From a bacterium (lineage in GTDB: Bacteria; UBP18; UBA7526): a stretch of 64,000 nt of DNA. The DNA lies in contig JAUWYL010000003.1 of NCBI GenBank assembly GCA_030615855.1, forward strand, positions 1 to 64,000, read 5' to 3'. The stretch's first letter is position 1. Every line of letters starts with the position of its first letter. Shown here in pieces: positions 1 to 64,000 of this stretch. A model generated the notes under the pieces. That model was not told the DNA's origin. It searched no databases and was given only the letters and a program-made list of their open reading frames with translations. The position numbers and the translations under genes were made by a program.

Positions 1-1261
1 TAGGAATGAGGCATCTCTTAAAGCCCAGCTTCTCTGCCTCCCTTATCCTTAAAGGTACCCGGTTGATACTGCGCACCTCCCCGCTTAAGCCCACCTCGCC
101 CAAAGCAACCAGATTGGGATCGATGGCCTTATTCTTAAGACTGGAGGCCACAGCCAATATCATAGAGAGATCCACCGCTGGTTCATAAACCCTCAATCCC
201 CCAGCAACATTTAGAAAGACATCCTTATTCCCCAGTTTCAATCCCGCCCTCTTCTCCAAGACGGCTAATAAAAGGGAGGCACGGTTATAGTCCAGTCCAG
301 TCGTCCTTCTCTGGGGTAAGGCGAAACTGGAGGGACTCACCAGGGCCTGGATCTCAACCAAGAGGGGCCTGGTTCCTTCCAAGGTGGCGGTGATGCAGGA
401 GCCAGAGGCGCCTTCTGCCCTCTCCTCTAAGAGGATCCTTGAAGGATTCCTCACCTCAGCCAAGCCATCTTCTTTCATCTCAAAGATTCCCACCTCATTC
501 GTGGAGCCAAACCTATTCTTCACTGCCCTCAGGATTCTATAGGTATACTCTTTTTCTCCCTCAAAGTATAAGACAGTATCAACCATATGCTCTAAGACCT
601 TGGGACCAGCTAAGACTCCTCCCTTAGTCACATGGCCGATCAAGAAGATAGGGATATTCATGCTCTTTGCTAAATAGAGAAGCTCGGCACAAGACTCCTT
701 TAACTGTATGATGCTTCCCGGGGTAAAGGGAAGATCCGATTTATAGACCGCCTGAATGGAATCGACAACCACAGATCTTGGCTTTAAGTCCTCAATATAT
801 TTCGTAGTCTCCTCAATGCTCGTGGTGGCTAAGATATGAAGTCTGGAAGAGTTTACTCCTATCCTCTGGGCCCTGAGCTTCGTCTGGGTGAGTGATTCTT
901 CACCCGAGGCATAGAGGACCAGACCGGATTTACTGCTCAGGTTATTCATGGCCTGAAGAAGGAGGGTGGACTTCCCGATCCCCGGGTCCCCACCGATTAA
1001 GACTACTGAGCCCGGAACTAATCCCCCTCCCAAGACCCTATCGAACTCCCCCATCCCGGTTTTTAGCCTCCCCTCCTCATCCATCTTAATCTCTGATATT
1101 GCCTGGGGCTTGGCCTTCGTCTTAAATACCCGATGCTTGAACTTGGAGGGTGGGGCCTCTTTCGTCTCAGTGAAGGTATTCCAACTTCCACATCCCGGGC
1201 ACCTCCCCAGCCACTTTATAGATTCATAGCCACACTCTGCACAGAAATACTTCGTCTTCAC
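1..1261 (-). CDS. radA: DNA repair protein RadA/Sms, C-terminus cut by the window edge
   Basis: RadA is a RecA-related ATPase and branch-migration helicase used in recombinational repair and transformation. The frame opens with a four-cysteine zinc finger (CAECGYESIKWLGRCPGCGSW, residues 7-27). A Walker A motif (GGDPGIGKST) lies near residue 100 and the family-specific KNRFG motif near residue 255. About 420 codons are present against roughly 450 in the family, so only the end of the Lon-like domain is missing. I chose the GTG at 1261 because the zinc finger starts six codons later and a purine-rich AAGGTGCGG sequence precedes it. It follows mlaD in the same direction, separated by a 14-bp inverted repeat. 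Identification is firm. Confidence 0.95.
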   Translation of the reverse strand, partial: MKTKYFCAECGYESIKWLGRCPGCGSWNTFTETKEAPPSKFKHRVFKTKAKPQAISEIKMDEEGRLKTGMGEFDRVLGGGLVPGSVVLIGGDPGIGKSTLLLQAMNNLSSKSGLVLYASGEESLTQTKLRAQRIGVNSSRLHILATTSIEETTKYIEDLKPRSVVVDSIQAVYKSDLPFTPGSIIQLKESCAELLYLAKSMNIPIFLIGHVTKGGVLAGPKVLEHMVDTVLYFEGEKEYTYRILRAVKNRFGSTNEVGIFEMKEDGLAEVRNPSRILLEERAEGASGSCITATLEGTRPLLVEIQALVSPSSFALPQRRTTGLDYNRASLLLAVLEKRAGLKLGNKDVFLNVAGGLRVYEPAVDLSMILAVASSLKNKAIDPNLVALGEVGLSGEVRSINRVPLRIREAEKLGFKRCLIP

Positions 1262-1373
1262 CCCGCACCTTTTTTAATAAAATTTTGTATTCTACTTGGC
1301 AAGACAAATAAAAAGCTTCTCATTTCCCTATTTCCAAAAGATAAATTATAGAACATGGTAAAAGGTGCGGGGT
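1260..1373. repeat. 14-bp perfect inverted repeat spanning the mlaD-radA spacer
   Basis: ACCCCGCACCTTTT at 1260-1273 is the exact reverse complement of AAAAGGTGCGGGGT at 1360-1373, with an AT-rich 86-nt interior. The right-hand arm touches the radA start and supplies its ribosome-binding region. The same 14-mer occurs upstream of other starts in the window (near 22793, 57816 and, with one change, 52673). Confidence 0.8.
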
Positions 1374-2006
1374 TCATTTCTTCTTCTCTTTTCCCTTCCG
1401 AAATAGTTTCCAGGGATGCTCCTTCACATCTTCAGATAAGTCTCTCAAATTCCTGATCATGGCATTGAGGTTGTCATAGAGTTCCTCATCAGCCACTAAC
1501 TTCCCTACTGTTCCTTTCCCCCCCCTTATGGAAGAGATGATGCCTCCCAAATCCTCCATAGCCTCTCCCGCACTGGAGAACACCTCACTTATGTCTACCG
1601 CATCTTTACCAATTAAAGTAGCCCCAGACTTGATGATTGGGGCATCCAGGGAACCAGGGGTGATCTCAATATACTTTTCTCCCAAGAGGCCCACCGTGGT
1701 TATAGAGAACTGGGCATTCTCCCGCAATTGAATGGCTTCCTTTAAGGAAATGGTGGCTTCCACCTTGGTAGTGGGCTCCTGGATGAATCGTATCCTCTCC
1801 ACCTGCCCCACCTTTACCCCAGCCAATCTAACGGGAGCGGTCTCCTTCAGGCCGCCAACAAAATTGAAGATGACCTTTACAGTATATTCCTTGGTCCGGA
1901 AGCCCCTGACTTCACCCTCCTTGACGATAAAGGCCGAGAAGATTAGAATCACAATTGCCATGGCTACCACAATCCCTACTTTCACCTCATTAGTAAAGAA
2001 TTTCAT
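1374..2006 (-). CDS. mlaD: MlaD-type MCE-domain lipid-transport protein
   Basis: This is the periplasmic, inner-membrane-anchored substrate-binding subunit of the MlaFED phospholipid transporter. The 210-residue protein has one N-terminal membrane helix (about residues 9-30) and an MCE domain (about 38-118, with the region V-R-L-A-G-V-K-V-G-Q-V). A charged tail rich in K and E follows. The ATG at 2006 is preceded by an AGGAGG ribosome-binding site. mlaE and mlaF lie upstream in the same direction, so all three membrane-complex subunits are present. No mlaC or mlaB is seen nearby. Confidence 0.93.
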   Translation of the reverse strand: MKFFTNEVKVGIVVAMAIVILIFSAFIVKEGEVRGFRTKEYTVKVIFNFVGGLKETAPVRLAGVKVGQVERIRFIQEPTTKVEATISLKEAIQLRENAQFSITTVGLLGEKYIEITPGSLDAPIIKSGATLIGKDAVDISEVFSSAGEAMEDLGGIISSIRGGKGTVGKLVADEELYDNLNAMIRNLRDLSEDVKEHPWKLFRKGKEKKK

Positions 2007-2024
2007 CTTATACCTCCTGTTATT

Positions 2025-2127
2025 CGGTTACGGTTAAGGTTACGATGCCCGTTTCGTCTTTCGGTTATGGTTACGTTACTACCTAACCCTTTGACGTTAC
2101 CGATACGGGCCTCGTTGCCGTAACCTT
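2025..2127. repeat. Word-array spacer (GGTTACG family)
   Basis: The spacer between mlaF and mlaD has repeated GGTTACGGTTAAGGTTACG-type words on the left. Reverse-complement words (TACCTAACC, GCCGTAACC) lie on the right, so it could form an imperfect hairpin. No gene is seen. Confidence 0.7.
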
Positions 2128-2154
2128 TATTCTTAATATTATGCTTCCTAATAA

Positions 2155-2901
2155 TTAGTCGGCAGTAATGGGTCCTATCGCTGCTCCAGTGATGAACTGC
2201 CTGACCACAGGATTTTTAGTATTCTTAATCTCTTTTGGAGTACCGACCTCGATGATCTTTCCTTCATAGAGCATGGCTATTCTGTCCGCAATCTTATAAG
2301 CACTGGCCATATCATGGGTAACGGCGATGGAGGTAATCTTTAACTTATCATGGAGTTCAATAATGAGTTCGTTTATGGCATCCCCCATGATAGGGTCTAC
2401 CCCAGTAGTTGGCTCATCATACAAGACGATCTCTGGCTCCATGGCGATGGCCCGAGCCAGGCCTACCCTTTTCTTCATCCCTCCAGAGAGTTCGGCCGGC
2501 TTGAGGCTCTCAATCCTCACCAGACCAACCAGCCCCAGCTTCTCGTTAACAATTCTTCTTGTCTCTTCTCTGCTCAAATTGGTATGCCTTCCCAACCCGA
2601 AGCCCACATTCTCTTCCACAGTCAGGGAATCGAAGAGGGCTGCCCCCTGGAAGAGCATACCAAACTTCTTTCTCACCTCATTCAGTTTTCTCTCATCCAG
2701 CTTCGTTATATCGCGACCATCGATTAGTATCCTTCCCTTATCTGGCTTCAGGATGCCGATGATGTGCTTTAATAGGACGCTCTTCCCACAGCCGCTTCTA
2801 CCAATGATAACAAAGGTCTTTCCCTTCTCAATCTTAAGATTCACCCCTCTTAAAACCTTATTATCACCAAACGATTTGTGGAGATTTTCAATAACAATCA
2901 C
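2155..2901 (-). CDS. mlaF: MlaF-type ABC transporter ATPase
   Basis: This is the cytoplasmic ATPase of the Mla lipid transporter. The 248 residues carry a Walker A motif (GRSGCGKSVLLKHI, near residue 34), a Q-loop (LFQGAALFDSLTV), the ABC signature LSGGMKKRVGLARA, Walker B (IVLYDEPT, with the usual T-T-G-V-D-P) and the switch His in VTHD. The start is GTG at 2901 with a GAGG upstream. It lies between mlaE and mlaD and is near the usual family length. Confidence 0.95.
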   Translation of the reverse strand: MIVIENLHKSFGDNKVLRGVNLKIEKGKTFVIIGRSGCGKSVLLKHIIGILKPDKGRILIDGRDITKLDERKLNEVRKKFGMLFQGAALFDSLTVEENVGFGLGRHTNLSREETRRIVNEKLGLVGLVRIESLKPAELSGGMKKRVGLARAIAMEPEIVLYDEPTTGVDPIMGDAINELIIELHDKLKITSIAVTHDMASAYKIADRIAMLYEGKIIEVGTPKEIKNTKNPVVRQFITGAAIGPITAD

Positions 2902-2924
2902 GACATCCTCGTTTCACTTAGAGT

Positions 2925-3021
2925 TTGTTAGTTTGTTAGCGCGCTCACTTCGTTCGCTTTAGTTGTTAGTTAAAGGATTTTACTAACTACTAAAGGGCGA
3001 AGCCCGTCCTAACTACTAACC
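2925..3021. repeat. Word-array spacer (TTAGTTTGTTAG / CTAACTACTAA)
   Basis: The mlaE-mlaF spacer has TTTGTTAGTTTGTTAG words, then GCGCTCACTTCGTTCGC (2941-2957), then inverted words (ACTAACTACTAA, CCTAACTACTAACC). It looks like two complementary word arrays around a small palindromic core. Confidence 0.7.
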
Positions 3022-3023
3022 AA

Positions 3024-3794
3024 CTAAAATAAGGCAGCGGTTAGAAAGTAATCGGCAGCCAAAATCATGACGCAGGAAGTAACCACTGAAATGGTAGTTG
3101 CTCTTCCTACGCCTTCTGCTCCTCCTTCCGTCTTGAATCCCTCATAACATCCGATAATGGTGATAATTGCTCCGAAGACAAAGGCCTTTATCAAGGCAGA
3201 GGAGATATCATTCATGGTCAGGGCTTCTATGGTGCCATCTATATACTGTCGAGAGCCGATACCCAGTTTACGCACCCCGATGAAATAGCCACCCGCAATG
3301 CCTATGGCATTGGCATAGATAGTAAGTATCGGGGTCATAATAACCCCAGCAATGAACCTGGGGACGACGAGGTACTTAATAGGGTTGGTGGCTAAGGTCT
3401 CTAAGGCGTCTATCTGTTCGGTAACCTTCATGGTCCCCAGCTCTGCGGTAATCCCTGCCCCTACCCTTCCGGCAAGCATTAAAGCGGTCAGGACCGGACC
3501 CAGTTCCCGGACCATGCCCAAGGCTACTCCTCCCGCTACAATACCCATGGTCTCAACGAACTTGGCCGCATGGCCTCCCTGAAGGGCAGAGACCATTCCA
3601 ATACAGAGAGCAACCAGGCTCACCACAGGAAAGGATTTTATTCCAATCTCTATCATCTGATTGGTAATATTCTTAAGGCCCAGAGGTGGCCTCACCATCC
3701 AGACCAAGGTCCTGAAGAATAGGATGACCACCTCTCCCAGATGTCTCAAGATATAGGTCGTCCACTTGCCGATGAACTCAAAGAATCTTTTCAT
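3024..3794 (-). CDS. mlaE: MlaE-type ABC permease
   Basis: This is the integral-membrane permease of the MlaFED complex. It has 256 residues with about five membrane helices and the conserved stretch G-R-V-G-A-G-I-T-A-E-L-G-T-M-K-V-T-E-Q-I-D-A-L. It is the first gene of mlaE-mlaF-mlaD. The ATG at 3794 is preceded by GTGAGG, which belongs to a repeat boundary (CTTCCGTTCGGAG on the plus strand), so the repeat seems to supply the ribosome-binding site. Confidence 0.94.
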   Translation of the reverse strand: MKRFFEFIGKWTTYILRHLGEVVILFFRTLVWMVRPPLGLKNITNQMIEIGIKSFPVVSLVALCIGMVSALQGGHAAKFVETMGIVAGGVALGMVRELGPVLTALMLAGRVGAGITAELGTMKVTEQIDALETLATNPIKYLVVPRFIAGVIMTPILTIYANAIGIAGGYFIGVRKLGIGSRQYIDGTIEALTMNDISSALIKAFVFGAIITIIGCYEGFKTEGGAEGVGRATTISVVTSCVMILAADYFLTAALF

Positions 3795-3799
3795 GCCTC

Positions 3800-3948
3800 A
3801 CTTCCGTTCGGAGTGATCTGTGATCTGTGATCTGTGATCGGTTACTAAAGGTCACCAAGCAATCCGGCGAGCACCCCGACAGGTGTCGGGGGCGGGAGAC
3901 CCGGATAGCCTTATTCTGTTCATTGTTCATTGTTCATTGTTCATTGAG
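3800..3948. repeat. Spacer of three repeat words plus an 18-bp palindrome
   Basis: This spacer holds GTGATCTGTGATCTGTGATCGG words, a palindrome CCCCGACAGGTGTCGGGG (3874-3891) and four tandem copies of TTCATTG (3918-3945). The last array runs into the 3' end of alr and supplies its stop codon. Confidence 0.8.
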
Positions 3949-5058
3949 ATAGATGCGGGGGACCCTCTCTGCAATCCTGCAGACTATCTCATGGGGAACG
4001 GTATCTACCTTCTTCGCTATCCCCTCAACAGAGACCCTCTCCTTCCCCTGCTCTCCTATTAGAACTACCTCGTCGCCTACCTTGACATCGGGAACTTCAC
4101 CCACATCTATGATCGTCTGGTCCATACAGACCCTTCCCGCGATCCTTACTCTCTTACCCTTTATGATAACTTCTCCTTTATTTGAAAGGAGACGATTATA
4201 GCCATCCTCATACCCAATGGGAAGGATGGCGATGGTGGTGTTTTTATTCGTAACATAGGTCTTTCCGTAACTTATAGTAGCACCTTTCTTAACCCTCTTG
4301 AGATATGTCACCTTACTCTTAAGGCTCATCACGGGATGGAGGTCCAGGGATCTTGAGACATATTCTGAAGGATAGATGCCATAGAGGGCGAGTCCGGGCC
4401 TTACCATATTGAAGTAGCTCTCTGGGAAGTTTAGGACCCCGGCTGAGTTTGCCGCATGCCTTAAGGGAATATCTGCTTTCTCTCCTTTCAGTTTTTCTAG
4501 AACCTCTTTAAACCTTCTTATCTGCTCTTTAGTAAAGCTTTTATCCTCTTCATCCGCTGTTGAGAAATGGGTAAAGATCCCCTCCACTTCCAGTTCGGGA
4601 ATCTTTACCACCTCTTTAATTAACTTCAGGGCCCTCTGGTAAGGAACCCCGGTCCTCCCCATCCCAGTATCTACTTCAATGTGGATCTTGAGCCTTTTCT
4701 TCAACCTCTTACATTCTTCTGCTAAAGCAAGGGCGATCTCTTTGGTGCATATCGTTTGGGTAATATCCTTCTCTATGATCCCGGATGCTTTCTCAAGCAT
4801 GGTGGGACCCAGGATGAGAATGGCTGATTCGATCTCTTCTTTACGAAGGAAGAAGGCCTCAAAGGGAGAGGTTACACCAAAGTAATTCACCCCTTCCTTC
4901 TCCAGGGCCCTTGAGATCTGGACCATCCCATGGCCATAACCTTGGGCCTTAACGATGGCCATGATTCCAACATCTGGGCCTACTCTTTTCTTAATCTCCT
5001 TGAAGTTATGGACCAAGGCACCTAAATCAATCTCTGCCCAGGTGGATCGGCTGTCCAT
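3934..5058 (-). CDS. alr: Alanine racemase
   Basis: This PLP enzyme converts L- to D-alanine for peptidoglycan. The 374 residues match the family length. The PLP lysine is K37 in V-K-A-Q-G-Y-G-H-G; the usual alanine and aspartate after the lysine are replaced by A-Q-G. The C-terminal domain has the catalytic tyrosine region (I-S-Y-G-K-T) and the C-M-D-Q motif. The last codons (L-N-E-Q-stop) lie in the tandem ATTGTTC/GAACAAT repeat, so the native C-terminus may have been replaced. It follows dnaB. Confidence 0.95.
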   Translation of the reverse strand: MDSRSTWAEIDLGALVHNFKEIKKRVGPDVGIMAIVKAQGYGHGMVQISRALEKEGVNYFGVTSPFEAFFLRKEEIESAILILGPTMLEKASGIIEKDITQTICTKEIALALAEECKRLKKRLKIHIEVDTGMGRTGVPYQRALKLIKEVVKIPELEVEGIFTHFSTADEEDKSFTKEQIRRFKEVLEKLKGEKADIPLRHAANSAGVLNFPESYFNMVRPGLALYGIYPSEYVSRSLDLHPVMSLKSKVTYLKRVKKGATISYGKTYVTNKNTTIAILPIGYEDGYNRLLSNKGEVIIKGKRVRIAGRVCMDQTIIDVGEVPDVKVGDEVVLIGEQGKERVSVEGIAKKVDTVPHEIVCRIAERVPRIYLNEQ

Positions 5059-5065
5059 TTTCCCT

Positions 5066-5177
5066 CACTCTGTTCGGGAGTTAACAGTTTACCCGTCCCG
5101 ACATCCGTCGGGACTGTTTACCGTTTACCGTAAACCGTTCCAGCCAGAGGCTGGTCCGCCTTTGGCGGAAACCGTAA
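5066..5177. repeat. Word array with mini-hairpins
   Basis: GTTTACCGTTTACCGTAAACC words surround CCCGACATCCGTCGGG and two small hairpins, CCAGCCAGAGGCTGG and TCCGCCTTTGGCGGA. Each mini-hairpin is a 6-bp stem around a 3-nt loop. No gene is seen. Confidence 0.75.
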
Positions 5178-5202
5178 ACCCCATCTTGCCTCGCTTATCA
5201 GA

Positions 5203-6564
5203 TCATTCTGCTCTCTTGGCTAAGTTCTCGAACTTGGTGTATTCCTTTATGAAAGCCAGTTGCAGTGTTCCAGTGGGACCGTTGCGCTGCTTTCCGATAT
5301 TTATCTCTGCAATTCGCTGATCCGCTGGAATGTCCGGATTATAGAGTTCTTCCCTAAAAATAAAGGCCACCAGGTCGGCATCCTGTTCAATGGCGCCACT
5401 CTCTCTTAAATCAGAAAGGCGGGGTCGTGGATCTTGCCTCTGCTCTGACGCCCGGGATAATTGGGATAGAGCAACTACCGGGACATTCAGCTCTCGGGCT
5501 AAAGACTTCAGAGATCTTGAGATCTCTGAGATCTCCTGTTGCCTGTTCTCTATTCTCCCTGAACCAGACATAAGTTGAAGATAGTCGACGATTATTAAAC
5601 CGATATTATGTTCGGCTTTCAATCTTCTTGCCTTGGCCCTCACTTCCCAAACACTTATGGCTGGAGTATCGTCTATGAATATTGGCGCTTCGGCCAACCT
5701 TCCGGCAGCAATGGTCAATTTCGGCCAGTCGGATTCTGATAGATAACCGGTCCTCACCTTCTGGGCATCGACCCTTGCTTCAGAGCAGAGCATCCTCTGG
5801 ACTAATTGATCCATTGACATCTCCAAGGAAAATATAGCAACCGGGATTTTCTCCTCCACCCCGGCCTTATGGGCGATCCCCAAGGCAAAGGAGGTCTTCC
5901 CCATACTGGGCCTTCCCGCAATGATTATTAATTCAGAACCATGCAATCCAGAGGTTTTCAGGTCAAACTCATTATAGCCGGTGGGAATGCCAGTGACATG
6001 CTCCTTCTTGGCATATAACTCCTCGATGGTCTGGAAACTATCCTTTATGATGTGCTTTAATAGTACGAAGTCCTGCCTTATCTTCTCCTGGGTAACGGAA
6101 AAGATTATCTTCTCCGCGCTGTCTACGATCCTGTCCACCTCTTCTGCGCTTTCAAAACTCAGATTCTTTATCTCATCACAAGCATTAATCAGTCCCCTCA
6201 ATATCGCCTTCTCTAATACGATCTTGGCGTAGTATTCCACATTAGCTGCCGTAGGAACGGAGTTTATCAGTTCTGTTAAGTAGGCTGCTCCCCCAATGGC
6301 CTCCAGGTCTCCCTTCCTCCTCAGTTCCTCAGTTATGGTCACCAGATCTGCTGGCTCATTCTTCATGAAGAGATCAATGATTGCCGAATAGATCTTCTTA
6401 TGGGCTTCCTTATAGAAGGGCTCCTCATTCCCCAAAACCTCGATGCCCTTTCCAATGGCCTCCTTCTCAACGAGCATGGAGCCGATTACCGATTTCTCGG
6501 CCTCAATATTCTGGGGAGGAACCCTTGCCGTCAATTCCTCTTTTCGCATTATTTCTGCGCACAT
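5203..6564 (-). CDS. dnaB: Replicative DNA helicase DnaB
   Basis: This is the hexameric 5'-3' helicase of the replication fork. The 453 residues include the N-terminal scaffold (V-P-P-Q-N-I-E-A-E to about residue 150), a linker, and a RecA-like motor. The motor has Walker A (AGRPSMGKTSFALG, about residue 215), a Walker B region (LIIVDYLQLM) and an arginine-finger region (G-K-Q-R-N-G-P-T-G). No intein is present. The ATG at 6564 is chosen because AGGAGG lies six bases upstream; a second ATG five codons later is possible. Confidence 0.96.
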   Translation of the reverse strand: MCAEIMRKEELTARVPPQNIEAEKSVIGSMLVEKEAIGKGIEVLGNEEPFYKEAHKKIYSAIIDLFMKNEPADLVTITEELRRKGDLEAIGGAAYLTELINSVPTAANVEYYAKIVLEKAILRGLINACDEIKNLSFESAEEVDRIVDSAEKIIFSVTQEKIRQDFVLLKHIIKDSFQTIEELYAKKEHVTGIPTGYNEFDLKTSGLHGSELIIIAGRPSMGKTSFALGIAHKAGVEEKIPVAIFSLEMSMDQLVQRMLCSEARVDAQKVRTGYLSESDWPKLTIAAGRLAEAPIFIDDTPAISVWEVRAKARRLKAEHNIGLIIVDYLQLMSGSGRIENRQQEISEISRSLKSLARELNVPVVALSQLSRASEQRQDPRPRLSDLRESGAIEQDADLVAFIFREELYNPDIPADQRIAEINIGKQRNGPTGTLQLAFIKEYTKFENLAKRAE

Positions 6565-6580
6565 CTCTTACCTCCTTTTA

Positions 6581-6622
6581 TACACGGATTATCACGGATT
6601 GTTTACGGATTCGCACAGATTA
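6581..6622. repeat. CACGGATT word array upstream of dnaB
   Basis: Tandem variants of ACACGGATTATCACGGATT followed by TTACGGATTCGCACAGATT lie just upstream of the dnaB ribosome-binding site. This is the most common word family in the window (also near 7926, 14165, 48640, 60790 and 63385). Confidence 0.75.
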
Positions 6623-6700
6623 AAAGTAAATTTTAACTTTTGGCTTCAGTGTCTCAGATTAGTTGTCAACTAACAGTATTTTAGCCAGTCAGACTATTTA

Positions 6701-7036
6701 TTATTTCTTTAAAGAGCGAAGTCTTAAGATTATTTTAACTAAAAGGTTTAGTTCACCGATAAGAATGAATAGGGTTCCTATGAAGCAGAGGAGATATCTT
6801 GTCTCCTCCTCCACCTCCCTCAGGTCCAGAGAGATGAGTCCGGAGATGAGGATGCCTGTTCCCAGAAGGAGAAAGATAGTCATAAGGGAGTCGAAGAGTG
6901 TCCAACATCTGAGGAGTTCTATTCCCAGGGAGGCTGCTCCCCTACTCTTATAAAAGACCTTTAGAATAATTCCTATTATTCCCAAAAGGAGAAGACTGAC
7001 TCCTCCAATAAGACCCCAGATCTGTGTTTCCGTCAC
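6701..7036 (-). CDS. Small three-helix membrane protein of unknown function
   Basis: I do not recognise this 111-residue protein. It has three likely membrane helices (about residues 7-27, 51-70 and 82-103) and a basic C-terminus (R-L-R-S-L-K-K). It starts with GTG three bases after the rplI stop and precedes dnaB, so it is translated from the ribosomal-protein operon. Other bacteria also keep membrane-protein genes between rplI and dnaB, but I see no sequence link to them. Confidence 0.7.
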   Translation of the reverse strand: MTETQIWGLIGGVSLLLLGIIGIILKVFYKSRGAASLGIELLRCWTLFDSLMTIFLLLGTGILISGLISLDLREVEEETRYLLCFIGTLFILIGELNLLVKIILRLRSLKK

Positions 7037-7039
7037 TAT

Positions 7040-7483
7040 CTATTCCTTTACCACCCAGACCTTTATCTTTGTCTCTACCTCAGGATGGAGTCTAATCAGG
7101 GCATGATAGATTCCCAAGGTCTTTATATTATCTACTAAGGATATATTTCTCTTATCGACATCTATTCCCTGGCTATCTAAGGCCCTCTTGATATCCAAAG
7201 GAGTGACCGAGCCGAATATCCGATCATCCTCTCCAGCCTTCACTTTCACAGTACAGGAGATATTTTCTAATTCTTTGGCTAAAGCAGCTGCCTTCTCTTT
7301 CTCCTTCTTCTTCGCTGCCTCTCTCATCCTCTTCTCATGTTCCAGAACCTTGAGGTTCTTGGGACTCGCCTCTAGGGCCAGGCCCTGTGGCATGAGAAAA
7401 TTTCGGGCGTAGCCATCCTTTACTTCTATCACATCCCCAATATTTCCTAAATCCTCTATCTTTTCCTTTAAGATAATCCTCAT
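7040..7483 (-). CDS. rplI: 50S ribosomal protein bL9
   Basis: bL9 binds 23S rRNA and reaches out from the large subunit. The protein starts M-R-I-I-L-K-E and has the N-domain glycines of G-D-V-I-E-V-K-D-G-Y-A-R-N-F-L, then a long connecting helix and a C-domain. I place the start at the ATG at 7483, preceded by GAGG, giving 147 residues; a longer frame from TTG at 7507 lacks such support. It lies in the order rpsF-ssb-rpsR-rplI. Confidence 0.95.
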   Translation of the reverse strand: MRIILKEKIEDLGNIGDVIEVKDGYARNFLMPQGLALEASPKNLKVLEHEKRMREAAKKKEKEKAAALAKELENISCTVKVKAGEDDRIFGSVTPLDIKRALDSQGIDVDKRNISLVDNIKTLGIYHALIRLHPEVETKIKVWVVKE

Positions 7484-7640
7484 TTTGACCTCACTATAAT
7501 TAGTCAAAATAAAAACACCATTAGCTAAGAAGGTGGAATGTAGCTATCCTTAATCTATAGTGAACGATAGGGGAAGAGAAAGGAAGCAATGGTGGGATTC
7601 AAGAGGAAAAAGGAAGAGGAGTATGATGACAAAAACTTAT

Positions 7641-7910
7641 CTACTCGCCCTTAAAAGGTAATAGAGCAATACTCCTTGCCCTCTTGATTGCTCGGGCAAG
7701 CTCCCTCTGATGCCGGGCACAGTTTCCGGTAAACCTCCTGGGCTTTATCTTTCCTCGATCACTAATGTAATTCCTTAAAGTAGTGGCATCCTTATAATCG
7801 ATTATCAGGTCTTTTCTGACGCAGAAGCGACAGGGCCTCTTCCTCCTAAAAAAGCGGGGACGAGCACCCCTTCTCGGTCGAAATGCTCTCCCTCTTGCCT
7901 GATAAACCAT
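7641..7910 (-). CDS. rpsR: 30S ribosomal protein bS18
   Basis: bS18 pairs with bS6 on the platform of the small subunit. The 89 residues keep the family core ([19 protein letters not shown] and R-H-Q-R-E-L). C-R-F-C in the N-terminal part plus C and H in the C-terminal part point to a metal-binding form. A basic extension precedes the core. About 155 bases separate it from rplI with no visible gene. Confidence 0.95.
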
Positions 7911-7925
7911 TCTCTTTCCTCCTCT

Positions 7926-8196
7926 AACACGGATTTTTTCTTATTGCTTATTGTGTGGGTAGAAACCACGGATCAGCACGGATTTAGGACAACGCGCTTC
8001 GCTTACCTCGTCTAAATAGGAACCTTTCGCTAATGCCCAAGAACCCTGTTTTATTCGCTCTGCTCAGAAAATGAGTCAAGTAAGTTGTCTCTTTTATTCG
8101 CTTCGCTCATAAAATAAAGAGTAAACAAGGTTCTGCCAAAAGCAGGTTCTTATTTATCCGTGTCTATCCGTGTTGTAATCCGTGTCTATCCGTGTC
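7926..8196. repeat. Composite repeat spacer between ssb and rpsR
   Basis: About 270 bases hold several repeat words. They include CACGGAT words at both ends (7926-7983 and 8155-8196, opposite orientations), GCGCTTCGCTT (7993-8003), and hairpin-forming AACAAGGTTCTGCC...GCAGGTTCTTA words (8116-8153). This splits ssb from rpsR, which normally lie close together. Confidence 0.75.
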
Positions 8197-8616
8197 TTAA
8201 AAGGGGATTTCTTCCTCTCCTTCCTCTTCTTTAGGTAATGCTTCTTCTACTGCCTTTTCTTCAACTGCCTCTGCCCGAGGAGCAGCACTCAAGAAGTGAA
8301 CCCGAAATGCTCTTATCTCAACAACACTTCTCTTCTGTCCCTCTGGTGTCTGCCAGGAGCGCTGCATCAGCCTTCCTTCCACTAAGACCGGGCTCCCCTT
8401 TTTCAAGTATTCACTGCAGACCTCTGCCTGCCTTGCCCAAGCGACGATACGTATGAAGCTTGTCTCTTCTTTCCACTCCCCGGATTGATCGGGATATCTT
8501 CTGTTATTGGCAATGGAAAAGTTAGTTACCGCCTGTCCGCTGGGGGTATACCTCAATTCTGGATCGTGAGTTAGATTCCCAGATATGAATACCCTATTTA
8601 TATTGATTCTTGCCAT
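8197..8616 (-). CDS. ssb: Single-stranded DNA-binding protein
   Basis: SSB coats single-stranded DNA in replication and repair. The 139 residues start with the OB fold (I-N-R-V-F-I-S-G-N-L-T-H-D-P-E-L-R-Y-T-P). A short linker follows, then an acidic tip ending E-I-P-F, which docks partner proteins. It lies between rpsF and rpsR as in many bacteria. Confidence 0.95.
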   Translation of the reverse strand: MARININRVFISGNLTHDPELRYTPSGQAVTNFSIANNRRYPDQSGEWKEETSFIRIVAWARQAEVCSEYLKKGSPVLVEGRLMQRSWQTPEGQKRSVVEIRAFRVHFLSAAPRAEAVEEKAVEEALPKEEEGEEEIPF

Positions 8617-8677
8617 CTTTTATCTCCTTTCTTATGAAGAATCAATAGAGGGGGCAAGTGATAACGCGCCCTCACAT

Positions 8678-9058
8678 TTATTCTCGCCATCTCTCCCTCC
8701 CTCCTCTCCTTTCATATTCTTGAACTCTCGGTCTATATCTTTTCGGCTTCACCTTCTTTGGTTTTGGTTTTCGCTCCTCTATCCTCACGCTCAGGTATTT
8801 GATGATCTCCTCTATTGTTCTATAGCTCCTCTCCAGGCTTTCGATAACTGAGGGGCTAACCTCTAAATTCAAAAAGCAGTAGTATCCCTCTTCACATCCC
8901 TTTATCGGGTAGGCTAACCTCCTCACCCCCCACTCATCGAGACCCAGAAGTTTTCCCCCACCTGAAGTTATTATTCCCTTTAACTTCTCAATGAGTTCCT
9001 TCCTCTTCTCTTCTTTCAATTCGGGATTTATTACGAATATTGATTCATACCTGTTCAT
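8678..9058 (-). CDS. rpsF: 30S ribosomal protein bS6
   Basis: bS6 forms a heterodimer with bS18. The 126 residues begin M-N-R-Y-E-S-I-F-V-I and include W-G-V-R-R-L-A-Y-P-I-K. A basic, arginine-rich tail makes it longer than most bS6. The ATG at 9058 is preceded by GAGG. It is the first gene of the rpsF-ssb-rpsR-rplI group. Confidence 0.95.
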   Translation of the reverse strand: MNRYESIFVINPELKEEKRKELIEKLKGIITSGGGKLLGLDEWGVRRLAYPIKGCEEGYYCFLNLEVSPSVIESLERSYRTIEEIIKYLSVRIEERKPKPKKVKPKRYRPRVQEYERRGGRERWRE

Positions 9059-9069
9059 AAGGCCTCTTT

Positions 9070-9180
9070 TCGGAGTAACCAGTAACCAGTTTACAGTTTT
9101 TGAAAGAAGTAACCAGTTACCAGTAACCAGTTCTTTACTGTAAACTGTTCGCTGGTTACTGTAAACCTCTATTCTACTAT
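9070..9180. repeat. GTAACCAGT word array and its inverse
   Basis: AGTAACCAGTTTACAGT words on the left are mirrored by ACTGTAAACTG and CTGGTTACTG on the right. The 30 bases at 9151-9180 recur exactly at 35576-35605, 26 kb away. No gene is seen. Confidence 0.8.
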
Positions 9181-9206
9181 CTATTCTTTATGTTAGCACA
9201 CTAAGA

Positions 9207-10310
9207 CTATCTGGTCAAGTGAAATTTAATGGTAATTATATCTCCCTCTGCTACTCTGTAATCTTTCCCTTCTATTTTCAAAAGACCCTTCTCCCTTGCT
9301 TGGGATAGGGAACCTATCTGAATCAAATCGGAGTAGTTGATCACCTCCGCTTTAATGAATCCCTTCTCCATATCTGAATGTATTCTTCCCGCTGCTTCCC
9401 TGACGTTTCTCCCCCCTTCCAGAGTCCAAGCGCGAAGTTTCTTCCTCTCCAAGGTGAAGAAGGTAATAAGGCGTAGTAATCTATAACTTTCTCTAATCAA
9501 CTTCTCTAATCCTATCTCCCCTATTCCCAGCTCAGCTCGAAACTGGGCGCGCTCCTCCTCTGGTAGTTCCTGCATCTCAGACTCTAATTGAGCACAGATT
9601 CCTATTGCATTATACTTCTTCAAATCTTCTGGAACTTCCTCTTCCTCACCCAGATTGGCAACATAGAGGACCGGCTTCAGAGAGAGAAGATGGTATTCTT
9701 TCAAAACCTCTCTCTCTTTTTCATTTAATTCTGGTAGTTCTCCCTGCTTGAGCGATTCCCCCACCTTCTCAAGTAACCTAAGTTCTTCCTTTGCCTCAGG
9801 GTCCTTCTTTATTTTCTCTCTTCTTTTTTCAATGATCTCCAGATCCGCCAAGGCGAGTTCCAGATTGATGATCTCTATATCTTTTATCGGATTGAGGCCT
9901 CCGGCCTGGGCTCCGCCCCAAGAGGGGCTCTGTCCCGGTGGGAGGGGCCTCTGGCCTGGAAGGTCGGGAGTGATGTGGGCAATATTGGGATCCGGGAAGC
10001 ACCTCACGATATGGACTATGGCCTCCACTTCCCTTATCTTTGCTAAGAACCGATTTCCCAGTCCTTGCCCCTTGCTCGCTCCTTCAACCAATCCCGCGAT
10101 ATCCAAGAACTTAATGGTGGTTGGGGTCACCTCGGATGCCTCAATGAGCTCTTTTAACTTCGCCAATCTCTCATCCGGGACCTCCACCACCCCGATATTG
10201 GGCTCTATGGTAGTGAAGGGATATCTCTCAACCTTAGCATGTCCCCTGGTTAGGGCATTGAATAGGGTTGTCTTCCCCACATTGGGAAGTCCCACGATTC
10301 CGATCTGCAA
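9207..10310 (-). CDS. ychF: Ribosome-binding ATPase YchF (OBG family) with a repeat-coded insert
   Basis: YchF is a TRAFAC-class P-loop protein that binds ribosomes and prefers ATP. The frame begins Q-I-G-I-V-G-L-P-N-V-G-K-T-T (P-loop), then a Y-P-F-T-T-I-E-P-N switch, a D-I-A-G-L-V-E-G-A Walker B region, a coiled coil and a C-terminal TGS domain. I place the start at TTG 10310 because GTGAGG lies just upstream and the P-loop is normally near the N-terminus; a TTG at 10334 would read through repeat DNA. Residues about 115-138 (rich in P, G and Q) are extra relative to the family and are encoded by a mini-hairpin array. Confidence 0.92.
   Translation of the reverse strand: MQIGIVGLPNVGKTTLFNALTRGHAKVERYPFTTIEPNIGVVEVPDERLAKLKELIEASEVTPTTIKFLDIAGLVEGASKGQGLGNRFLAKIREVEAIVHIVRCFPDPNIAHITPDLPGQRPLPPGQSPSWGGAQAGGLNPIKDIEIINLELALADLEIIEKRREKIKKDPEAKEELRLLEKVGESLKQGELPELNEKEREVLKEYHLLSLKPVLYVANLGEEEEVPEDLKKYNAIGICAQLESEMQELPEEERAQFRAELGIGEIGLEKLIRESYRLLRLITFFTLERKKLRAWTLEGGRNVREAAGRIHSDMEKGFIKAEVINYSDLIQIGSLSQAREKGLLKIEGKDYRVAEGDIITIKFHLTR
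9895..9968. repeat. Five tandem mini-hairpins inside ychF
   Basis: The plus strand reads as consecutive small palindromes with 3-nt loops: AGGCC-TCC-GGCCT, GGGC-TCC-GCCC, AGAG-GGG-CTCT, TCCC-GGT-GGGA and GGCC-TCT-GGCC. The array keeps the ychF frame open and falls in a surface loop after the G domain. Confidence 0.8.
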
Positions 10311-10702
10311 GATAAGCCTCACTTCGTTCGGCAAGACGCAGATTCAGACAGATGTCTGCGGATTCAAACGGATAATTCGTCGAAAAGGAGTTTTCCGTCT
10401 GCATTCGCCACAATCCGTTTGCATCCTTTTTCAAAAATTAATATAAATAAAAATTGGCCAAGAGGCCGATGAGACAGGATACTAGGTGATTAGGAGATTA
10501 GGATTTGGAAACTGGGATATTTGGATATTAGGAACGCCTTTGTCCCCAATCCCCTAGTCCCCTAATCATCCATCCTCCGTAGCAGTTGCACTGCTACTGC
10601 GGAGGACGGGCCAAATCCCAGTCTCCCAGTCACCCAATCTCCTAAATTTACTAATCCACCTAATTATTCTGTTCACCGTTCACTGATCACCGATCACCGG
10701 AA
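10311..10702. repeat. 390-bp repeat-filled spacer between hppA and ychF
   Basis: No supported gene. The ychF end carries a CTTCGTTCGGCAAG boundary and GCAGATTCAGACAG/GTCTGCGGATTC words. The centre has GATTAGGAGATTAGGA and AACTGGGATATTTGGATATTAGG words at 10486-10531, mirrored by CCAAATCCCAGTCTCCCAGTC at 10611-10631. A hairpin GTAGCAGTTGCACTGCTAC lies at 10579-10597. Near hppA there are TTCACTGATCACCGATCACCGG words. Confidence 0.75.
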
Positions 10703-12766
10703 TTAGAATATCCTCTCAACCAGTGCCATAAGGTGCTCATTGAGAAATAGGATAACGGGCGAGAAGACCAGGGAGACAATGGCCATGAGCTTCAATAGAA
10801 TGTTCAAAGAGGGTCCGGCGGTATCCTTGAAGGGATCCCCTACCGTATCCCCGATAATAGAATCCTTATGGACTTGAGAACCCTTTCCTCCCAAGTTTCC
10901 TTCCTCAATGTACTTCTTGGCATTGTCCCAGGCACCACCAGTATTGGCGAGCATGATGGCCAAAGGGACACCGGTCACTAAGGAACCGATTAGAAACCCG
11001 CCCAGGGTCTCCACTCCCAAAAGGATGCCAATTATGAAGGGGATGATGACCGCCATGATCCCGGGAACAATCATCTCCCTTAGAGCGCCCCGGGTAGTGA
11101 TGTCTACGCATTTATAGGAGTCAGGCATCACCTTCCCTTCCATGAGGCCTTTTATCTCCTTAAACTGCCTCCTCACCTCCTCCACCACCTTATGAGCCGT
11201 CCTCCCCACGGCCTGCATGGTCATTGAGCAGAAAAGAAAAGGAACCACTCCCCCTATAAATAATCCGGCAACCACCTTTGCCTTGAGGCAGTCGATGAGG
11301 GTGAGGTTCACTACTTTAGAATAAGCGACGAACAAGGCAAGAGCAGTCAGGGCAGCGGAACCGATGGCGAATCCCTTTCCAATGGCAGCCGTGGTATTCC
11401 CCACGGCATCCAGCCTCTCCGCCCTCTTTCTCACCTCTGGCCCCATACCAGCCATCTCGGCAATCCCGGCCGCATTATCGGCAATGGGACCATAGGCATC
11501 GACCGCCACGGTCATTCCCGTTATGGATAACATGCCAATGGCAGATAAGGCGACTCCGAAGATCCCTTCTAACCAGTAAGCGATAATGGTCGCCAGGCCA
11601 ATGGCCACCATGGGAAGGGCAGTAGATCTCATCCCTATCGCCAATCCTTGAATGATATTGGTTGCCGGACCAGTAGTCGTTGCCTGGGCGATCTGACGCA
11701 CCGCTTTTCCAGAGGTGAAATACTCTGCAGTGAATCCCACAACGAGACCAGCTACCAGACCGGCTAAAACACTGAAAAAGGTATTGAATATTTTCCAGGA
11801 TTCGTTATACCAGTAAGTAGTCAGAATGAAGGCCCCAATTATCAAGGCCAGGGCGCTCGATACCATACCGTTGCGCAGTGCTCTCTGAGGATCCTGGCCC
11901 TCCTTCATTCTCACGAAGAATACTCCAATAATGGAAGCGAGGATTCCCCAGCCAGCCAATAGCAGAGCAAGCATCATCCCCTTGGTATTGAGTGCTGCAG
12001 CAGCGATGATTAGACAGGCGATGATGGCCCCCACATAGGACTCATATAGATCAGCGCCCATGCCCGCCACATCTCCCACATTGTCGCCCACATTATCGGC
12101 AATGACTGCGGGATTCCGGGGGTCGTCCTCTGGTATTCCTCTCTCAACCTTTCCCACCAGATCAGCACCAACATCCGCAGCCTTAGTGAAGATTCCCCCT
12201 CCCACCCTGGCGAATAAGGCCACCAGGGAAGCGCCCATAGAAAATCCCACGATGAGTGAAGTAGCCTCTATGATTCTATTCGATAATTCCATCTCTCCTT
12301 TACCAATGAAGAGTAGAAAGACCAGGGAGAGGCCTAATAGGCCAAGGGAAACCACAGAGAGGCCCATCACCGCTCCTCCGGGAAAGGCGATGGAAAGCGC
12401 CTCGTTGAAGCTCTTCTTCGCTCCCTGGGCAGTACGGGCATTGGACTTGGTGGCGATCTGCATCCCAAAGTAGCCAGCCAAAAGGGAGAAGAAGGCGCCC
12501 ACTAAGAAGGCCAAAGCGGTCTTCTTCGCCACAGCGAAGAAAAGGATTAAGGCGATAGCCAGGATGAAGAAGGCGATCGCCTTATACTCTCGATATAAAA
12601 AAGCCATGGCTCCCCGATGAATGCTATCCGAGATCTGAACCATCCTCTCACTTCCCGCATCCTTCCTCAGGATTCTTCGGGAGAGAATGAGAACGAAGAA
12701 GAGACCCACTATCCCACAAGCCAGGGCAGCTATTAAAGATGTTAAATCACCGAATATCGGAATCAT
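10703..12766 (-). CDS. hppA: Membrane-bound ion-pumping pyrophosphatase, K+-dependent type
   Basis: This enzyme couples PPi hydrolysis to H+ or Na+ pumping across the inner membrane. The 687 residues have about 16 membrane helices. The substrate loop [11 protein letters not shown] and the D-N-V-G-D-N-V-G-D motif lie near residues 200-235. The K+ switch region reads G-N-T-T-A-A; alanine there (rather than lysine) marks the K+-dependent subfamily. H+ versus Na+ specificity cannot be settled by eye. A GGGAGGGAGAG sequence precedes the ATG. Confidence 0.95.
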
Positions 12767-12774
12767 CTCTCCCT

Positions 12775-12848
12775 CCCTTCGGTCGGAGTGATCTGTGATC
12801 AGTGATCGGTGATCTGTATTTTTTGTTCACGGTTCATGGTTCACTGAC
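12775..12848. repeat. GTGATCGGTGATC array plus TTCACGGTTCATGG array
   Basis: TGATCTGTGATCAGTGATCGG words are followed by TTCACGGTTCATGGTTCACTG. The second word overlaps the end of pth and supplies its final codons and stop. Confidence 0.75.
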
Positions 12849-13403
12849 ATTATATTTATTCATAGCGGGGATAATTCCTTCTTTCACAAGAAGGATCAGA
12901 GCCTCCCCTGCTCTATCTATCGCTTTTTTAACTAATAAATTTTCTTCTCTTGTAAAATTCTTAAGGACGTAATCTTTAGGATCTATTCTTTGAGAAGGCC
13001 TTCCAATCCCTATGCGCAAGCGAGGAAATTCATTACTTTTTAAATATCGAATTATGGATTCCAAGCCTTTATGGCCGCCAGATGTACCTTTTTTCCTTAT
13101 TCTTATTCTTCCTAAAGGAAGGTCGATGTCATCACAGACAATGATCAGATTCTTCAAAGGAATCTTCAGGCCTCTAACTAAGGAGGCCGCTGCCACTCCA
13201 GAGTTATTCATAAAGGTCAGGGGTTGGGCAAGAACGATCCTTTTCCTTCCTATCCTTCCCCTTCCCATAAGGGATTTATATCTTTTGGTCTTTAAGTCGA
13301 CCTTTAGTCTTCTGGCCAGGGAATCGAGGACCCGGAAGCCTAAGTTGTGACGACTCTTCAGATATCTCTTCCCCGGATTCCCCAGGCCGAGGAAGAGAAT
13401 CAT
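12834..13403 (-). CDS. pth: Peptidyl-tRNA hydrolase
   Basis: Pth frees tRNA from stalled peptidyl-tRNA. The 189 residues show G-L-G-N-P-G, the catalytic histidine in S-R-H-N-L-G, N-N-S-G near residue 67, and V-C-D-D-I-D-L-P-L-G. Its ATG overlaps the rplY stop by four bases (ATGA), indicating translational coupling. The last residues (N-V-S-E-P) are encoded by a repeat word. Confidence 0.95.
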   Translation of the reverse strand: MILFLGLGNPGKRYLKSRHNLGFRVLDSLARRLKVDLKTKRYKSLMGRGRIGRKRIVLAQPLTFMNNSGVAAASLVRGLKIPLKNLIIVCDDIDLPLGRIRIRKKGTSGGHKGLESIIRYLKSNEFPRLRIGIGRPSQRIDPKDYVLKNFTREENLLVKKAIDRAGEALILLVKEGIIPAMNKYNVSEP

Positions 13404-14158
13404 TTCTTCTTTTCTTCTGCCTTCGGTGCTTTCTCTGGCTTCTTCTCTTCCTTAGCAGGAGGCTTGGCCTCTTTTACCTCCCTAGGAGGCGGAGCTGGTT
13501 TCTTCTTTGCTTCCTCTGCCTCCTCTGGTGGCACCTCCTTCTCCTCTCCGATTACCTCTGGCTCGGCCACCACCTCCTCTGGGGTGGGTGGGACCACCTC
13601 CTCCACTGTAGGAGGTACAATAGAGACTACGGATTCTTCTCCATCTGCCAATATCTCGATATCACCGATTACTCTCAAATCCTTGACGTGCAGAGAGTCC
13701 CCAATCCCTAATTCTGAGACATCGACGGAAATGGACTCCGGGATCTCAGTGGGGAGGCACTCCACCTCTATCTCCCTCAATCTATGCTGAAGTATTCCTC
13801 CCTCTTTTACCCCAGGAGCCTCTCCCCTCACCTCAATGGGAACCGAGGCCTTTAACCTCTCTCTCAGGGATATCTGGCAGAGGTCAACGTGGAGAAGATC
13901 TTCCCTCACGGGATCGGTCTGCAGGTCCTTTACAATGACCGTCCTTGTCTTATCTCCCACCTTTAAAGATATGATGACATTCTCCCCTGCTTCAGAAGAG
14001 AGGGCTCTCTCCAAGTCCTTAGTATTTACAATCAGGGATTGGGCTTTCTCTTTTCCTCCATAGAGTATGGCCGGGATATAACCTCTTCTTCTCAGTCTTC
14101 CCGAGGAGCCCTTCCCCGTCTTCTCCCTGATCTCGGCCTCTAAACTTACTTTCTCCAT
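13400..14158 (-). CDS. rplY: 50S ribosomal protein bL25 (Ctc/TL5 type) with a long charged tail
   Basis: bL25 binds 5S rRNA. The N-terminal domain (about 1-90) has E-K-T-G-K-G-S-S-G-R-L-R-R-R-G-Y-I-P-A, and the TL5-type second domain runs to about residue 180. The last 70 residues are only P, E, K, A and V-rich low complexity, longer than is usual. The order prs-rplY-pth is typical. The ribosome-binding site GTGAGGAAG lies at the edge of a repeat boundary (CTCACTCCGTTCGGA on the plus strand). Confidence 0.94.
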   Translation of the reverse strand: MEKVSLEAEIREKTGKGSSGRLRRRGYIPAILYGGKEKAQSLIVNTKDLERALSSEAGENVIISLKVGDKTRTVIVKDLQTDPVREDLLHVDLCQISLRERLKASVPIEVRGEAPGVKEGGILQHRLREIEVECLPTEIPESISVDVSELGIGDSLHVKDLRVIGDIEILADGEESVVSIVPPTVEEVVPPTPEEVVAEPEVIGEEKEVPPEEAEEAKKKPAPPPREVKEAKPPAKEEKKPEKAPKAEEKKK

Positions 14159-14164
14159 TCTTCC

Positions 14165-14268
14165 TCACTCCGTTCGGATACACGGATTTGCACGGATTAC
14201 AAAACGGATGAGCACGGATTAAATCAGTGCTAATCAGTGTAATAAAATCCGTGCTAATCAGTGCTTAA
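14165..14268. repeat. CACGGATT word array and its inverse
   Basis: ACACGGATTTGCACGGATT and GAGCACGGATTAAATC words are followed by AATCCGTGCTAATCAGTG. The array ends at the prs stop codon. Confidence 0.75.
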
Positions 14269-15194
14269 TCAAAGAGGGAGCTTACTGACTCTCCCTTGTA
14301 AATGCGTTTTATTGCCTCTCCTAAGAGCGGGGCAACAGATAGAACCTTTATCTTCTTGAGCCTCTTCTCCTTTGGCAGAGGAATGGTATCAGTGATTATC
14401 ACTTCCTTAATTACCTTCTCCTTTAATATCTCTATTGCTGGCGGAGAGAAGACCCCATGGGTGCAGGCAGCAGAGATCTCCCTTGCTCCCTCATCTTTCA
14501 AGGCCTTTACTGCCTTTATTAAGGTTCCCGCAGTATCTATGATATCATCGACAATGACCAGGTTCTTATTCTTTACTTCACCGATGACATTCATCACTGT
14601 CGTCTTTCCCGATAGATCCCTCCGTTTATCAATGATGGCTAAAGGAGCCTTCAACCGCTTGGCATAGAACCTCGCCCTAGCTACCCCACCAGCATCTGGA
14701 GCCACAACCACGAACCTCTTCTTCTTGAGATATCTGCAGATGCTTGGGGTAGCGAAGAGATGATCCACCGGGATATCGAAGAAGGACTGTATCTGAGCAG
14801 CATGTAGATCCATGGTAAGCACCCTATGGGCCCCAGAGCGGGCGATGAGGTTGGCCACCAGTTTGGCGGCGATGGAGACTCGGGGCTCCACCTTCCTATC
14901 CTGCCGGGCATATCCATAGTAGGGTAGAACAGCGGTGATCCTCTCTGCCGATGCCCTCTGGGCGGCATCGATCAAGAGCAATAGTTCCATCAGACTCTTA
15001 TTCACTGGAGGACAGGTGGGCTGAAGAATAAAGACATCCTTTCCCCTTATATTCTCTAATATCTTGACATAGGTCTCCCCATCTGGGAACTGGGTGACCT
15101 CTGCTTTTCCTAAAGGAATCTTCAAATATCTGCAGATCTCCTTTGCTAACTCTGGATTGGCATTTCCCGTAAAGACCTTCAACTTATCCTTCAT
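14265..15194 (-). CDS. prs: Ribose-phosphate pyrophosphokinase
   Basis: Prs makes PRPP from ribose 5-phosphate and ATP. The 309 residues carry F-P-D-G-E-T-Y in the N-domain, the metal-binding D-L-H-A-A-Q-I-Q-S-F-F, and the PRPP loop V-D-D-I-I-D-T-A-G-T. I start at the ATG at 15194 because AAAGGAGG precedes it and it matches the family N-terminus; the frame extends upstream without support. It sits between glmU and rplY. Confidence 0.95.
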   Translation of the reverse strand: MKDKLKVFTGNANPELAKEICRYLKIPLGKAEVTQFPDGETYVKILENIRGKDVFILQPTCPPVNKSLMELLLLIDAAQRASAERITAVLPYYGYARQDRKVEPRVSIAAKLVANLIARSGAHRVLTMDLHAAQIQSFFDIPVDHLFATPSICRYLKKKRFVVVAPDAGGVARARFYAKRLKAPLAIIDKRRDLSGKTTVMNVIGEVKNKNLVIVDDIIDTAGTLIKAVKALKDEGAREISAACTHGVFSPPAIEILKEKVIKEVIITDTIPLPKEKRLKKIKVLSVAPLLGEAIKRIYKGESVSSLFD

Positions 15195-15217
15195 CCCGTT
15201 TCCTCCTTTGCAATTAT

Positions 15218-15290
15218 AACACACGAATCTATATGAATCAGAAACGAATTCACATGAATCTTTGACTTATTCGTGTCATTTCGTGTTTCT
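15218..15290. repeat. CACGAATC word array running into the end of glmU
   Basis: ACACACGAATCTATATGAATC and GAATTCACATGAATC are followed by ATTCGTGTCATTTCGTG. The final glmU codons (R-N-T-K-stop) lie inside the array. Confidence 0.7.
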
Positions 15291-16664
15291 TTTTCGCTTC
15301 TGTGACCTCTTCTTTGCCCAGTCCTTTATATTCCTCTGTCTTCCCCGAGCAATGGCCAGGGCATAAGGGGGAACGTCCTCAGTAATGGTGGAGCCAGCTC
15401 CGATCACCGCTCCTCTCCCAATTTTGACTGGAGCAATGAAGTTGGTATTGCTTCCCACGAACACCCCATCAGAAATCGTGGTGGGATACTTCTTGAAGCC
15501 ATCGTAGTTACAGGTGATGGTTCCTGCCCCGATATTGATCTCATCCCCTAAGGTAGCATCCCCAATGTAGGACATGTGGGCCACCTTGGACTCTCTTCCA
15601 ATACTTGACTTCTTTATCTCTACAAAGTTCCCGATCTTGGCTCTCTTCCCGATCCTGCTCTTTGGCCTCAGGTGGGCATAGGGGCCGATTCTGGCCTCTG
15701 ATTCTATGATGCTATTCTGAATGGATGAGTTCTTGATCTCAACCTTATTGGCCACTCTACTATCCCTTATCTGGACCGCGGGGCCGATGATACAGTCTTT
15801 TCCAATTCTACTCTTGCCCTCAATTATGGTGAAGGGATAGATTACGGTATCCCGATCGATCTCTACCTCCTGGTCAATGGTAGTAGTGAGAGGATCAACG
15901 ATGGTCACCCCATTGAGCATGAGCCTATCCAGGATGTGCTCCCTCATGATCCTATTGGCCAAGGCAAGATCCTTCCGAGAGTTAATCCCGATGATCTCAT
16001 CTGACTCATCCGTGGTATAGGCACTGACCTTATGGCCCTTCTTGGTCAAGACCTCAATGGCATCTGTTAGGTAATACTCCTCCTGGACGTTCTCCGGCTT
16101 TATCTTCTCTAAGGCCTGGAAGATGGCTTCCTTCTTAAAACAGTAGGTCCCGGCATTCACCTCCTCATTGGCCAGTTCGATTATCGTGGCATCCTCCTCC
16201 TCTACTATCTTACGGATGGTTCCATCCCCATGCCTGATGACCCTCCCATATCCTGTAGGAGGCTTCAGGATGGCAGTAAGAATGGTGGCCAGGGCATCCT
16301 TCTCTCTGTGGGTCTCGATCAGTCCCTTCAGGGTCTGGGTTGTTAAGAGCGGGGTGTCCCCGCTTAAGACCAGAAGATCCCCTTTGAATTTAGTGAGGTC
16401 TTCTCTGTATTGGGCCAGGGCATGGCCGGTACCCAGCTGCTCCTTCTGCCAGATGTAATCTACCCTTTTGCCCAGGGCCTCTTTAACTAAACTTCCTTTA
16501 TATCCAATGATGACTATCTTCCGATCAATATTTAGCTCTTTTAATCGGTCGATGAGATATTCTATCATGGGCTTGCCACAGACCTGGTGCAAGACCTTGG
16601 GCAATCTGGACTTCATTCTCGTCCCCTCGCCCGCTGCCAGGACAATGGCCACAATACTTTTCAT
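15276..16664 (-). CDS. glmU: Bifunctional UDP-GlcNAc pyrophosphorylase / GlcN-1-P acetyltransferase
   Basis: GlmU makes UDP-GlcNAc for peptidoglycan and LPS. The 462 residues start with the pyrophosphorylase signature L-A-A-G-E-G-T-R-M-K-S and end in a left-handed beta-helix of hexapeptide repeats from about residue 255. The acetyltransferase histidine region (Y-A-H-L-R-P) is near residue 360. The ATG at 16664 has GAGGAG upstream. Basic repeat-derived residues form the extreme C-terminus. Confidence 0.95.
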   Translation of the reverse strand: MKSIVAIVLAAGEGTRMKSRLPKVLHQVCGKPMIEYLIDRLKELNIDRKIVIIGYKGSLVKEALGKRVDYIWQKEQLGTGHALAQYREDLTKFKGDLLVLSGDTPLLTTQTLKGLIETHREKDALATILTAILKPPTGYGRVIRHGDGTIRKIVEEEDATIIELANEEVNAGTYCFKKEAIFQALEKIKPENVQEEYYLTDAIEVLTKKGHKVSAYTTDESDEIIGINSRKDLALANRIMREHILDRLMLNGVTIVDPLTTTIDQEVEIDRDTVIYPFTIIEGKSRIGKDCIIGPAVQIRDSRVANKVEIKNSSIQNSIIESEARIGPYAHLRPKSRIGKRAKIGNFVEIKKSSIGRESKVAHMSYIGDATLGDEINIGAGTITCNYDGFKKYPTTISDGVFVGSNTNFIAPVKIGRGAVIGAGSTITEDVPPYALAIARGRQRNIKDWAKKRSQKRKRNTK

Positions 16665-16679
16665 CTTTTACTCCTCAAT

Positions 16680-16712
16680 AAAAAGTCAAAAGTCAAAAGT
16701 CAATAGTCAATA
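16680..16712. repeat. AAAAGTCAAAAGTCAATAGTC tandem array
   Basis: Five tandem copies of a 7-bp word (AAAAGTC/AATAGTC) lie upstream of glmU and touch the end of the four-helix-bundle gene. An inverted counterpart (GACTATCGACTAATGACTA words) lies at 17111-17145 on that gene's other side. The two arrays therefore flank the gene as an inverted pair. Confidence 0.8.
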
Positions 16713-17096
16713 GTCTTTTTCCGATTTTGGAAGAAATTTTTCAGGATCGTTATGCATTACCCATAGCATAGAAATTATTTCCTGATAATCATTATCAATC
16801 TCGTGATATATGTCTTCATCCAAATAGCCATGCTGCAATGCATAATCAAGCCAATTTTGGGTTTCCTGTGCTTCTCCCATGGCATCTACCATTTTGACCT
16901 TAAATGCTTTAGGATACATTCGTTTTGCCCACCCCTCAGCAATTTGACCGCTTACAGAACGGGAAGATCTTAGGGTCTGATCTATAAGAGAATACCTTTC
17001 TTCCTTTGGCCAAGAACGAGTCAACTCATATAATCTGCAAGATAAAGCGAATGCTTTCTGCCATACCTTGAGATCACGAAACGATTTTATTTTCAT
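16707..17096 (-). CDS. Four-helix-bundle protein (23S rRNA IVP / S23 family)
   Basis: The 129 residues match the small helical family first found within 23S rRNA intervening sequences. Recognisable elements are F-R-D-L-K-V-W-Q-K-A-F near the N-terminus, a Y-E-L-T-R-S-W-P stretch, and S-G-Q-I-A-E-G-W. The family's molecular function is unknown. It interrupts the usual spoVG-glmU order and is flanked on both sides by inverted repeat arrays, so it may be an insertion. Confidence 0.88.
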   Translation of the reverse strand: MKIKSFRDLKVWQKAFALSCRLYELTRSWPKEERYSLIDQTLRSSRSVSGQIAEGWAKRMYPKAFKVKMVDAMGEAQETQNWLDYALQHGYLDEDIYHEIDNDYQEIISMLWVMHNDPEKFLPKSEKDY

Positions 17097-17105
17097 TCTT
17101 ACTCT

Positions 17106-17147
17106 ATTTTCTGACTATCGACTAATGACTATCGACTAATGACTAAT
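17106..17147. repeat. GACTATCGACTAATGACTA tandem array
   Basis: Five tandem variants of an 8-9 bp word (GACTATCGACTAAT) lie between the four-helix-bundle gene and tRNA-Gln. They are partly complementary to the array at 16680-16712. Confidence 0.75.
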
Positions 17148-17153
17148 TGTAAG

Positions 17154-17224
17154 CTGCCGGGGATGGGATCGAACCATCACACCGGACTCCAAAGGCCCGT
17201 GTCCTACCATTAGACGACCCGGCA
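17154..17224 (-). tRNA. tRNA-Gln (anticodon TTG)
   Basis: The minus strand folds as a 71-nt cloverleaf. The acceptor stem pairs TGCCGGG with CCCGGCA, the loop CTTTGGA has anticodon TTG, and the T loop is GTTCGATC. No CCA is encoded. It lies between spoVG and glmU; tRNA-Gln next to ispE/spoVG/prs genes is seen in several phyla. Confidence 0.95.
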
Positions 17225-17350
17225 ACTCTTCCTTAAGGGCTCTCTCTTGAAAATCTTTAGAACCCTCTGATTACACAGATTTCAAAATGACTACACTGAT
17301 TTTACTGTCGAAGTCTTAATCTGTGTAATCTATCTTTCAATCTTGTAATC

Positions 17351-17379
17351 AAAGATTTCTGACTTTTTCAGAAATCTTT
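17351..17379 (-). terminator. Hairpin after spoVG, probable terminator
   Basis: A perfect 12-bp stem (AAAGATTTCTGA with TCAGAAATCTTT, 5-nt loop) starts directly after the spoVG stop. The downstream T run is short on the minus strand, so termination may be weak or the hairpin may act in RNA stability. The bases between it and tRNA-Gln (17261-17340) are a TCTGTGTAATC word array. Confidence 0.6.
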
Positions 17380-17380
17380 T

Positions 17381-17731
17381 TTACTTCTTCTCTTCCTCCG
17401 GCTTCTCCCTTACCTCAGGGGCCTCTTCGTAGACCTTGGGTTCTTCAGGAACCACTGCCTCTGGGACTGCTCCCTGGGAGGCGAGCTCTTCCTGGTACTT
17501 CCCAATGACCTTCTCCTCAATCATCCTTCTGGTCTCGTTGTTCAGGGGATGGGCGATGTCCTTGAAGCTTCCGTCCTGGAGCCGCCTGGAAGGCATGGAG
17601 ACAAAGAGTCCCCTCATACCTTTGATCACCTTTAAGCCCCTCACCACAAAGCAACCATCGAAGACGATGGAGGCAAAGGCCTTGAGCTTTTCCTCATCCC
17701 TGAGCGTGATGCGTATTTCCGTGATCTCCAT
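17381..17731 (-). CDS. spoVG: SpoVG-family RNA/DNA-binding regulator
   Basis: SpoVG proteins are small site-specific nucleic-acid-binding regulators found far beyond spore formers. The 116 residues have the full conserved domain (M-E-I-T-E-I-R-I to about residue 85, including G-L-F-V-S-M-P-S-R-R). A tail rich in E, P and V follows. It starts 19 bases after ispE, matching the usual ispE-spoVG-glmU neighbourhood. Confidence 0.95.
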   Translation of the reverse strand: MEITEIRITLRDEEKLKAFASIVFDGCFVVRGLKVIKGMRGLFVSMPSRRLQDGSFKDIAHPLNNETRRMIEEKVIGKYQEELASQGAVPEAVVPEEPKVYEEAPEVREKPEEEKK

Positions 17732-17750
17732 CTAGTTCTCACCACCTTCC

Positions 17751-18659
17751 TTATGCAAGATGCTTAAAAGATTTCAAGAAAAAGACCTTTCTAAAGTCTT
17801 TCTTTATCTTCTTATAAATCTCTTCTGCTTTCTGGTAGTCTTCCGCCAGACCAAAGACTGAAGGGCCAGAGCCACTCATCAAAGCGCCGCAGGCACCCAA
17901 TTCCAAGAGCCTTTTCTTTATCTTACCAATTTGGGGATGCCTGGGAATGACCACTTCCTCTAATCTATTATATAGGCTATTACCTATTTTCTTTACGTTG
18001 CCCGATTTCAGGGCAAACAAAATTATTTTAATACTTTGCGCTTCTTTTGTCAAGTCCTTCAGGTTCTTATTTCTGAGCGAAGCGAAGAAACAAGGTTCTG
18101 ACGAAGTCAGGTTCTTATAGGCCCACTCTGTAGAGACCTCAAAATCAGGGGAGATGAGGACAAAGTAAAGGGTTGGGCTCTGGGGAAGAGGTTTTAGCTT
18201 ATCCCCCCTACCTTTTCCTAAAACCCTTCCTTTTCTCAAGAAGAAAGGAGCGTCTACCCCTATCTCTCGGGCAAGACCGGCTAGTTCTTGATAACTTAAA
18301 CCCAAGTTCCACAACCTATTCAATCCCAGAAGGACACTCGCCCCATTACTTGACCCCCCTCCCAGGCCACTGGCTAGGGGTATTTTCTTATCGAGGGTAA
18401 TCTGGACTCCTCTTTTGATCTTGAGTCTCTCTTTTAAGAGGGAGGCTGCCTGGTAAGCAAGGTTCTCTTTCCCTAAAGGCAGTTCAGGAAGATCGCTCTT
18501 AATTTCTATCTCTTTCTCTATCTCTTTCAGTGTGAGACTATCGAAGAGGTCTACCGTCTCTAGGATGGTCTCCACATTATGGTAGCCATCCCCTCTCTTT
18601 CCCAGGACCTCTAAAAAGAGATTTACCTTGGCTGGTGATTCAATCCTTAGCTCTTTCAA
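17751..18659 (-). CDS. ispE: 4-diphosphocytidyl-2-C-methyl-D-erythritol kinase with a repeat-coded insert
   Basis: IspE phosphorylates CDP-methylerythritol in the MEP isoprenoid pathway. The GHMP-kinase motifs are clear: A-K-V-N-L-F-L at the N-terminus, P-L-A-S-G-L-G-G-G-S-S-N near residue 95, and S-G-S-G-P-S-V-F-G near residue 270. At 302 residues it is about 20 longer than usual. The excess matches residues about 181-200 (L-T-S-S-E-P-C-F-F-A-S-L-R-N-K-N), encoded by a repeat otherwise seen in spacers. The TTG start overlaps the end of the TPR gene by 20 bases. Confidence 0.93.
   Translation of the reverse strand: MKELRIESPAKVNLFLEVLGKRGDGYHNVETILETVDLFDSLTLKEIEKEIEIKSDLPELPLGKENLAYQAASLLKERLKIKRGVQITLDKKIPLASGLGGGSSNGASVLLGLNRLWNLGLSYQELAGLAREIGVDAPFFLRKGRVLGKGRGDKLKPLPQSPTLYFVLISPDFEVSTEWAYKNLTSSEPCFFASLRNKNLKDLTKEAQSIKIILFALKSGNVKKIGNSLYNRLEEVVIPRHPQIGKIKKRLLELGACGALMSGSGPSVFGLAEDYQKAEEIYKKIKKDFRKVFFLKSFKHLA
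18061..18120. repeat. AAGGTTCT/AGGTTCTTAT palindromic element inside ispE
   Basis: The plus strand reads AGGTTCTTATTTCTGAGCG, then AACAAGGTTCTGACGAAGTC, then AGGTTCTTAT. The same words occur in spacers at 8116-8153, 22610-22637 and 45121-45215, and inside gspL at 25500-25595. It keeps the ispE frame open. Confidence 0.85.
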
Positions 18660-20592
18660 GTTCCTTTCTTGCTCTCTTTATCTTCTGCTTAACCTTCTTA
18701 TCCTTCTTAAGTTTATAAGACTTCTCCCAAAAATTAAGTGCTTTCTCTAAGAGGCCCTTCTGCTGGTAGGCATCACCAAGATGGTCGAAGATGATGGGGT
18801 CATCAGAGACAAATCCAATGGCTTTCTCTAAGAGTTCTAAGGCCTTCTCATAATTTCCCTTCTGGTAGTAACCCCATCCCAGGCTATCCAAGAAGTAGCC
18901 ATTCTCCGGTTCAATCTCCAAGGCCTTCTCCACTAACTCCATGGATTCCTCAAGGTTTATTCCCCTCTCAATGTAGAGATAGCCCAGATAATTATAGGCA
19001 TTGGCCAATTTGGGATCCAGTTCTATTGCCTTCCGGAAATTCTCTACCGTCTTCTCGAACTCCCCCCTCTTATCATAGGCCACTCCCAGGTTGAAGTGGA
19101 CCGCTCCATCCTTAGGATTCAAGGAGAGGGATTTCTGGAAAGAGGAGATTGCTTTCTTATAATCCTCTATCCCATTGTAGGCCAGACCGAGGAAGAACCA
19201 GACCTGGGCATTATCTGGTTTTAGTTTGGTGGTCTTCTTGAATACCTTTAGCGTTTTCCTCTTCTCATCTATTTCAGAATAGATGTAACCCAGGTGGAGA
19301 TAGGCCTCTAAGAAGTCCTTCTTTAAGTCGATGACTTTCTTGAACTGGTCCCTTGCCTTCTGATAATCCTTCTTCTCTTCAAATAGGACTCCCAGATAGT
19401 AGTGAGCCCGCACATCCTCTGGTGCTATTTTCAGTACCTTCTGGAAACCTTCTATGGCCTTATCTACCTCTCCCTGATAGTAATAGATCAAGGCTAATCT
19501 CTTAGTTACGCTTATCTCCCTGGGATTTATCTCCAGGATCTTTTCATACTGGGAGAGGGCCTCTTTTAGCTTGTTCTGATTGCAGTAGATCTGGGCCAGG
19601 CGGTTTCGGGCAGTGATATTCTTAGGATCCTTCTTCAATACCTCAAGATATGTTTTCTTTGCCTCTTCTGTCTCATCCTTCAGTTCATATAAGATGCCCA
19701 AGGAGAGGTGGGCCGGAAGGTATTCTGGATTGAGCTCTAAGACCTTCTTATAAGAAGCGATGGCTTTAGCAAACTCTCCCTTTCCACTATAGAGCAGAGC
19801 CAGGTTTAAATGGGTACTTGTATAATCCGGTTCCAGCCTCTCAACCTCCTCATAGGAGTCTATTGCTTTTTCAAAGTCCCCTTCCCTAGCATAGAGGTTC
19901 CCCAGGATGAAGTGGGCCTCAGCATAATCCGGCTCCAGATCTATTGCTCTCTGATAGCATTCCCTGGCTCTTTCTATTCTTCCTTCTTCAATACTTAGGG
20001 TTCCTAAGAAGAAGTAGGTCTGGGGGGAGAGGGGATCAGTCCACATGGATCGGCGAAAGAGTCCTCTGGCTTCTTTGAACTCCTCTATTCTGAAGTAATC
20101 CTTCCCTAAGGCGGTGAGGATGGCACTGGAGTCCGGCTCATACTTTAAAGCCCGCTCATACTGCTTGATGGCCTTCTTGAAATCACCCTCCTCATCATAG
20201 ATAACCCCTAGGCTATAATGAGCATAACCTAAGGGATGAGCGATTCTTTTCTCTTCCTTGGGAGGAGTAAATGGTCTCTCTTCGATCTCAAAGGAGAAGG
20301 AAGCAAGGGGGAAGCAGAATAACCAAGAAACAAGAAACAATAGCCAAACAGAGAATTTCCAATATCCCCGCCTGCCAATCGCCTGAAGGCGATAGCCTGA
20401 TGGCGGGCAGGCAATACCCAATTTCCAATGATCCGGATTAAACATTTGACATTTAAGAATTGAACATTTTGTTAGAAATTGGAAATTAGCCCCTCGCATT
20501 TGCTCGGGATAAACCTTGTCCCGAACCTTTAGGTGAGGGATAATTAGAAATTTAATAGAGTTGTCATTTCTCATTTTAACTTTCTTTATCAA
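18640..20592 (-). CDS. Exported TPR-repeat protein
   Basis: Up to 650 residues with about 14 tandem tetratricopeptide repeats from about residue 115 to 645, typical of scaffold proteins in envelope assembly or secretion. A hydrophobic segment (W-L-L-F-L-V-S-W-L-F-C-F-P-L-A-S) at about 83-99 looks like a signal peptide or anchor, so the true start is probably well inside the long frame. TTG codons at about residues 58-90 and the ATG at about residue 50 are candidates. The leader region contains a GC-rich palindrome (20366-20412) of a repeat family, which blurs the start. Function and partners are unknown. Confidence 0.85.
   Translation of the reverse strand: MIKKVKMRNDNSIKFLIIPHLKVRDKVYPEQMRGANFQFLTKCSILKCQMFNPDHWKLGIACPPSGYRLQAIGRRGYWKFSVWLLFLVSWLFCFPLASFSFEIEERPFTPPKEEKRIAHPLGYAHYSLGVIYDEEGDFKKAIKQYERALKYEPDSSAILTALGKDYFRIEEFKEARGLFRRSMWTDPLSPQTYFFLGTLSIEEGRIERARECYQRAIDLEPDYAEAHFILGNLYAREGDFEKAIDSYEEVERLEPDYTSTHLNLALLYSGKGEFAKAIASYKKVLELNPEYLPAHLSLGILYELKDETEEAKKTYLEVLKKDPKNITARNRLAQIYCNQNKLKEALSQYEKILEINPREISVTKRLALIYYYQGEVDKAIEGFQKVLKIAPEDVRAHYYLGVLFEEKKDYQKARDQFKKVIDLKKDFLEAYLHLGYIYSEIDEKRKTLKVFKKTTKLKPDNAQVWFFLGLAYNGIEDYKKAISSFQKSLSLNPKDGAVHFNLGVAYDKRGEFEKTVENFRKAIELDPKLANAYNYLGYLYIERGINLEESMELVEKALEIEPENGYFLDSLGWGYYQKGNYEKALELLEKAIGFVSDDPIIFDHLGDAYQQKGLLEKALNFWEKSYKLKKDKKVKQKIKRARKELERAKD
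20361..20530. repeat. GC palindrome and AATTTCCAAT words at the start of the TPR gene
   Basis: CCCGCCTGCC...GGCGGGCAGG (20368-20411) encloses ATCGCCTGAAGGCGAT (20378-20393). It is flanked by AATTTCCAATATCC and CAATTTCCAATGATCC. The array continues with ACATTTGACATTTAAG words and CTCGGGATAAACCTTGTCCCGAA. Related GGCGGGCAGGC-type palindromes occur at 57722-57770, 59306-59330 and 63700-63755. Confidence 0.75.
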
Positions 20593-22456
20593 ACACTGCT
20601 GGAGCTATGTAGTCTCCATGTTCTGCTCTTGCCACTTCTAACCTCTTTCTCTCTTCTTCCAATACCTTAAACAGGATATCCGGAGCATCAGGAACCTTTG
20701 TTCTATAGATCTCAACAATCCTTTCGTTTTTTGCTACATTCTCCGGGATCCTTAAGGTGAACTGCTTTACATAATCTTCCTCACTATAATTCTTATCAAG
20801 GACCTCTTTAAATAATTTTTTAAGGTCTTTATACTGGGGGATATAACCAGTAGGAGTCTTAATGGCCTCAACCTCGCCATGTACTCTTCTCTCCATCCAT
20901 TTGAGCCAGATGATCTTATCCTCCACAGCATTCAGATACTCTCCCTCCTTATCCTTCAAGAAGTAATTTACGGAGAAGATGGATGGTGGATTATCTAAGG
21001 TGTTACCAAACTGAAGATTATTATTGATGTATCTGCCTAAGGGGATGGATAAAAAGTCCAGATTGGACATGAGGTTGAACTTCCTCACCCCTTCCTCTCC
21101 CAGAGTAGCGGCAGTAGTCTCTGACTCTAGGGAGGCCCCTTTGGTTATTATCCCATGTTTCCAATCAAAAGATTCTTGTACTGGAACCCAGGTATCTGAA
21201 TCCCGACCCCCATAGATTATCCCCTTTATCTCTACGCCTTGGGGATCGTCTAATTTAGGGTCACAATTCTTAAGGGCATAAAGACTGACGGTATATCTTG
21301 CGTTCTTATGGGCATGGGTTATTTCATTCCCTTTGGCATCCTTCTTTCCTTTAAACCATTCTCCCGAATAATTAACCCCTCTCTCAGGTATCTCTCTCCC
21401 ATCCCCAAGCCAATAAGGAGTCCCCTCTTCAGTCACTAAGATATTAGAGAAGATTACCTCTCCCGGAGAATTGAGAGCCTTCCAAATCAGAGGGTCGTCC
21501 TTGGGATTGACATCCCTGATAATCCCAAATATTCCACATTCAACATTTACCGCATAGACTTTTCCATCCTTCTTTTTCAGATAGGCTATATCATCGCCAA
21601 TGATGGTCTCCCCTTCTATCATAGAGGTTGATGTCTTGCCACAGGCGCTGGGAAATGCTCCCGTGAAATAAGTCACCCTCGCGCCTTTCCCATGGACCCC
21701 CATGATAAGCATATGCTCCGCCAGCCAGCCTTCCCGGGAGGCCTTATGGATGGCCAGGCGCAGGGAGAGCTTCTTGAAACCTACCGTATTTCCCGCATAC
21801 TGGGTATTGGTACTATAAACAATGTGATCCTTTAAGTCTATGTATACTTTACGCTCATCGATGTTCTTACTTACCCCATTCTCAAGAGGACCGGCGCTAT
21901 GAACAACCTTGAAGAATTCCCTGCTTGCTCCCATTCTTTTAAACTCCTCATACCCACTCCGATAAAGAATGCCTTCTGAGTGGGCAACATAAGCCGAATC
22001 GGTTAATTGGACAGCGGGGATGGAGAATTCAGAGTTCGTCGGTCCCAGAGAGAAGAAACAGACAAACATCTCCTTTCCTTCCATAATCTTTTTCAGATAC
22101 TCATGCACCTCTTTGAGCCCCTTCTCTCTATCTATAGCATTGACATCGGGACCTAAACTTACCTCAGGGGGAAGAAGATACTTGGTATTCTCCTTATCCC
22201 TCGCCTGGTCAAAGTAGCCATCGAAATGGATGGTATGGCCATCTATGGCCAGTGACTTTTCTTCTTTCAATTCTTTGGCCCTATTCCTGACATACTGAGC
22301 ATCCTCTAAGGAATCGGTGCGCACGAAGAGAGAGGCTGGATTACAATGCTCGACATACTTTGCTACAAAATCATGAAGCCTGGGATTATCTAACGCCATC
22401 AGTTTCTCATAGTTTTCTCGTTTGCATTTGGCCTTGAGTAACTCTTTATAATTCAT
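20576..22456 (-). CDS. pckG: Phosphoenolpyruvate carboxykinase (GTP)
   Basis: This enzyme interconverts oxaloacetate and PEP with GTP/GDP in gluconeogenesis or anaplerosis. The 626 residues match the GTP-type family. The P-loop region F-P-S-A-C-G-K-T-S contains the reactive cysteine of this class, and G-E-T-I-I-G-D-D-I-A and Y-G-G-R-D-S-D-T are present. It overlaps the long TPR frame by 17 bases, though the true TPR start is probably further downstream. Confidence 0.95.
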   Translation of the reverse strand: MNYKELLKAKCKRENYEKLMALDNPRLHDFVAKYVEHCNPASLFVRTDSLEDAQYVRNRAKELKEEKSLAIDGHTIHFDGYFDQARDKENTKYLLPPEVSLGPDVNAIDREKGLKEVHEYLKKIMEGKEMFVCFFSLGPTNSEFSIPAVQLTDSAYVAHSEGILYRSGYEEFKRMGASREFFKVVHSAGPLENGVSKNIDERKVYIDLKDHIVYSTNTQYAGNTVGFKKLSLRLAIHKASREGWLAEHMLIMGVHGKGARVTYFTGAFPSACGKTSTSMIEGETIIGDDIAYLKKKDGKVYAVNVECGIFGIIRDVNPKDDPLIWKALNSPGEVIFSNILVTEEGTPYWLGDGREIPERGVNYSGEWFKGKKDAKGNEITHAHKNARYTVSLYALKNCDPKLDDPQGVEIKGIIYGGRDSDTWVPVQESFDWKHGIITKGASLESETTAATLGEEGVRKFNLMSNLDFLSIPLGRYINNNLQFGNTLDNPPSIFSVNYFLKDKEGEYLNAVEDKIIWLKWMERRVHGEVEAIKTPTGYIPQYKDLKKLFKEVLDKNYSEEDYVKQFTLRIPENVAKNERIVEIYRTKVPDAPDILFKVLEEERKRLEVARAEHGDYIAPAVFDKES

Positions 22457-22476
22457 GCTATGCTCCCGTAGTTTCT

Positions 22477-22637
22477 AAATTAGACGAGGCAAACGAAGTG
22501 CGTCGTCACAATTATAAATTGGACAAGGCAAACGAAGTGCGTTGTCATATCTTTCCATTACTTTCCTTCACTCTTGAAAGGGATAAGTAAGAGAGATAAT
22601 CATGACTAAATAAGAACCTGACTTCGTCAGAACCTTG
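22477..22637. repeat. Direct repeat of 32 bp and a palindromic element upstream of pckG
   Basis: Two 32-bp near-copies (22477-22508 and 22516-22547) share GCAAACGAAGTGCGT and differ at three positions. A hairpin AAGAACCTGACTTCGTCAG plus AACCTTG lies at 22612-22637; it is the inverse of the element inside ispE. Confidence 0.8.
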
Positions 22638-22643
22638 TTTTGC

Positions 22644-22793
22644 TTATTGAAGTTCCGATACCTCAAAATAGCCACCAATGATCAGGATGGGAGCAGTAGT
22701 GAGGGAGCCTTTCTAGAGATAGAGAAATCCTAAAGCAGCGATCAAGAGGCCCAGTCCAAAAATCATTAGAGTTTTCTTAGTGTCTCTCTTCAC
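22644..22793 (-). pseudogene. Small two-helix membrane protein with an in-frame TAG
   Basis: From GTG 22793 the frame reads M-K-R-D-T-K-K-T-L-M-I-F-G-L-G-L-L-I-A-A, then L-G-F-L-Y-L, then TAG at 22713-22715. It continues in the same frame K-G-S-L-T-T-A-P-I-L-I-I-G-G-Y to TAA at 22644. The two halves look like the two helices of one 49-residue protein; a small two-helix protein with an S-K-G-S-x-T-x-A-P-I-L turn is familiar to me from other bacteria. The AAGGTGCGGG leader is the same as that of radA. A nonsense mutation or a sequence error would explain it. Confidence 0.6.
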
Positions 22794-22862
22794 CCCGCAC
22801 CTTCCCCTTGCTATAACTAAATTAGTTTAGCATACTAAACTCTGGAATGCAAATAAAAAGAA

Positions 22863-22911
22863 AAAGCCCCACCAATATCCCCCTAATATCGAGGGATTCG
22901 GGAGAGGCTTT
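22863..22911 (-). terminator. Rho-independent terminator of the tandem-motif gene
   Basis: On the minus strand AAAGCCTCTCCC pairs with the mirrored GGTGGGGCTTT around an inner CCCTCGATATTAGGG hairpin. It is followed by TTTTTCTTTTTAT. It lies 24 bases after the 22935-23159 gene. Confidence 0.8.
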
Positions 22912-22934
22912 CTCTTTCCTAAAATATTTCTTCC

Positions 22935-23159
22935 CTAACGGCGGGCCATCTTGGCTTCGGCAATGTAACCGGCCTTGTCCAGGTAGTACATATAGCCTTT
23001 TTTTCTAGTGATCTTCTCGGTGCCTACTCTCTTCTTTCTTCCGCCCTTGGTCCTCTTCATGGGTGCCTGCCAGACATAGCCGTCTTTCCCGATGTAGTAA
23101 AGATAGCCTTTCTGCCTCGCAATCTTTTCCTTACCGATTTTCTTTCCCATTCCCTTCAC
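22935..23159 (-). CDS. Small basic protein made of two copies of one motif, function unknown
   Basis: The 74 residues contain two copies of a roughly 25-residue unit: G-K-E-K-I-A-R-Q-K-G-Y-L-Y-Y-I-G-K-D-G-Y, then G-T-E-K-I-T-R-K-K-G-Y-M-Y-Y-L-D-K-A-G-Y. Each ends in a hydrophobic/charged turn. It is strongly basic with no signal peptide, suggesting a nucleic-acid or ribosome contact, but I assign no function. It has its own strong promoter and terminator, so it is a single-gene unit with probably high expression. GGAGGTGAAGGG precedes the ATG. Confidence 0.85.
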   Translation of the reverse strand: MKGMGKKIGKEKIARQKGYLYYIGKDGYVWQAPMKRTKGGRKKRVGTEKITRKKGYMYYLDKAGYIAEAKMARR

Positions 23160-23198
23160 CTCCTTCGTCTACTCTCGAAAATTTTTCAACCAAGAAAT

Positions 23199-23227
23199 AG
23201 TATACTCGAAAAAAGTTGTTTTGTCAA
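23199..23227 (-). promoter_or_regulatory. Sigma-70-type promoter of the tandem-motif gene
   Basis: On the minus strand TTGACA (23227-23222) and TATACT (23204-23199) are separated by exactly 17 bases. The -10 lies about 40 bases upstream of the start codon. Confidence 0.85.
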
Positions 23228-23236
23228 GGAAAATCT

Positions 23237-23779
23237 TTAAATTTTTCTGGGAAGCAAGGTAGAGACTTCAAAGGTGACATTCAGCAGTTCACGTCTAATA
23301 GACTGAGGGGTGATGTGTAGCCTCCGTACTTCTAAGGAGTGGGGTGAACTCTCTACGGAATAAAGATACCTGGTCAATTGTTCCAAGGTAACCGCCCTTA
23401 ACTTGACTCTAACCAGTGACCTCCGATACCTCTCACTCACCACCCTCTCCTCTGGTTTTAGGTAGTCTATTCTCTCCTTAATCCCTGCCTGAGAGGCGAG
23501 GTCCTCTAAGTGAGAGAAAAGGGTAAAGTCGGGAGGCCTTGTGACCATTCTCTCATCAAAGGACTTCAATCTCTCCTCCAGAGTAAGATAACGGCTCTGG
23601 AGATGATACATCTCTTCCAGATCCTTCTCTAACTTTCTATTCACTCTCTCCAGAGTTCTCATTCTCTTGTGGCCAGAGGAGAGAAGTCGGAAGAAGATGA
23701 GAAGGAGGAGAAGGACTATTCCCCCGATAAGAAGAAGCCTCTCCCTTTTGGCTAACCTTATCTTGGGTAGTTTAAACAT
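23237..23779 (-). CDS. gspM: T2SS inner-membrane subunit GspM / PilO-like
   Basis: 180 residues: a short cytoplasmic part, one membrane helix (L-L-L-I-G-G-I-V-L-L-L-L-L-I-F-F, about 14-30), a coiled coil (about 35-75) and a small ferredoxin-like periplasmic domain. This is the layout of GspM and PilO, which pair with GspL/PilN below the secretin. Its ATG overlaps the gspL stop (TAATG). It is the last gene of the T2SS operon. Confidence 0.82.
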   Translation of the reverse strand: MFKLPKIRLAKRERLLLIGGIVLLLLLIFFRLLSSGHKRMRTLERVNRKLEKDLEEMYHLQSRYLTLEERLKSFDERMVTRPPDFTLFSHLEDLASQAGIKERIDYLKPEERVVSERYRRSLVRVKLRAVTLEQLTRYLYSVESSPHSLEVRRLHITPQSIRRELLNVTFEVSTLLPRKI

Positions 23780-25779
23780 TATTCCTTCCTGTGTTTCACA
23801 GTCATTCTGAACTCCACGCTTCTCCCCCTTCTACTCAGATGGGCATCGCTCACCGCGACTTCCGTGAAATAGTCTGAGGCCTCAAGAACCCTTTTGAAGC
23901 GATCGACGAGAGAGAAGTCGGGGAGTGAAGTGCTTCCCCTTATTCTGGTCTCGTCCCAGTCAATGGAAAGGTCCTCTAAACTTATTTCCAAATCTTGGGG
24001 AGTGAGGGAGGAGATTTCTTTCAGGATAGTCAGAGAAGAAAATTCTCTTGGTGAGAGGGCAAGGTCTTCTTCTCTCTTCTCTAAACTGCTCTTCATCTGG
24101 ACTAAGGGATCGACAATATTGGTGACTTCAGGAAAGGTTTTTTTGAAGACTAAGCGAATCTCCTTTTTTAGTTTCGCGCTTCTTTTATTCTTGAGGTAGA
24201 GATGGAGATAGAAGTCCAGAAGGCCCAGGAGAAAGATGGAAAGAAGTAGGATGGTGGCTGGCTTAAGAAGGGGCCGGGCCTCCTCCAATCTCTTGATGAG
24301 GGGCTTCTCCTCCCGGATGAAATTAAGGGATGCCCTGGTCCTGGCCATTCCACGCAAGGCAATCCCCATCGCCTGGGGGAGGAGGGGTCTAGTTTTCTCT
24401 AAAGTAGAGCTATCTAGCGTACTAGAGATCTCCCTTAAGGAAGGAGTAAGAAGCTCCTTTAGGCGCAAGAAAAATGGTCTAGGGAGGGATAGCTTAAAGA
24501 AAGGATTGAAGAGAGAGGTTTCTATATTGAGGCTCTTCTGGAAGTATTCAACTATTTCGGGCAGGCGGGCACTTCCTCCAGTCAATAGGATTTTTTCTAT
24601 ACTCTTATCTGGGTAGAAAGCCAGGAAGGATGAGAAGGTATGCTCTATCTCTTTTATAATTTCATCCAGAACAGGCTCTATCGCCTTTAACTTCTCCTCA
24701 TCGAGCTCTTCCCTCTGGGGCAGAGGCCCTTCTGGGCCGGAGGCCCTCTTTAACTTCTCCGCCTCTTTGAAGCTTACCCCAAATCTCTCTGCCAAAACCT
24801 GGCTGACGTTATCCCCGGCCTTAGGGATACTCCGAGTGAAGAAGAGTCTCCCCTCACTTATAATATCGATTATTGTCTGGCCTGCTCCAAGATTGATAAG
24901 GGCAACGATCTCTTTATCCTCTTTCAGGGCATAGATATTGAAGAGGCTAGTACTATCAAGGTCCACAACCTCTGGCCTAAGCCCCGCCTTATCCAAAATC
25001 CTAAGGTGTTTTTCGATCACTTTCTTGTTGAAGGCAAAGGCTAAGACCAGGGTCCTGTCTGGGAGACGATCATCTACGATATAGAAATCAATAATCGCCT
25101 CTTCCAGGGGAAATGGGAGATGGGGCTCTAACTCATACCTTATTACCTGGCGGATCTTCCTTGAACCCTTAAAGGGCAGGGAGAGCCTCTTAATTACAGA
25201 AGAGGAGGCAGGAAGGGAGGAGATTACTCTTTCTTTTTCTCCTTTAACCCCGCCCATTGGTAAAGGGGCGGGGCGAGCCTGGGAGAGGAGTTCGGCTATT
25301 GTTCGGACAATTATCTCCTCCTCTGCTTCACCCTTCTCTTCCCTGGGAATCTCCTTCTCCCAGAAGTTAAGGAGTCTCACTCCCCTTCTGGTCTTCAATA
25401 ACCGGGTAACTTTTATACTATTTGTCCCGATATCTAGGCCCAGGGCCTCTTTCCCTTTTAGGAATTTCTTTACCTTTACTCCTTTTATTTTCGAACGAAG
25501 TGAGAAAACAAGGTTCTTGAGTGTAGCGAAAGGCTTTCTTATTTTATGAGCAAGGCGAATAAAACAAGGTTCTGTGAAGCAGGTTCTTATTTTGGCCAGA
25601 CCCTTCTTTATCAGGGGGTTTAACCTATTCCGAACGAAATGAGACATCTTCTGGAAGACGGAAAGAAGAAAGCCTTTTACACGAAGAAGAAGAGTCTTAC
25701 TTTTAGTAAAAATAGTGCTCGTTAGTCTCTTCATCCTTCCCATCTTTTCTTTTAGATTGAGTTCCCGAATCTTAAACAT
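23779..25779 (-). CDS. gspL: T2SS subunit GspL (PilM-PilN-like fusion) with two repeat-coded inserts
   Basis: The actin-like PilM/GspL cytoplasmic domain starts at about residue 112 (A-L-G-L-D-I-G-T-N-S-I-K-V) and ends near 480. One membrane helix (about 505-525) and a PilN-like periplasmic domain follow. GspL holds the GspE ATPase to the membrane. The 666-residue length is large for GspL for two reasons. There is an unusual basic extension of about 110 residues, part of which (about 60-95) is encoded by the AAGGTTCT repeat. A mini-hairpin repeat also encodes R-A-S-G-P-E-G-P-L-P-Q near residue 345. The true start could be downstream of the extension. Confidence 0.85.
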   Translation of the reverse strand: MFKIRELNLKEKMGRMKRLTSTIFTKSKTLLLRVKGFLLSVFQKMSHFVRNRLNPLIKKGLAKIRTCFTEPCFIRLAHKIRKPFATLKNLVFSLRSKIKGVKVKKFLKGKEALGLDIGTNSIKVTRLLKTRRGVRLLNFWEKEIPREEKGEAEEEIIVRTIAELLSQARPAPLPMGGVKGEKERVISSLPASSSVIKRLSLPFKGSRKIRQVIRYELEPHLPFPLEEAIIDFYIVDDRLPDRTLVLAFAFNKKVIEKHLRILDKAGLRPEVVDLDSTSLFNIYALKEDKEIVALINLGAGQTIIDIISEGRLFFTRSIPKAGDNVSQVLAERFGVSFKEAEKLKRASGPEGPLPQREELDEEKLKAIEPVLDEIIKEIEHTFSSFLAFYPDKSIEKILLTGGSARLPEIVEYFQKSLNIETSLFNPFFKLSLPRPFFLRLKELLTPSLREISSTLDSSTLEKTRPLLPQAMGIALRGMARTRASLNFIREEKPLIKRLEEARPLLKPATILLLSIFLLGLLDFYLHLYLKNKRSAKLKKEIRLVFKKTFPEVTNIVDPLVQMKSSLEKREEDLALSPREFSSLTILKEISSLTPQDLEISLEDLSIDWDETRIRGSTSLPDFSLVDRFKRVLEASDYFTEVAVSDAHLSRRGRSVEFRMTVKHRKE
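25500..25595. repeat. AAGGTTCT palindromic repeats inside gspL
   Basis: Two element copies (AACAAGGTTCTTGAGTGTAG...TTCTTATTTTATG and AACAAGGTTCTGTGAAGCAG plus GTTCTTATTTTG) keep the gspL frame open in its N-terminal extension. They belong to the family seen inside ispE. Confidence 0.8.
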
Positions 25780-25789
25780 CGTGTCCCTT

Positions 25790-25912
25790 TGTCACTCGGT
25801 TAGGGTTAAGGTTAGGTTGTTAGTTTGGTCGTTGGGTTAGGTTGTTAGTCTTTTTAAACACCTAACCCTCACCAAACTACCATACCCACTACTTTACCCT
25901 AACCCAACTACT
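25790..25912. repeat. GGTTAGGTTGTTAG word array and its inverse
   Basis: GGTTAGGGTTAAGGTTAGG and GGGTTAGGTTGTTAG words are mirrored by CACCTAACCC and CCCTAACCCAACTACTAATC. The spacer separates the C25 protease gene from gspL. Confidence 0.75.
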
Positions 25913-25914
25913 AA

Positions 25915-28743
25915 TCACTTCAGTATTTCCTTCGCGGCCCAAACCACGGGTTTGAAATAGAACCTTACCATCTTCTTCAAGGCTTCTTTGTTCCTTATAA
26001 AGTTAGCAACTGGTGGGCTAATTCTGTTATAGAAGGAAATGAAGGCTCTGCCTGCTCTATTGGGCAAAAGATATCTATCCCTGAATTCACAGAGAATTTT
26101 CTCTTCCTCTGCCATCGGTGTTCCATAGGCGGCAGTAGCGATGAGGCAGCCGCCTCCGCCACCTCCTCCGCCTCCGCCTCCGGCAGGGGCGGCGATGGTG
26201 GTGAATTGATAGTAGGAACCACCATTATTATCTGTGGTCTGGTTCTCAACTGTGTCGCTTGAGGTAACCTGATAGTAGTATAGGGTCGAGGAACTTAAAT
26301 TAGAGAGGGTAACGGAGTGAGAAGTGGTCTGGGTGGGATCCTGAGTAGTGGAACCAGGGGGAGTGGTAGTTCCATGCTTCACGATACTATCACTCGCTTC
26401 ATCTGTGGTCCAGGTGATGGTGCAGGTAGTGGAACCAGGAGAGGCGCTGACATTAGTTATTACGGGGTCCTGAGCATCTATGGTAGCGGTGTCGGTTCTC
26501 TCTCCAGGAGGGCTGGCATCAGTATAGGTAGCGGTTATGGTATCTCCGTGGGCTACCTGTAATTCTCCGGTACCCGGAGCCTCCGTAGTCAGGGTTACTG
26601 AGCCTTTGAAGCAATTTGTAGTCCCTCCCGTCTCTTCTAGGATTATGGTCTCCGAATCACCAGTAAGAAAACTGGTCATAACTACTTCATCAGTGGTAAA
26701 ACCAATGTCTGGGGTAGTATCTAAATTAGAATCCCAGAGGGTGATGTTTACTTTGGCAGAACCATTATAAACCCCGGCATCTAAATTGATTAAACCAGTA
26801 GGAACAGGTATATGGAAAGGGGTCTCGGGGTCACCGAAGAGGTTGAGAGCAAAGTAGCACCACCTTATCGCTCCTGTGCTGTCTACAGATCCATCGTTAT
26901 CTTCTTTTGAATCTTGGTTAATCCTGCCCAGATTGGTTATTCCCTCATCGAATAAAGCATCCCAGAACTGGCGGTCGAACCTCTGAGAGGCTCCATTGGT
27001 GCTTCCCTGGACATACCAGCCATACCTTGAATTCCCCACAAAGGCGAAGGCACCATTGGCTTCGGTGGTGAAGTGTTCCAGGATAGAGTCATAATTATAA
27101 TAATAACTACTGCTGGTACTACGATTGTCGAAGGCTCCGCAGTAACAGCCCTGGGTATAGCCAAAGAAGTAATCGGTATTGGTCAAGGCATCGACATCCG
27201 CGTTGTACATCTTCATATCATAGTTTACATTAGCATGGCCCAGATGGTTTATAACGTGAAGGCCATTATTGATATATCCGGTGAGGGTGCTCTTCGACCA
27301 AAAAGCATCGTAATCATAGAGGGTATTGAGATCGCTGAAGAAGGAACAGTCAGTGAAGCCTTTGGTGGTATAGTAATTAATGGAGCCAGTTCGAACCTCT
27401 TCTTTATAATCCCTTCCCCAGGTTGGGTAACTATCCAGTTTTTCAGCGACCATATAAGCGGTGTGGAGATAATCAGTAGTAGCATCCTCATAGGCCAAGG
27501 TCTTCTTGACGAAGTTGGAGAGTTCTGTAGTAGAATCAACGGGCGCTCTTCCCACATAGACCTCAGCGTAGAGGTCGATTTCTCCCCCGTCTACGCCATC
27601 GTTCGATTCCCCATATATTCCATCAGCATCGTTGTCAAACGTTCCATCGAGACAGGCATAGTACATATCGGCCGGAATATCGTTGTCTGCTGGTGTAGGA
27701 GGAGAACTTGACACATAGCCATAGAATCCACGATGGGGAATGATGGGTTCTGCCTCCCTCTCGCCATCGGCACTGCCACCTCCGTCACCGTCCCCAACCA
27801 AGAGGATATAATCGGTAGCCCAACCACCTTCAACCACAGGTTTATTGGCATCGAAGATGAAGTTTCGAATCTTGGTCTGATTGTCCGTTCCTCCATCAGG
27901 ACGGGTTCCGCTATAGTTGGCATATATCCATTCTGTGGTTACGATATTGGTAGTGATTCCGCGATTGTTCTTACTCTGAGTTAAATCCTGGAGATCATAG
28001 GTTCCGGAGTAGTTCTTGAAAGTATCATTGGTAATGATGACATAATCGTAGGGACCTCCTGACAAGAGAGGGCCACCGTCTAAGGCGGTCTTAATGGCCC
28101 GGGAGTAGCTCTTTGTATCTTGAGGATTATTTACTATCTTCCCGATTACTCTTTCATCCTTGGCTAAACCACGGTATAAGGGAGGAGCAGTTATTTCGCG
28201 GACGGGAATAGTCTCTACCTCAATGGTCATATTTTTATAATAGGAGAGCCTTTTCTCTTGAGGGATATATTCCATAGGATGGAGGTTGACGGGTAGGATG
28301 CGATAACCCCTCTTATTCTGTACGGACTTTGGAGTGTGGAGTTTGCCCGGGAAAGGATTCCTGGATTGATATATTCTCTTATCCGGTAGAGTCTTAGATA
28401 CTTTCCCTCTATAACTCAAGGGCACCGGCCTCTGTCCCGGTTCGACGTTATAGGTGCCGGAGAGTTCTATCTTCTGTGCAGGAATAATATTTATTCCCTT
28501 GACCTTTTGGCCAAAGGGGATGAGGACTTTAACTGTCTTTATGGGAAGGACGGGCTCTCCAGGCTCGCCTATAGTGGATGAGCCCTTCATACTTATCCTG
28601 TGGTATTCACCAACCCTGTTAATCTGGGGAGAGGGGAAGGTTATTTCTATTCTGATGGAATTATTCCTTGCCTGCAAATAATAAGTTCCACTACTTAGAA
28701 GTAGCAGACTGATAATTATTACTAGGATGTTAACTATTTTCAC
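25915..28743 (-). CDS. Gingipain-like C25 cysteine protease with CFI-box C-terminus
   Basis: A 942-residue secreted protease with a signal peptide (about 1-26), a C25 propeptide (about 30-215) and a C25 catalytic domain (about 235-640). The catalytic His is in L-G-H-A-N-V (His503) and the Cys in G-C-Y-C-G-A-F-D (Cys533 or Cys535). Beta-sandwich and FN3-like domains follow (about 650-850). After a run of glycines (855-865) comes C-L-I-A-T-A-A-Y-G-T and an R-F-Y-F-K-P-V-V-W-A tail, the CFI-box C-terminal region. Gingipains elsewhere use type IX secretion, but this gene lies inside the T2SS operon and lacks a type IX tail, so T2SS export is likely (inference). A free-standing propeptide gene ends four bases upstream. 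Confidence 0.92.
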   Translation of the reverse strand: MKIVNILVIIISLLLLSSGTYYLQARNNSIRIEITFPSPQINRVGEYHRISMKGSSTIGEPGEPVLPIKTVKVLIPFGQKVKGINIIPAQKIELSGTYNVEPGQRPVPLSYRGKVSKTLPDKRIYQSRNPFPGKLHTPKSVQNKRGYRILPVNLHPMEYIPQEKRLSYYKNMTIEVETIPVREITAPPLYRGLAKDERVIGKIVNNPQDTKSYSRAIKTALDGGPLLSGGPYDYVIITNDTFKNYSGTYDLQDLTQSKNNRGITTNIVTTEWIYANYSGTRPDGGTDNQTKIRNFIFDANKPVVEGGWATDYILLVGDGDGGGSADGEREAEPIIPHRGFYGYVSSSPPTPADNDIPADMYYACLDGTFDNDADGIYGESNDGVDGGEIDLYAEVYVGRAPVDSTTELSNFVKKTLAYEDATTDYLHTAYMVAEKLDSYPTWGRDYKEEVRTGSINYYTTKGFTDCSFFSDLNTLYDYDAFWSKSTLTGYINNGLHVINHLGHANVNYDMKMYNADVDALTNTDYFFGYTQGCYCGAFDNRSTSSSYYYNYDSILEHFTTEANGAFAFVGNSRYGWYVQGSTNGASQRFDRQFWDALFDEGITNLGRINQDSKEDNDGSVDSTGAIRWCYFALNLFGDPETPFHIPVPTGLINLDAGVYNGSAKVNITLWDSNLDTTPDIGFTTDEVVMTSFLTGDSETIILEETGGTTNCFKGSVTLTTEAPGTGELQVAHGDTITATYTDASPPGERTDTATIDAQDPVITNVSASPGSTTCTITWTTDEASDSIVKHGTTTPPGSTTQDPTQTTSHSVTLSNLSSSTLYYYQVTSSDTVENQTTDNNGGSYYQFTTIAAPAGGGGGGGGGGGCLIATAAYGTPMAEEEKILCEFRDRYLLPNRAGRAFISFYNRISPPVANFIRNKEALKKMVRFYFKPVVWAAKEILK

Positions 28744-28747
28744 CTTG

Positions 28748-29392
28748 TTACTTCTCCTTTACTGGATAGGTCGCGATGGCCTGTGGGTTTTCCACCATCT
28801 TCTTAATCCTTTCTCTATCCTCTGGTTTTCCTCTAAATAACGTCGGCTTTGAAGCAGAAATTGTGGTTACCTCTATCTTTATGCTCTCATAATAAGAAAG
28901 TTCTCTTTTTCCCGGAATATATTTTACAGGATGAAGATTGAGAAGAAGTATTTTATATCCTCTCATACTCTGGATTGACTTATTAGAATATAACCTGCCC
29001 GGAAAGGGATGATTAGAACTATAGATTTTATCTTTGAGAAAAGGAAGGGGCACTTTCCCTCGATATCTTAAGGGAACTGGTCTTTGACCGGGTTCTACCA
29101 GATATTTTCCCTTTAAAATCCTTTCCTTTTTAGAAGATACCTTTATTCTCTTCACTTCCTGGCCAAAGGGAATTAGTATCTTGATCGTCTTTACTGGTAA
29201 TACTGGTTCTCCCGGCTGGCCAAGACTGGGCATCCCTTTTATAGTCACCCGGTGATATTCCCTGACCTCAGTAATCGTGGGGGAGGGGAAGTCTATCTCG
29301 ATTCTAATACCATGGTTTCTGATTAATAAAGAATGAAGACCACTTCCCAGAAATATTATACTGACCATGGCTACTATACCGATTTTCCTCAT
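28748..29392 (-). CDS. Free-standing C25 propeptide paralogue
   Basis: The 214-residue exported protein aligns along its whole length with the signal peptide and propeptide of the next gene. Examples are I-R-I-E-I-D-F-P-S-P, then E-Y-H-R-V, and G-Q-P-G-E-P-V-L-P-V-K-T-I-K-I-L-I-P-F-G-Q. It ends at the point where the catalytic domain would begin. A start at 29392 has a GGGGGGAG upstream and fits the signal peptide. It could act as a trans inhibitor or chaperone of the protease, or be what remains of a duplicated protease gene. The open frame and near-perfect operon spacing favour a functional gene. Confidence 0.85.
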   Translation of the reverse strand: MRKIGIVAMVSIIFLGSGLHSLLIRNHGIRIEIDFPSPTITEVREYHRVTIKGMPSLGQPGEPVLPVKTIKILIPFGQEVKRIKVSSKKERILKGKYLVEPGQRPVPLRYRGKVPLPFLKDKIYSSNHPFPGRLYSNKSIQSMRGYKILLLNLHPVKYIPGKRELSYYESIKIEVTTISASKPTLFRGKPEDRERIKKMVENPQAIATYPVKEK

Positions 29393-29421
29393 CTCAAACT
29401 CCCCCCTTTCCCTCACTCATG

Positions 29422-30423
29422 TTACATTACTCTCCAGTATTTTATCTCTAAACTTTTGCCTTGCCTCTCTAAGATGGTCTTTATTCTCTTCCTCGTCTCT
29501 CCCAAGGCCCCTTGAGAAAAGATAGAGAAGGAGTTGCTCTTCACAGTAATGAGAGGGCTAATCTTATTATAGAGTCTATCAACTATTCCGAAGACTTCCT
29601 TTAGGTCTGTAATCTTCTCAAAAGGGCGATCCTCCCGATATTTTACAATCTCTTGGGCCAAACCCTCATCAATATCAGAATGGAGGGCCTGAAGAACAAT
29701 GGAAGGGGCGGTATTGATATTCACCTTACCATCCCCATAGACCGTAAGATAGGAATCCAGGGAGCCTCTTTCCTTTTCTTTTCCATAGAAGACTTCGTCA
29801 TTGAAATCTTTTAGGAGGAAGAGTTCATCTATTGTGTTCAGAGGGCCGTTCTTACAAGGGTAGGGGTTTTCCAGATTAGAGTAATAATCATCCTCTGTCC
29901 CAAAATCCCTCACTTCATCATCCTCATCAAGCCAGTCGCAGATTATATCGACAAGCTCCTTATCGATCTCAAGGACCTCAAATAGCCTCTCTAACATTAC
30001 CTTCTTTTTCTTATCAACCTTACCTTCCTTACCCAAAAGGGAGTTGATATTTATCTTACCACACTCATCTATAATGTGAAAAGTTATCGCTCCTTCCTCC
30101 ATAGCAACCGGTGGCTTGGCTAAAGCCCAATCCTCATCCAAGGAGTCACAACTTAAGTCATCATCATCCCTTAAGAGGAGATAGGCAAAGTTAATCCCAG
30201 AATTCGCCAGATAATAAGATTTGAGGCTATCCCGATAATTTCCCGAGATCTCTGCCTCCACTCTCATGAGATAGTTAAACTCCAAGACCAAAACCGCTAA
30301 GATTGTAATAACCACCAGGGTGAGAACTAAGGCCATCCCTCTTTGAGAATTAATCGGTGAATCGGGGAATCGGTGAATCGGTGATTTTCCCCGTTTCTCC
30401 CTTTCTCCCTGTCTCCGTTTCAT
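29422..30423 (-). CDS. gspK: T2SS minor pseudopilin GspK
   Basis: GspK caps the pseudopilus tip. The 333 residues have a basic leader, the cleavage site G|M-A-L-V-L-T-L-V-V-I-T near residue 30 (GspK lacks the usual phenylalanine), the membrane helix with the N-terminal E of the V-L-E-F-N region, and the long globular domain with D-I-I-C-D-W-L-D-E-D-D. Part of the leader (H-R-F-P-D-S-P-I) is encoded by a GAATCGGTGAATCGG array. Confidence 0.92.
   Translation of the reverse strand: MKRRQGEREKRGKSPIHRFPDSPINSQRGMALVLTLVVITILAVLVLEFNYLMRVEAEISGNYRDSLKSYYLANSGINFAYLLLRDDDDLSCDSLDEDWALAKPPVAMEEGAITFHIIDECGKININSLLGKEGKVDKKKKVMLERLFEVLEIDKELVDIICDWLDEDDEVRDFGTEDDYYSNLENPYPCKNGPLNTIDELFLLKDFNDEVFYGKEKERGSLDSYLTVYGDGKVNINTAPSIVLQALHSDIDEGLAQEIVKYREDRPFEKITDLKEVFGIVDRLYNKISPLITVKSNSFSIFSQGALGETRKRIKTILERQGKSLEIKYWRVM
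30352..30384. repeat. AATCGGTG tandem array inside the gspK leader
   Basis: AATCGGTG, AATCGGGG, AATCGGTG and AATCGGTG follow one another on the plus strand, then a TTTCTCCC array (30390-30417). Both are read as GspK leader-peptide codons. Confidence 0.85.
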
Positions 30424-30437
30424 AACCCACTCTCACT

Positions 30438-31073
30438 TCATTCTTTTACTGTCTCACTCTTTCCTAAGGGGATAAAAGCCACAGTGGAAAGCTCCTTTTC
30501 TGAGAATTTCAAGGTAACCTTAACCGCCTGGGGCAGGCAGGATTCTTCTTTGCTATCCCACTCATCACGCCATTCTTCCCCATCATAATACTTAAACTCC
30601 AAACCCTCTAAGCCTTCTATTAGATTCTCTTTCTCTCCTCCCTCAAGAACATCATCATCCGGCGTTCCATCCTCCCTGCGCCATAGAGAAAGGTTCTTCC
30701 CCTCTTCCTCCGGTTCTGTGAAGTAGCCGATCTCTACCAGATCATACTCCTTGCTATCTTTAAATATTCGCTCATGAGAAGAGGAGATAAAGTCTATCTT
30801 TCCTTCCTCTCCGGCAAACATCACATCCTCACTATCTTCTGAAAAGAAAGAAGAGGTAATTTCATCATTCATCCTGCTTAAGGTGAGTCTTACCATAGAG
30901 AAGGCATCCATCTTTTTCCGGGTATAATTCATAGTATCGATGCTTGAGGCATAGGAAGCGTAGATAATGGTGAGGATGAGGCTAACGATGGCCACGGCAA
31001 TTAATATCTCAACCAAAGTGAAACCATTGCGGGTGAGCCGGTGAGAAAGTGAGAAAGTGAGCTTTTTACTCAT
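30438..31073 (-). CDS. gspJ: T2SS minor pseudopilin GspJ
   Basis: 211 residues with a prepilin site R-N-G|F-T-L-V-E-I-L-I-A-V and a beta-rich C-terminal domain. I start at the ATG at 31073; a GTG at 31097 extends into repeat DNA. AGGTGTG upstream of the ATG, part of a GGCAGGTGTG repeat, can serve as ribosome-binding site. The leader residues L-T-F-S-L-S-H-R-L-T are encoded by a GTGAGAAA array. Confidence 0.92.
   Translation of the reverse strand: MSKKLTFSLSHRLTRNGFTLVEILIAVAIVSLILTIIYASYASSIDTMNYTRKKMDAFSMVRLTLSRMNDEITSSFFSEDSEDVMFAGEEGKIDFISSSHERIFKDSKEYDLVEIGYFTEPEEEGKNLSLWRREDGTPDDDVLEGGEKENLIEGLEGLEFKYYDGEEWRDEWDSKEESCLPQAVKVTLKFSEKELSTVAFIPLGKSETVKE
31032..31062. repeat. GTGAGAAA tandem array inside the gspJ leader
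   Basis: GGTGAGCCGGTGAGAAAGTGAGAAAGTGAGC-type words (about 8-bp period) encode the leader upstream of the prepilin cleavage glycine. A second array (ACACCTGCCTACTTTC, 31080-31112) lies in the spacer behind it. Confidence 0.85.
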
Positions 31074-31117
31074 TTTTACACACCTGCCTACTTTCACACC
31101 TGCCTGCTTTCTCCATT

Positions 31118-31480
31118 TTATTCACGTTTGGCAAGATAAGTAACTACTTCAAGGTTCTTCTCATCCCAGGAGATGGTCAAGGTCACCTTCCTCAAATCTT
31201 CCATAGGAGTCTCGGCCACTCTTTCTCTCCAAGTAAAACCAGGGTACTCCTCTCCAAAGTCCCCTTCTTCTCCTCCTACCTCAGGGAATCCCTCTAATTC
31301 TATCTCAGCCATCTTTCCCTGAGCAAGCAAGGTAGCTAAGGAAAAGTCCTGGGACTCGTTAGCCATACTTATTCCCAGACCATAGGAATGGAGGATAACT
31401 ACTAAAGCAATAGCGATAATGGCTATCGCGATCATCACCTCAATCAGGGTGAAGCCTTTCTTCTTCCACATATCCTTCAT
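31118..31480 (-). CDS. gspI: T2SS minor pseudopilin GspI
   Basis: 120 residues: short leader, prepilin site K-K-K-G|F-T-L-I-E-V-M-I-A, a 20-residue membrane helix and a small C-terminal domain. It overlaps gspH by about 40 bases. Unlike its neighbours its leader is free of repeats. Confidence 0.93.
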   Translation of the reverse strand: MKDMWKKKGFTLIEVMIAIAIIAIALVVILHSYGLGISMANESQDFSLATLLAQGKMAEIELEGFPEVGGEEGDFGEEYPGFTWRERVAETPMEDLRKVTLTISWDEKNLEVVTYLAKRE

Positions 31481-31958
31481 AGACCATAACCTGGCCCATG
31501 GTCCCCTTGACTAATAGGGTCTGGACCTCTTCCTTTTCATTCTGAAGATGGATGATGGATTTGGTAACATAGCCTTTGGGAAAAAAGAGGGTAAAGGCCT
31601 GACCATTATTTATCTTTCCCTCTGGAGTGACGACATCCAGGAATTTGATCCCTTCCGGAAGGGCCTCCCTCCTTCCCAAGACGGTCTTCAACTCCTCGAA
31701 CTCTCCCTCCTCATTCTCCTCTTCTATCCAGTACTCATTCTCATCTAAGTTATAACAGAGACGCAAGCGTTTTCCTGTAGTTGCTGAGCGATCGTGAAGA
31801 TAGCGGATAGTCCCTATCAGTCGCCGGCTTGTGCTCTTCAGATAACCTCCGGATAAGAAAGCCTCCATCCTGGGAAAGGCAATGACCAAAACAGCACTCA
31901 AAACAATGAGAACGATGATTAACTCTATTAAAGTGAAGCCACAAGCTCCAAGCCTCAA
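31440..31958 (-). CDS. gspH: T2SS pseudopilin GspH with a repeat-coded leader
   Basis: 172 residues with the prepilin site A-C-G|F-T-L-I-E-L-I-I-V and a C-terminal GspH domain. No ATG lies close upstream. The in-frame TTG at 31958 gives a seven-residue leader M-R-L-G-A-C-G, which I prefer; a longer frame runs back through repeat DNA to 32144 inside gspG. The codons of this leader (GCTTGTGGCTTGAGGCTTGG) are repeat units, so the leader seems to have been rebuilt from repeat sequence. Confidence 0.85.
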   Translation of the reverse strand: MRLGACGFTLIELIIVLIVLSAVLVIAFPRMEAFLSGGYLKSTSRRLIGTIRYLHDRSATTGKRLRLCYNLDENEYWIEEENEEGEFEELKTVLGRREALPEGIKFLDVVTPEGKINNGQAFTLFFPKGYVTKSIIHLQNEKEEVQTLLVKGTMGQVMVYEGYVEEERLHPD

Positions 31959-32019
31959 GCCACAAGCTTCTTTGTAGCCTGGAGCCTGGAGCCTGTAACC
32001 TGTAGCCTGTAGCCTGTAG
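31938..32019. repeat. CCACAAGCT and GCCTGTAGCCTG arrays at the gspG-gspH junction
   Basis: Plus strand: AGCCACAAGCTCCAAGCCTC, AGCCACAAGC, then AGCCTGGAGCCTGGAGCCTG, AACCTGTAGCCTGTAGCCTG. The array starts right after the gspG stop and reads as the gspH leader. A similar GCCTGTAGCCTGAGGCCTG array lies at 63787-63823. Confidence 0.85.
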
Positions 32020-32022
32020 CCT

Positions 32023-32463
32023 TTACTTCTCCAGTGCCCAGCTCTGGATATCGGCATCATTCCCTTCCCCGCCTTCGGCTCCATCTGCACCATAGGAGAC
32101 AATATCATACTCCTTATTGTGCACCCCAGGTGAGATATAGACATAGGGGTTCCCCCAGGGATCGAAGGGAATCTCTTTGGCCTCTAAGTAGCCCCCCTCC
32201 TTCCAGTTCTTCGTCTCTCTTCCTGTAGTGGGCTTCTCAACCAGGGCCTTCAAGCTCTGCTCTGTTGAAGGATAGAAACCATTATCTAACTTAAAGAGCT
32301 TCAGAGCTCCCTCAAAGTTCTTGATCTGAATGATGGTTGCCGTCCTCTTTGCCTGCTCCTCCCGGCCCATGAATTTAGGCACTACAATGGTGGCCAGGAT
32401 AGCCAGGATGACGATGACGATCATCAATTCAATCAGAGTAAAACCTCTTTCATTTTTTCTCAT
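32023..32463 (-). CDS. gspG: T2SS major pseudopilin GspG
   Basis: GspG forms the pseudopilus shaft. The 146 residues have the site E-R-G|F-T-L-I-E-L-M-I-V, the E5 residue, and the family core (Y-P-S-T-E-Q-S-L-K-A-L and D-P-W-G-N-P-Y-V-Y). The calcium-site region is D-I-V-S-Y-G-A-D-G-A-E-G-G. AGGAGG precedes the ATG. Confidence 0.96.
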   Translation of the reverse strand: MRKNERGFTLIELMIVIVILAILATIVVPKFMGREEQAKRTATIIQIKNFEGALKLFKLDNGFYPSTEQSLKALVEKPTTGRETKNWKEGGYLEAKEIPFDPWGNPYVYISPGVHNKEYDIVSYGADGAEGGEGNDADIQSWALEK

Positions 32464-32484
32464 AAGAACCCTCCTATAATTAAT

Positions 32485-32612
32485 TTGTTAGTTTGCTGGT
32501 TATTTGATACCTTATCAACTTATTAACTTATTAACTTATTAACTTGTTAACTAACCAATTATCCAACTATTTTACTAATCTACCTAATTTACTTAGCCGA
32601 CTTTGTCGGCTA
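32485..32612. repeat. AACTTATTAACTTATT tandem array and an AGCCGACTTTGTCGGCT hairpin
   Basis: Four tandem AACTTATT words follow TTGTTAGTTTGCTGG, then GTTAACTAACC-type words. A hairpin AGCCGACTTTGTCGGCT lies at 32595-32611 against the gspF stop. Confidence 0.8.
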
Positions 32613-33824
32613 TTAGCGGATGGCTTGGCTCATTTCAAAGATAGGTAATAGAATGGCTAAGACGATAAATCCCACCACAAGTCCCATTAAGAGTATAAGA
32701 ATGGGTTCCAAGAGAGCAGTCAGGGTACCAACCGTGGCCTCCACCTCGCTATCATAGGTATCCGCTGCCTTATAGAGTAAATCCTCTAAGTTCCCGCTCT
32801 TCTCTCCAGAGGCGATCATTCTGACCACGATGGGAGGGAAGACCTTATTCCTGGATAAGGGAGCAGCCAGGCTCTCCCCCCTCCTCACGCTCTCCCCCGC
32901 CTCTCCAATGGCTTCTGAGAGAACCCGATTGCCCACGATATTCTTGACAATCTCTAAGGAACTCAAGAGGGGAACCCCGCCAGCCAGAAGGGTAGCTAAG
33001 GTGCGTGAGAACCTGGCCAGGGCGATCCCCTGGTTCAGAGGTCCAAAGAGAGGAACTCTTAGCCTCAGTCGATCGAAGATTTTCCCTCCTCCTTCTGTTT
33101 TGATATATCTCTTCATCCCAAAGATAAAGACAATGACTATTAGTAAGAGAAGCCACCAGTAGCCTTTGAAGAAGTCGCCTAATTTAATCAGGATGATGGT
33201 GGGGAGGGGAAGAGAGGCCTGAAAAGTGGTAAATAGGCTAGTCACCCGAGGAATGACGAAGGTAAAGAGAAAGGATAGAACCAGGATGCCGATGGCCACA
33301 ATGAAGAGGGGGTAGGCTAAAGCAGCCCTTATTCTATTCTCTAAGCGTAGGTGCTTCTCATTATAATCTGCCAAGCGTTCCAGAACAAGTTCTAATGCTC
33401 CGGCACTTTCACCGGCTCTAATCATACTGACATAGAGGCCAGAAAAGACCTTAGGATATTGGCTAAGGGCACTAGAGAGGGTGGAACCTGACTTTACCCT
33501 TTCGCGAACATCAACCAGGGCCTTCTTCAAAGTCTGATTCTCTAACTGCTCGCTCACCCCAGAGAGGGCCTCAGTGAGGGGAAGGCCGGCACTCAATAAA
33601 GTGGCCAGCTGCCGAGTAAGAATGGCTAAATCTCTTATCCTTACCCTCTTAAATATCCTTATCTCTCGTGAGGGAATAAGGGAGGGAAGAGATTCCTTTA
33701 AGGAGGTGAGATGTAAACCTTCTTGATGGAGCTTAGCCCGGGCTTCGGCAGGACTATCGGCATCGATGATTCCCCTCTTCCTCTTTCCCGACTTATCAAG
33801 GGCCTGATACTCAAAGACTGCCAT
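32613..33824 (-). CDS. gspF: T2SS inner-membrane platform protein GspF
   Basis: 403 residues with two GspF domains (about 70-190 and 270-395), each followed by membrane helices. The N-terminus reads F-E-Y-Q-A-L-D-K-S-G-K-R, and A-G-E-S-A-G-A-L and A-S-G-E-K-S-G-N-L are the duplicated domain motifs. It contacts GspE and the pseudopilus. The ribosome-binding site (GAGGGAGAG) belongs to a boundary repeat that recurs without a gene at 35337-35368. An alien nucleotidyltransferase pair separates it from gspE. Confidence 0.95.
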   Translation of the reverse strand: MAVFEYQALDKSGKRKRGIIDADSPAEARAKLHQEGLHLTSLKESLPSLIPSREIRIFKRVRIRDLAILTRQLATLLSAGLPLTEALSGVSEQLENQTLKKALVDVRERVKSGSTLSSALSQYPKVFSGLYVSMIRAGESAGALELVLERLADYNEKHLRLENRIRAALAYPLFIVAIGILVLSFLFTFVIPRVTSLFTTFQASLPLPTIILIKLGDFFKGYWWLLLLIVIVFIFGMKRYIKTEGGGKIFDRLRLRVPLFGPLNQGIALARFSRTLATLLAGGVPLLSSLEIVKNIVGNRVLSEAIGEAGESVRRGESLAAPLSRNKVFPPIVVRMIASGEKSGNLEDLLYKAADTYDSEVEATVGTLTALLEPILILLMGLVVGFIVLAILLPIFEMSQAIR

Positions 33825-33879
33825 CTCTCCCTCGCTGTCGCTCGGAGTAAGATAGTATCAAAGTAGGAAAGTAATGGTT

Positions 33880-33985
33880 GGGAATGGGTAGTAAGTAGTG
33901 AGTCGGGTAGTGAGTAGTGCGGGTGGGGTAAAGAGACCTCACAACTCACCCCCACAACTCGACTCACAACCCATAACTCACCCTC
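33880..33985. repeat. GTAGTGAGTCGG array and CAACTCACCC inverse
   Basis: GGTAGTAAGTAGTGAGTCGG and GTAGTGAGTAGTGCGGG words are mirrored by CTCACAACTCACCC and CAACTCGACTCACAACCC. A closely similar array fills 43005-43110. Confidence 0.8.
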
Positions 33986-34028
33986 ATCCTTTGCTGTTAC
34001 TCTTCTTCTCTTCTTCTTTCCTACTCTC

Positions 34029-34448
34029 CTACCTTTTGGGTTGAGGTAGCATAGATTTTACCCAAGCGAAAAAGCGCTCAGTATGCTTAATTATCTCTAT
34101 TGCTTCTTTCTGGGTAAATAACCGCTCTTCATATTCTATGAGATTTTTCTTAGCGATGACCTTCCGCAGATGTTGAGCATTTCTCCTGGCATCAGGGGTT
34201 TTTATTGATTCGATTAATAAGCGTACTGCTTCTCTATGATCTGGGCTGGTACTTCTCACCTTGCGATAAAAAGTAAGCAGGGCATCGTTAGCAGATATAA
34301 CGCAGTGTACTGCTTCCAACCCTGCTGAATTCCAGTTGCCTTTTTCATAAGCCAATCTCATAGCCCGATGGAAATCCCGAGATTTCCTAAAGTAATTTAG
34401 ATACTCGCCAGGTTCAATCTTTTTGAATTTAGTCTTCTTAGCTATCAA
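34029..34448 (-). CDS. HEPN-like helical protein paired with a nucleotidyltransferase
   Basis: 139 mostly helical residues. It overlaps the nucleotidyltransferase gene by 11 bases and has the size of HEPN partners of minimal nucleotidyltransferases. An R-R-N-A-Q-H (R-x4-H) motif near residue 93 is compatible with HEPN but not in the classic R-N-x3-H-x-Y form. HEPN/MNT pairs can be toxin-antitoxin modules; here that is inference. It sits between gspE and gspF. Confidence 0.6.
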   Translation of the reverse strand: MIAKKTKFKKIEPGEYLNYFRKSRDFHRAMRLAYEKGNWNSAGLEAVHCVISANDALLTFYRKVRSTSPDHREAVRLLIESIKTPDARRNAQHLRKVIAKKNLIEYEERLFTQKEAIEIIKHTERFFAWVKSMLPQPKR

Positions 34449-35061
34449 TTGTTAGCACCTCAGTTAAACTTTTTCCTTGAATTACTTTTCCCTCTTTAAT
34501 AATTCTCCCTATTAGCCTCTCTTTTGCCTTTTGCTTTTTAGTAAATTCCCTAAGGGTTAAGATATATGGGGAAACTACATTTCCAAAGGTATCCATTAAT
34601 TCCATATTCAGGGAGTCGAATTTTCGCTCTACCTTCTTCTTTTCTTTCTGGCGGGAAACCAGTACTAAAAGGTCGATGTCGCTATCGGAACTTTCTCTAC
34701 CTTGAGCAAAACTTCCAAAAAGTATTACGGAGACTACTGTTCTATTAAAGGATTTAGTTATTTTCTTTAATGCTGTCTGAAGCAAGCCTGCCTCTTTTTT
34801 AAATAAAGGTTGGAGCACATGAGAGACTAAATAATTTGTTTCTTTTAAACCGAATAAATGAGCCTTACCTACCTTCTGTCTAGTGACTATTCCTTCGTTT
34901 ATCAATTCTCTTAATGCCAAATGGCAGGTTCTATGGTTCAGTCCGCTGAGTTGGGCTATTTGACGACCGGTTATTTCTATTTTACTTTTAAATAATACAC
35001 GCAATATTTTAATCTTAGATCTCTGTCCCAATACCTCTTCCAAGACATTGTGCATACGCAT
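34438..35061 (-). CDS. Winged-helix + minimal nucleotidyltransferase fusion
   Basis: 207 residues. The N-terminal part (about 1-75) is a winged helix (I-T-G-R-Q-I-A-Q-L-S-G-L-N-H-R-T). The C-terminal MNT domain has G-S-F-A-Q-G-R-E-S-S-D-S-D-I-D-L-L-V, the G-S and D-x-D catalytic signature. It could autoregulate through its DNA-binding domain and AMPylate its partner, as MNT antitoxins do. It has its own promoter. Confidence 0.85.
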   Translation of the reverse strand: MRMHNVLEEVLGQRSKIKILRVLFKSKIEITGRQIAQLSGLNHRTCHLALRELINEGIVTRQKVGKAHLFGLKETNYLVSHVLQPLFKKEAGLLQTALKKITKSFNRTVVSVILFGSFAQGRESSDSDIDLLVLVSRQKEKKKVERKFDSLNMELMDTFGNVVSPYILTLREFTKKQKAKERLIGRIIKEGKVIQGKSLTEVLTIDS

Positions 35062-35116
35062 ACAACGGCCTCACTTTCTGGATAATTTTATTACCTATAT
35101 GGCTAATTTATTAACC

Positions 35117-35145
35117 AATATATCATAGGATTATTTGATTGTCAA
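35117..35145 (-). promoter_or_regulatory. Sigma-70-type promoter of the nucleotidyltransferase pair
   Basis: TTGACA (35145-35140) and TATATT (35122-35117) on the minus strand, 17 bases apart. The -10 lies about 55 bases upstream of the gene. It could also drive gspF-gspM after the terminator behind gspE. Confidence 0.8.
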
Positions 35146-35636
35146 CCCCCTTAGACTTTTTAAAAATTTATTGTCAATTCATAAGATTCAGTAAACTAAA
35201 AAATTTCTGATCGAAAGTCTAATGGGATCAAGCGATTGGTCAGTAAGCACAAATTACAACTCAAATCGAAACTTTTGTCAAGTAATTTCAATTGCAGTCG
35301 AAACTTTTGAGACTAAAGACACAGGATTAAAAACCTGCCATCTCTCCCTCGCTGTCGCTCGGAGTAACCAGTAACCAGTGTACAGTTTACAGCAAAAGAA
35401 TATCAGATTACCAGTATATCAGATGGAGAGGGATAGATATCAGAAATCAGATAAATCTGATACTCTGACCATCTGAATTCTCATTCTGAGACTCTGATGT
35501 TCTGCATTCTGAGCATCGCGAAGAATCTAGCCAGTTTATCTGGCGTCTAATCTATAGTTTTACTGGTTACTGTTTGCTGGTTACTGTAAACCTCTATTCT
35601 ACTATTCACTGATAGTAAGTATACCATACTCCTCTT
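35146..35636. other. Gene-free spacer between gspE and the nucleotidyltransferase pair
   Basis: No supported ORF. 35337-35368 copies the boundary sequence found before gspF (TCTCCCTCGCTGTCGCTCGG) but has no gene attached. 35365-35400 and 35559-35590 are AGTAACCAGT/ACTGGTTACTG arrays in opposite orientation. 35400-35520 holds ATATCAGAT, TCTGATAC and ATTCTGA words. 35576-35605 is an exact copy of 9151-9180. Confidence 0.7.
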
Positions 35637-35680
35637 AAAAAAGCAAAAAAGCCACTACATTCATGTGACATAGTGGCTCT
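35637..35680 (-). terminator. Rho-independent terminator after gspE
   Basis: On the minus strand AGCCACTA pairs with TAGTGGCT around a 13-nt loop and is followed by TTTTTTGCTTTTTTAAG. It lies about 35 bases after the gspE stop, so gspC-D-E end here and gspF onwards needs another promoter. Confidence 0.85.
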
Positions 35681-35715
35681 TACTTACTTTCCTACTTTTT
35701 TACTTTTATACTCTT

Positions 35716-37503
35716 TTAGACTACTATTTCCTGGGTGACGCGCAGGACTTCTTCTAAGGTGGTGATTCCAGATAAGATCTTCTCCACCCCTGCCTGCTGT
35801 AAGGTGGTCATCCCTTTGGAGACGGCCTTCTGCTTTATAAGGTTGGTCTCTTTCTTATTGGTAATCATATCCCTTATCTCATCATCTATTACTAATAGTT
35901 CGAAGATCCCGGTCCTTCCCCAATATCCAGTATCGAGACAAAAAGGACAACCCTTTCCTCTCCAGAGAACTCCCTCCGGGCCAGAGGCCCTCTGAGCCGG
36001 CGGCCCTTCCCTCCGGGGCAGAGCCCCCTCTCTCCGAGCCAGAGGCTCTTCCGAGCCGGAGGCTGGGGCGGAGCCTTTAAGGTCAGAAGGTTTCAATCCC
36101 ACCTCTGCTAAGGACTCTGGCGTTGGAGTATAGGACTCCTTGCATTTTGGGCAGATGAGGCGAACTAATCTCTGGGCCATGATCCCGATTATTGAAGAAG
36201 AGGCAAGATAGGGCTCCACCCCCATCTCGAGTAGTCTGGTAATGGCTCCGGCAGCATCATTGGTATGGAGAGTAGAGAAGACCAAGTGGCCGGTTAAAGC
36301 AGCGTGGATGGCAATCTCTGCGGTCTCGAAGTCTCGGATCTCACCCACCATCATAACATCCGGGTCCTGCCTCACAATAGACCTTAATCCAGAAGCAAAG
36401 GTTAAACCGATCTTGGGCTTTACCTGTATCTGTCCGATCCCCTCTAACTGATACTCAATGGGATCCTCCACAGTAATGATGTTTTTGTCCGGGGTATTAA
36501 TGCGGTCTAAAGCACTATACAGAGTGGTCGTCTTACCTGACCCTGTTGGCCCAGTATTCAGTATGATACCATGGGAACTTTTGATTAATTTGAGGAGCTT
36601 TTCCAGGTTCTTTTGAGAGAAGCCTAAGTTCTCCAATCTGAAGGACATACTCGACTTATCCAATAACCTCATCACTACCCTCTCCCCAAAGAAGGTGGGA
36701 ATTACTGAGACTCGGATATCAATGTCCTTTCCCGCCATCTTGATACTTATTCTTCCATCCTGGGGAAGCCTTCTCTCAGCAATATTTAAGCTGGCCATTA
36801 CTTTTACCCGAGAGACGATGGCCGGTTGATGACTACGCTCATTACGCAGAATATCATATAGCACGCCATCTACTCTATATCGTATCCTCAGTTCCTTCTC
36901 AAAGGGCTCGATGTGGATATCACTGGCCCTCTTCTTTAAGGCCTCAATAATGAGGGAGTCAACGAACTTAATAATGGGTGGTTTGGAAGCCAAGTCCAAT
37001 AAATCCTCTGCCCCTTCAAATGTTCCTTCCCCTTTTCCAAAATCAACCTTCTCAAACTCCTTTATGATTTCAGTGGCGCTCTCTCCCTCCTGGGCACCAT
37101 AACCCCTTTCAATCCCTTTGAGAATCTCCTCTTCCGGAACGATGACCATCCTTAGAGGATGGGTCAGGATAAGGCGGAGATTATCAATGGGACCAGGGTC
37201 CAAAGGATCAGAGGTAGCCACCCTCTCTCCTTTCAGGGGAAGAAGGCAACACCTCTTGAGGAAAGAATGGGAGAGTTCAGAGAGTCCCTCAGAATCGATA
37301 TCCTCATCTGAGAGATGGTCCAAGTAGGGGACATGAAGTTTTTCACTCAAGACCCGCAGAATCTCTTCCTGAGTAAGAAACTTTAGTTGTAAGAGAACCT
37401 TATCTAATCTCTCATTGGTCCTTCCCTGTAAGTCTAAAGCCTCTTTTAATTCTTCCTTAGTTATCTTCTTATCCTTCAGGAGGATCTCACCCAGATTCTC
37501 CAT
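35716..37503 (-). CDS. gspE: T2SS ATPase GspE with a repeat insert in its zinc domain
   Basis: GspE powers pseudopilus assembly. The 595 residues have an N-terminal GspE_N domain (about 1-150) and a catalytic domain with Walker A (G-P-T-G-S-G-K-T-T-T), D-P-I-E-Y-Q, the Walker B region, H-T-N-D-A-A-G-A and the four-cysteine metal site. C-P-K-C (near 448) and C-P-F-C (near 514) of that site are held apart by about 27 extra residues (476-509, rich in R, E, G, P and A). These are encoded by an array of mini-hairpins. The insert is in a loop, so activity is probably retained. Confidence 0.94.
   Translation of the reverse strand: MENLGEILLKDKKITKEELKEALDLQGRTNERLDKVLLQLKFLTQEEILRVLSEKLHVPYLDHLSDEDIDSEGLSELSHSFLKRCCLLPLKGERVATSDPLDPGPIDNLRLILTHPLRMVIVPEEEILKGIERGYGAQEGESATEIIKEFEKVDFGKGEGTFEGAEDLLDLASKPPIIKFVDSLIIEALKKRASDIHIEPFEKELRIRYRVDGVLYDILRNERSHQPAIVSRVKVMASLNIAERRLPQDGRISIKMAGKDIDIRVSVIPTFFGERVVMRLLDKSSMSFRLENLGFSQKNLEKLLKLIKSSHGIILNTGPTGSGKTTTLYSALDRINTPDKNIITVEDPIEYQLEGIGQIQVKPKIGLTFASGLRSIVRQDPDVMMVGEIRDFETAEIAIHAALTGHLVFSTLHTNDAAGAITRLLEMGVEPYLASSSIIGIMAQRLVRLICPKCKESYTPTPESLAEVGLKPSDLKGSAPASGSEEPLARREGALPRREGPPAQRASGPEGVLWRGKGCPFCLDTGYWGRTGIFELLVIDDEIRDMITNKKETNLIKQKAVSKGMTTLQQAGVEKILSGITTLEEVLRVTQEIVV
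35971..36082. repeat. Tandem mini-hairpins inside gspE
   Basis: Plus-strand units include GGGCC-AGA-GGCCC, GGGGC-AGA-GCCCC, GAGCC-AGA-GGCTC and GAGCC-GGA-GGCT, joined by short TCT/CCT linkers. The unit type matches the arrays in ychF and gspL and the spacer hairpins at 5142-5175 and 40944-41010. Confidence 0.85.
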
Positions 37504-37505
37504 AA

Positions 37506-39437
37506 TTACTTCCTCTCAAACTCCTCTATCTCTTCCCTCTTTCTCTCAGTCAGGGCTTCGACCTCCTCTGGAGTAGTAACCACATGAGGGGTGAGAAAGA
37601 TGACCAAGCTTATCTTCTCTGTGACCTCTATCTTTCTCTTGAAGAGCCAGCCCAATCCCGGAATCCTTCCCAGTCCGGGGACCCTTCTCTCCACAACAGA
37701 TTTATCTTCTCTCAGTAGGCCCCCAATAACAATGGTCTGGCCATCCCTGACCGTCACTGTGGTATCTGTCTCCCTCTTGGCTAAAACCGGAGCATCGTGT
37801 ATCGTCTCTGCTAATACTTTCTGAATCTCCTGATGAATCTTTAAGGTAACAAATCCCTCAGGATTTATCTGGGGGGTGATCTTCAAGTTTATTCCCACAT
37901 CCTCATAGGTATAGGTCTTTACCACCGTCTCATCTTCCGTTAGCCGAGAGGCAGTAACCATGGGGACCCTCTTCCCCACCTTGATCTCCGCCTCCTGATT
38001 ATTATTCACCAAGAGATAGGGGGTAGATAGGATATTGAATTCAGAATCAGTCTTATAGAGGTTAACCAGGGCAGCGATATTGGCTGGCTCATTCTTATAT
38101 AATCCCAGGGTCATGCCATACAACGTCCCAGCCAAGTACTCTGGTCTCATCCCAAAGTGAGTCACCGCGAGGGGCCGATGGGCATGGTCGAGCCGAAATT
38201 CTTCTAATGCTGCCCATTCCACTCCTAAGTTCAGGAACTTCTCTAAAGTGACCTCTGCTACCAGAGCCTCCACTAAGACCTGTTGGCGGGGGATGTCTAG
38301 TTTCTCAATAATCTTCTCTAATTCTTCATACTGAGTGGGAGCAGCAATGATGATGAGGGCATTGGTCAATTTATCAGCCACGATAGTAGGCTTGGCCTCT
38401 ATGGCCAGGGCCTTCCCCTTTCCCACTCTGCGAGCAACCATCTTGGCATACATCTCGGTCAAAACCTTGGCTAAGTCCTCAGCAGTCGAGTTCTTGAGAT
38501 AGTAGACGTGGATCATCTCCTTCCCTGGAGGAGGCTTCTTATCGATCTCTTCCACAATGGTCATCATTCTCCTTATATTAGAGGAGACATCTGTAATGAT
38601 GACCGTATTGGCAGGGGGATAGGTAATGAGATTTCCTCCCGGAGAGATTAAAGGGGTCAAGAGGCTTCGTACCTGATCGCAGGCAGCATACTCTAAGGGG
38701 ATGAGCTGGGTGATAATCTTATCCTCTGGGCTTATCCTTTCAACCTCTCTTCCCACTCTGGTCTCAATGCTCTTCCCTTTCGCTTCCCTTGAGGGAATGA
38801 CCTTTATCACCTCTCCCGCCGGAACCGTGGTATAGCCCTTCACCTCTAAGATAGACTCTAAGACGTGATATACCTCTTCTAAGGGAATCTTGGTGGGGGA
38901 GATGATGGTTACCTTCCCCCTCACCTTCTCATCGATGACGAAGTTCTTTCCGGTCAATTCGCTTATTGCTTTAATCACTACCTTAATATCAGCATCCTTG
39001 AAATCTAAGGAGACGAGATTCCGGGGTAAGGGTTTCTTAGTAACTTTCTTCTCCTTTGGTGAGATTCTCAAGGAGAGTCTATCTTTCTGGCTGGTTGCTT
39101 TATACTCTGCTGGTTTTTTCAGGTCTATGACCACCCGACTGATACTCTTCGGTCTATCCTTATACTGGGCAGACCTTATGCTCTTCACCAATGGATGATC
39201 GACTACCAATTCTCTCTTAGGCCAGGCATGGATGGTATTGGAAAGGTCTACTACCATACGATTCGGTTTGGTAAGGAGAAAGATATTATAATCATGGGGA
39301 GAAGGGAGGGTAATATTGACCATTGCCTCCTCTCCCTTGGGTAGAAAAGTTATTTTCGTTAATTTACCTACCGCCCCAGAAAGGCTACTTCCCAATAGCA
39401 GGAAAATTAAAGACGAAATTATTATTCTTGTTTTCAT
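37506..39437 (-). CDS. gspD: T2SS secretin GspD with an N-terminal AMIN domain
   Basis: The outer-membrane channel of the system. 643 residues: signal peptide (about 1-22), AMIN domain (about 25-125), N0 and two or three N domains (about 140-380) and the C-terminal secretin domain (about 400-625, with V-P-G-L-G-R-I-P-G-L-G-W-L-F). AMIN domains bind peptidoglycan and are typical of PilQ rather than GspD, so this is a PilQ/GspD hybrid layout. It lies between gspC and gspE with two bases before gspE. Confidence 0.94.
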   Translation of the reverse strand: MKTRIIISSLIFLLLGSSLSGAVGKLTKITFLPKGEEAMVNITLPSPHDYNIFLLTKPNRMVVDLSNTIHAWPKRELVVDHPLVKSIRSAQYKDRPKSISRVVIDLKKPAEYKATSQKDRLSLRISPKEKKVTKKPLPRNLVSLDFKDADIKVVIKAISELTGKNFVIDEKVRGKVTIISPTKIPLEEVYHVLESILEVKGYTTVPAGEVIKVIPSREAKGKSIETRVGREVERISPEDKIITQLIPLEYAACDQVRSLLTPLISPGGNLITYPPANTVIITDVSSNIRRMMTIVEEIDKKPPPGKEMIHVYYLKNSTAEDLAKVLTEMYAKMVARRVGKGKALAIEAKPTIVADKLTNALIIIAAPTQYEELEKIIEKLDIPRQQVLVEALVAEVTLEKFLNLGVEWAALEEFRLDHAHRPLAVTHFGMRPEYLAGTLYGMTLGLYKNEPANIAALVNLYKTDSEFNILSTPYLLVNNNQEAEIKVGKRVPMVTASRLTEDETVVKTYTYEDVGINLKITPQINPEGFVTLKIHQEIQKVLAETIHDAPVLAKRETDTTVTVRDGQTIVIGGLLREDKSVVERRVPGLGRIPGLGWLFKRKIEVTEKISLVIFLTPHVVTTPEEVEALTERKREEIEEFERK

Positions 39438-39469
39438 TCTATCTCCTTGCCACCGCCGAATTACAAAAC

Positions 39470-39572
39470 AAGTTGGATTAGTGTATTAGGTAGACTTTTA
39501 GGATATTAGTTGGATTAGTGTATTAGGTGGATTAGGTGAAAGTTAATTCAACTAGTCCAACTCATCCAACTA
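39470..39572. repeat. TTGGATTAGTGTATTAGG array and inverse
   Basis: GTTGGATTAGTGTATTAGG occurs twice (39471-39489 and 39509-39527) with GTGGATTAGG, then TCCAACTCATCCAACTAAT in the opposite sense. TCTGCGTCTTTGC/GCGCTTCTGCG words follow to 39627. Confidence 0.8.
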
Positions 39573-39627
39573 ATTTACCAGTCTAACTATCCTTTTCTGC
39601 GTCTTTGCTTCTTCAGCGCTTCTGCGT

Positions 39628-40470
39628 TTAATCTTTTATCTCATAGGTCAAAGTGATGGGACGACCGCCCCTCTCTACTTCCACACTGATGATCGGTCTA
39701 TCCTTCACCTCTTTATACATCTGAATAGCCCTCTCAATACTGTCCAGCCTCTGGCCCTCAACCCCTTTGATGATATCTCCATCCCTCACGCCCAAGCTCT
39801 CAGCCAAGCTCCCCTTCTTGACATCATCTAACCTGAAGCCTCTTATCTGACCAGCCTCTAAGTAAGGTGCAACCTTCACCTGGGCAAGGAGCTGGTTGGG
39901 GTTACTGATCACTGAGGTGAATTTACTTCTGGAAAACGACCATCTATTGCTGGCCACCTTTTCCACCAAACGGGAAGTATCAGAAGTCATACCAGGAAGA
40001 AAGTTCTCACCATAAACTGCCAGGGAGACCAGACCGGCTGAGGTCTTCAAGACAACATGGTCTCTCTCAATCTTGACTATCTCATTTTCCCCTACCAAGT
40101 CCCCTTTCTTGTAGACTTCCTCCTTCTTAGTATCAGGATCCTCAATGATGCATAGGGATTCCAGGCCCTCTACGACAATGGTCCCCTTCAGTTTTAGATT
40201 CGATACTATACCAGGTAGGGTTTCCAATAGCCCTTCTTCAAGTGAGACCCCTTCTTCCCCAGCAGCAAAGAGATTTCTTTCTATAATAATAGAATAATGT
40301 TCATAGAGCCTGGGTTCCTCTTTCACTTCCTCTTTTCCTGGAGGAAGCGGAGGAGGCTTAGGAACCGCTACCTTTCCCACGCGGGCAAAGGAAAGGGAGA
40401 TATCAATAATAATGGTAAGTGCGATAACGATGAGAACTACATTCAGGATCAGAAAATATTTCTTCAGCAT
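39628..40470 (-). CDS. gspC: T2SS subunit GspC (PDZ type)
   Basis: 280 residues: N-terminal membrane helix (about 9-30), a proline-rich linker, the homology region that binds GspD N0 (about 60-160) and a C-terminal PDZ domain (about 205-275, G-D-I-I-K-G-V-E-G-Q). GspC links the inner-membrane platform to the secretin. It starts 19 bases after the tRNA-Asn 3' end and is the first protein gene of the operon. Confidence 0.9.
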   Translation of the reverse strand: MLKKYFLILNVVLIVIALTIIIDISLSFARVGKVAVPKPPPLPPGKEEVKEEPRLYEHYSIIIERNLFAAGEEGVSLEEGLLETLPGIVSNLKLKGTIVVEGLESLCIIEDPDTKKEEVYKKGDLVGENEIVKIERDHVVLKTSAGLVSLAVYGENFLPGMTSDTSRLVEKVASNRWSFSRSKFTSVISNPNQLLAQVKVAPYLEAGQIRGFRLDDVKKGSLAESLGVRDGDIIKGVEGQRLDSIERAIQMYKEVKDRPIISVEVERGGRPITLTYEIKD

Positions 40471-40489
40471 CTTTTCCTCTCTTCAAATC

Positions 40490-40800
40490 TGGCTCCGGAG
40501 GAGGGATTCGAACCCCCGACCAAGTGGTTACAGATTCTCTCCAAATTTCTTTAGAGTCTGGACTCTCTCTTTCCCGTGTCCCATCTGGCTCTGCCAGACA
40601 GGATTTAGGGAGCGGGTGTATAGTCTCTGCACGTTCCCTCCGAAGCTTTAGCCTAGGAGGGCTTCGCTCAGGATTACCTTACCCGCCGATGAGACGGGGT
40701 TAGGCTTCCCTGAATTAGCCCGCTTTTTCAATCCGACTTTCGACGGAAAGCTGCAACTTTCTGGTTACAGCCACCTGCGCTACCACTGCGCTACTCCGGA
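40490..40800 (-). tRNA. tRNA-Asn (GTT) interrupted by a group I intron
   Basis: Exon 1 (40800-40767) and exon 2 (40530-40490) join to a normal 75-nt tRNA. The acceptor pairs TCCGGAG with CTCCGGA, the D arm is GCGC-AGTGGTA-GCGC, the anticodon stem is GGTGG with CCACT around the loop CTGTTAA (anticodon GTT), the T arm is GGGGG-TTCGAAT-CCCTC, and an encoded CCA follows. Without splicing no cloverleaf forms. The intron falls between the second and third anticodon bases. A perfect promoter lies directly upstream, and gspC follows. Confidence 0.95.
40531..40766 (-). ncRNA. Group I (IC3-like) self-splicing intron, 236 nt, in tRNA-Asn
   Basis: P1 pairs exon GGCTGT plus AAC with the internal guide GTTGCAGCT, placing the required U.G wobble exactly at the 5' splice site. 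The core reads TTCAGGGAAGCCTAA (40715-40701, P4 side), AAGGTAATCCTGAGCGAAGCC, then GTGCAGAGACTATA (40632-40619, P7) and AAAGAGAGAGTCC (40572-40560, P7 partner). These match, almost base for base, the core I recall from the Anabaena tRNA-Leu(UAA) intron. The intron ends in G (40531), as group I introns do. It carries no homing-endonuclease ORF. Confidence 0.93.
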
Positions 40801-40815
40801 GCATCCTTAAATAAC

Positions 40816-40844
40816 ATTATACCAAGCAATATCTTATTTGTCAA
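40816..40844 (-). promoter_or_regulatory. Consensus sigma-70 promoter of tRNA-Asn and probably gspC-D-E
   Basis: TTGACA (40844-40839) and TATAAT (40821-40816) on the minus strand with a 17-base spacer; both hexamers are perfect consensus. Transcription would start a few bases before the mature tRNA 5' end. With no terminator before gspC, it likely feeds the secretion operon. Confidence 0.9.
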
Positions 40845-40850
40845 ATATCA

Positions 40851-40892
40851 AAAAAAAGAGCACTTTGACCGTTTGGGATTAAGTGCTCTTTT
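40851..40892 (-). terminator. Rho-independent terminator upstream of tRNA-Asn
   Basis: AGAGCACTT (40857-40865) pairs with AAGTGCTCT (40881-40889) around 15 nt, with eight T on the minus-strand exit side and T-rich sequence on the other, so it can work in both directions. It ends the transcript of the HhH genes at 41-45 kb. Confidence 0.85.
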
Positions 40893-40934
40893 TATCAGCA
40901 TGATTTGCGTTCTTTTCTTTTGGCGTCTTTTAGT

Positions 40935-41075
40935 TTCAGCCTCAGCCAGAGGCTGATGAGCCTATGGCTCAAGAGGCTGATCTCCGCCACATTGATGGCG
41001 GACAGGCACCTTTGGCGGAAAATTTAGCGTCTTGGCGGCTGCAATTCGCGTCTTGTTTATTCGCGTTTATTCGCG
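40935..41075. repeat. Mini-hairpin array and TTCGCGTC words
   Basis: CAGCC-AGA-GGCTG, GAGCC-TAT-GGCTC and TCCGCC-ACATTGAT-GGCGGA follow one another, then TTTGGCGGAAAATTTAGCG. After that come GCAATTCGCGTCTTG and TATTCGCGTTTATTCGCGTC words up to the next gene's stop. Confidence 0.8.
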
Positions 41076-41078
41076 TCT

Positions 41079-42959
41079 TTACCACTTAATATCTAATTGA
41101 ACAAAGATTGTCTTCTTTGGCTCATCTGGCCTGGCGGTATAGTCTTCATTAGTGTAGTTCTTGCAGGTATATCTCACCCGCAACTTGATATCCTTGGTGA
41201 ACTTCTCCGTAGCCTGGAGATAGTATTCATTATACCTGGTGTGCCTATCGGTATGGATATCGGAGTCATAATACTTCATCCTTCCCTCTAATGTGAGGCC
41301 CTTGGGCTTAGGTAAGTCGTAGCGCACCTTGAAGTAGGCGGTCTGGTCCTCCTGAAATTTATTGGTATACTTGCTGGCATCCTTCTGGTAGAAGGTATAA
41401 GAAGTCTCTAACTTAAGCCTCTTGATGGGGCTATATTTGCATTTGAAGTTATCGGTAATCTTCTCTCCCTCACTGATTGAGCGTCCCCGGCCGTTCCTAT
41501 CGATGTCGTTATTCCTCCACTTGCGGTAGTAACTCAGGGTGAGTTTCTTTATTGGGGAGTAGTCTATCTTTCCCTTCCATTCATCATCGGTAACTAAGGT
41601 GGAGTGCTGCTTCCACTGCTTATAGTATCCCTGAACCTTCCATCTCCTGCTGAACTTATAATCTCCTTTTATACGGTACCCCTTCTCATCGGTATCCCTT
41701 CCAAAGGACTTACTATGGGGATTTTCAAAGTCGGTATCATAATCATAGTAGATGGTCTCTAATTTGAACCTCTCCAGTTCCGTGAGGGCCTTCAGAAGAT
41801 AGGCATCCCCTCCATCCTTTCTCCGACCAAACTCAGCAAATAGATTGGTCCTCTTTATCTTGGTGGCGAAGTCCAACCCGGCCACAGAGAAGGTCCTCTT
41901 ATCCGGGAACCTTGTCCAGTAACTACTCTTATATTCAAAGGGAAAGTCCCGATCTATCTTGCTTTGATACCAGGTGGCACCTAAGTGGGTTTTTTTATCC
42001 CAGCGGAAGGTGACATTGGCTCCCTCTATCTCTTCCCTATAGACATCGGGCAGGGTCTTCGATCCCAGGTTGGTGCTTACTGAGGGTAGGTCATAGTCAT
42101 CCTGGGAATAGAAGACTGTAGTATCCAGCCATCTCTTCCCTAAGGGGATCTTCTTCCACCTGAAGGCTGCTCCAAAGAGGCGGTCAGTAGTGGTATCGTT
42201 ATAGTAGATCCCATGGGCTTTACTTCGACCGGTCTCATTGAAGACCAGTCCCTGTCCAAAGCCCACCCCATAGTCACCAGCGATGGCACTCCATTGGGGT
42301 TCACTCATATAGATATACTTCCTTAAGAGGCGCACCTCAGTATCCTCATTCTTGATGATAGCAGTCGATCCGGTAGCGGTATAACCATCCAATATCTCAT
42401 CCCTCTCTCCCAGGAAGCCAAGATGCACCCGATCGTAGGCATGGAGGCGAAGCCTCTCGTACATATAGGGCCTCTCCCCATCTTTCTCGGTATTCTTAAA
42501 TTTAAAGCGCGACTCCCCCTTCCAACCCCTCTCTTCCTTCTTCCTCTTCTTCTCTACCATAGCAAAGGGCTCTATCTGGTCGTAGATATCCTTAATCCCA
42601 GAGATCTTCTTCATATCTTCCATACTTTTAAATAGACCATATCTTTCGCGGTAGGCAATAATCCTATCTGCTAAGGTGTAGGTTACTTCTGGAAGGTTAT
42701 AAAGTTCCTTTCTACTGGCGGTATTGAGGTCCACCGGGTTATTGAATAGGTCCCTCAAGAGTTCGTAGCCCTCATGACTAATATCTCCATCCACATATTC
42801 TTCTTCGTCATAGTCCCATTCTCCAGCCAGGTCACGCAGGTCGTCCTCACTTCCTACCCCGGATAGATCGACAGCATAGTCATAGGCCCAGAGGGGATAG
42901 GCGCCAAGTAAGAGAAGGCTGAATACTATTAAAATAGTGAGCTTCTTCCTGCAGTCCAT
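41079..42959 (-). CDS. HhH (ComEA-like) domain fused to an outer-membrane beta-barrel
   Basis: 626 residues from the ATG at 42959 (AGGAAG upstream; matches its paralogue's start). There is a signal peptide (about 1-24), an acidic segment (D-L-S-G-V-G-S-E-D-D-L-R-D-L-A-G-E-W) and a ComEA-type helix-hairpin-helix (about 70-135: P-V-D-L-N-T-A-S-R-K-E-L-Y-N-L-P). Then follow about 480 residues of alternating aromatic/polar strands ending in I-F-V-Q-L-D-I-K-W, a typical barrel C-terminus. It may hold DNA at an outer-membrane pore, but no reaction can be assigned. A truncated paralogue lies directly upstream. Confidence 0.82.
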   Translation of the reverse strand: MDCRKKLTILIVFSLLLLGAYPLWAYDYAVDLSGVGSEDDLRDLAGEWDYDEEEYVDGDISHEGYELLRDLFNNPVDLNTASRKELYNLPEVTYTLADRIIAYRERYGLFKSMEDMKKISGIKDIYDQIEPFAMVEKKRKKEERGWKGESRFKFKNTEKDGERPYMYERLRLHAYDRVHLGFLGERDEILDGYTATGSTAIIKNEDTEVRLLRKYIYMSEPQWSAIAGDYGVGFGQGLVFNETGRSKAHGIYYNDTTTDRLFGAAFRWKKIPLGKRWLDTTVFYSQDDYDLPSVSTNLGSKTLPDVYREEIEGANVTFRWDKKTHLGATWYQSKIDRDFPFEYKSSYWTRFPDKRTFSVAGLDFATKIKRTNLFAEFGRRKDGGDAYLLKALTELERFKLETIYYDYDTDFENPHSKSFGRDTDEKGYRIKGDYKFSRRWKVQGYYKQWKQHSTLVTDDEWKGKIDYSPIKKLTLSYYRKWRNNDIDRNGRGRSISEGEKITDNFKCKYSPIKRLKLETSYTFYQKDASKYTNKFQEDQTAYFKVRYDLPKPKGLTLEGRMKYYDSDIHTDRHTRYNEYYLQATEKFTKDIKLRVRYTCKNYTNEDYTARPDEPKKTIFVQLDIKW

Positions 42960-43004
42960 ATTATACTTCCTCAATTACGTTAATCGGTTACGGTTACTTG
43001 TATT

Positions 43005-43110
43005 AGGAGTGCGGATGAGTTGTGAGTAGTGGGTCGGGGATGAGTTATGAGGGTGAGGTAATAGAACTCAACCCCATCCCCACAACTCGACACACAACCC
43101 ATAACCCACC
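43005..43110. repeat. GAGTTGTGAGTAGTGGGTCGG array and inverse
   Basis: ATGAGTTGTGAGTAGTGGG and ATGAGTTATGAGGGTGAGG words are mirrored by CAACCCCATCCCCACAACTC and CACACAACCCATAACCC. Same family as 33880-33985. Confidence 0.8.
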
Positions 43111-43134
43111 CTCAACCTTTTAACCGGATAGCCT

Positions 43135-43590
43135 TTATTTTTCTTCCATTCTCTGGAGGGCACATCCCCCACCCACTCGTCTTTCTCTCGCCTCAATGAA
43201 GGGCTCTATTTGCTCATATATCTCTAAGGTTATTCCAGGAATCTTCTTTATCTCTTCCTTACTTTTAAAAAGTCCATACTTCTTGCGATATTCTATAATC
43301 CTATCTGCTAAGTTGTAGCCTATCTCAGGAAGGTTATAGAGCTCATCCCTATCTGCAGTATTGAGATTCACCTTATTATCAAATAGGTCTTTCAAGGTTT
43401 CATATTCCTCGTTAGTAATCTCCCCATCGACATACTCCTCTGCATCATAGTCCCACTCTCCGGCCAGGTCACGTAAGTCGTCCTCACTGGTAACATCAGA
43501 GAGGTCAACCCCATAGTCATAGCCCAGGATGAGAGGAGCAAGGAATAGGAGACTAAAAATCATCAAAATAGTAATCTTTCTGTGATCCAT
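43135..43590 (-). CDS. HhH domain-only truncated paralogue of the barrel protein
   Basis: The 151 residues align with the first 140 of the downstream barrel protein: same signal peptide type, same Y-D-Y-G-V-D-L-S start and same HhH unit (K-V-N-L-N-T-A-D-R-D-E-L-Y-N-L-P). The barrel is absent; the last 16 residues (V-G-G-G-C-A-L-Q-R-M-E-E-K) look like non-homologous read-through. It may be a free periplasmic ComEA-like protein or the stump of a duplicated gene. Confidence 0.75.
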   Translation of the reverse strand: MDHRKITILMIFSLLFLAPLILGYDYGVDLSDVTSEDDLRDLAGEWDYDAEEYVDGEITNEEYETLKDLFDNKVNLNTADRDELYNLPEIGYNLADRIIEYRKKYGLFKSKEEIKKIPGITLEIYEQIEPFIEARERRVGGGCALQRMEEK

Positions 43591-43629
43591 ATTACCCTAC
43601 TTATATTCGCGACAATTCGTGTCTTGGCG

Positions 43630-45039
43630 TTACTCAATAGTAAAAGAACTTTTAAGAAAGCGGTAGGTCTCATCATCCATTCCCGGGACATCCTTCACTT
43701 CCCTCATACCCTTGAATGGACCATGGCTCTCTCTATAATCGATAATAGAACGAGCCATCCCCGGCCCAATGGCCGGCATGGCGGATAACTCCTGAAAGGT
43801 AACGGTATTGATATCCATCTTTTCTACAGTGATGAGATCTTTAAGTTTCTCATAAGTCTTAGATCCGATACGGGGGACATTCTGGATCTCAATGATACTT
43901 CTAAACGGACGATATTCGATGATGCGCCTCGCAGTCTTGGGTCCGATGCCTGGGAGGTTCTCCAACTCTTTCTGAGAAGCGATGTTAATATTTACCTTTC
44001 GGGACACCCTCTTCCTCACCTCTGGCCTTTCTCCCGGAGGAACCTCACCAACAGTAATCAAGGGCCTCAGATTCTCCAAGGTCTTTGGCCCGATCCCCCT
44101 GGCCTTGGTCAATTCATCGATAGAGGCATAGGGTCGGGCATCTATGATGGCCCGGGCTTTCACCGGTCCAATCCCGGGAAGGGTCTGAATCTCTGAAGGA
44201 GAGGCGGTGTTGATATCAATCCTTGCTCTAACTGGAGGTGCTCTTTTTACAACCGGGACCTCCTTCTCGAGAGGGGCCTCGGGGGCTGGCTCTGCAACCT
44301 CACCAACAGTAACCAGGGGTCTCAACCTCTCCAGGGTCTTTGGTCCGATCCCTCTGACCCTGATCAGTCCATCAATGGTAGCATAGGGACGGGCATCTAT
44401 GATGGCCCGGGCTTTCACCGGACCGATCCCGGGAAGGGTCTGAATCTGAGAGGCGCTTGCCGTATTGATATTGACCAAATAAGAAGGCGCGGTATTCCTC
44501 TCTGGTCTGACTTCTTCCTTCTTCGCCAAACTCTCCCGAGCAAAATTTACCTCTTTCTGGGGTAATATCCGCATCTGAGGAACCCTTACCACTTCTCCAG
44601 GATAGATGAGATCCGGGTTCTTGATCCTGTTATATAAAGCCAGATTAGGAAAGGCTGAAGCTATCCCCAGATACCTTTTAGCAATCTTACTCAAGGTATC
44701 ACCTTCCCTAACATAATGGGTTATTATTTCAATCCCCACTCCCGGAACCTGGAATGTTGCCTTTTCTAACTCAGGCTCCCTCTCCGGTCCAACAGTAACC
44801 AGGGGTCTTAACCTCTCCAGGGTCTTTGGTCCGATCCCTCTGACCCTGATCAGTTCATCAATGGTAGCATAGGGACGGGTATCTATGATGGCCTGGGCCT
44901 TTACCGGACCGATCCCGGGAAGGGTCTGAATCTGAGAGGCGCTTGCCGTATTGATATCTATTTTCTCCTGACCCAGCCCGGTCTGGGTCACAATAAGCAA
45001 AAGAAGGAAAATTAAAAGAACCAAGCCCTTTCTCATCAT
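43630..45039 (-). CDS. Secreted protein with five HhH units and a LysM domain
   Basis: 469 residues: signal peptide (about 1-23), HhH unit 1 (25-83), LysM (about 110-155: Y-V-R-E-G-D-T-L-S-K-I-A-K-R-Y-L-G), then HhH units 2-5 (about 190-247, 273-332, 349-405, 407-468). Units 1-3 are nearly identical (I-Q-T-L-P-G-I-G-P-V-K-A, then R-G-I-G-P-K-T-L-E), showing recent internal duplication. LysM binds peptidoglycan; ComEA-type HhH binds double-stranded DNA. A wall-held DNA-binding protein is the simple reading (inference). Confidence 0.88.
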   Translation of the reverse strand: MMRKGLVLLIFLLLLIVTQTGLGQEKIDINTASASQIQTLPGIGPVKAQAIIDTRPYATIDELIRVRGIGPKTLERLRPLVTVGPEREPELEKATFQVPGVGIEIITHYVREGDTLSKIAKRYLGIASAFPNLALYNRIKNPDLIYPGEVVRVPQMRILPQKEVNFARESLAKKEEVRPERNTAPSYLVNINTASASQIQTLPGIGPVKARAIIDARPYATIDGLIRVRGIGPKTLERLRPLVTVGEVAEPAPEAPLEKEVPVVKRAPPVRARIDINTASPSEIQTLPGIGPVKARAIIDARPYASIDELTKARGIGPKTLENLRPLITVGEVPPGERPEVRKRVSRKVNINIASQKELENLPGIGPKTARRIIEYRPFRSIIEIQNVPRIGSKTYEKLKDLITVEKMDINTVTFQELSAMPAIGPGMARSIIDYRESHGPFKGMREVKDVPGMDDETYRFLKSSFTIE

Positions 45040-45071
45040 TCTCTCCTACGGCTTCCATATGACACGAATCT

Positions 45072-45215
45072 TTATTATGAGGGCGCGCTTCGCTTGCCCC
45101 CTCTACTAAGGAAGCCCGAATAACAAGGTTCTCGAGCGTTAGCGAGAGGCTTCCTTATTATGAGGGCGCGCTTCGCTTGCCCCCTCTACTAAGGAAGCCC
45201 GAATAACAAGGTTCT
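45072..45215. repeat. 61-bp direct tandem duplication
   Basis: 45072-45132 and 45155-45215 are identical (83-bp offset). They contain GGGCGCGCTTCGCTTGCCCC, CTACTAAGGAAGCCCG and AATAACAAGGTTCT. The pieces between and after (CTCGAGCGTTAGCGAGAG, CTTCCCGCTTCATCGGGAAG) are palindromes. The end of the LysM remnant lies in the last copy. Confidence 0.9.
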
Positions 45216-45222
45216 TCCCGCT

Positions 45223-45468
45223 TCATCGGGAAGGCATCCTTATTTCCTGACCAGGATAGATACGATCCGGGTCTTTGATATTATTTTCCTTGGCTAACTC
45301 TTTATATTTACTGGCATCACCAAGATAACGTTCTGCAATTTTGGCCAAGGTATCTCCCTTCTTTACCACGTGGACTATCTCTTCAACCACTGGCTTGAGA
45401 ACTTCTTCTACTTTCGGAGGAGCTACTTCTTCAGGAACAACCTCTGGTGCCGGAGGCTTTTCTTTTTT
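45223..45468 (-). pseudogene. LysM domain cut off from the upstream gene by an in-frame TGA
   Basis: Directly after the TGA (45469-45471) of the upstream gene the same frame continues K-K-E-K-P-P-A-P-E-V-V-P-E-E-V-A. A complete LysM follows (V-V-K-K-G-D-T-L-A-K-I-A-E-R-Y-L-G to I-Y-P-G-Q-E-I-R-M-P), ending at TGA 45223. The LysM closely resembles that of the next gene. The proline/glutamate-rich linker continues without a break across the stop, so the two were one protein. Nonsense mutation, sequence error or readthrough are all possible; other genes use TGA as stop. Confidence 0.75.
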
Positions 45469-47403
45469 TCAAGGAGTCTCTTCGGGAGGGAGAATAAGAA
45501 TCTCTGTCCCCGGTGGTTCCTCTTCTGGCTCCTCAACCTTCTCAGGCTCTATGGTAATTAGATCCTTCAGAACCTCATATCTCTTGGCCCCGATGCCCGG
45601 GACGCTCCGTAGATCTTCAATCCTTTCATAGGGACGGTGGGCGATGATGGCCAAGGCCTTTACTGGACCGATCCCGGGAAGGGTCTCCAATTGAGTCCGA
45701 GAAGCGGTATTGATATTGATTTTCTCTACGACCCTCTCTGGTTTGACTGGAACCTCGACCTCTTCCTCAGGGATGGACACCTCTTCCTCTATTTCTATAA
45801 TCTGGATATCTGAGAGATCCTTCGGTCTTATCTCCAATTCATTAGCATAAGAACCGATCTGACCACTGACTTGAATACTCGTTCCTTGAACCAGGCTTTC
45901 CCTCTCTGGTATGCTCTCATATAGGTCCTTCCAGATAACGACATTTATGGAGCCTGTTCCATCGTCTATCTTTAATGTTCTACCCTTCTCCTCTTTGAAG
46001 ACCCTGACAGATATTATCTTCCCTTTAATGGTCACCCTTTGACCGATGGAGGCCTCGGTTATCTTACCGATAGGAACCAGTTCCGTCTCCAGAATCTGGA
46101 TGTCTGAGGGTTTCTTCAGTTTTATCTCGAATTTATCCTTGTAAGATGCGACTCGACCACTGACCTGAATAGGCATTCCTTGAACCAGGCTTTGTCTATA
46201 GAGTAGGCTCTCGTATAGTTCCTTCCAGATAAGGACATCTATGGAGCCTGTCCCATCGTTTAGCTCTAAAGTACGACCTTTCTCCTTTTTAAAGATCCTG
46301 ACAGACATTATTTTTCCTTTAAGGGTTACCTTCTGACCGATGGAGGCCTCAGTTATGCTGCTGATGGGAACCACTTTTTCCTCAGGAACAGGTACCACTT
46401 CTGGCTTCTCAATCTCTTCTGGCTTCTCAACAGGGACTTCTTTAACCGGAACCTCTTCAACTGGGACTTCTTTAACAGGAACCTCTTCCACAGGAACTTC
46501 CTCAATCTCCACTATAGGAGGCTTTTCTTCCTTCCTTTTCTTTGGGCCCCCGAAACGAAAGGTCAGAGTGCCCAGATGGGTCTCATCGAGGTTATGGTGG
46601 GGAAGATAAGCATAATCAAAGGAGAGGAATCTATTCCTCAATCCCCATCCTACCATCCATCTGCCGGGATTATTAGCCACCCCGGAGCGAAGGAAGAGAT
46701 ACTTCAGCCAGTGGTATTCCAGGCCTAATCTGAACTCGTCATCCTCCTCTTTCTCCTGCTTCTCATAGTGATAATCTACTGCCAGGATTAAGTCGGGGTC
46801 TGGTCGATAGGCGATCCCTCCCGCATACCTCTGGGGGAGGTCGTCACCGATATGGGGGGTATTAACGTTACCTCCGAATAAGCCAAGGCTCAACTTCCCG
46901 TCCAGGAGTTTATATAAGAGTCCTAAGTCCCCTCCATAATCGAACTCCTTACCTACAGTCTCGATCTCGAGACGGAGGTACTTGGCATTTCCCCCAAGAT
47001 AGATATCCTGTTTCTCAAAGGTGAACTTCCTTCCATAGGAGAAGATATAGGCATCTTCTCTTAACTTCCTGTGGCCATAATTAGTCGTGGCCAATCCAAT
47101 GGTACCCAGCCTCCCCATAGGCAGAGCGAGATTTCCTAACTTATACTCTAAGTCCTTCTCCCCATAGAGCATGGTATAGCTTCCAGATAATTCTATCATT
47201 TTCAATTGTCCCAGACCCGCCGGATTGAAGTAGATGGCACTTGAATCATCTGCCACAGCAGTAAAAGCCCCTCCCATACCCCAGGCACGGGCAGAAGAGG
47301 GCCTCTCCTCAAATATAGCCCAAGCCGAGACAGTGAACAGTGAACAGTGAACAGTGAACAGTGATAAAAAAAATAAAATAAAAAATAATCGCTTAACCTT
47401 CAT
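45469..47403 (-). CDS. PorV-like barrel fused to two OB folds and an HhH domain
   Basis: 644 residues: signal peptide (about 1-30), a PorV/UPF0164-type barrel (about 35-290; G-M-G-G-A-F-T-A-V-A-D-D-S-S-A-I-Y-F-N-P) and a V-P-V-E-E-V-P-V-K-E-type linker (about 300-345). Two tandem OB folds follow (about 350-440 and 440-530, near-copies of each other), then an HhH unit (about 565-625) and a P/E-rich tail ending at an in-frame TGA before a LysM domain. The hydrophobic core of the signal peptide (L-F-T-V-H-C-S-L-F-T-V) is encoded by a tandem repeat. OB plus HhH suggests nucleic-acid binding on an outer-membrane anchor. Confidence 0.82.
   Translation of the reverse strand: MKVKRLFFILFFLSLFTVHCSLFTVSAWAIFEERPSSARAWGMGGAFTAVADDSSAIYFNPAGLGQLKMIELSGSYTMLYGEKDLEYKLGNLALPMGRLGTIGLATTNYGHRKLREDAYIFSYGRKFTFEKQDIYLGGNAKYLRLEIETVGKEFDYGGDLGLLYKLLDGKLSLGLFGGNVNTPHIGDDLPQRYAGGIAYRPDPDLILAVDYHYEKQEKEEDDEFRLGLEYHWLKYLFLRSGVANNPGRWMVGWGLRNRFLSFDYAYLPHHNLDETHLGTLTFRFGGPKKRKEEKPPIVEIEEVPVEEVPVKEVPVEEVPVKEVPVEKPEEIEKPEVVPVPEEKVVPISSITEASIGQKVTLKGKIMSVRIFKKEKGRTLELNDGTGSIDVLIWKELYESLLYRQSLVQGMPIQVSGRVASYKDKFEIKLKKPSDIQILETELVPIGKITEASIGQRVTIKGKIISVRVFKEEKGRTLKIDDGTGSINVVIWKDLYESIPERESLVQGTSIQVSGQIGSYANELEIRPKDLSDIQIIEIEEEVSIPEEEVEVPVKPERVVEKININTASRTQLETLPGIGPVKALAIIAHRPYERIEDLRSVPGIGAKRYEVLKDLITIEPEKVEEPEEEPPGTEILILPPEETP
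47331..47364. repeat. CAGTGAA tandem array coding a signal peptide (copy 1)
   Basis: Almost five copies of a 7-bp word (CAGTGAA) lie inside the 45469-47403 gene and are read as L-F-T-V-H-C-S-L-F-T-V. An identical 34-base array lies at 48263-48296 in the next gene. Confidence 0.9.
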
Positions 47404-47468
47404 CTATTCATCTTTCCCTTATCTGTGATCTGTGTCCATCTGTAATAAATCTGTGCCAATCTGTGTTC

Positions 47469-48332
47469 TCAAAAGGCGAGGCCAAAGCCCAACCGATGGA
47501 CTCCTTTCTCCGTTGCCCGGCGATACTGATAGGCATAATCTATCTTATAGTCTATTCCTCTCCTTGTTATGATCTTTATTCCCAATCCTCCTGTGGGATC
47601 ATCGTGATAGCCTCCAGCCCGAAAGGCAAAGTACCTGCTTAGCCACCACTCCATACCAAAGGAATGCTCAAGTCCTACGAAGTTTTCTAAGTCATAGATA
47701 TCGTAGGCGATGAGGATCTTCTTATGGGGTCGAAAGGCAATTCCTGGTCGCACATTCATCCTCCTCAATACCCCAAAGACTTTAGGCTCATTCACATCCT
47801 GAGCTAAGAGACCAGCGCTGAACCATCTTATCGGTCTATAGTGAAGGCCGAGGTCTAAGGAGAGATCATCTTCCGTCTCTTCAGAGACTCCGCTTGTCTT
47901 ATGCCGGGCATCAATAAACTGGCCTCCCGCACCTATGGAGAACCCCCTGAAGATTTCCTTTCCCCAGGAAGCACCATACTGGTTTTCCGGCTCAGACCAC
48001 CCTCTGCCTCTATAGCCGGCATTCAAGAAGTATAATCCCCAGGCACCATACCTCCTATCCGGCTCAGCATAGATTACCGTATCATCATAATCTATCCTGT
48101 CCCTTTCTGCGTTATTCACAAGAGAACTAATCGAAAAGTCCCTCTTTTCTAATTGTGATAATCCCGCTGGGTTATAGTAGACAGCATTCGCATCATCTGC
48201 TACAGCAACCGCTGCCCCACCCATGCCCATCTGCCGGGTACCAACCTCAGCATAACTAACCGCAGTGAACAGTGAACAGTGAACAGTGAACAGTGAAAGG
48301 ACCAAGAGTAAAAATTTAAATATGTTCTTCAT
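47469..48332 (-). CDS. PorV/UPF0164-like outer-membrane barrel protein
   Basis: 287 residues matching the barrel part of the downstream gene: G-M-G-G-A-A-V-A-V-A-D-D-A-N-A-V-Y-Y-N-P-A-G near the N-terminus and alternating strands to a C-terminal R-L-G-F-G-L-A-F. PorV-type proteins act in outer-membrane transport or as shuttle proteins in type IX secretion; no other type IX parts are seen here. Its signal peptide is also encoded by the CAGTGAA array. It starts a likely operon with the OB/HhH barrel gene. Confidence 0.85.
   Translation of the reverse strand: MKNIFKFLLLVLSLFTVHCSLFTAVSYAEVGTRQMGMGGAAVAVADDANAVYYNPAGLSQLEKRDFSISSLVNNAERDRIDYDDTVIYAEPDRRYGAWGLYFLNAGYRGRGWSEPENQYGASWGKEIFRGFSIGAGGQFIDARHKTSGVSEETEDDLSLDLGLHYRPIRWFSAGLLAQDVNEPKVFGVLRRMNVRPGIAFRPHKKILIAYDIYDLENFVGLEHSFGMEWWLSRYFAFRAGGYHDDPTGGLGIKIITRRGIDYKIDYAYQYRRATEKGVHRLGFGLAF
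48263..48296. repeat. CAGTGAA tandem array coding a signal peptide (copy 2)
   Basis: The same 34 bases as at 47331-47364, in the same frame and the same place in the signal peptide of the PorV-like gene. CAGTGAA-type words are otherwise spacer repeats. Confidence 0.9.
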
Positions 48333-48404
48333 CTCTTCTCTTTTCCATAAAATCTCTTGCGTTAATAAGTCCCTTTTTGCCTTGTCTTTCTTTGCCTTAT
48401 TCTC

Positions 48405-51400
48405 TTATTTTCGTATTAACTTATTCGCTCCCCAAACCAATGGCTTCAATCCTGCTCTAACTACTGCCTTGAGTGGTTCTTTATCTCGGATGAAGTCCGC
48501 AATCGGTGGCGAAATTTTACAGTAAGTAAGAACAAATGCCCGACCTAAGGGATTAGTGAGCAGATGCTGGTCTCGGAACTGCCGCAAAGCCATTATTTCA
48601 GGAGGACAGTTTAAAAAGTTGGTTAGTTGGTTAGTTTTATCCGTGCTAATCCGTGATTTTAATCCGTGCCTATCCGTGCAACTGCTGTAAGCAGCAGTAG
48701 CAATAAAGCATCCTCCACTCCCTCCACCACTCAGAGACTTGCCCACTGTGACCGTAGTCGTTGCCTCAGTGCTCGAGTTTCCATCTTCAGCAATGGCCTT
48801 GATATAAATGGTGTAGTAACCTATAGGAACAGAGTCGCCAGAACTGTTCTTCCCATCCCATTTTGTAGAGAAACTATCTGCAATATAATACTTATCTTCC
48901 CCTAAGGTTTTTACCACCCTTCCCCTTCCATCGAGGGCCTGAATGGTGACCTCAGACTCCTTATTAAGAGTGAAGGAGATCTTGGTATGTCTCCGATTGA
49001 GGTCGCTTCCATCCGATAGGAAGGGATCTTCAGAGACTCCTAAACCCCTGATTCCCACTCCAGAAGGCATATCCGCATTATTTACCTTCCCTCTGGTAGG
49101 AGAGGAACAGACGCTCCAGTCACTATTTGCATTGGTATCACTTGAATCAGCGTCACGGGCGATGGAGTCATTAGCATCGACTGTAGTGCTATTAAAACAG
49201 TCAGATTCTGCCAGAGAAGCCCCAGCAATCTTCCATTGTTCAGGATCAGCATCTACTAATGCTTGGACATCTGCTTCCTCACCAGAACCCCACGTCCCAC
49301 TTTGATCTGCCCAGCAAACAGCATCCTCAATATTCCCCAATCCATCCTTGAAGATTACCTGTTCATCTGTAGAGGTCAACCCAGTATCATGGGCCCAGAT
49401 ATTGATGATTCCATCCGAACCAGCAGTGAGTTCATCCATCCAGTAACTCATCCCATTAGTAAAGATCTCAATATTTCCCCTTCCTGTAGGAGCCCCGGTC
49501 CGTGAACCAGTTCCTGTGCAGTAGTAGGGAATACTTTTAGCCGACAGACGATCCAAACATTCAGTAGTCGGATGGTTATAGGGGTTGGAGCCGGTAGAGA
49601 TGACGGCCTTATCCGGATAGACATAGGTGAGGAAGTTACTTGAGGTGGCATATCTAGCGCCATGATGGCCTACTTTTAAGATATCGCTCGTTAATCCTAT
49701 CCCATACTTACTGATCAGGTTCTCCTCCACCTCGAATCGGGGATCATTATCATGGCAGGCAGAGGATTCCGCATCACCAGTGAGCATAAAGGAGACATTC
49801 CCGTAGGTAAGGTAAATAACAATGGAACTATTATTCTTATAATCGGTTCCTTCCTCTTCAGTTGCTCCTGGCCAAGGACTGGTAGCATGGGCATTGAGCA
49901 CCTTGGCAGTAATGTTATAGTCTTCATCCCAGGTATAGGTCTGGCCAACGGTGGGAACGATACCCGGAATATCATTGACATCTGAGATGGTTGGGTAACC
50001 CAACTCATTCTTTACCGCGGTAACAAAGGCATCGGTATAATAACTCTCTGGCTGGCCAGAGAGCCAGATGGCCTCTACTGTCTTATTATTTAAAACATCT
50101 GTCAGGTCACCATAATGGTCGCTATCCGCATGGGTAGCGACCATACGATGGACAGTAGTAGAGACACCCACTTTATCAAGATAGGAATCAACGATTTCCT
50201 TATTTGGGTTTCCTCCATCGATTAAGATATTTTCTCCTCCCGGAGTCTGAACAAGAATGGAGTCCCCTTGTCCTACATCAATGAAGGTGACGGTCATGCA
50301 GCCTGAGGCTGGCTGGAGGACTAAATATTCCCCGGTCTTTATTGTTGTTCCCTTGGCGATGGTCTTTATTGTTCCATCATCTTCAAAGTAGCATTCCCCG
50401 ATATCTACTCCGCTTCCATCGCTGGTTCCATCAGCCTCACAATATAACTCTACCCAGTCCTTGCTGCCTGAAGCATTAAACGATACCTCATTTATCTTAA
50501 TGCTTACATCCAATTCTAAGGAAGAGGGGTTCTTCTTTCCCTTGGTAGGGGTAGTAATAAGATTCCAATCGCTCTCCTTATGGGTATCCGTTGCTCCAGA
50601 AGCATTATCTCTTCCTAAAGACTTTCCCTTTGCCCCACTCGTCCAGTTGGCAGACTGGCCTTCCTGAGTCTCATTACTGTAGGTATCCTCATCCCCGGCA
50701 TCGCCAATCCATTGACGGGGACTGAGACTATCATCCGCTATCCTGTTGAAGGCCGTACGCTGGGTGCCTGCCCAGGTGCCATCCCTCTTGGCCAATGATA
50801 CAGCATCGATGATGTTTCCCGAAGGATCCTCAAGGATAATGACATTATCCGTTCCGGTAAGACCAGAATCCGTGGAATAGAAGTCACGATAGCCATTCCC
50901 ATTGGTATCGCTATCCACCTCATCCGCAGTAGGGTCCTCCGGGTCATCCCTGAGACGAAGGACGATATACTCATCATCAGACATAGTATAATCTGGAAAG
51001 GTCTTGATATAGGCGCTTCTTTCCAAGACTCTCCAGGAACCGATATTCTGGGTTGTTCCCGAGACATTATGGAACTCAATCCACTCTGGGGTATCCTTGG
51101 TAGCAATCTCATTAATCAATATACTGCCTGGGTCTCCCTCATCTGGAGCAGTAGTATTTGTTGCTTTCGGTGACCCTCTTTCTGTGGCCCCGGCATCCCA
51201 GTTAGTAGTTCCTTCTTCATTGGCAGTATACCAGTTCTTGGCCTGCGTACCATCCCCGGGGGTGCTGCGACGCTCCATAGAATATTTCTTATCATTGTCA
51301 CCTGCTAAAGGTGTTGAACTATCACCAGCGGTATCATAAAGGATATCGCCATCCGTGTAGAGTTTTATCTGAAGAGTGCTATTGGATAATACTACATCAG

Positions 51401-52673
51401 TATCTATTACATTTGGAGTAACACTATCTTCTATTCTGGAGTTAGCTGCATCAAAGTTAGAAATGAGGAAGTAATCATCACCAGCCGGATCACCCGTGGC
51501 CTTTATGGTTCCAGAAAGGGTGACTTGCATAGGAGCTTCAGCTCCAGCAGAAAATTTAGTGAGATACCAGTTGGTCAAATCAATGTCTGAACTGCTGGTA
51601 TTCCTCAGTTCAATCCATTCATCGGAACTGCTAAGCGTACTCCCTGTCCACATCAATTCGTTGATCACTACCGGCGCTCCTCCGTCATAATAGAGAGCAG
51701 TATCTGTGCGGTCAATAGAGGGGGCTGGTTCGGCATCGGCATAGGTAGCGGTAATGGTAGAGCCATCGGCCACCTTAATCACATTATTGGCATCATTACT
51801 AGCAGTTGTAGAAACTCCTAACTCTGGCTCTGGAGATTGAATGTTAAATATTCCGGTATCGTTTCCCGTTTCGGTTAGGGTAATACTTATCGTTACTGGG
51901 TCAGAGGTAGTGGAGATTATGCTGACCGTAAACGACTGCTTACTTCCCGAATCGGTATTGCGATCATTATCAGTGACCGTAATATCGGAAGTTTGAGAAG
52001 TGCTGCTAAAGATTCCTCTATCAATATCTATGCTCCCCACATAGTTGCCGCTTCCATTTGCTGCTCCCGGAGTTCCCAATTCTGTAGCCCCGGAATCCCA
52101 GTTCAGGGAGGTCGTAGCAGTATACCAGTTCTCTGATACCGTTCCATCACCCGGTGTAGTATTACGAGACATAGAGTATTTATTGGCATTATCCCCAGCA
52201 AATGGGGTTCCACTAGCATCATCAGCGGTATCGATGATCGTAGTGGTTTCACCTGCATAGGGGCCATCATAGAGTTTTATCTGTAGAGCAGTATTGGCTA
52301 AAGAGACATCAGTATCTACCACATCTGGTATGACGTTCAACTTTGAACTACCACTGGTCTCGGCATAATTGGAGATGAGGAAGTATCCATTGGCTGGGAT
52401 GGTGCCAGAGGAGATGGTGAGCATCAACGTCTCTGCGCCACTACTATACTTAGTAATATCCCAATTACTCAGATTGATGGGTGAACTGGTCATATTCCTC
52501 AGTTCGATCCATTCATCATAAGTACTGGCATTACTCCCCATCCACATCAACTCATTGATCACCACATCCCCGGGATCTGCTCCCCAGGCTCGCCCGCTCC
52601 CACAGAGAGCTATACTAATAATAAGGAATAGCATTAATGTTAAGTTCTTAGAAAATATTTTTCTTATCTTCAT
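48405..52673 (-). CDS. Giant secreted lamin-tail protein with nested ComEC-like MBL domain and CFI-box
   Basis: 1422 residues: signal peptide (about 1-31), lamin-tail domains (about 35-215, 335-500 and 515-740), and a fourth lamin-tail domain starting near 745 that is interrupted by a metallo-beta-lactamase domain (about 795-1085). The MBL domain has F-I-D-V-G-Q-G-D-S, T-H-A-D-S-D-H-Y-G-D, a G-D-A-E motif and V-G-H-H-G-A-R-Y, as in the ComEC C-terminal part. After it the lamin-tail resumes (N-I-W-A-H-D-T-G-L). A FlgD-type Ig domain (about 1225-1310) and a glycine-hinged C-F-I-A-T-A-A-Y tail follow. Lamin-tail plus MBL pairings are known in bacterial secreted proteins. The target may be extracellular nucleic acid or phosphodiester, by inference. 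Confidence 0.85.
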   Translation of the reverse strand: MKIRKIFSKNLTLMLFLIISIALCGSGRAWGADPGDVVINELMWMGSNASTYDEWIELRNMTSSPINLSNWDITKYSSGAETLMLTISSGTIPANGYFLISNYAETSGSSKLNVIPDVVDTDVSLANTALQIKLYDGPYAGETTTIIDTADDASGTPFAGDNANKYSMSRNTTPGDGTVSENWYTATTSLNWDSGATELGTPGAANGSGNYVGSIDIDRGIFSSTSQTSDITVTDNDRNTDSGSKQSFTVSIISTTSDPVTISITLTETGNDTGIFNIQSPEPELGVSTTASNDANNVIKVADGSTITATYADAEPAPSIDRTDTALYYDGGAPVVINELMWTGSTLSSSDEWIELRNTSSSDIDLTNWYLTKFSAGAEAPMQVTLSGTIKATGDPAGDDYFLISNFDAANSRIEDSVTPNVIDTDVVLSNSTLQIKLYTDGDILYDTAGDSSTPLAGDNDKKYSMERRSTPGDGTQAKNWYTANEEGTTNWDAGATERGSPKATNTTAPDEGDPGSILINEIATKDTPEWIEFHNVSGTTQNIGSWRVLERSAYIKTFPDYTMSDDEYIVLRLRDDPEDPTADEVDSDTNGNGYRDFYSTDSGLTGTDNVIILEDPSGNIIDAVSLAKRDGTWAGTQRTAFNRIADDSLSPRQWIGDAGDEDTYSNETQEGQSANWTSGAKGKSLGRDNASGATDTHKESDWNLITTPTKGKKNPSSLELDVSIKINEVSFNASGSKDWVELYCEADGTSDGSGVDIGECYFEDDGTIKTIAKGTTIKTGEYLVLQPASGCMTVTFIDVGQGDSILVQTPGGENILIDGGNPNKEIVDSYLDKVGVSTTVHRMVATHADSDHYGDLTDVLNNKTVEAIWLSGQPESYYTDAFVTAVKNELGYPTISDVNDIPGIVPTVGQTYTWDEDYNITAKVLNAHATSPWPGATEEEGTDYKNNSSIVIYLTYGNVSFMLTGDAESSACHDNDPRFEVEENLISKYGIGLTSDILKVGHHGARYATSSNFLTYVYPDKAVISTGSNPYNHPTTECLDRLSAKSIPYYCTGTGSRTGAPTGRGNIEIFTNGMSYWMDELTAGSDGIINIWAHDTGLTSTDEQVIFKDGLGNIEDAVCWADQSGTWGSGEEADVQALVDADPEQWKIAGASLAESDCFNSTTVDANDSIARDADSSDTNANSDWSVCSSPTRGKVNNADMPSGVGIRGLGVSEDPFLSDGSDLNRRHTKISFTLNKESEVTIQALDGRGRVVKTLGEDKYYIADSFSTKWDGKNSSGDSVPIGYYTIYIKAIAEDGNSSTEATTTVTVGKSLSGGGSGGCFIATAAYSSCTDRHGLKSRISTDKTNQLTNFLNCPPEIMALRQFRDQHLLTNPLGRAFVLTYCKISPPIADFIRDKEPLKAVVRAGLKPLVWGANKLIRK
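48620..48684. repeat. TTGGTTAG and ATCCGTGC arrays inside the CFI-box tail
   Basis: GTTGGTTAGTTGGTTAG then ATCCGTGCTAATCCGTG and AATCCGTGCCTATCCGTGC lie inside the 48405-52673 gene. They encode residues between C-F-I-A-T-A-A-Y-S-S and F-R-D-Q-H-L-L. The C25 protease has no such insert at this point. Confidence 0.88.
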
Positions 52674-52690
52674 CCTGCACCTTTTGATAT

Positions 52691-53257
52691 TTAATTCCTT
52701 CCCTTCATGATCTTCTTCAGCCGATTCCAGACTCTTAAATCTTCCGCTTCATCACAGATCTTCATTGCCCATTCCTCAAGGTATTTAACATCCAGGCTTC
52801 TCCCATGACGGATAAATATGCTTTCTACGTCAATCATATCTCGGCCTCTGCCTGGGATTAACTTGAGAAGAATTAAATCTTCGGGAGTAGGGATATAAAT
52901 CTGCCGTCCCATAATTTTGGCTTTTCTTTTCCTTTGGAAGGCCGATTTTTCTAATGCTATTGATAGCTTGATGAAATCGATATGAAGTCTACTGTGGTAT
53001 AGACGGAAGACCCCCCGGGTATCAAATGTCTCTTGGACCACTTCCCTGTCGAATTTGAAGCCTTTCCTTTGAGCTGTGGTTAGGAATGCCTCTAATTTTT
53101 TCCTGTTTATTAAGATGATGAAATCCGCATCATTGGTTACTCTTGGTTCGCCAATAATACCGACCGCCAAACCTCCTACCAGAAGATAAGGGGTGTTTGT
53201 TACCTTTAACAACCCCAGGGCTTTATGAAAGACTACGGGAAATCTATTGGCTTTCAT
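52691..53257 (-). CDS. Nucleotidyltransferase-fold protein (AbiEii/DUF6036-like)
   Basis: 188 residues with Y-L-L-V-G-G-L-A-V-G-I-I-G and T-N-D-A-D-F-I-I, the G-G and D-x-D signature of stand-alone nucleotidyltransferases, and I-P-T-P-E-D-L-I-L-L-K typical of the AbiEii/DUF6036 type. It overlaps a small upstream ORF by four bases (ATGA). Such pairs can be toxin-antitoxin units; evidence here is only the layout. Confidence 0.8.
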   Translation of the reverse strand: MKANRFPVVFHKALGLLKVTNTPYLLVGGLAVGIIGEPRVTNDADFIILINRKKLEAFLTTAQRKGFKFDREVVQETFDTRGVFRLYHSRLHIDFIKLSIALEKSAFQRKRKAKIMGRQIYIPTPEDLILLKLIPGRGRDMIDVESIFIRHGRSLDVKYLEEWAMKICDEAEDLRVWNRLKKIMKGRN

Positions 53258-53445
53258 TCCTTCTTCATTTTTAACCCCAGCTTCGCACAGACTGGAAGGT
53301 GGGAAGCAAAATTCAAGGAATCTATTAGTTCTGAGTCTAATAGAAATTCCATGATCTCGGCACTCTCTTTAATGGTAAGTTTCCTCAGGGTTTCCCTTCT
53401 CTCTTTTTCGCTCTCTCTTCTATACTTTTCCGGATTCTTAATCAT
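53254..53445 (-). CDS. Small partner ORF of the nucleotidyltransferase
   Basis: 63 residues, charged and helical (E-K-E-R-R-E-T-L-R-K-L-T-I-K-E-S-A-E), no known family to me. The ATG at 53445 overlaps the end of the FN3 gene by eight bases and the stop overlaps the nucleotidyltransferase start, so it is translationally coupled on both sides. Confidence 0.65.
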   Translation of the reverse strand: MIKNPEKYRRESEKERRETLRKLTIKESAEIMEFLLDSELIDSLNFASHLPVCAKLGLKMKKE

Positions 53446-56400
53446 CGCTTCTTCCTTCTTTAACAATTCTCTTTGCTCCCCAAACGATCGGTTTCAGATA
53501 GAATCTCACCATTGCTTTCAGTGGTTCTTTATCTGAAATAAAGCGAGCAACCGGTGGACTAAAGCGACAGTAGAACCTCACAAATGCTTTTCCCAGGGAA
53601 TTAGTCAAGAGATGCTCATCCCGAAATCTCTGCAAAACAATAATCTGTGATCTGTGTGAATCCGTAATAAATCTGTGTGAATCCGTGCCGCTGCTATAAG
53701 CAGCGGTAGCGATGAAGCATCCCCACTTCTCTGAGGTGCTCTTCGCCTCTTCCTTGGCAGCTGCCGGGGTGGTAATGGTAACCACGGGAGTGCTCACCTC
53801 GGTGTCCGGACTTGATGAATATACCCCCCACAACTGTATGTAGTAGGTCGTTCCTCCTGAGAGACCAGTAATGGTGGTGGAGGTCGTCGCCCTGGTAGCC
53901 AGATCAACATCATTACTATCATCCCAGTAACTGGTTGCCTTGTTTTCCACTTCAGTTCGATTGGTCCCATAATAGATGCGGTAGCGGAGAAAGTCCTTAT
54001 CTGAAGGAGTGAAGGGCGTCCAGGTCAACTTGCTACTTGAGGATTTCGATTCGCTCTCCTGGACATCGGCCAAACCCACAGAAACAGAAGCAGTACCAGA
54101 AGGAGAAGTCGTCTCATTACCAGCGTTATCCATTGCCCATATTTTAGCATAGTAGATGTTAGGTGAGGTTAATCCTGTAACGATAGTTGAAGAGGTATCT
54201 ATATCTGTCTCTTCCTTTTTAGTGGCTCCTTCTGGCGAACCCGTATTGTCCTTATCCTGCACCTTTGTCTGATCCTTCCCATACCAGATTTCATAGTGGC
54301 TGAAGTAGCTCTCTGTGCAGGCCGTCCAGGAGAAAGTAATACTCGTTGAAGTAGCAGAACTTGCCTTGAAATCCGCCAGACCACTGGGAACCACATTATC
54401 TATGCCAAAAGGAGTACCAGGAGAAGAAGCCGTATCCCCCATATAACCATAACTACCATCATCCGCGCCATCATTGGCCTTCATCCTGAAGTAAACCGTG
54501 TCATCTTCAGTAGTGGGAAGATCAGTTGCCGTAGCCCAGGTGATGGTCTTCTCGCCTGGAGTGCCGATAGATTCCTCGGAGGCTGGGTCAGTAGAAGCGG
54601 TATGCCAATCTATTTCATCTCCGGTGGTAGAATACTCTGGATACCCAGTGCAGGAGTGACTATCGGCATCTATCAAGGTATAGGAAATCTCCCAGTCTCC
54701 TCTTTTCCAACTGGGAACCGGTGACTCAGTAATGTTTATTAAAGGAAGATTATTGTCGGTTACCTCAATACTAATACTGATAGCCGAGGTATAACCTGCA
54801 CTTGAGTCGGCATCAATCTGTATGGTTTCCCCGGTATCATAATATATGCCGCTATAACTGGCCACCCCACTCACAACGTCTTCTGTAAGGGCGTCATTAG
54901 GTAATAAGGCACCAGCACCGGCGTGAAGTGCTAAGATAACGGTACCTATGGCAGCGGGGGTCACATTACCATAGGTATCCTTTACGCTCACCTTTGGCTG
55001 GGTAGCAAAGGGGAAACCGACGATGGCCGCATCCGATGGTGGAGTGGTAAAGTCTAATTTATTGGGATTATCAGGATCGACAGCAATATTCGTTGAGGTC
55101 CCATTAATTGCTCCATCATCGGCCTTAATCCAGGGGGTCTCTCCTGCGTTATAGAGAGTGAAACCAGATACCGTTGCCACACCATTCGCGAAGGTCTGGT
55201 TCCCATCAGCCGGCTTGGTCGGGTCATTAACGCCTATGGCAGTAGCGTTCCAGGTCCAGGTAATGTAATGAGAACCAGTATAATCGGTGACCGTAGTATC
55301 GTCTTGCCTCTGAGCAGTAACCGTAACTGAGAAAGTAGTTCCCGCAGTCTCAGTTCCAGAATGCTCGGTCACTACACTGAACTTGGTGGCCAACCAACCA
55401 CCTGGGGGTTCTCCGTCAGAAAGCCAGGCAGCACCCAAAATCAATCTTTCGCCAGTAGCCGCATGTCGGGTTAGTCCTATAGCTATCCCGCCATTAGTAG
55501 TCCCTTCTCCAGCGCCGATCACATAGGAGTGGCTGATTTTTGTCCAGTCAGCACCATCTAAATCGGTGACACCCGACTCATCTATACCACCAGCATGCTC
55601 AACCCCTACTTTTACCTTACCAGTTCCTTTTGCCCAGACCACCACATAATAGGTTTTGCCCACTTCTAAATCTTTACCTAACTGCTTTAGATAACGCTCA
55701 TCAGAATATGGTTCATGGGCAAAAGAAGCCTCCCCGACTAAAACCTCATCTGGGTCAGTAGTTCTTTCACCTCTATTGCCCCAGGTGTATTCATCAGGAT
55801 CACTACCGGTAATATCATCAAAAAATTCGTTGTATAGGTAATTCTCTCCTGCTTCAGGATGGGTCTGGAAGGTCTTGATATCCCCATATGCATGATCGCT
55901 GTCATATTCTACAACGCCTCTAAACTGATATTTGGTCTTTTTACTAAAACTCGGAGTAGCGGTATGTGAGCCAGCTACACCATAAGGTGTGTAGGTTGTC
56001 TCATTATCGGTTATGCTGCCTGAACTTTCCCCCCATTGAAAGTAGACATCAACAGAAATCTCCTCCCCCATGGTAAAATCACAGTTAAGGGTAGCGGTAG
56101 TAGTCCCGATGCTTGAGGCATCCTGAGTGGTGACTGTAGGATAAGGGTAGGTGCCTGTAGTAGTCCAGATAATTTCGTCCGTAATGACCTTTCCCTCTGA
56201 CCTATTGCCGATACACTTAAATACCACATTATTGCTTTCACTTATGGCAGTCAATGCCCCAGCCACCAGGGACCCATAGGTACCATCAGTGGCTGAGTAA
56301 TAAGTCTGATCAACAGGAAGAGCACCGACATCGATTACCGTTGTCAGATCAGAGTAGGCACCCCCATCAATACTATATTGGAACTTTACATCACCAGTAG

Positions 56401-56722
56401 TAGTACCAGCACGCATCACTTGGAAGTCAAAATTAGTAAGGGTTAATCCCCGGAAATCAAAGGTATCGGTTGTATAGGTAGATTCTCCTGTACCGGCTTT
56501 GATCATTGCTGCATTGGTGCAGTAGCTAATGTTGTATGTTACGAAGTTACCATCAGCGGTCCAGCCCGACGGCCAATCGGGAGGATCTATACTTTCAAAA
56601 TCCTCTGTATAGCCAGGCGAATGCGGTATAATGAGGGCCTGGGCACCCATACCCCAGCCCAGAAGCAACCCAATAGAGAGGGATATCAATATTAAGTTCT
56701 GGGAAAGTCTTCTTTTCTTCAT
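53438..56722 (-). CDS. Giant secreted FN3/Ig-type protein with CFI-box
   Basis: 1094 residues: signal peptide (about 1-29), an N-terminal beta-sandwich region (about 38-190), FN3-like (about 195-290), a carbohydrate-binding-like sandwich (about 295-440), two Big-1/invasin-type domains (about 445-660), a sandwich with a G-D-W-E-I-S-Y core (about 665-780) and two FN3 domains (about 785-980). A C-F-I-A-T-A-A-Y tail follows with R-F-R-D-E-H-L-L and F-Y-L-K-P-I-V-W-G-A. No catalytic motif is seen; an adhesin or scaffold is likely. The tail carries a repeat-coded insert (G-T-D-S-H-R-F-I-T-D-S-H-R-S). Confidence 0.85.
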   Translation of the reverse strand: MKKRRLSQNLILISLSIGLLLGWGMGAQALIIPHSPGYTEDFESIDPPDWPSGWTADGNFVTYNISYCTNAAMIKAGTGESTYTTDTFDFRGLTLTNFDFQVMRAGTTTGDVKFQYSIDGGAYSDLTTVIDVGALPVDQTYYSATDGTYGSLVAGALTAISESNNVVFKCIGNRSEGKVITDEIIWTTTGTYPYPTVTTQDASSIGTTTATLNCDFTMGEEISVDVYFQWGESSGSITDNETTYTPYGVAGSHTATPSFSKKTKYQFRGVVEYDSDHAYGDIKTFQTHPEAGENYLYNEFFDDITGSDPDEYTWGNRGERTTDPDEVLVGEASFAHEPYSDERYLKQLGKDLEVGKTYYVVVWAKGTGKVKVGVEHAGGIDESGVTDLDGADWTKISHSYVIGAGEGTTNGGIAIGLTRHAATGERLILGAAWLSDGEPPGGWLATKFSVVTEHSGTETAGTTFSVTVTAQRQDDTTVTDYTGSHYITWTWNATAIGVNDPTKPADGNQTFANGVATVSGFTLYNAGETPWIKADDGAINGTSTNIAVDPDNPNKLDFTTPPSDAAIVGFPFATQPKVSVKDTYGNVTPAAIGTVILALHAGAGALLPNDALTEDVVSGVASYSGIYYDTGETIQIDADSSAGYTSAISISIEVTDNNLPLINITESPVPSWKRGDWEISYTLIDADSHSCTGYPEYSTTGDEIDWHTASTDPASEESIGTPGEKTITWATATDLPTTEDDTVYFRMKANDGADDGSYGYMGDTASSPGTPFGIDNVVPSGLADFKASSATSTSITFSWTACTESYFSHYEIWYGKDQTKVQDKDNTGSPEGATKKEETDIDTSSTIVTGLTSPNIYYAKIWAMDNAGNETTSPSGTASVSVGLADVQESESKSSSSKLTWTPFTPSDKDFLRYRIYYGTNRTEVENKATSYWDDSNDVDLATRATTSTTITGLSGGTTYYIQLWGVYSSSPDTEVSTPVVTITTPAAAKEEAKSTSEKWGCFIATAAYSSGTDSHRFITDSHRSQIIVLQRFRDEHLLTNSLGKAFVRFYCRFSPPVARFISDKEPLKAMVRFYLKPIVWGAKRIVKEGRSDD
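53638..53690. repeat. ATCTGTGTGAATCCGT array inside the CFI-box tail
   Basis: AATCTGTGATCTGTGTGAATC and TAATAAATCTGTGTGAATCC words are read as G-T-D-S-H-R-F-I-T-D-S-H-R-S inside the FN3 gene, at the same tail position as the insert in the lamin-tail protein but from a different word. Confidence 0.88.
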
Positions 56723-56753
56723 TTTGACTTAGGGCTCCATATTCCTTAGGAAT

Positions 56754-56782
56754 AGTATATTATTTCACACATTATATGTCAA
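56754..56782 (-). promoter_or_regulatory. Sigma-70-type promoter of the FN3 gene
   Basis: TTGACA (56782-56777) and TATACT (56759-56754) on the minus strand with 17 bases between. The -10 is about 32 bases before the ATG at 56722. Confidence 0.85.
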
Positions 56783-56844
56783 ATGTTCTTAGTCATTACT
56801 CCTGTATTTAATGTATTACCTTATTATTAGAGACTATCTCTTCC

Positions 56845-56872
56845 AAAAAGTTCCAAAATTATAGGGACTTTT
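56845..56872 (-). terminator. Terminator-like hairpin after parB
   Basis: AAAAGTCCC and GGAACTTTTT on the minus strand form an A/T-flanked stem (one mismatch) around a short AT loop, with a run of five T, directly behind the parB stop. Confidence 0.6.
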
Positions 56873-57656
56873 AAAGGGCTTGGGAGAGACGGGAGAGGAG
56901 ATCTTTAAGTTCTTTGCGACTTTCGAAGGTGACCAATAGTCTTTCTGCCTTCTTACCGGTTCGGATATTGATCTTCTTCTTCCATTCCTTCCTGAGATGC
57001 CTCATGATATCTCTTTCGATGGCATTGAGTTCCTTCTCTCTTTCTGTCAACTCTTCCCCGGGTCGTGCTAAATCGACCAGAACCATAGTATCTTCAACGG
57101 AGAGGCCTCGCTTAATTACTTCTTTGGCAAAGGAGAGCTGTTTATTCTTGTCCTCAAGTCCCATCAATACCTTGGCATGACCAAAGGTGATCCTACCCTT
57201 ATGGAGATATTCTAACACCTTATGATGTAATCTCTTCAGAAGACGAAGATGATGACTGATATCTGATTGGGTGCGTCCGGTCTTCTTAGCGATCTCTTCT
57301 TCCTTAATCTTATAGGAATCCTTCAATTCCTGAAAGCCTTTGGCCCTCTCCAAAGGGGTAAGATCCAGCCTTTCTATATTCTCCACAATGGATTTAACTA
57401 GTAGGTCCTCACCCCCTATTTCTCCTAAGATAGCACAGGGTAATTCCTTCCAGCCCAATTTCTTTATTGCTTTAAGACGCCTATTGCCAGAGATAAGATA
57501 ATATTTATTCCCCCTTTTGGAGACCGTGGGAGGACAGATGAGGCCATTCTCTCTAATCGACCGGGCTAAATCTTCGATATTCTCCCTACCGCTTTCAAAA
57601 CGTACCTTATATCCCTTGGTAGAAATCTCTTTTAAAGGCAGAATTCTAAAACGCAT
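56871..57656 (-). CDS. parB: ParB/Spo0J-family partition protein
   Basis: 261 residues: the N-terminal CTPase/ParB domain (about 1-95), the central helix-turn-helix (about 120-165: I-A-K-K-T-G-R-T-Q-S-D-I-S-H-H-L-R-L-L) and a C-terminal dimer domain. The usual G-E-R-R-x-R in the CTP-binding box is G-N-R-R-L-K here, while E-N-I-E-R-L-D-L-T-P-L-E-R-A is retained. No parA neighbour is seen, so it is an orphan or the parA is outside the window. It could be chromosomal ParB or a Noc-like paralogue. Confidence 0.88.
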   Translation of the reverse strand: MRFRILPLKEISTKGYKVRFESGRENIEDLARSIRENGLICPPTVSKRGNKYYLISGNRRLKAIKKLGWKELPCAILGEIGGEDLLVKSIVENIERLDLTPLERAKGFQELKDSYKIKEEEIAKKTGRTQSDISHHLRLLKRLHHKVLEYLHKGRITFGHAKVLMGLEDKNKQLSFAKEVIKRGLSVEDTMVLVDLARPGEELTEREKELNAIERDIMRHLRKEWKKKINIRTGKKAERLLVTFESRKELKDLLSRLSQAL

Positions 57657-58210
57657 TTTTCTTCACCCTCGAAAAAAGAGGCAAATATGCCATATGGCAT
57701 ATTTTGGTAGCAATAAGAGTCAGGCCCGCCTTCGTCCGTCCGTCTCCGACGGGCCGAACTTCGGCGGGTAAGCATTTGACAATAAATAAGTTCTGGAAAA
57801 GTCTTCTTTTCTTCATCCCGCACCTTTTGATAAGTTGATTAGTTGACAAGTTGACAAGTCAATAAGTTTGCAACCGCCTATACGCAAATTGTTACAAATT
57901 TTTTTGTTACATTTTTAAGTGCAATATAAAAAGACACTTTTATTAAAGATTTTCCACAATGGAGATGGGCTCCTGACCAGTTCATTATTTATCTTCCTGG
58001 ATGAGAGCAAACAAGATAGGCCTCACTCCATTCGGCAAAATCCTAAATTCTAATATCGAAACTCTAAACAATATCTAAATTCAAAATTCAAATGTTCCAA
58101 ACCCGTTTAGTTTTGGATTTTTGTCATTTGAGATTCGGATTTGTTTAGGATTTAGTGCTTCGGATTTAGTATTTAACATTATCCAAATTCCGATGCCTCA
58201 AGGGTATCGA
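57657..58210. other. Spacer upstream of parB with repeat words and a gene-start remnant
   Basis: No complete gene. 57690-57705 is a short palindrome TGCCATATGGCATATT. 57722-57770 is a GGCCCGCC...GGCGGG palindrome. 57790-57816 (minus) copies the first codons of the FN3 gene (M-K-K-R-R-L-F-Q-N-L) with its AAGGTGCGGG leader, then stops matching. 57830-57870 is a TTGATAAGTTGATTAGTTGAC array. 58018-58042 copies the sequence that precedes ychF (GCCTCACTCCATTCGGCAA). 58060-58190 is an AAATTCAAAATTCAAATG / GATTTAGTGCTTCGGATTTAG array. Confidence 0.65.
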
Positions 58211-58696
58211 TCATCTTTTCTTCCTTAGACGTAGCTGAGCTCTTAGAAGTCGGGCATCCTTCTTATCTCGGGGACGGCCACTCCACTCCTTAAGATGAAT
58301 AAGGTCAATGATCTCAGGAAGGGGGATCACCAGGCCAGCAAACTTTACCCTAATTCTATACTGATACATAAAGTCAAATTTGGCCTGGGAAAGGGTTAGG
58401 AGATCGATCCTCTGAGTATTAGTAATACGCAACATTTTTTTCTTTAACAGCCATTCTTTCCAATTGACAATCTTTCTCCCTTTCTCATCCATCGCTTTAG
58501 AATATCCCAACCTCTTTATGATCTTTAGAGTAAGGGCAACTTCCTTCTCATCCTGAGGCAAGAGAAGATCTAGGTCAAAAGTAGCCCTCTCTACCCCGTA
58601 TAAAACAACAGCAACTCCTCCAATAACGAGATACCTCAGCCTTCTTTTATTAAACGCTCTGATAATCTTTTTAATTTCTTCCTTTTGGTTCGCCAC
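58211..58696 (-). CDS. Nucleotidyltransferase-fold protein
   Basis: 161 residues with Y-L-V-I-G-G-V-A-V-V-L-Y-G and F-D-L-D-L-L, the signature of stand-alone nucleotidyltransferases, and a C-terminal D-L-I-H-L-K segment. The start is GTG at 58696 inside a small upstream ORF (61-base overlap). Same small-ORF/nucleotidyltransferase layout as at 52.7-53.4 kb. Confidence 0.8.
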   Translation of the reverse strand: MANQKEEIKKIIRAFNKRRLRYLVIGGVAVVLYGVERATFDLDLLLPQDEKEVALTLKIIKRLGYSKAMDEKGRKIVNWKEWLLKKKMLRITNTQRIDLLTLSQAKFDFMYQYRIRVKFAGLVIPLPEIIDLIHLKEWSGRPRDKKDARLLRAQLRLRKKR

Positions 58697-58818
58697 GGTT
58701 TTACCGCCCTCCCTAACAGTTGGTTGAATAAAAATACTTTCTCCAGATTTTCTGGATAAAGTTTTAGTCTTAGATACTTCCTTCGTCTATTCAATTTAAG
58801 ATATTTTTCACTCCTCAT
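58636..58818 (-). CDS. Small basic ORF paired with the nucleotidyltransferase
   Basis: 60 residues, strongly basic (R-R-R-K-Y-L-R-L-K-L-Y and R-T-K-R-K-K-L-K-R). No family known to me. GATAGGAAG lies before the ATG. The large overlap with the next gene suggests coupled translation; it could also be an upstream part of the same gene split by a frame change. Confidence 0.55.
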   Translation of the reverse strand: MRSEKYLKLNRRRKYLRLKLYPENLEKVFLFNQLLGRAVKPWRTKRKKLKRLSERLIKEG

Positions 58819-59514
58819 CTTCCTATCTCAACCCTAGAATGGGGATCAGGTCCCATTGGATAGTAAACATCCAACGGGATAAATCTTGACCCCGAAGGAC
58901 AAGCCCCGAAGAACAAGTCTACGGGGTAAACCTACGGGGCTCTGCACCGTATGGTTCAGGGCGGGGCAGGCAAATCTTGAAAAGCGTAATAAAACCCTTT
59001 CTGAATCCTTCTTTTACAGTTATTTCTTGCTCTTTTGAGTCTAAGCAGATACTTAAGGTCTTTTAAATCCTGCGGTTTTCCCGCACTACGTTTCATCCTA
59101 ATGGAGATCGTTACCCTATGTCCTTTTATAGATTACTGAAAAACCACTGAATCCACTGAAATCACAGAAAATTTGTTATTCTGTTTCTTTATTTTTTAAT
59201 ATCTTTTGTTCAGTGTTCTCAGTGCCCTCTGTGGTTAAAGACTTTTCAGCGGTCTCTTTTAATAATTTGAGAAGGCCTTCAGTGTCCACTTTTCTTCCTG
59301 TTTATTGACAGGAAGGCCCGCCTGCCGGCGGGCCCTGTAGATATGAGAATCATCAACAGGGTAGAGTGATCATTTACCCCGCTCGCTCCATTAGAGATAG
59401 GAAACGCTTCTTTCTGATTATCTTACTGAAAGCGTTTCCGTCATCTCTATTCAAGCTGCTTAGCATCTCTAATGGAGGGAATGGCGAAGCCCGTCTATCT
59501 GCCAAGATCACCGT
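58819..59514. other. 700-bp gene-free region with several repeat types
   Basis: 58850-58970 holds GGACAAGCCCCGAAGAACAAG words and the 40-bp sequence CTACGGGGCTCTGCACCG...GGCGGGGCAGG (58931-58970), which recurs at 63478-63516. 59141-59172 is an AACCACTGAATCCACTGAAATC array, mirrored by TTCAGTGTTCTCAGTG at 59210-59225. 59306-59330 is GGCCCGCCTGCCGGCGGGCC. 58980-59140 shows no structure I recognise. Confidence 0.65.
59386..59477. other. Nested inverted-repeat element, unknown role
   Basis: An outer 13-bp perfect inverted repeat (CTCCATTAGAGAT 59386-59398 / ATCTCTAATGGAG 59465-59477) encloses a 10-bp one (GGAAACGCTT 59400-59409 / AAGCGTTTCC 59430-59439). A further ATCTCT at 59442-59447 could compete with the outer right arm, giving two alternative folds. 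It lies just after the YdjM-type gene on the minus strand. It could be a terminator, a small RNA or a MITE. Confidence 0.6.
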
Positions 59515-60774
59515 TTAGATGCTGTCGGTAATGAACTCCTCTTCGTTCTCCATCTGTTGTTCGTCAGTGATGGCCTCGGCTATGGTCTCCTCTTCCTTCC
59601 CTCTCATAAAGATCTGCAGCAGGAGATAGATGATAGCCCCTATTCTTCTTATTCCTTTAGTCCTTTCTATTGTCTCCTGAACCTTCTCTCTCCATTCCTC
59701 TCCAAAGAGGAGTATCAAGGGGATACTCTTTATAGCTAGCTTGCTCTTTTTGACCAATTTTGCAATTGGCTTCTTCTCCTCAGAGATGCGAGCGATAAGC
59801 ATGATGAGGAAGAAGGGTAGGAGCCAGAAGAAACCAAAGAGTTTCCCAGGAGAGAGAGTGAAGACCAGCGGATCAGCTACCCGATTCAAATTGAAAACCA
59901 CCAGTATAGCACTCCCCCAGATGACGAAGAGGTTCCCTAAGGGATTACTGGCCTTCAAGAACCTTCCCCCTTCTGTTCTCTTATGCATAAAGGGCCAGGC
60001 GATATTGGCTCCCATGAAACCCGTGAAGTCGAATAGCAGGTGGGAGAAGTAGCCACAGGTAATGACCGCCCCATAGACCCAGGCCTTGGCAAAGGAGCCT
60101 AAGACCAATCCCATAATGAGCCAGCCCAAGAGGCCATAGAATAGCCCTAAGATAGCGGAATGGCTCCACTGCCTATGCCAGGGAAGAAAGACAATATTTA
60201 CTCCCTCTTCCTTTTTAGTAAACAAAAAGGAGGGACCGTTGAAGATATCTATGGAAGAGGGTCTTGCCTGGGCCATTAATATCTTACACTTTGTCTTGCC
60301 CCTTCCTTCTTTTGGTCCAGTGAGTTCTGTTCCTTCAATATGCACCGGGAGCTGGGACATAGAGACCACCGGTCCTAACTTTACCATGGTCTCATTTTTT
60401 TCCACATCATAGCCCACCTGATACTGTCTCCAGTTATCAGCCCCCATCTGGACGGTGTGCATCTGAAGGGTGATGTCCTTTCCCGTATCCCAGCATTTAT
60501 TGATAGCCTCGGCCATCTTATCCGCCACCTTCTGGGCATCGATAGAACTGGGGTTGCGGGAATCGAGAAGATATTCCGGGGTTGCCGGATCGATGATGTA
60601 GTCGTTCTTGGCCAACATCATGGCCAATTTGAAGTCCTGGGTATCGGGAAGTATGCCGAATAGTCCTCCTAAGACCAGGATCCAGGAATGGGGGGTGGCC
60701 ATAGACATAGAAAGAGCTTTGGTAAAACAGGTGGCTGCCGCCACCCCAGTACAAAAATGGGTAAGTCCTTTCAT
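59515..60774 (-). CDS. YdjM-type membrane-bound predicted metal-dependent hydrolase
   Basis: 419 residues with four to six membrane helices. Histidine/aspartate signatures of the family are present: T-H-F-C-T-G-V-A, G-I-L-P-D-T-Q-D-F, W-H-R-Q-W-S-H-S and H-L-L-F-D-F. A soluble insert of about 130 residues (about 55-195) separates the first two, larger than in YdjM. Activity is unproven in the family. AGGAGG precedes the ATG. It is third in a cluster with the COG1784 permease and the OB-fold protein. Confidence 0.82.
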   Translation of the reverse strand: MKGLTHFCTGVAAATCFTKALSMSMATPHSWILVLGGLFGILPDTQDFKLAMMLAKNDYIIDPATPEYLLDSRNPSSIDAQKVADKMAEAINKCWDTGKDITLQMHTVQMGADNWRQYQVGYDVEKNETMVKLGPVVSMSQLPVHIEGTELTGPKEGRGKTKCKILMAQARPSSIDIFNGPSFLFTKKEEGVNIVFLPWHRQWSHSAILGLFYGLLGWLIMGLVLGSFAKAWVYGAVITCGYFSHLLFDFTGFMGANIAWPFMHKRTEGGRFLKASNPLGNLFVIWGSAILVVFNLNRVADPLVFTLSPGKLFGFFWLLPFFLIMLIARISEEKKPIAKLVKKSKLAIKSIPLILLFGEEWREKVQETIERTKGIRRIGAIIYLLLQIFMRGKEEETIAEAITDEQQMENEEEFITDSI

Positions 60775-60789
60775 CTTTACCTCCTTTTA

Positions 60790-60871
60790 TACACTGATTA
60801 TTACTGATTGATTACGGATTAGCACGGATAATCCGTGCCCATCCGTGTTGTTATCCGTGCCTATCCGTGTA
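60790..60871. repeat. CACTGATTATTACTGATT / ATCCGTGC array
   Basis: ACACTGATTATTACTGATTG, ACGGATTAGCACGGATAATC, then CCGTGCCCATCCGTGTTG and ATCCGTGCCTATCCGTG. The two halves are inverse to each other. The array separates the YdjM-type gene from the permease gene. Confidence 0.8.
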
Positions 60872-62197
60872 TTAGAAGAGTTTCAAAGCCATGCAGATGG
60901 GTGCGCCCAATCCCGCCATATTGAGGCACATGGGGATTAAGAGAATCCCCAGGCAGTTCATCCTCCGGGAATGCCACATAACCGGGATGAGACCGATGGC
61001 GGTACCGATGAGCATGATGAAGAGCCCTATCCAGCCCGTTATCCCAATCACCGTTAGGGGAAGGATGACCAAAGTAATCCAGGAGATCATCCGATAGTTT
61101 ATCTTGGCGATGAGGTTGATCATGAAGCGGGAGAAACGCAGAAGGAGAAAGAAGGATAGTCCCCCGCTTATGGCCATCACTGCCATAGCCAACCAGTAGT
61201 CCCCAATGTTGTAAGCCGCGTAGTAGGGTTTGAGCATCCAGGCCAATCCCCCTCTGGTAAGATGGTTCAGGGGGGGGATAAAGAAGAGGAGGAAGGCCCC
61301 CACATAGTAGATAACCTTGGAAGTCCCCTGTGACAAAACGAAGATCCGCTCATCCCTCTGGGCAATGGCATGGCCGGATAAGAGGCCTCCGATACCACCC
61401 GTTACCCCGGGCATGAGAGCCGCAAACCCTCCTCCTAAGGTACCGGCCACCGTTCCCCTGATAATCACAGAGAAATTAACATCTACAGAGGCGCCTGCAG
61501 TATACTGCTTAGGAATCTCTGTCTTAGAGATGATGTTGGTAATCACCCAGGGGACAGCAAAGAGCCCCACAAAGGCGGGCATCAGGGATTGAAAGGCTTT
61601 CTCCACCGGGATGAGGGTTCTATTCATGACGACCAATCCCAGGGCGCCAGAGAGAAGAAGGGTGAGAAGGCCTGCTCCACAGGACTTCAGCCCCTCCAAT
61701 GTCCTCCCTAAGGCGGTCTTGGCTCTTAAGGTGGCCTTGGGCCATTCTGAGGCAATGATGTAGACAATGATCAGACCCAGAATCCAAAAGAAGTGGGGAG
61801 CGATTAATTTCTTGACATACTTTATGAGGTGAAAACTGACCGGGAACAGGAGCCAGAGGGCGATAATCCCCCCTAAGGAACCCAGTCCGGTCAGGATGGC
61901 TGCCTCATATCCCTTGCCCTGGAGCATATACTTCTGTCCGGGAAGGACAACAAACATGGCGCTCTCATCCGGGGCTCCTAAGAACATGGCGGGAACAGTG
62001 TTGATTATTGCCCAGGAGACGATCCCCGCCATGAACATGACCGCAACATACTCCGCCGGGATGAGATGCAGGTGAGCCCCATACCACAGCAAGAAGTAGC
62101 CCATCACACCGTAGAGATGCAATCCCGGAATGAGGGCCAAGACTCCGGCCACTACAGTTCCCAGAATAGTCCAGAAAAGAAGGTTTAGGAATATCAT
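60872..62197 (-). CDS. TctA-like permease of the archaeal COG1784 type
   Basis: 441 residues with about 11 membrane helices in two similar halves. Half 1 starts A-L-I-P-G-L-H-L-Y-G-V-M and half 2 has G-F-A-A-L-M-P-G-V-T-G-G-I-G-G, the loop pattern of TctA permeases. No TctB or TctC partner gene is seen. The stand-alone form resembles COG1784 proteins, which are mostly archaeal. The substrate is unknown. It starts three bases after the OB-fold gene. Confidence 0.78.
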   Translation of the reverse strand: MIFLNLLFWTILGTVVAGVLALIPGLHLYGVMGYFLLWYGAHLHLIPAEYVAVMFMAGIVSWAIINTVPAMFLGAPDESAMFVVLPGQKYMLQGKGYEAAILTGLGSLGGIIALWLLFPVSFHLIKYVKKLIAPHFFWILGLIIVYIIASEWPKATLRAKTALGRTLEGLKSCGAGLLTLLLSGALGLVVMNRTLIPVEKAFQSLMPAFVGLFAVPWVITNIISKTEIPKQYTAGASVDVNFSVIIRGTVAGTLGGGFAALMPGVTGGIGGLLSGHAIAQRDERIFVLSQGTSKVIYYVGAFLLFFIPPLNHLTRGGLAWMLKPYYAAYNIGDYWLAMAVMAISGGLSFFLLLRFSRFMINLIAKINYRMISWITLVILPLTVIGITGWIGLFIMLIGTAIGLIPVMWHSRRMNCLGILLIPMCLNMAGLGAPICMALKLF

Positions 62198-62200
62198 TTC

Positions 62201-63325
62201 TTACCCCCTTTCCCCAGTCAATCTGATATCCTCGGAATGGAGGACCTTGACCTGCATCATTCCCCGATACTGGGTTACCTTACCTTTTACAGAGATTGAG
62301 GCTCCGGGAATAGTAACCAACCTATCCACTCCCTTCTCCACCTCTGGCCAATAGACGACTTCTATCTTGCCCGTGTTATCAGCAATAACTACATTAGTAG
62401 GGTTTGTTCTTCGCTTAAGAGTTAAAACCTTTCCGCTACATTCTACTATCTTCCCCATCCTTTCACTGGTAATGAGGCCGATATTGAACTTGGAAACCCT
62501 CTCTTCCTTAGAGAGGGCCTCGGCCCGGGTAATCTTAAACCTATCCAGCCTTATGAGAGTAAGCGATCTTTTTCCTTTCCTATCTACATATACCCTTCCA
62601 GAGAGTTCTACCTTATCCTCTATCCTGGGTACCTTACCGAATTTCTTAAGATCTTGGTAGGTCCACTTAGGAGCGAATACCTTGATCTTACCTGTCTCAT
62701 CCTCAACCCAGAAGTTTAGATTCACCTTCTTATAAGGACGTGGAGGATATTTCACCTTTCCTTTAATGCTCACCAAAGTACCAGCCTCTAAGGGATAGAC
62801 CTCTTTAACCTTGAGTGAGGAGAAAACGGCTGGTTTTATGGTAAGCAGATCCGCACTCTGTAACGAAAGTGAGGTGCCATATACTTCATCTATCTTTATG
62901 GCTCCCGTGGCCTCCACCTCATCCTCTACCCTGGGGATCCTATCCAGCCTCGCGATGTCCTCTGTAACATCCCCCCAGGCAGTGATCCTTATTTCTCCTG
63001 TCCCATCATCCACGGTAATGGAAAAAGATCTCTTACCTTTCTTGCCTCTCAGGGGCTTTACCTTCACTACTTTCCCTACTATCTTAGCGTTGGCAAAGTT
63101 ATAGAGTCCGGTAATATCGCCCACCTTCACTACCGGAACATGAATCACCTTGATAGCAACCAAGTAAAGGATCACTACCCCGATAATGGCCATCCAGACA
63201 CTGCCATACTTGAAGAGTCTTAGTGAAAGGCGATGCTTAATGTGGGCTCCACAGTAAGGGCACTTGTAATGGGCTCCTACAAAGCGACCACAACTGGGAC
63301 ATCTGACCTCTTCTTCTACTACCAT
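62201..63325 (-). CDS. Membrane-anchored zinc-ribbon protein with three OB folds
   Basis: 374 residues: a double zinc knuckle (C-P-S-C and C-P-Y-C, about 9-28), one membrane helix (about 40-62) and three OB-fold domains (about 75-160, 170-260 and 285-370). Each OB fold has a V-D-D-G-T-G-E-I, V-E-D-E-T-G-K-I or I-A-D-N-T-G-K-I signature. The zinc ribbon is cytosolic and the OB folds would be outside, as for bacterial OB-fold envelope proteins. It is coupled to the COG1784 permease. AAGGAGGGAG precedes the ATG. Confidence 0.83.
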   Translation of the reverse strand: MVVEEEVRCPSCGRFVGAHYKCPYCGAHIKHRLSLRLFKYGSVWMAIIGVVILYLVAIKVIHVPVVKVGDITGLYNFANAKIVGKVVKVKPLRGKKGKRSFSITVDDGTGEIRITAWGDVTEDIARLDRIPRVEDEVEATGAIKIDEVYGTSLSLQSADLLTIKPAVFSSLKVKEVYPLEAGTLVSIKGKVKYPPRPYKKVNLNFWVEDETGKIKVFAPKWTYQDLKKFGKVPRIEDKVELSGRVYVDRKGKRSLTLIRLDRFKITRAEALSKEERVSKFNIGLITSERMGKIVECSGKVLTLKRRTNPTNVVIADNTGKIEVVYWPEVEKGVDRLVTIPGASISVKGKVTQYRGMMQVKVLHSEDIRLTGERG

Positions 63326-63826
63326 AATTCTCCCTCCTTTCTTAAACGCAGATTTCTTTATTCTGCTTACTGCGTGGGATTAAATACACGGATAATCACG
63401 GATAAAACCTTAAACACGGATTATCACGGATTGGTTACGGATTCACACCCCATACCACTCCGACTCTAAGTTGGAGGCTACGGGGCCCTGCACCATATGG
63501 TTCAGGGCGGGGCAGGTAGATCACAGATACTGGATACTTGATTCTAGATATTAGGAAACTCAGATAGACGCCAGACAATCTGGCTAGATTCTTCGTAATA
63601 CTCAGAATGTAGGATCGGGAAACTGGGATATCAGGCACTTCGTTTCAATGCAAAGTGCAAAATTAACTGCTCACTCATTTTGCATTGTTGTTTATTCCCA
63701 GTTTCCTCCGCCCCATCCGCCCCGGAGGGGCGAGACCTCGCCTCTGGCGGGCAATCCCCTAATCACCAATAACTGATAACTTTCTCCTGTAACCTGAGGC
63801 CGGCAGCCTGTAGCCTGAGGCCTGAA
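63326..63826. other. 500-bp repeat-filled spacer at the window end
   Basis: No gene is supported. 63385-63450 is the CACGGATAATCACGGAT array. 63478-63516 repeats the 58931-58970 sequence. 63520-63640 holds ACTGGATACTTGATTC and AAACTGGGATATCAGG words. 63639-63690 has TTTCAATGCAAAGTGCAAAA and its inverse ATTTTGCATTG. 63705-63755 is CCGCCCCGGAGGGGCG plus CGCCTCTGGCGGGC hairpins. 63787-63823 is the CCTGTAACCTGAGGCC array like that at gspH. Confidence 0.7.
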
Positions 63827-64000
63827 TTACTCTACAGTAATCAGGTCCCTCCACTTCGCCAGGGTCTTGGGCCCCACTCCCTTTGCCTTGGTGATATCAT
63901 CAATACTGGTGTAGGGTCGGGCAGCGATGATTGCCTGGGCCTTAGCCGGGCCCACTCCAGGAAGGGCCTGAAGCTCACTAGCAGAAGCGGTATTGATGTT
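63827..64000 (-). CDS. HhH (ComEA-like) protein, C-terminal end only
   Basis: The frame entering from the window edge reads N-I-N-T-A-S-A-S-E-L-Q-A-L-P-G-V-G-P-A-K, then G-V-G-P-K-T-L-A-K-W-R-D-L-I-T-V-E and TAA at 63829-63827. This is one complete ComEA-type helix-hairpin-helix unit at a protein C-terminus, close to the units of the 43630-45039 protein. The N-terminal part lies outside the window. Confidence 0.9.
   Translation of the reverse strand, partial: NINTASASELQALPGVGPAKAQAIIAARPYTSIDDITKAKGVGPKTLAKWRDLITVE

Follow-up and report, generated by a model that had tools for sequence, protein, structure and literature searches.

Group I introns in bacterial tRNA and rRNA genes are listed in reviews (PMC3984707), and the work on tRNAscan-SE 2.0 places them in fMet and Ile2 tRNAs (PMC8450103). 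A 2021 paper mentions tRNA group I introns in CPR genomes (PMC8172020), and a 2025 preprint, as far as its citation in PMC12641178 conveys, concerns Patescibacteria and a new site of insertion into tRNA. The known bacterial tRNA introns (PMC8450103, PMC3984707, PMC5733544) are, like the one described here, compact group I introns of the anticodon loop, but they reside in other host tRNAs. The Patescibacteria/CPR introns (PMC8172020; the preprint as cited in PMC12641178) are likewise tRNA group I introns of small-genome bacteria. No paper naming a bacterial tRNA-Asn group I intron was found in a literature search that had most subscription journals outside its reach.

In the 64,000-nucleotide stretch of DNA that we analysed (the window), the minus strand carries at 40800-40490 a tRNA-Asn(GUU) gene with an encoded CCA, whose anticodon is interrupted by a 236-nt group I intron; the exact limits of the gene, 40490-40800, coincide with those assigned in a first-pass annotation of this DNA. 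This group I intron in tRNA-Asn is real, apparently intact and not unique, and the broader family of tRNA-Asn introns with HNH endonucleases is a more interesting result than the single copy.

A tRNA-Asn gene split within its anticodon

Read from the sequence, exon 1 (TCCGGAGTAGCGCAGTGGTAGCGCAGGTGGCTGT, 40767-40800, minus strand) covers tRNA positions 1-35 and ends in C32 U33 G34 U35, and exon 2 (TAACCACTTGGTCGGGGGTTCGAATCCCTCCTCCGGAGCCA, 40490-40530, minus strand) runs from U36 to the encoded CCA. Between them, at 40531-40766 of the same strand, lies the intron, which starts with AACCAG and finishes with AATCTG, including the terminal G, and which is supported by Rfam, covariation and a syntenic copy in G003, a genome from another genus of the same bacterial family. 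The joined exons are identical at 75 of 75 bases to the intronless tRNA-Asn(GUU) of the same-genus genome G001, where ARAGORN calls this 75-mer as tRNA-Asn(gtt). This identity sets both the product and the splice sites, after U35 and before U36, so that the insertion point is between anticodon bases 35 and 36, and it bears out the earlier proposal that the two exons rebuild a tRNA-Asn(GTT) with encoded CCA. From the interrupted gene at 40490-40800 ARAGORN returns no tRNA, as had been anticipated for a standard tRNA finder.

Other ways of reading the junctions were rejected. Excising exactly one unit of the CTGTAACC direct repeat that occurs at both junctions gives a 6-nt anticodon loop and an invalid anticodon. 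A target-site duplication explains the repeat less well than guide pairing does, since a shared guide could pair in turn with intron AAC, as an extension of P1, and with exon 2 UAAC, as P10. An archaeal bulge-helix-bulge intron is ruled out by the full group I core.

Just upstream of the tRNA, at 40844-40816 on the minus strand, is a sigma-70 promoter (TTGACA-17-TATAAT with an extended -10 TG) that matches the consensus at 12 of 12 positions. Downstream, the ORF list places at 39628-40470 (minus strand) a putative general secretion C-like gene ('gspC', a name suggested by its sequence and by the secretin-like ORF after it), whose start codon lies about 20 nt past the tRNA. Given this promoter and this short distance, the tRNA probably heads a secretion operon and is co-transcribed with the gspC-like ORF, and the gene order is common to G003 and the same-genus genome G002.

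Fold and conservation of the intron

The Rfam group I model (RF00028) matches 40776-40539 on the minus strand over its full length (model positions 1-253) and scores 81.9 bits where the gathering score is 50 (window E = 2.8e-19), and this intron is its single match in the whole genome (E = 1.4e-21). Together with covariation and the sister tRNA, this match, from the very scan that the first-pass annotation had named as a check, upholds its reading of an IC3-like group I intron splitting tRNA-Asn(GTT) between anticodon bases 2 and 3.

The P3-P9 core is present with its P7 pseudoknot, and all of the following helices lie on the minus strand. P1 (40749-40772, 9 bp in the cmscan alignment) pairs exon GGCUGU and intron AAC with the internal guide GUUGCAGCU and sets a U·G pair at the splice site. 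P2 (40732-40747, by inspection) has a GAAA tetraloop and a single U·U mismatch. P3, P4, P5, P6 and the 5' strand of P7 form the catalytic core at 40608-40724 (cmscan and the covariation alignment), followed by an extended P8 hairpin at 40573-40610 and, at 40539-40564 (cmscan and covariation), by the 3' strand of P7 and P9, again with a GAAA tetraloop. By inspection, the guide GUUG is able to pair with exon 2 UAAC as a candidate P10. The minimum-free-energy fold alone recovers P1, P2, P3, P4, P6, P8 and P9, and none of 100 shuffled sequences is as stable (z = -5.4).

Introns of subgroup IC3 are small, sit in tRNA anticodon loops, lack P5abc, P7.1 and P7.2, and carry GNRA loops on P2 and P9. Inspection of the structure finds each of these traits here, and by structural features we class the intron as IC3-like. 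The ORF list holds no ORF of note, and no homing endonuclease, within the 236 nt.

For covariation, P1-P9 were drawn on this intron and their pairs counted in an alignment of 28 same-site introns from other bacteria. Paired cells amount to 82.6% (70.3% in shuffles) and pairs with two-sided changes to 49 of 70 (36.6 in shuffles), and the drawn structure outdoes every one of the 500 shuffles in each of five measures, a control that ignores relatedness. When partners are slid, pairing falls to 32-52%, a comparison that somewhat favours the drawn structure because the drawing was made from one of the aligned sequences. By helix, pairing reaches 88% of cells in P3, 99% in P4, 100% in P7 and 97.6% at the base of P8; in P2, all five counted pairs have two-sided changes and 95% of cells are paired. 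The guide GCAGC, the U·G of P1 and the whole of P7 are invariant across the 28 introns, and P7 thus attests conservation, not covariation. The U·G at the 5' splice site and the terminal G noted in the first-pass annotation are both present and equally invariant, with search pattern and parse partly dictating the terminal G and the splice-site U.

Proposed splicing and rival readings

We regard it as highly probable that this is a working self-splicing IC3-like group I intron at anticodon 35/36 of the one tRNA-Asn(GUU) gene that was found in this genome, and infer the chemistry and efficiency of splicing, and dependence on this gene, along the following lines. The precursor would be transcribed from the promoter at 40844-40816, and exon GGCUGU would pair with the internal guide GCAGC(U) in P1. 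A guanosine bound in P7 would attack after the U of the U·G pair, and the freed exon 1 would then attack after the terminal G, with exon 2 aligned by P10 (guide GUUG with exon 2 UAAC), to yield a normal tRNA-Asn. As we propose it, normal tRNA-Asn would arise only via splicing, so that all decoding of AAU and AAC would depend on it. An essential decoding tRNA whose sole found gene relied on a ribozyme would show how far such introns are tolerated.

A genome-wide tRNA covariance-model scan of this small genome's draft assembly (45 contigs, 93.6% complete) gives 39 matches, and those read with ARAGORN include no second tRNA-Asn; likewise, a pattern search of the genome for an Asn 3' end with GCCA finds nothing besides this locus. 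The search for another intact tRNA-Asn that had been suggested earlier thus came back empty, and tRNA-Asn is likely single copy, rather than provably so at this completeness. The same scan is devoid of tRNA-Ser, tRNA-Ile(GAT) and tRNA-Ala(TGC), which may reflect gaps, scan filters or further interrupted genes.

These figures are also what lends some room to the idea that the intron is inactive and the locus a pseudogene, the cell being served by another tRNA-Asn that the assembly lacks: the assembly is incomplete, the three other expected tRNAs are unlisted as well, and G002 has a disrupted original gene with a new tRNA-Asn inside it. We nevertheless consider this very improbable, as the exons form a flawless tRNA identical to a gene of the working type, the core, the splice-site pair and the promoter are all intact, and decay would not preserve compensatory pairs. 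Metagenome-type drafts may also misjoin pieces, but an assembly or binning artefact has a negligible chance of explaining the insert when two different genomes have the intron at the gspC locus and the exons are those of the expected tRNA.

Related introns in the bacterial family and beyond

Close relatives were represented by five other genomes of the bacterial family and by none from the rest of the order, class or phylum. In G003 the same intron sits in tRNA-Asn at the syntenic secretion-gene locus; this copy, which a contig end truncates and whose exon 2 contains an N gap, is about 85% identical to ours over 156 nt, with changes that keep P9 paired. The intronless tRNA-Asn of G001 lies at a different locus and is therefore a moved or paralogous empty allele, not a strict empty site. 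In G002 an insert interrupts the syntenic tRNA-Asn and holds both a GIY-YIG endonuclease-like ORF and a different, intact and intronless tRNA-Asn (L056, about 1380-2100); it looks as though a mobile element had carried in a replacement tRNA. In G005 an intact tRNA-Thr(TGT) lies between two decayed tRNA-like halves (L060, about 1500-1700), and in G006 an intact tRNA-Asn lies beside a decayed tRNA-Asn copy holding inserted TCCCGAA/TTCGGGA hairpins (L054, near 1500-1900).

Beyond the bacterial family, a pattern scan combining the 3' strand of P7, the terminal G, U36-A-A and the T arm hits at least 116 genome stretches. Among 121 parsed loci, viral contigs included, 99 read GTT, and after removal of one false pairing and two viral loci there remain at least 96 tRNA-Asn introns at 35/36 in other bacterial genome loci, spread over many phyla. 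The novelty implied in the first-pass annotation for such an intron does not hold in view of this number and of the CPR tRNA introns already in the literature. By the titles of their records, the hosts include Omnitrophota, Nitrospirota (among them Nitrospira moscoviensis), several CPR/Patescibacteria lineages, Chloroflexota, Bacillota (Clostridia), Bipolaricaulota, Melainabacteria, Bdellovibrionota, Myxococcota and Planctomycetota; within Omnitrophota, the strict pattern is found in 34 of 285 sampled genomes and the reversed pattern in none. ARAGORN calls no tRNA at three loci of these relatives, including that of N. moscoviensis, and annotation and completeness checks may overlook tRNA-Asn in many phyla.

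The tRNA, the insertion point, the guide GCAGC, the U·G pair, the terminal G and the core of these same-site introns are all as in the window, but a length of about 550 nt and an HNH endonuclease ORF are common among them, whereas the window copy is 236 nt and ORF-less. By eye, from the motif LEFHH...CANCH, about 28 same-site introns of 499-689 nt contain an HNH-type ORF of about 105-170 aa; of three that were scanned, two pass the Pfam HNH cut-off and one is without a Pfam match. On account of these ORFs, the tRNA-Asn intron family is probably mobile.

Separate and recent arrival of the intron by homing in this genome and in G003 could account for the intronless tRNA-Asn genes of G001 and G002, and it agrees with the HNH endonucleases of related introns and with an intron tree that mixes several phyla. 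In that same tree, however, our intron and that of G003 are sister rows (support 100/99) from the same locus, and at about 85% identity they have diverged no further than the neighbouring gene (78%). A protein search of the family genomes also revealed no related HNH gene, a result of little weight as the search had no positive control. We therefore judge separate homing unlikely, and descent from an ancestor shared with the related genus most likely; on the simplest reading, the intron is old in the bacterial family and was lost or replaced in some members. Our preferred reading of the window copy is as an old representative, immobile and lacking an ORF, of a tRNA-Asn intron family that is widespread and mobile. 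A fuller version of this picture, which we advance tentatively, is that of a broad, anticodon-specific tRNA-Asn(GUU) family, previously undescribed as such, that would have spread through more than ten phyla, cultured Nitrospira included, by an intron-borne HNH homing endonuclease (probably in the P1 loop), with the window copy as an endonuclease-free, vertically kept survivor. The wider family offers a culturable organism for the study of splicing and homing.

Five other RF00028 matches in 60 sampled genomes have flanks unlike tRNA insertions, and a phage collection gave no match to this intron. Among the tRNA-Asn introns, those of L102, L174 and L187 (Nitrospirota and Bipolaricaulota) carry about 35 additional nt of hairpin-like sequence between the 5' strand of P7 and the 3' strand of P3, and one Clostridia genome (G062, contig 2) has two intron-bearing tRNA-Asn copies, at 70528 and 143573.

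The scan also touched other tRNAs. In L095 (Chloroflexi), L154, L164, L166 and L182, introns follow ...GGCTCA (four loci) or ...GGCTCG (L164), with exon 2 TAACC; joining the exons by this parse gives a CAT or CGT anticodon, and a base other than T precedes the split, which leaves the splice site in doubt. In acetic acid bacteria (L123, L138, L141, L145 and L176, including Brytella, Gluconacetobacter and Acetobacter), tRNA-Lys(TTT) is interrupted at 35/36 by a group I-type intron about 210 nt long. Phage introns were reportedly confined to protein genes in a 2014 review; five virus-classed contigs of 67-212 kb (L189-L193) have group I-type introns at 35/36 of tRNA-Asn and tRNA-Lys, L191 encoding an RIIB-like protein and the intron of L190 a PD-(D/E)XK endonuclease.
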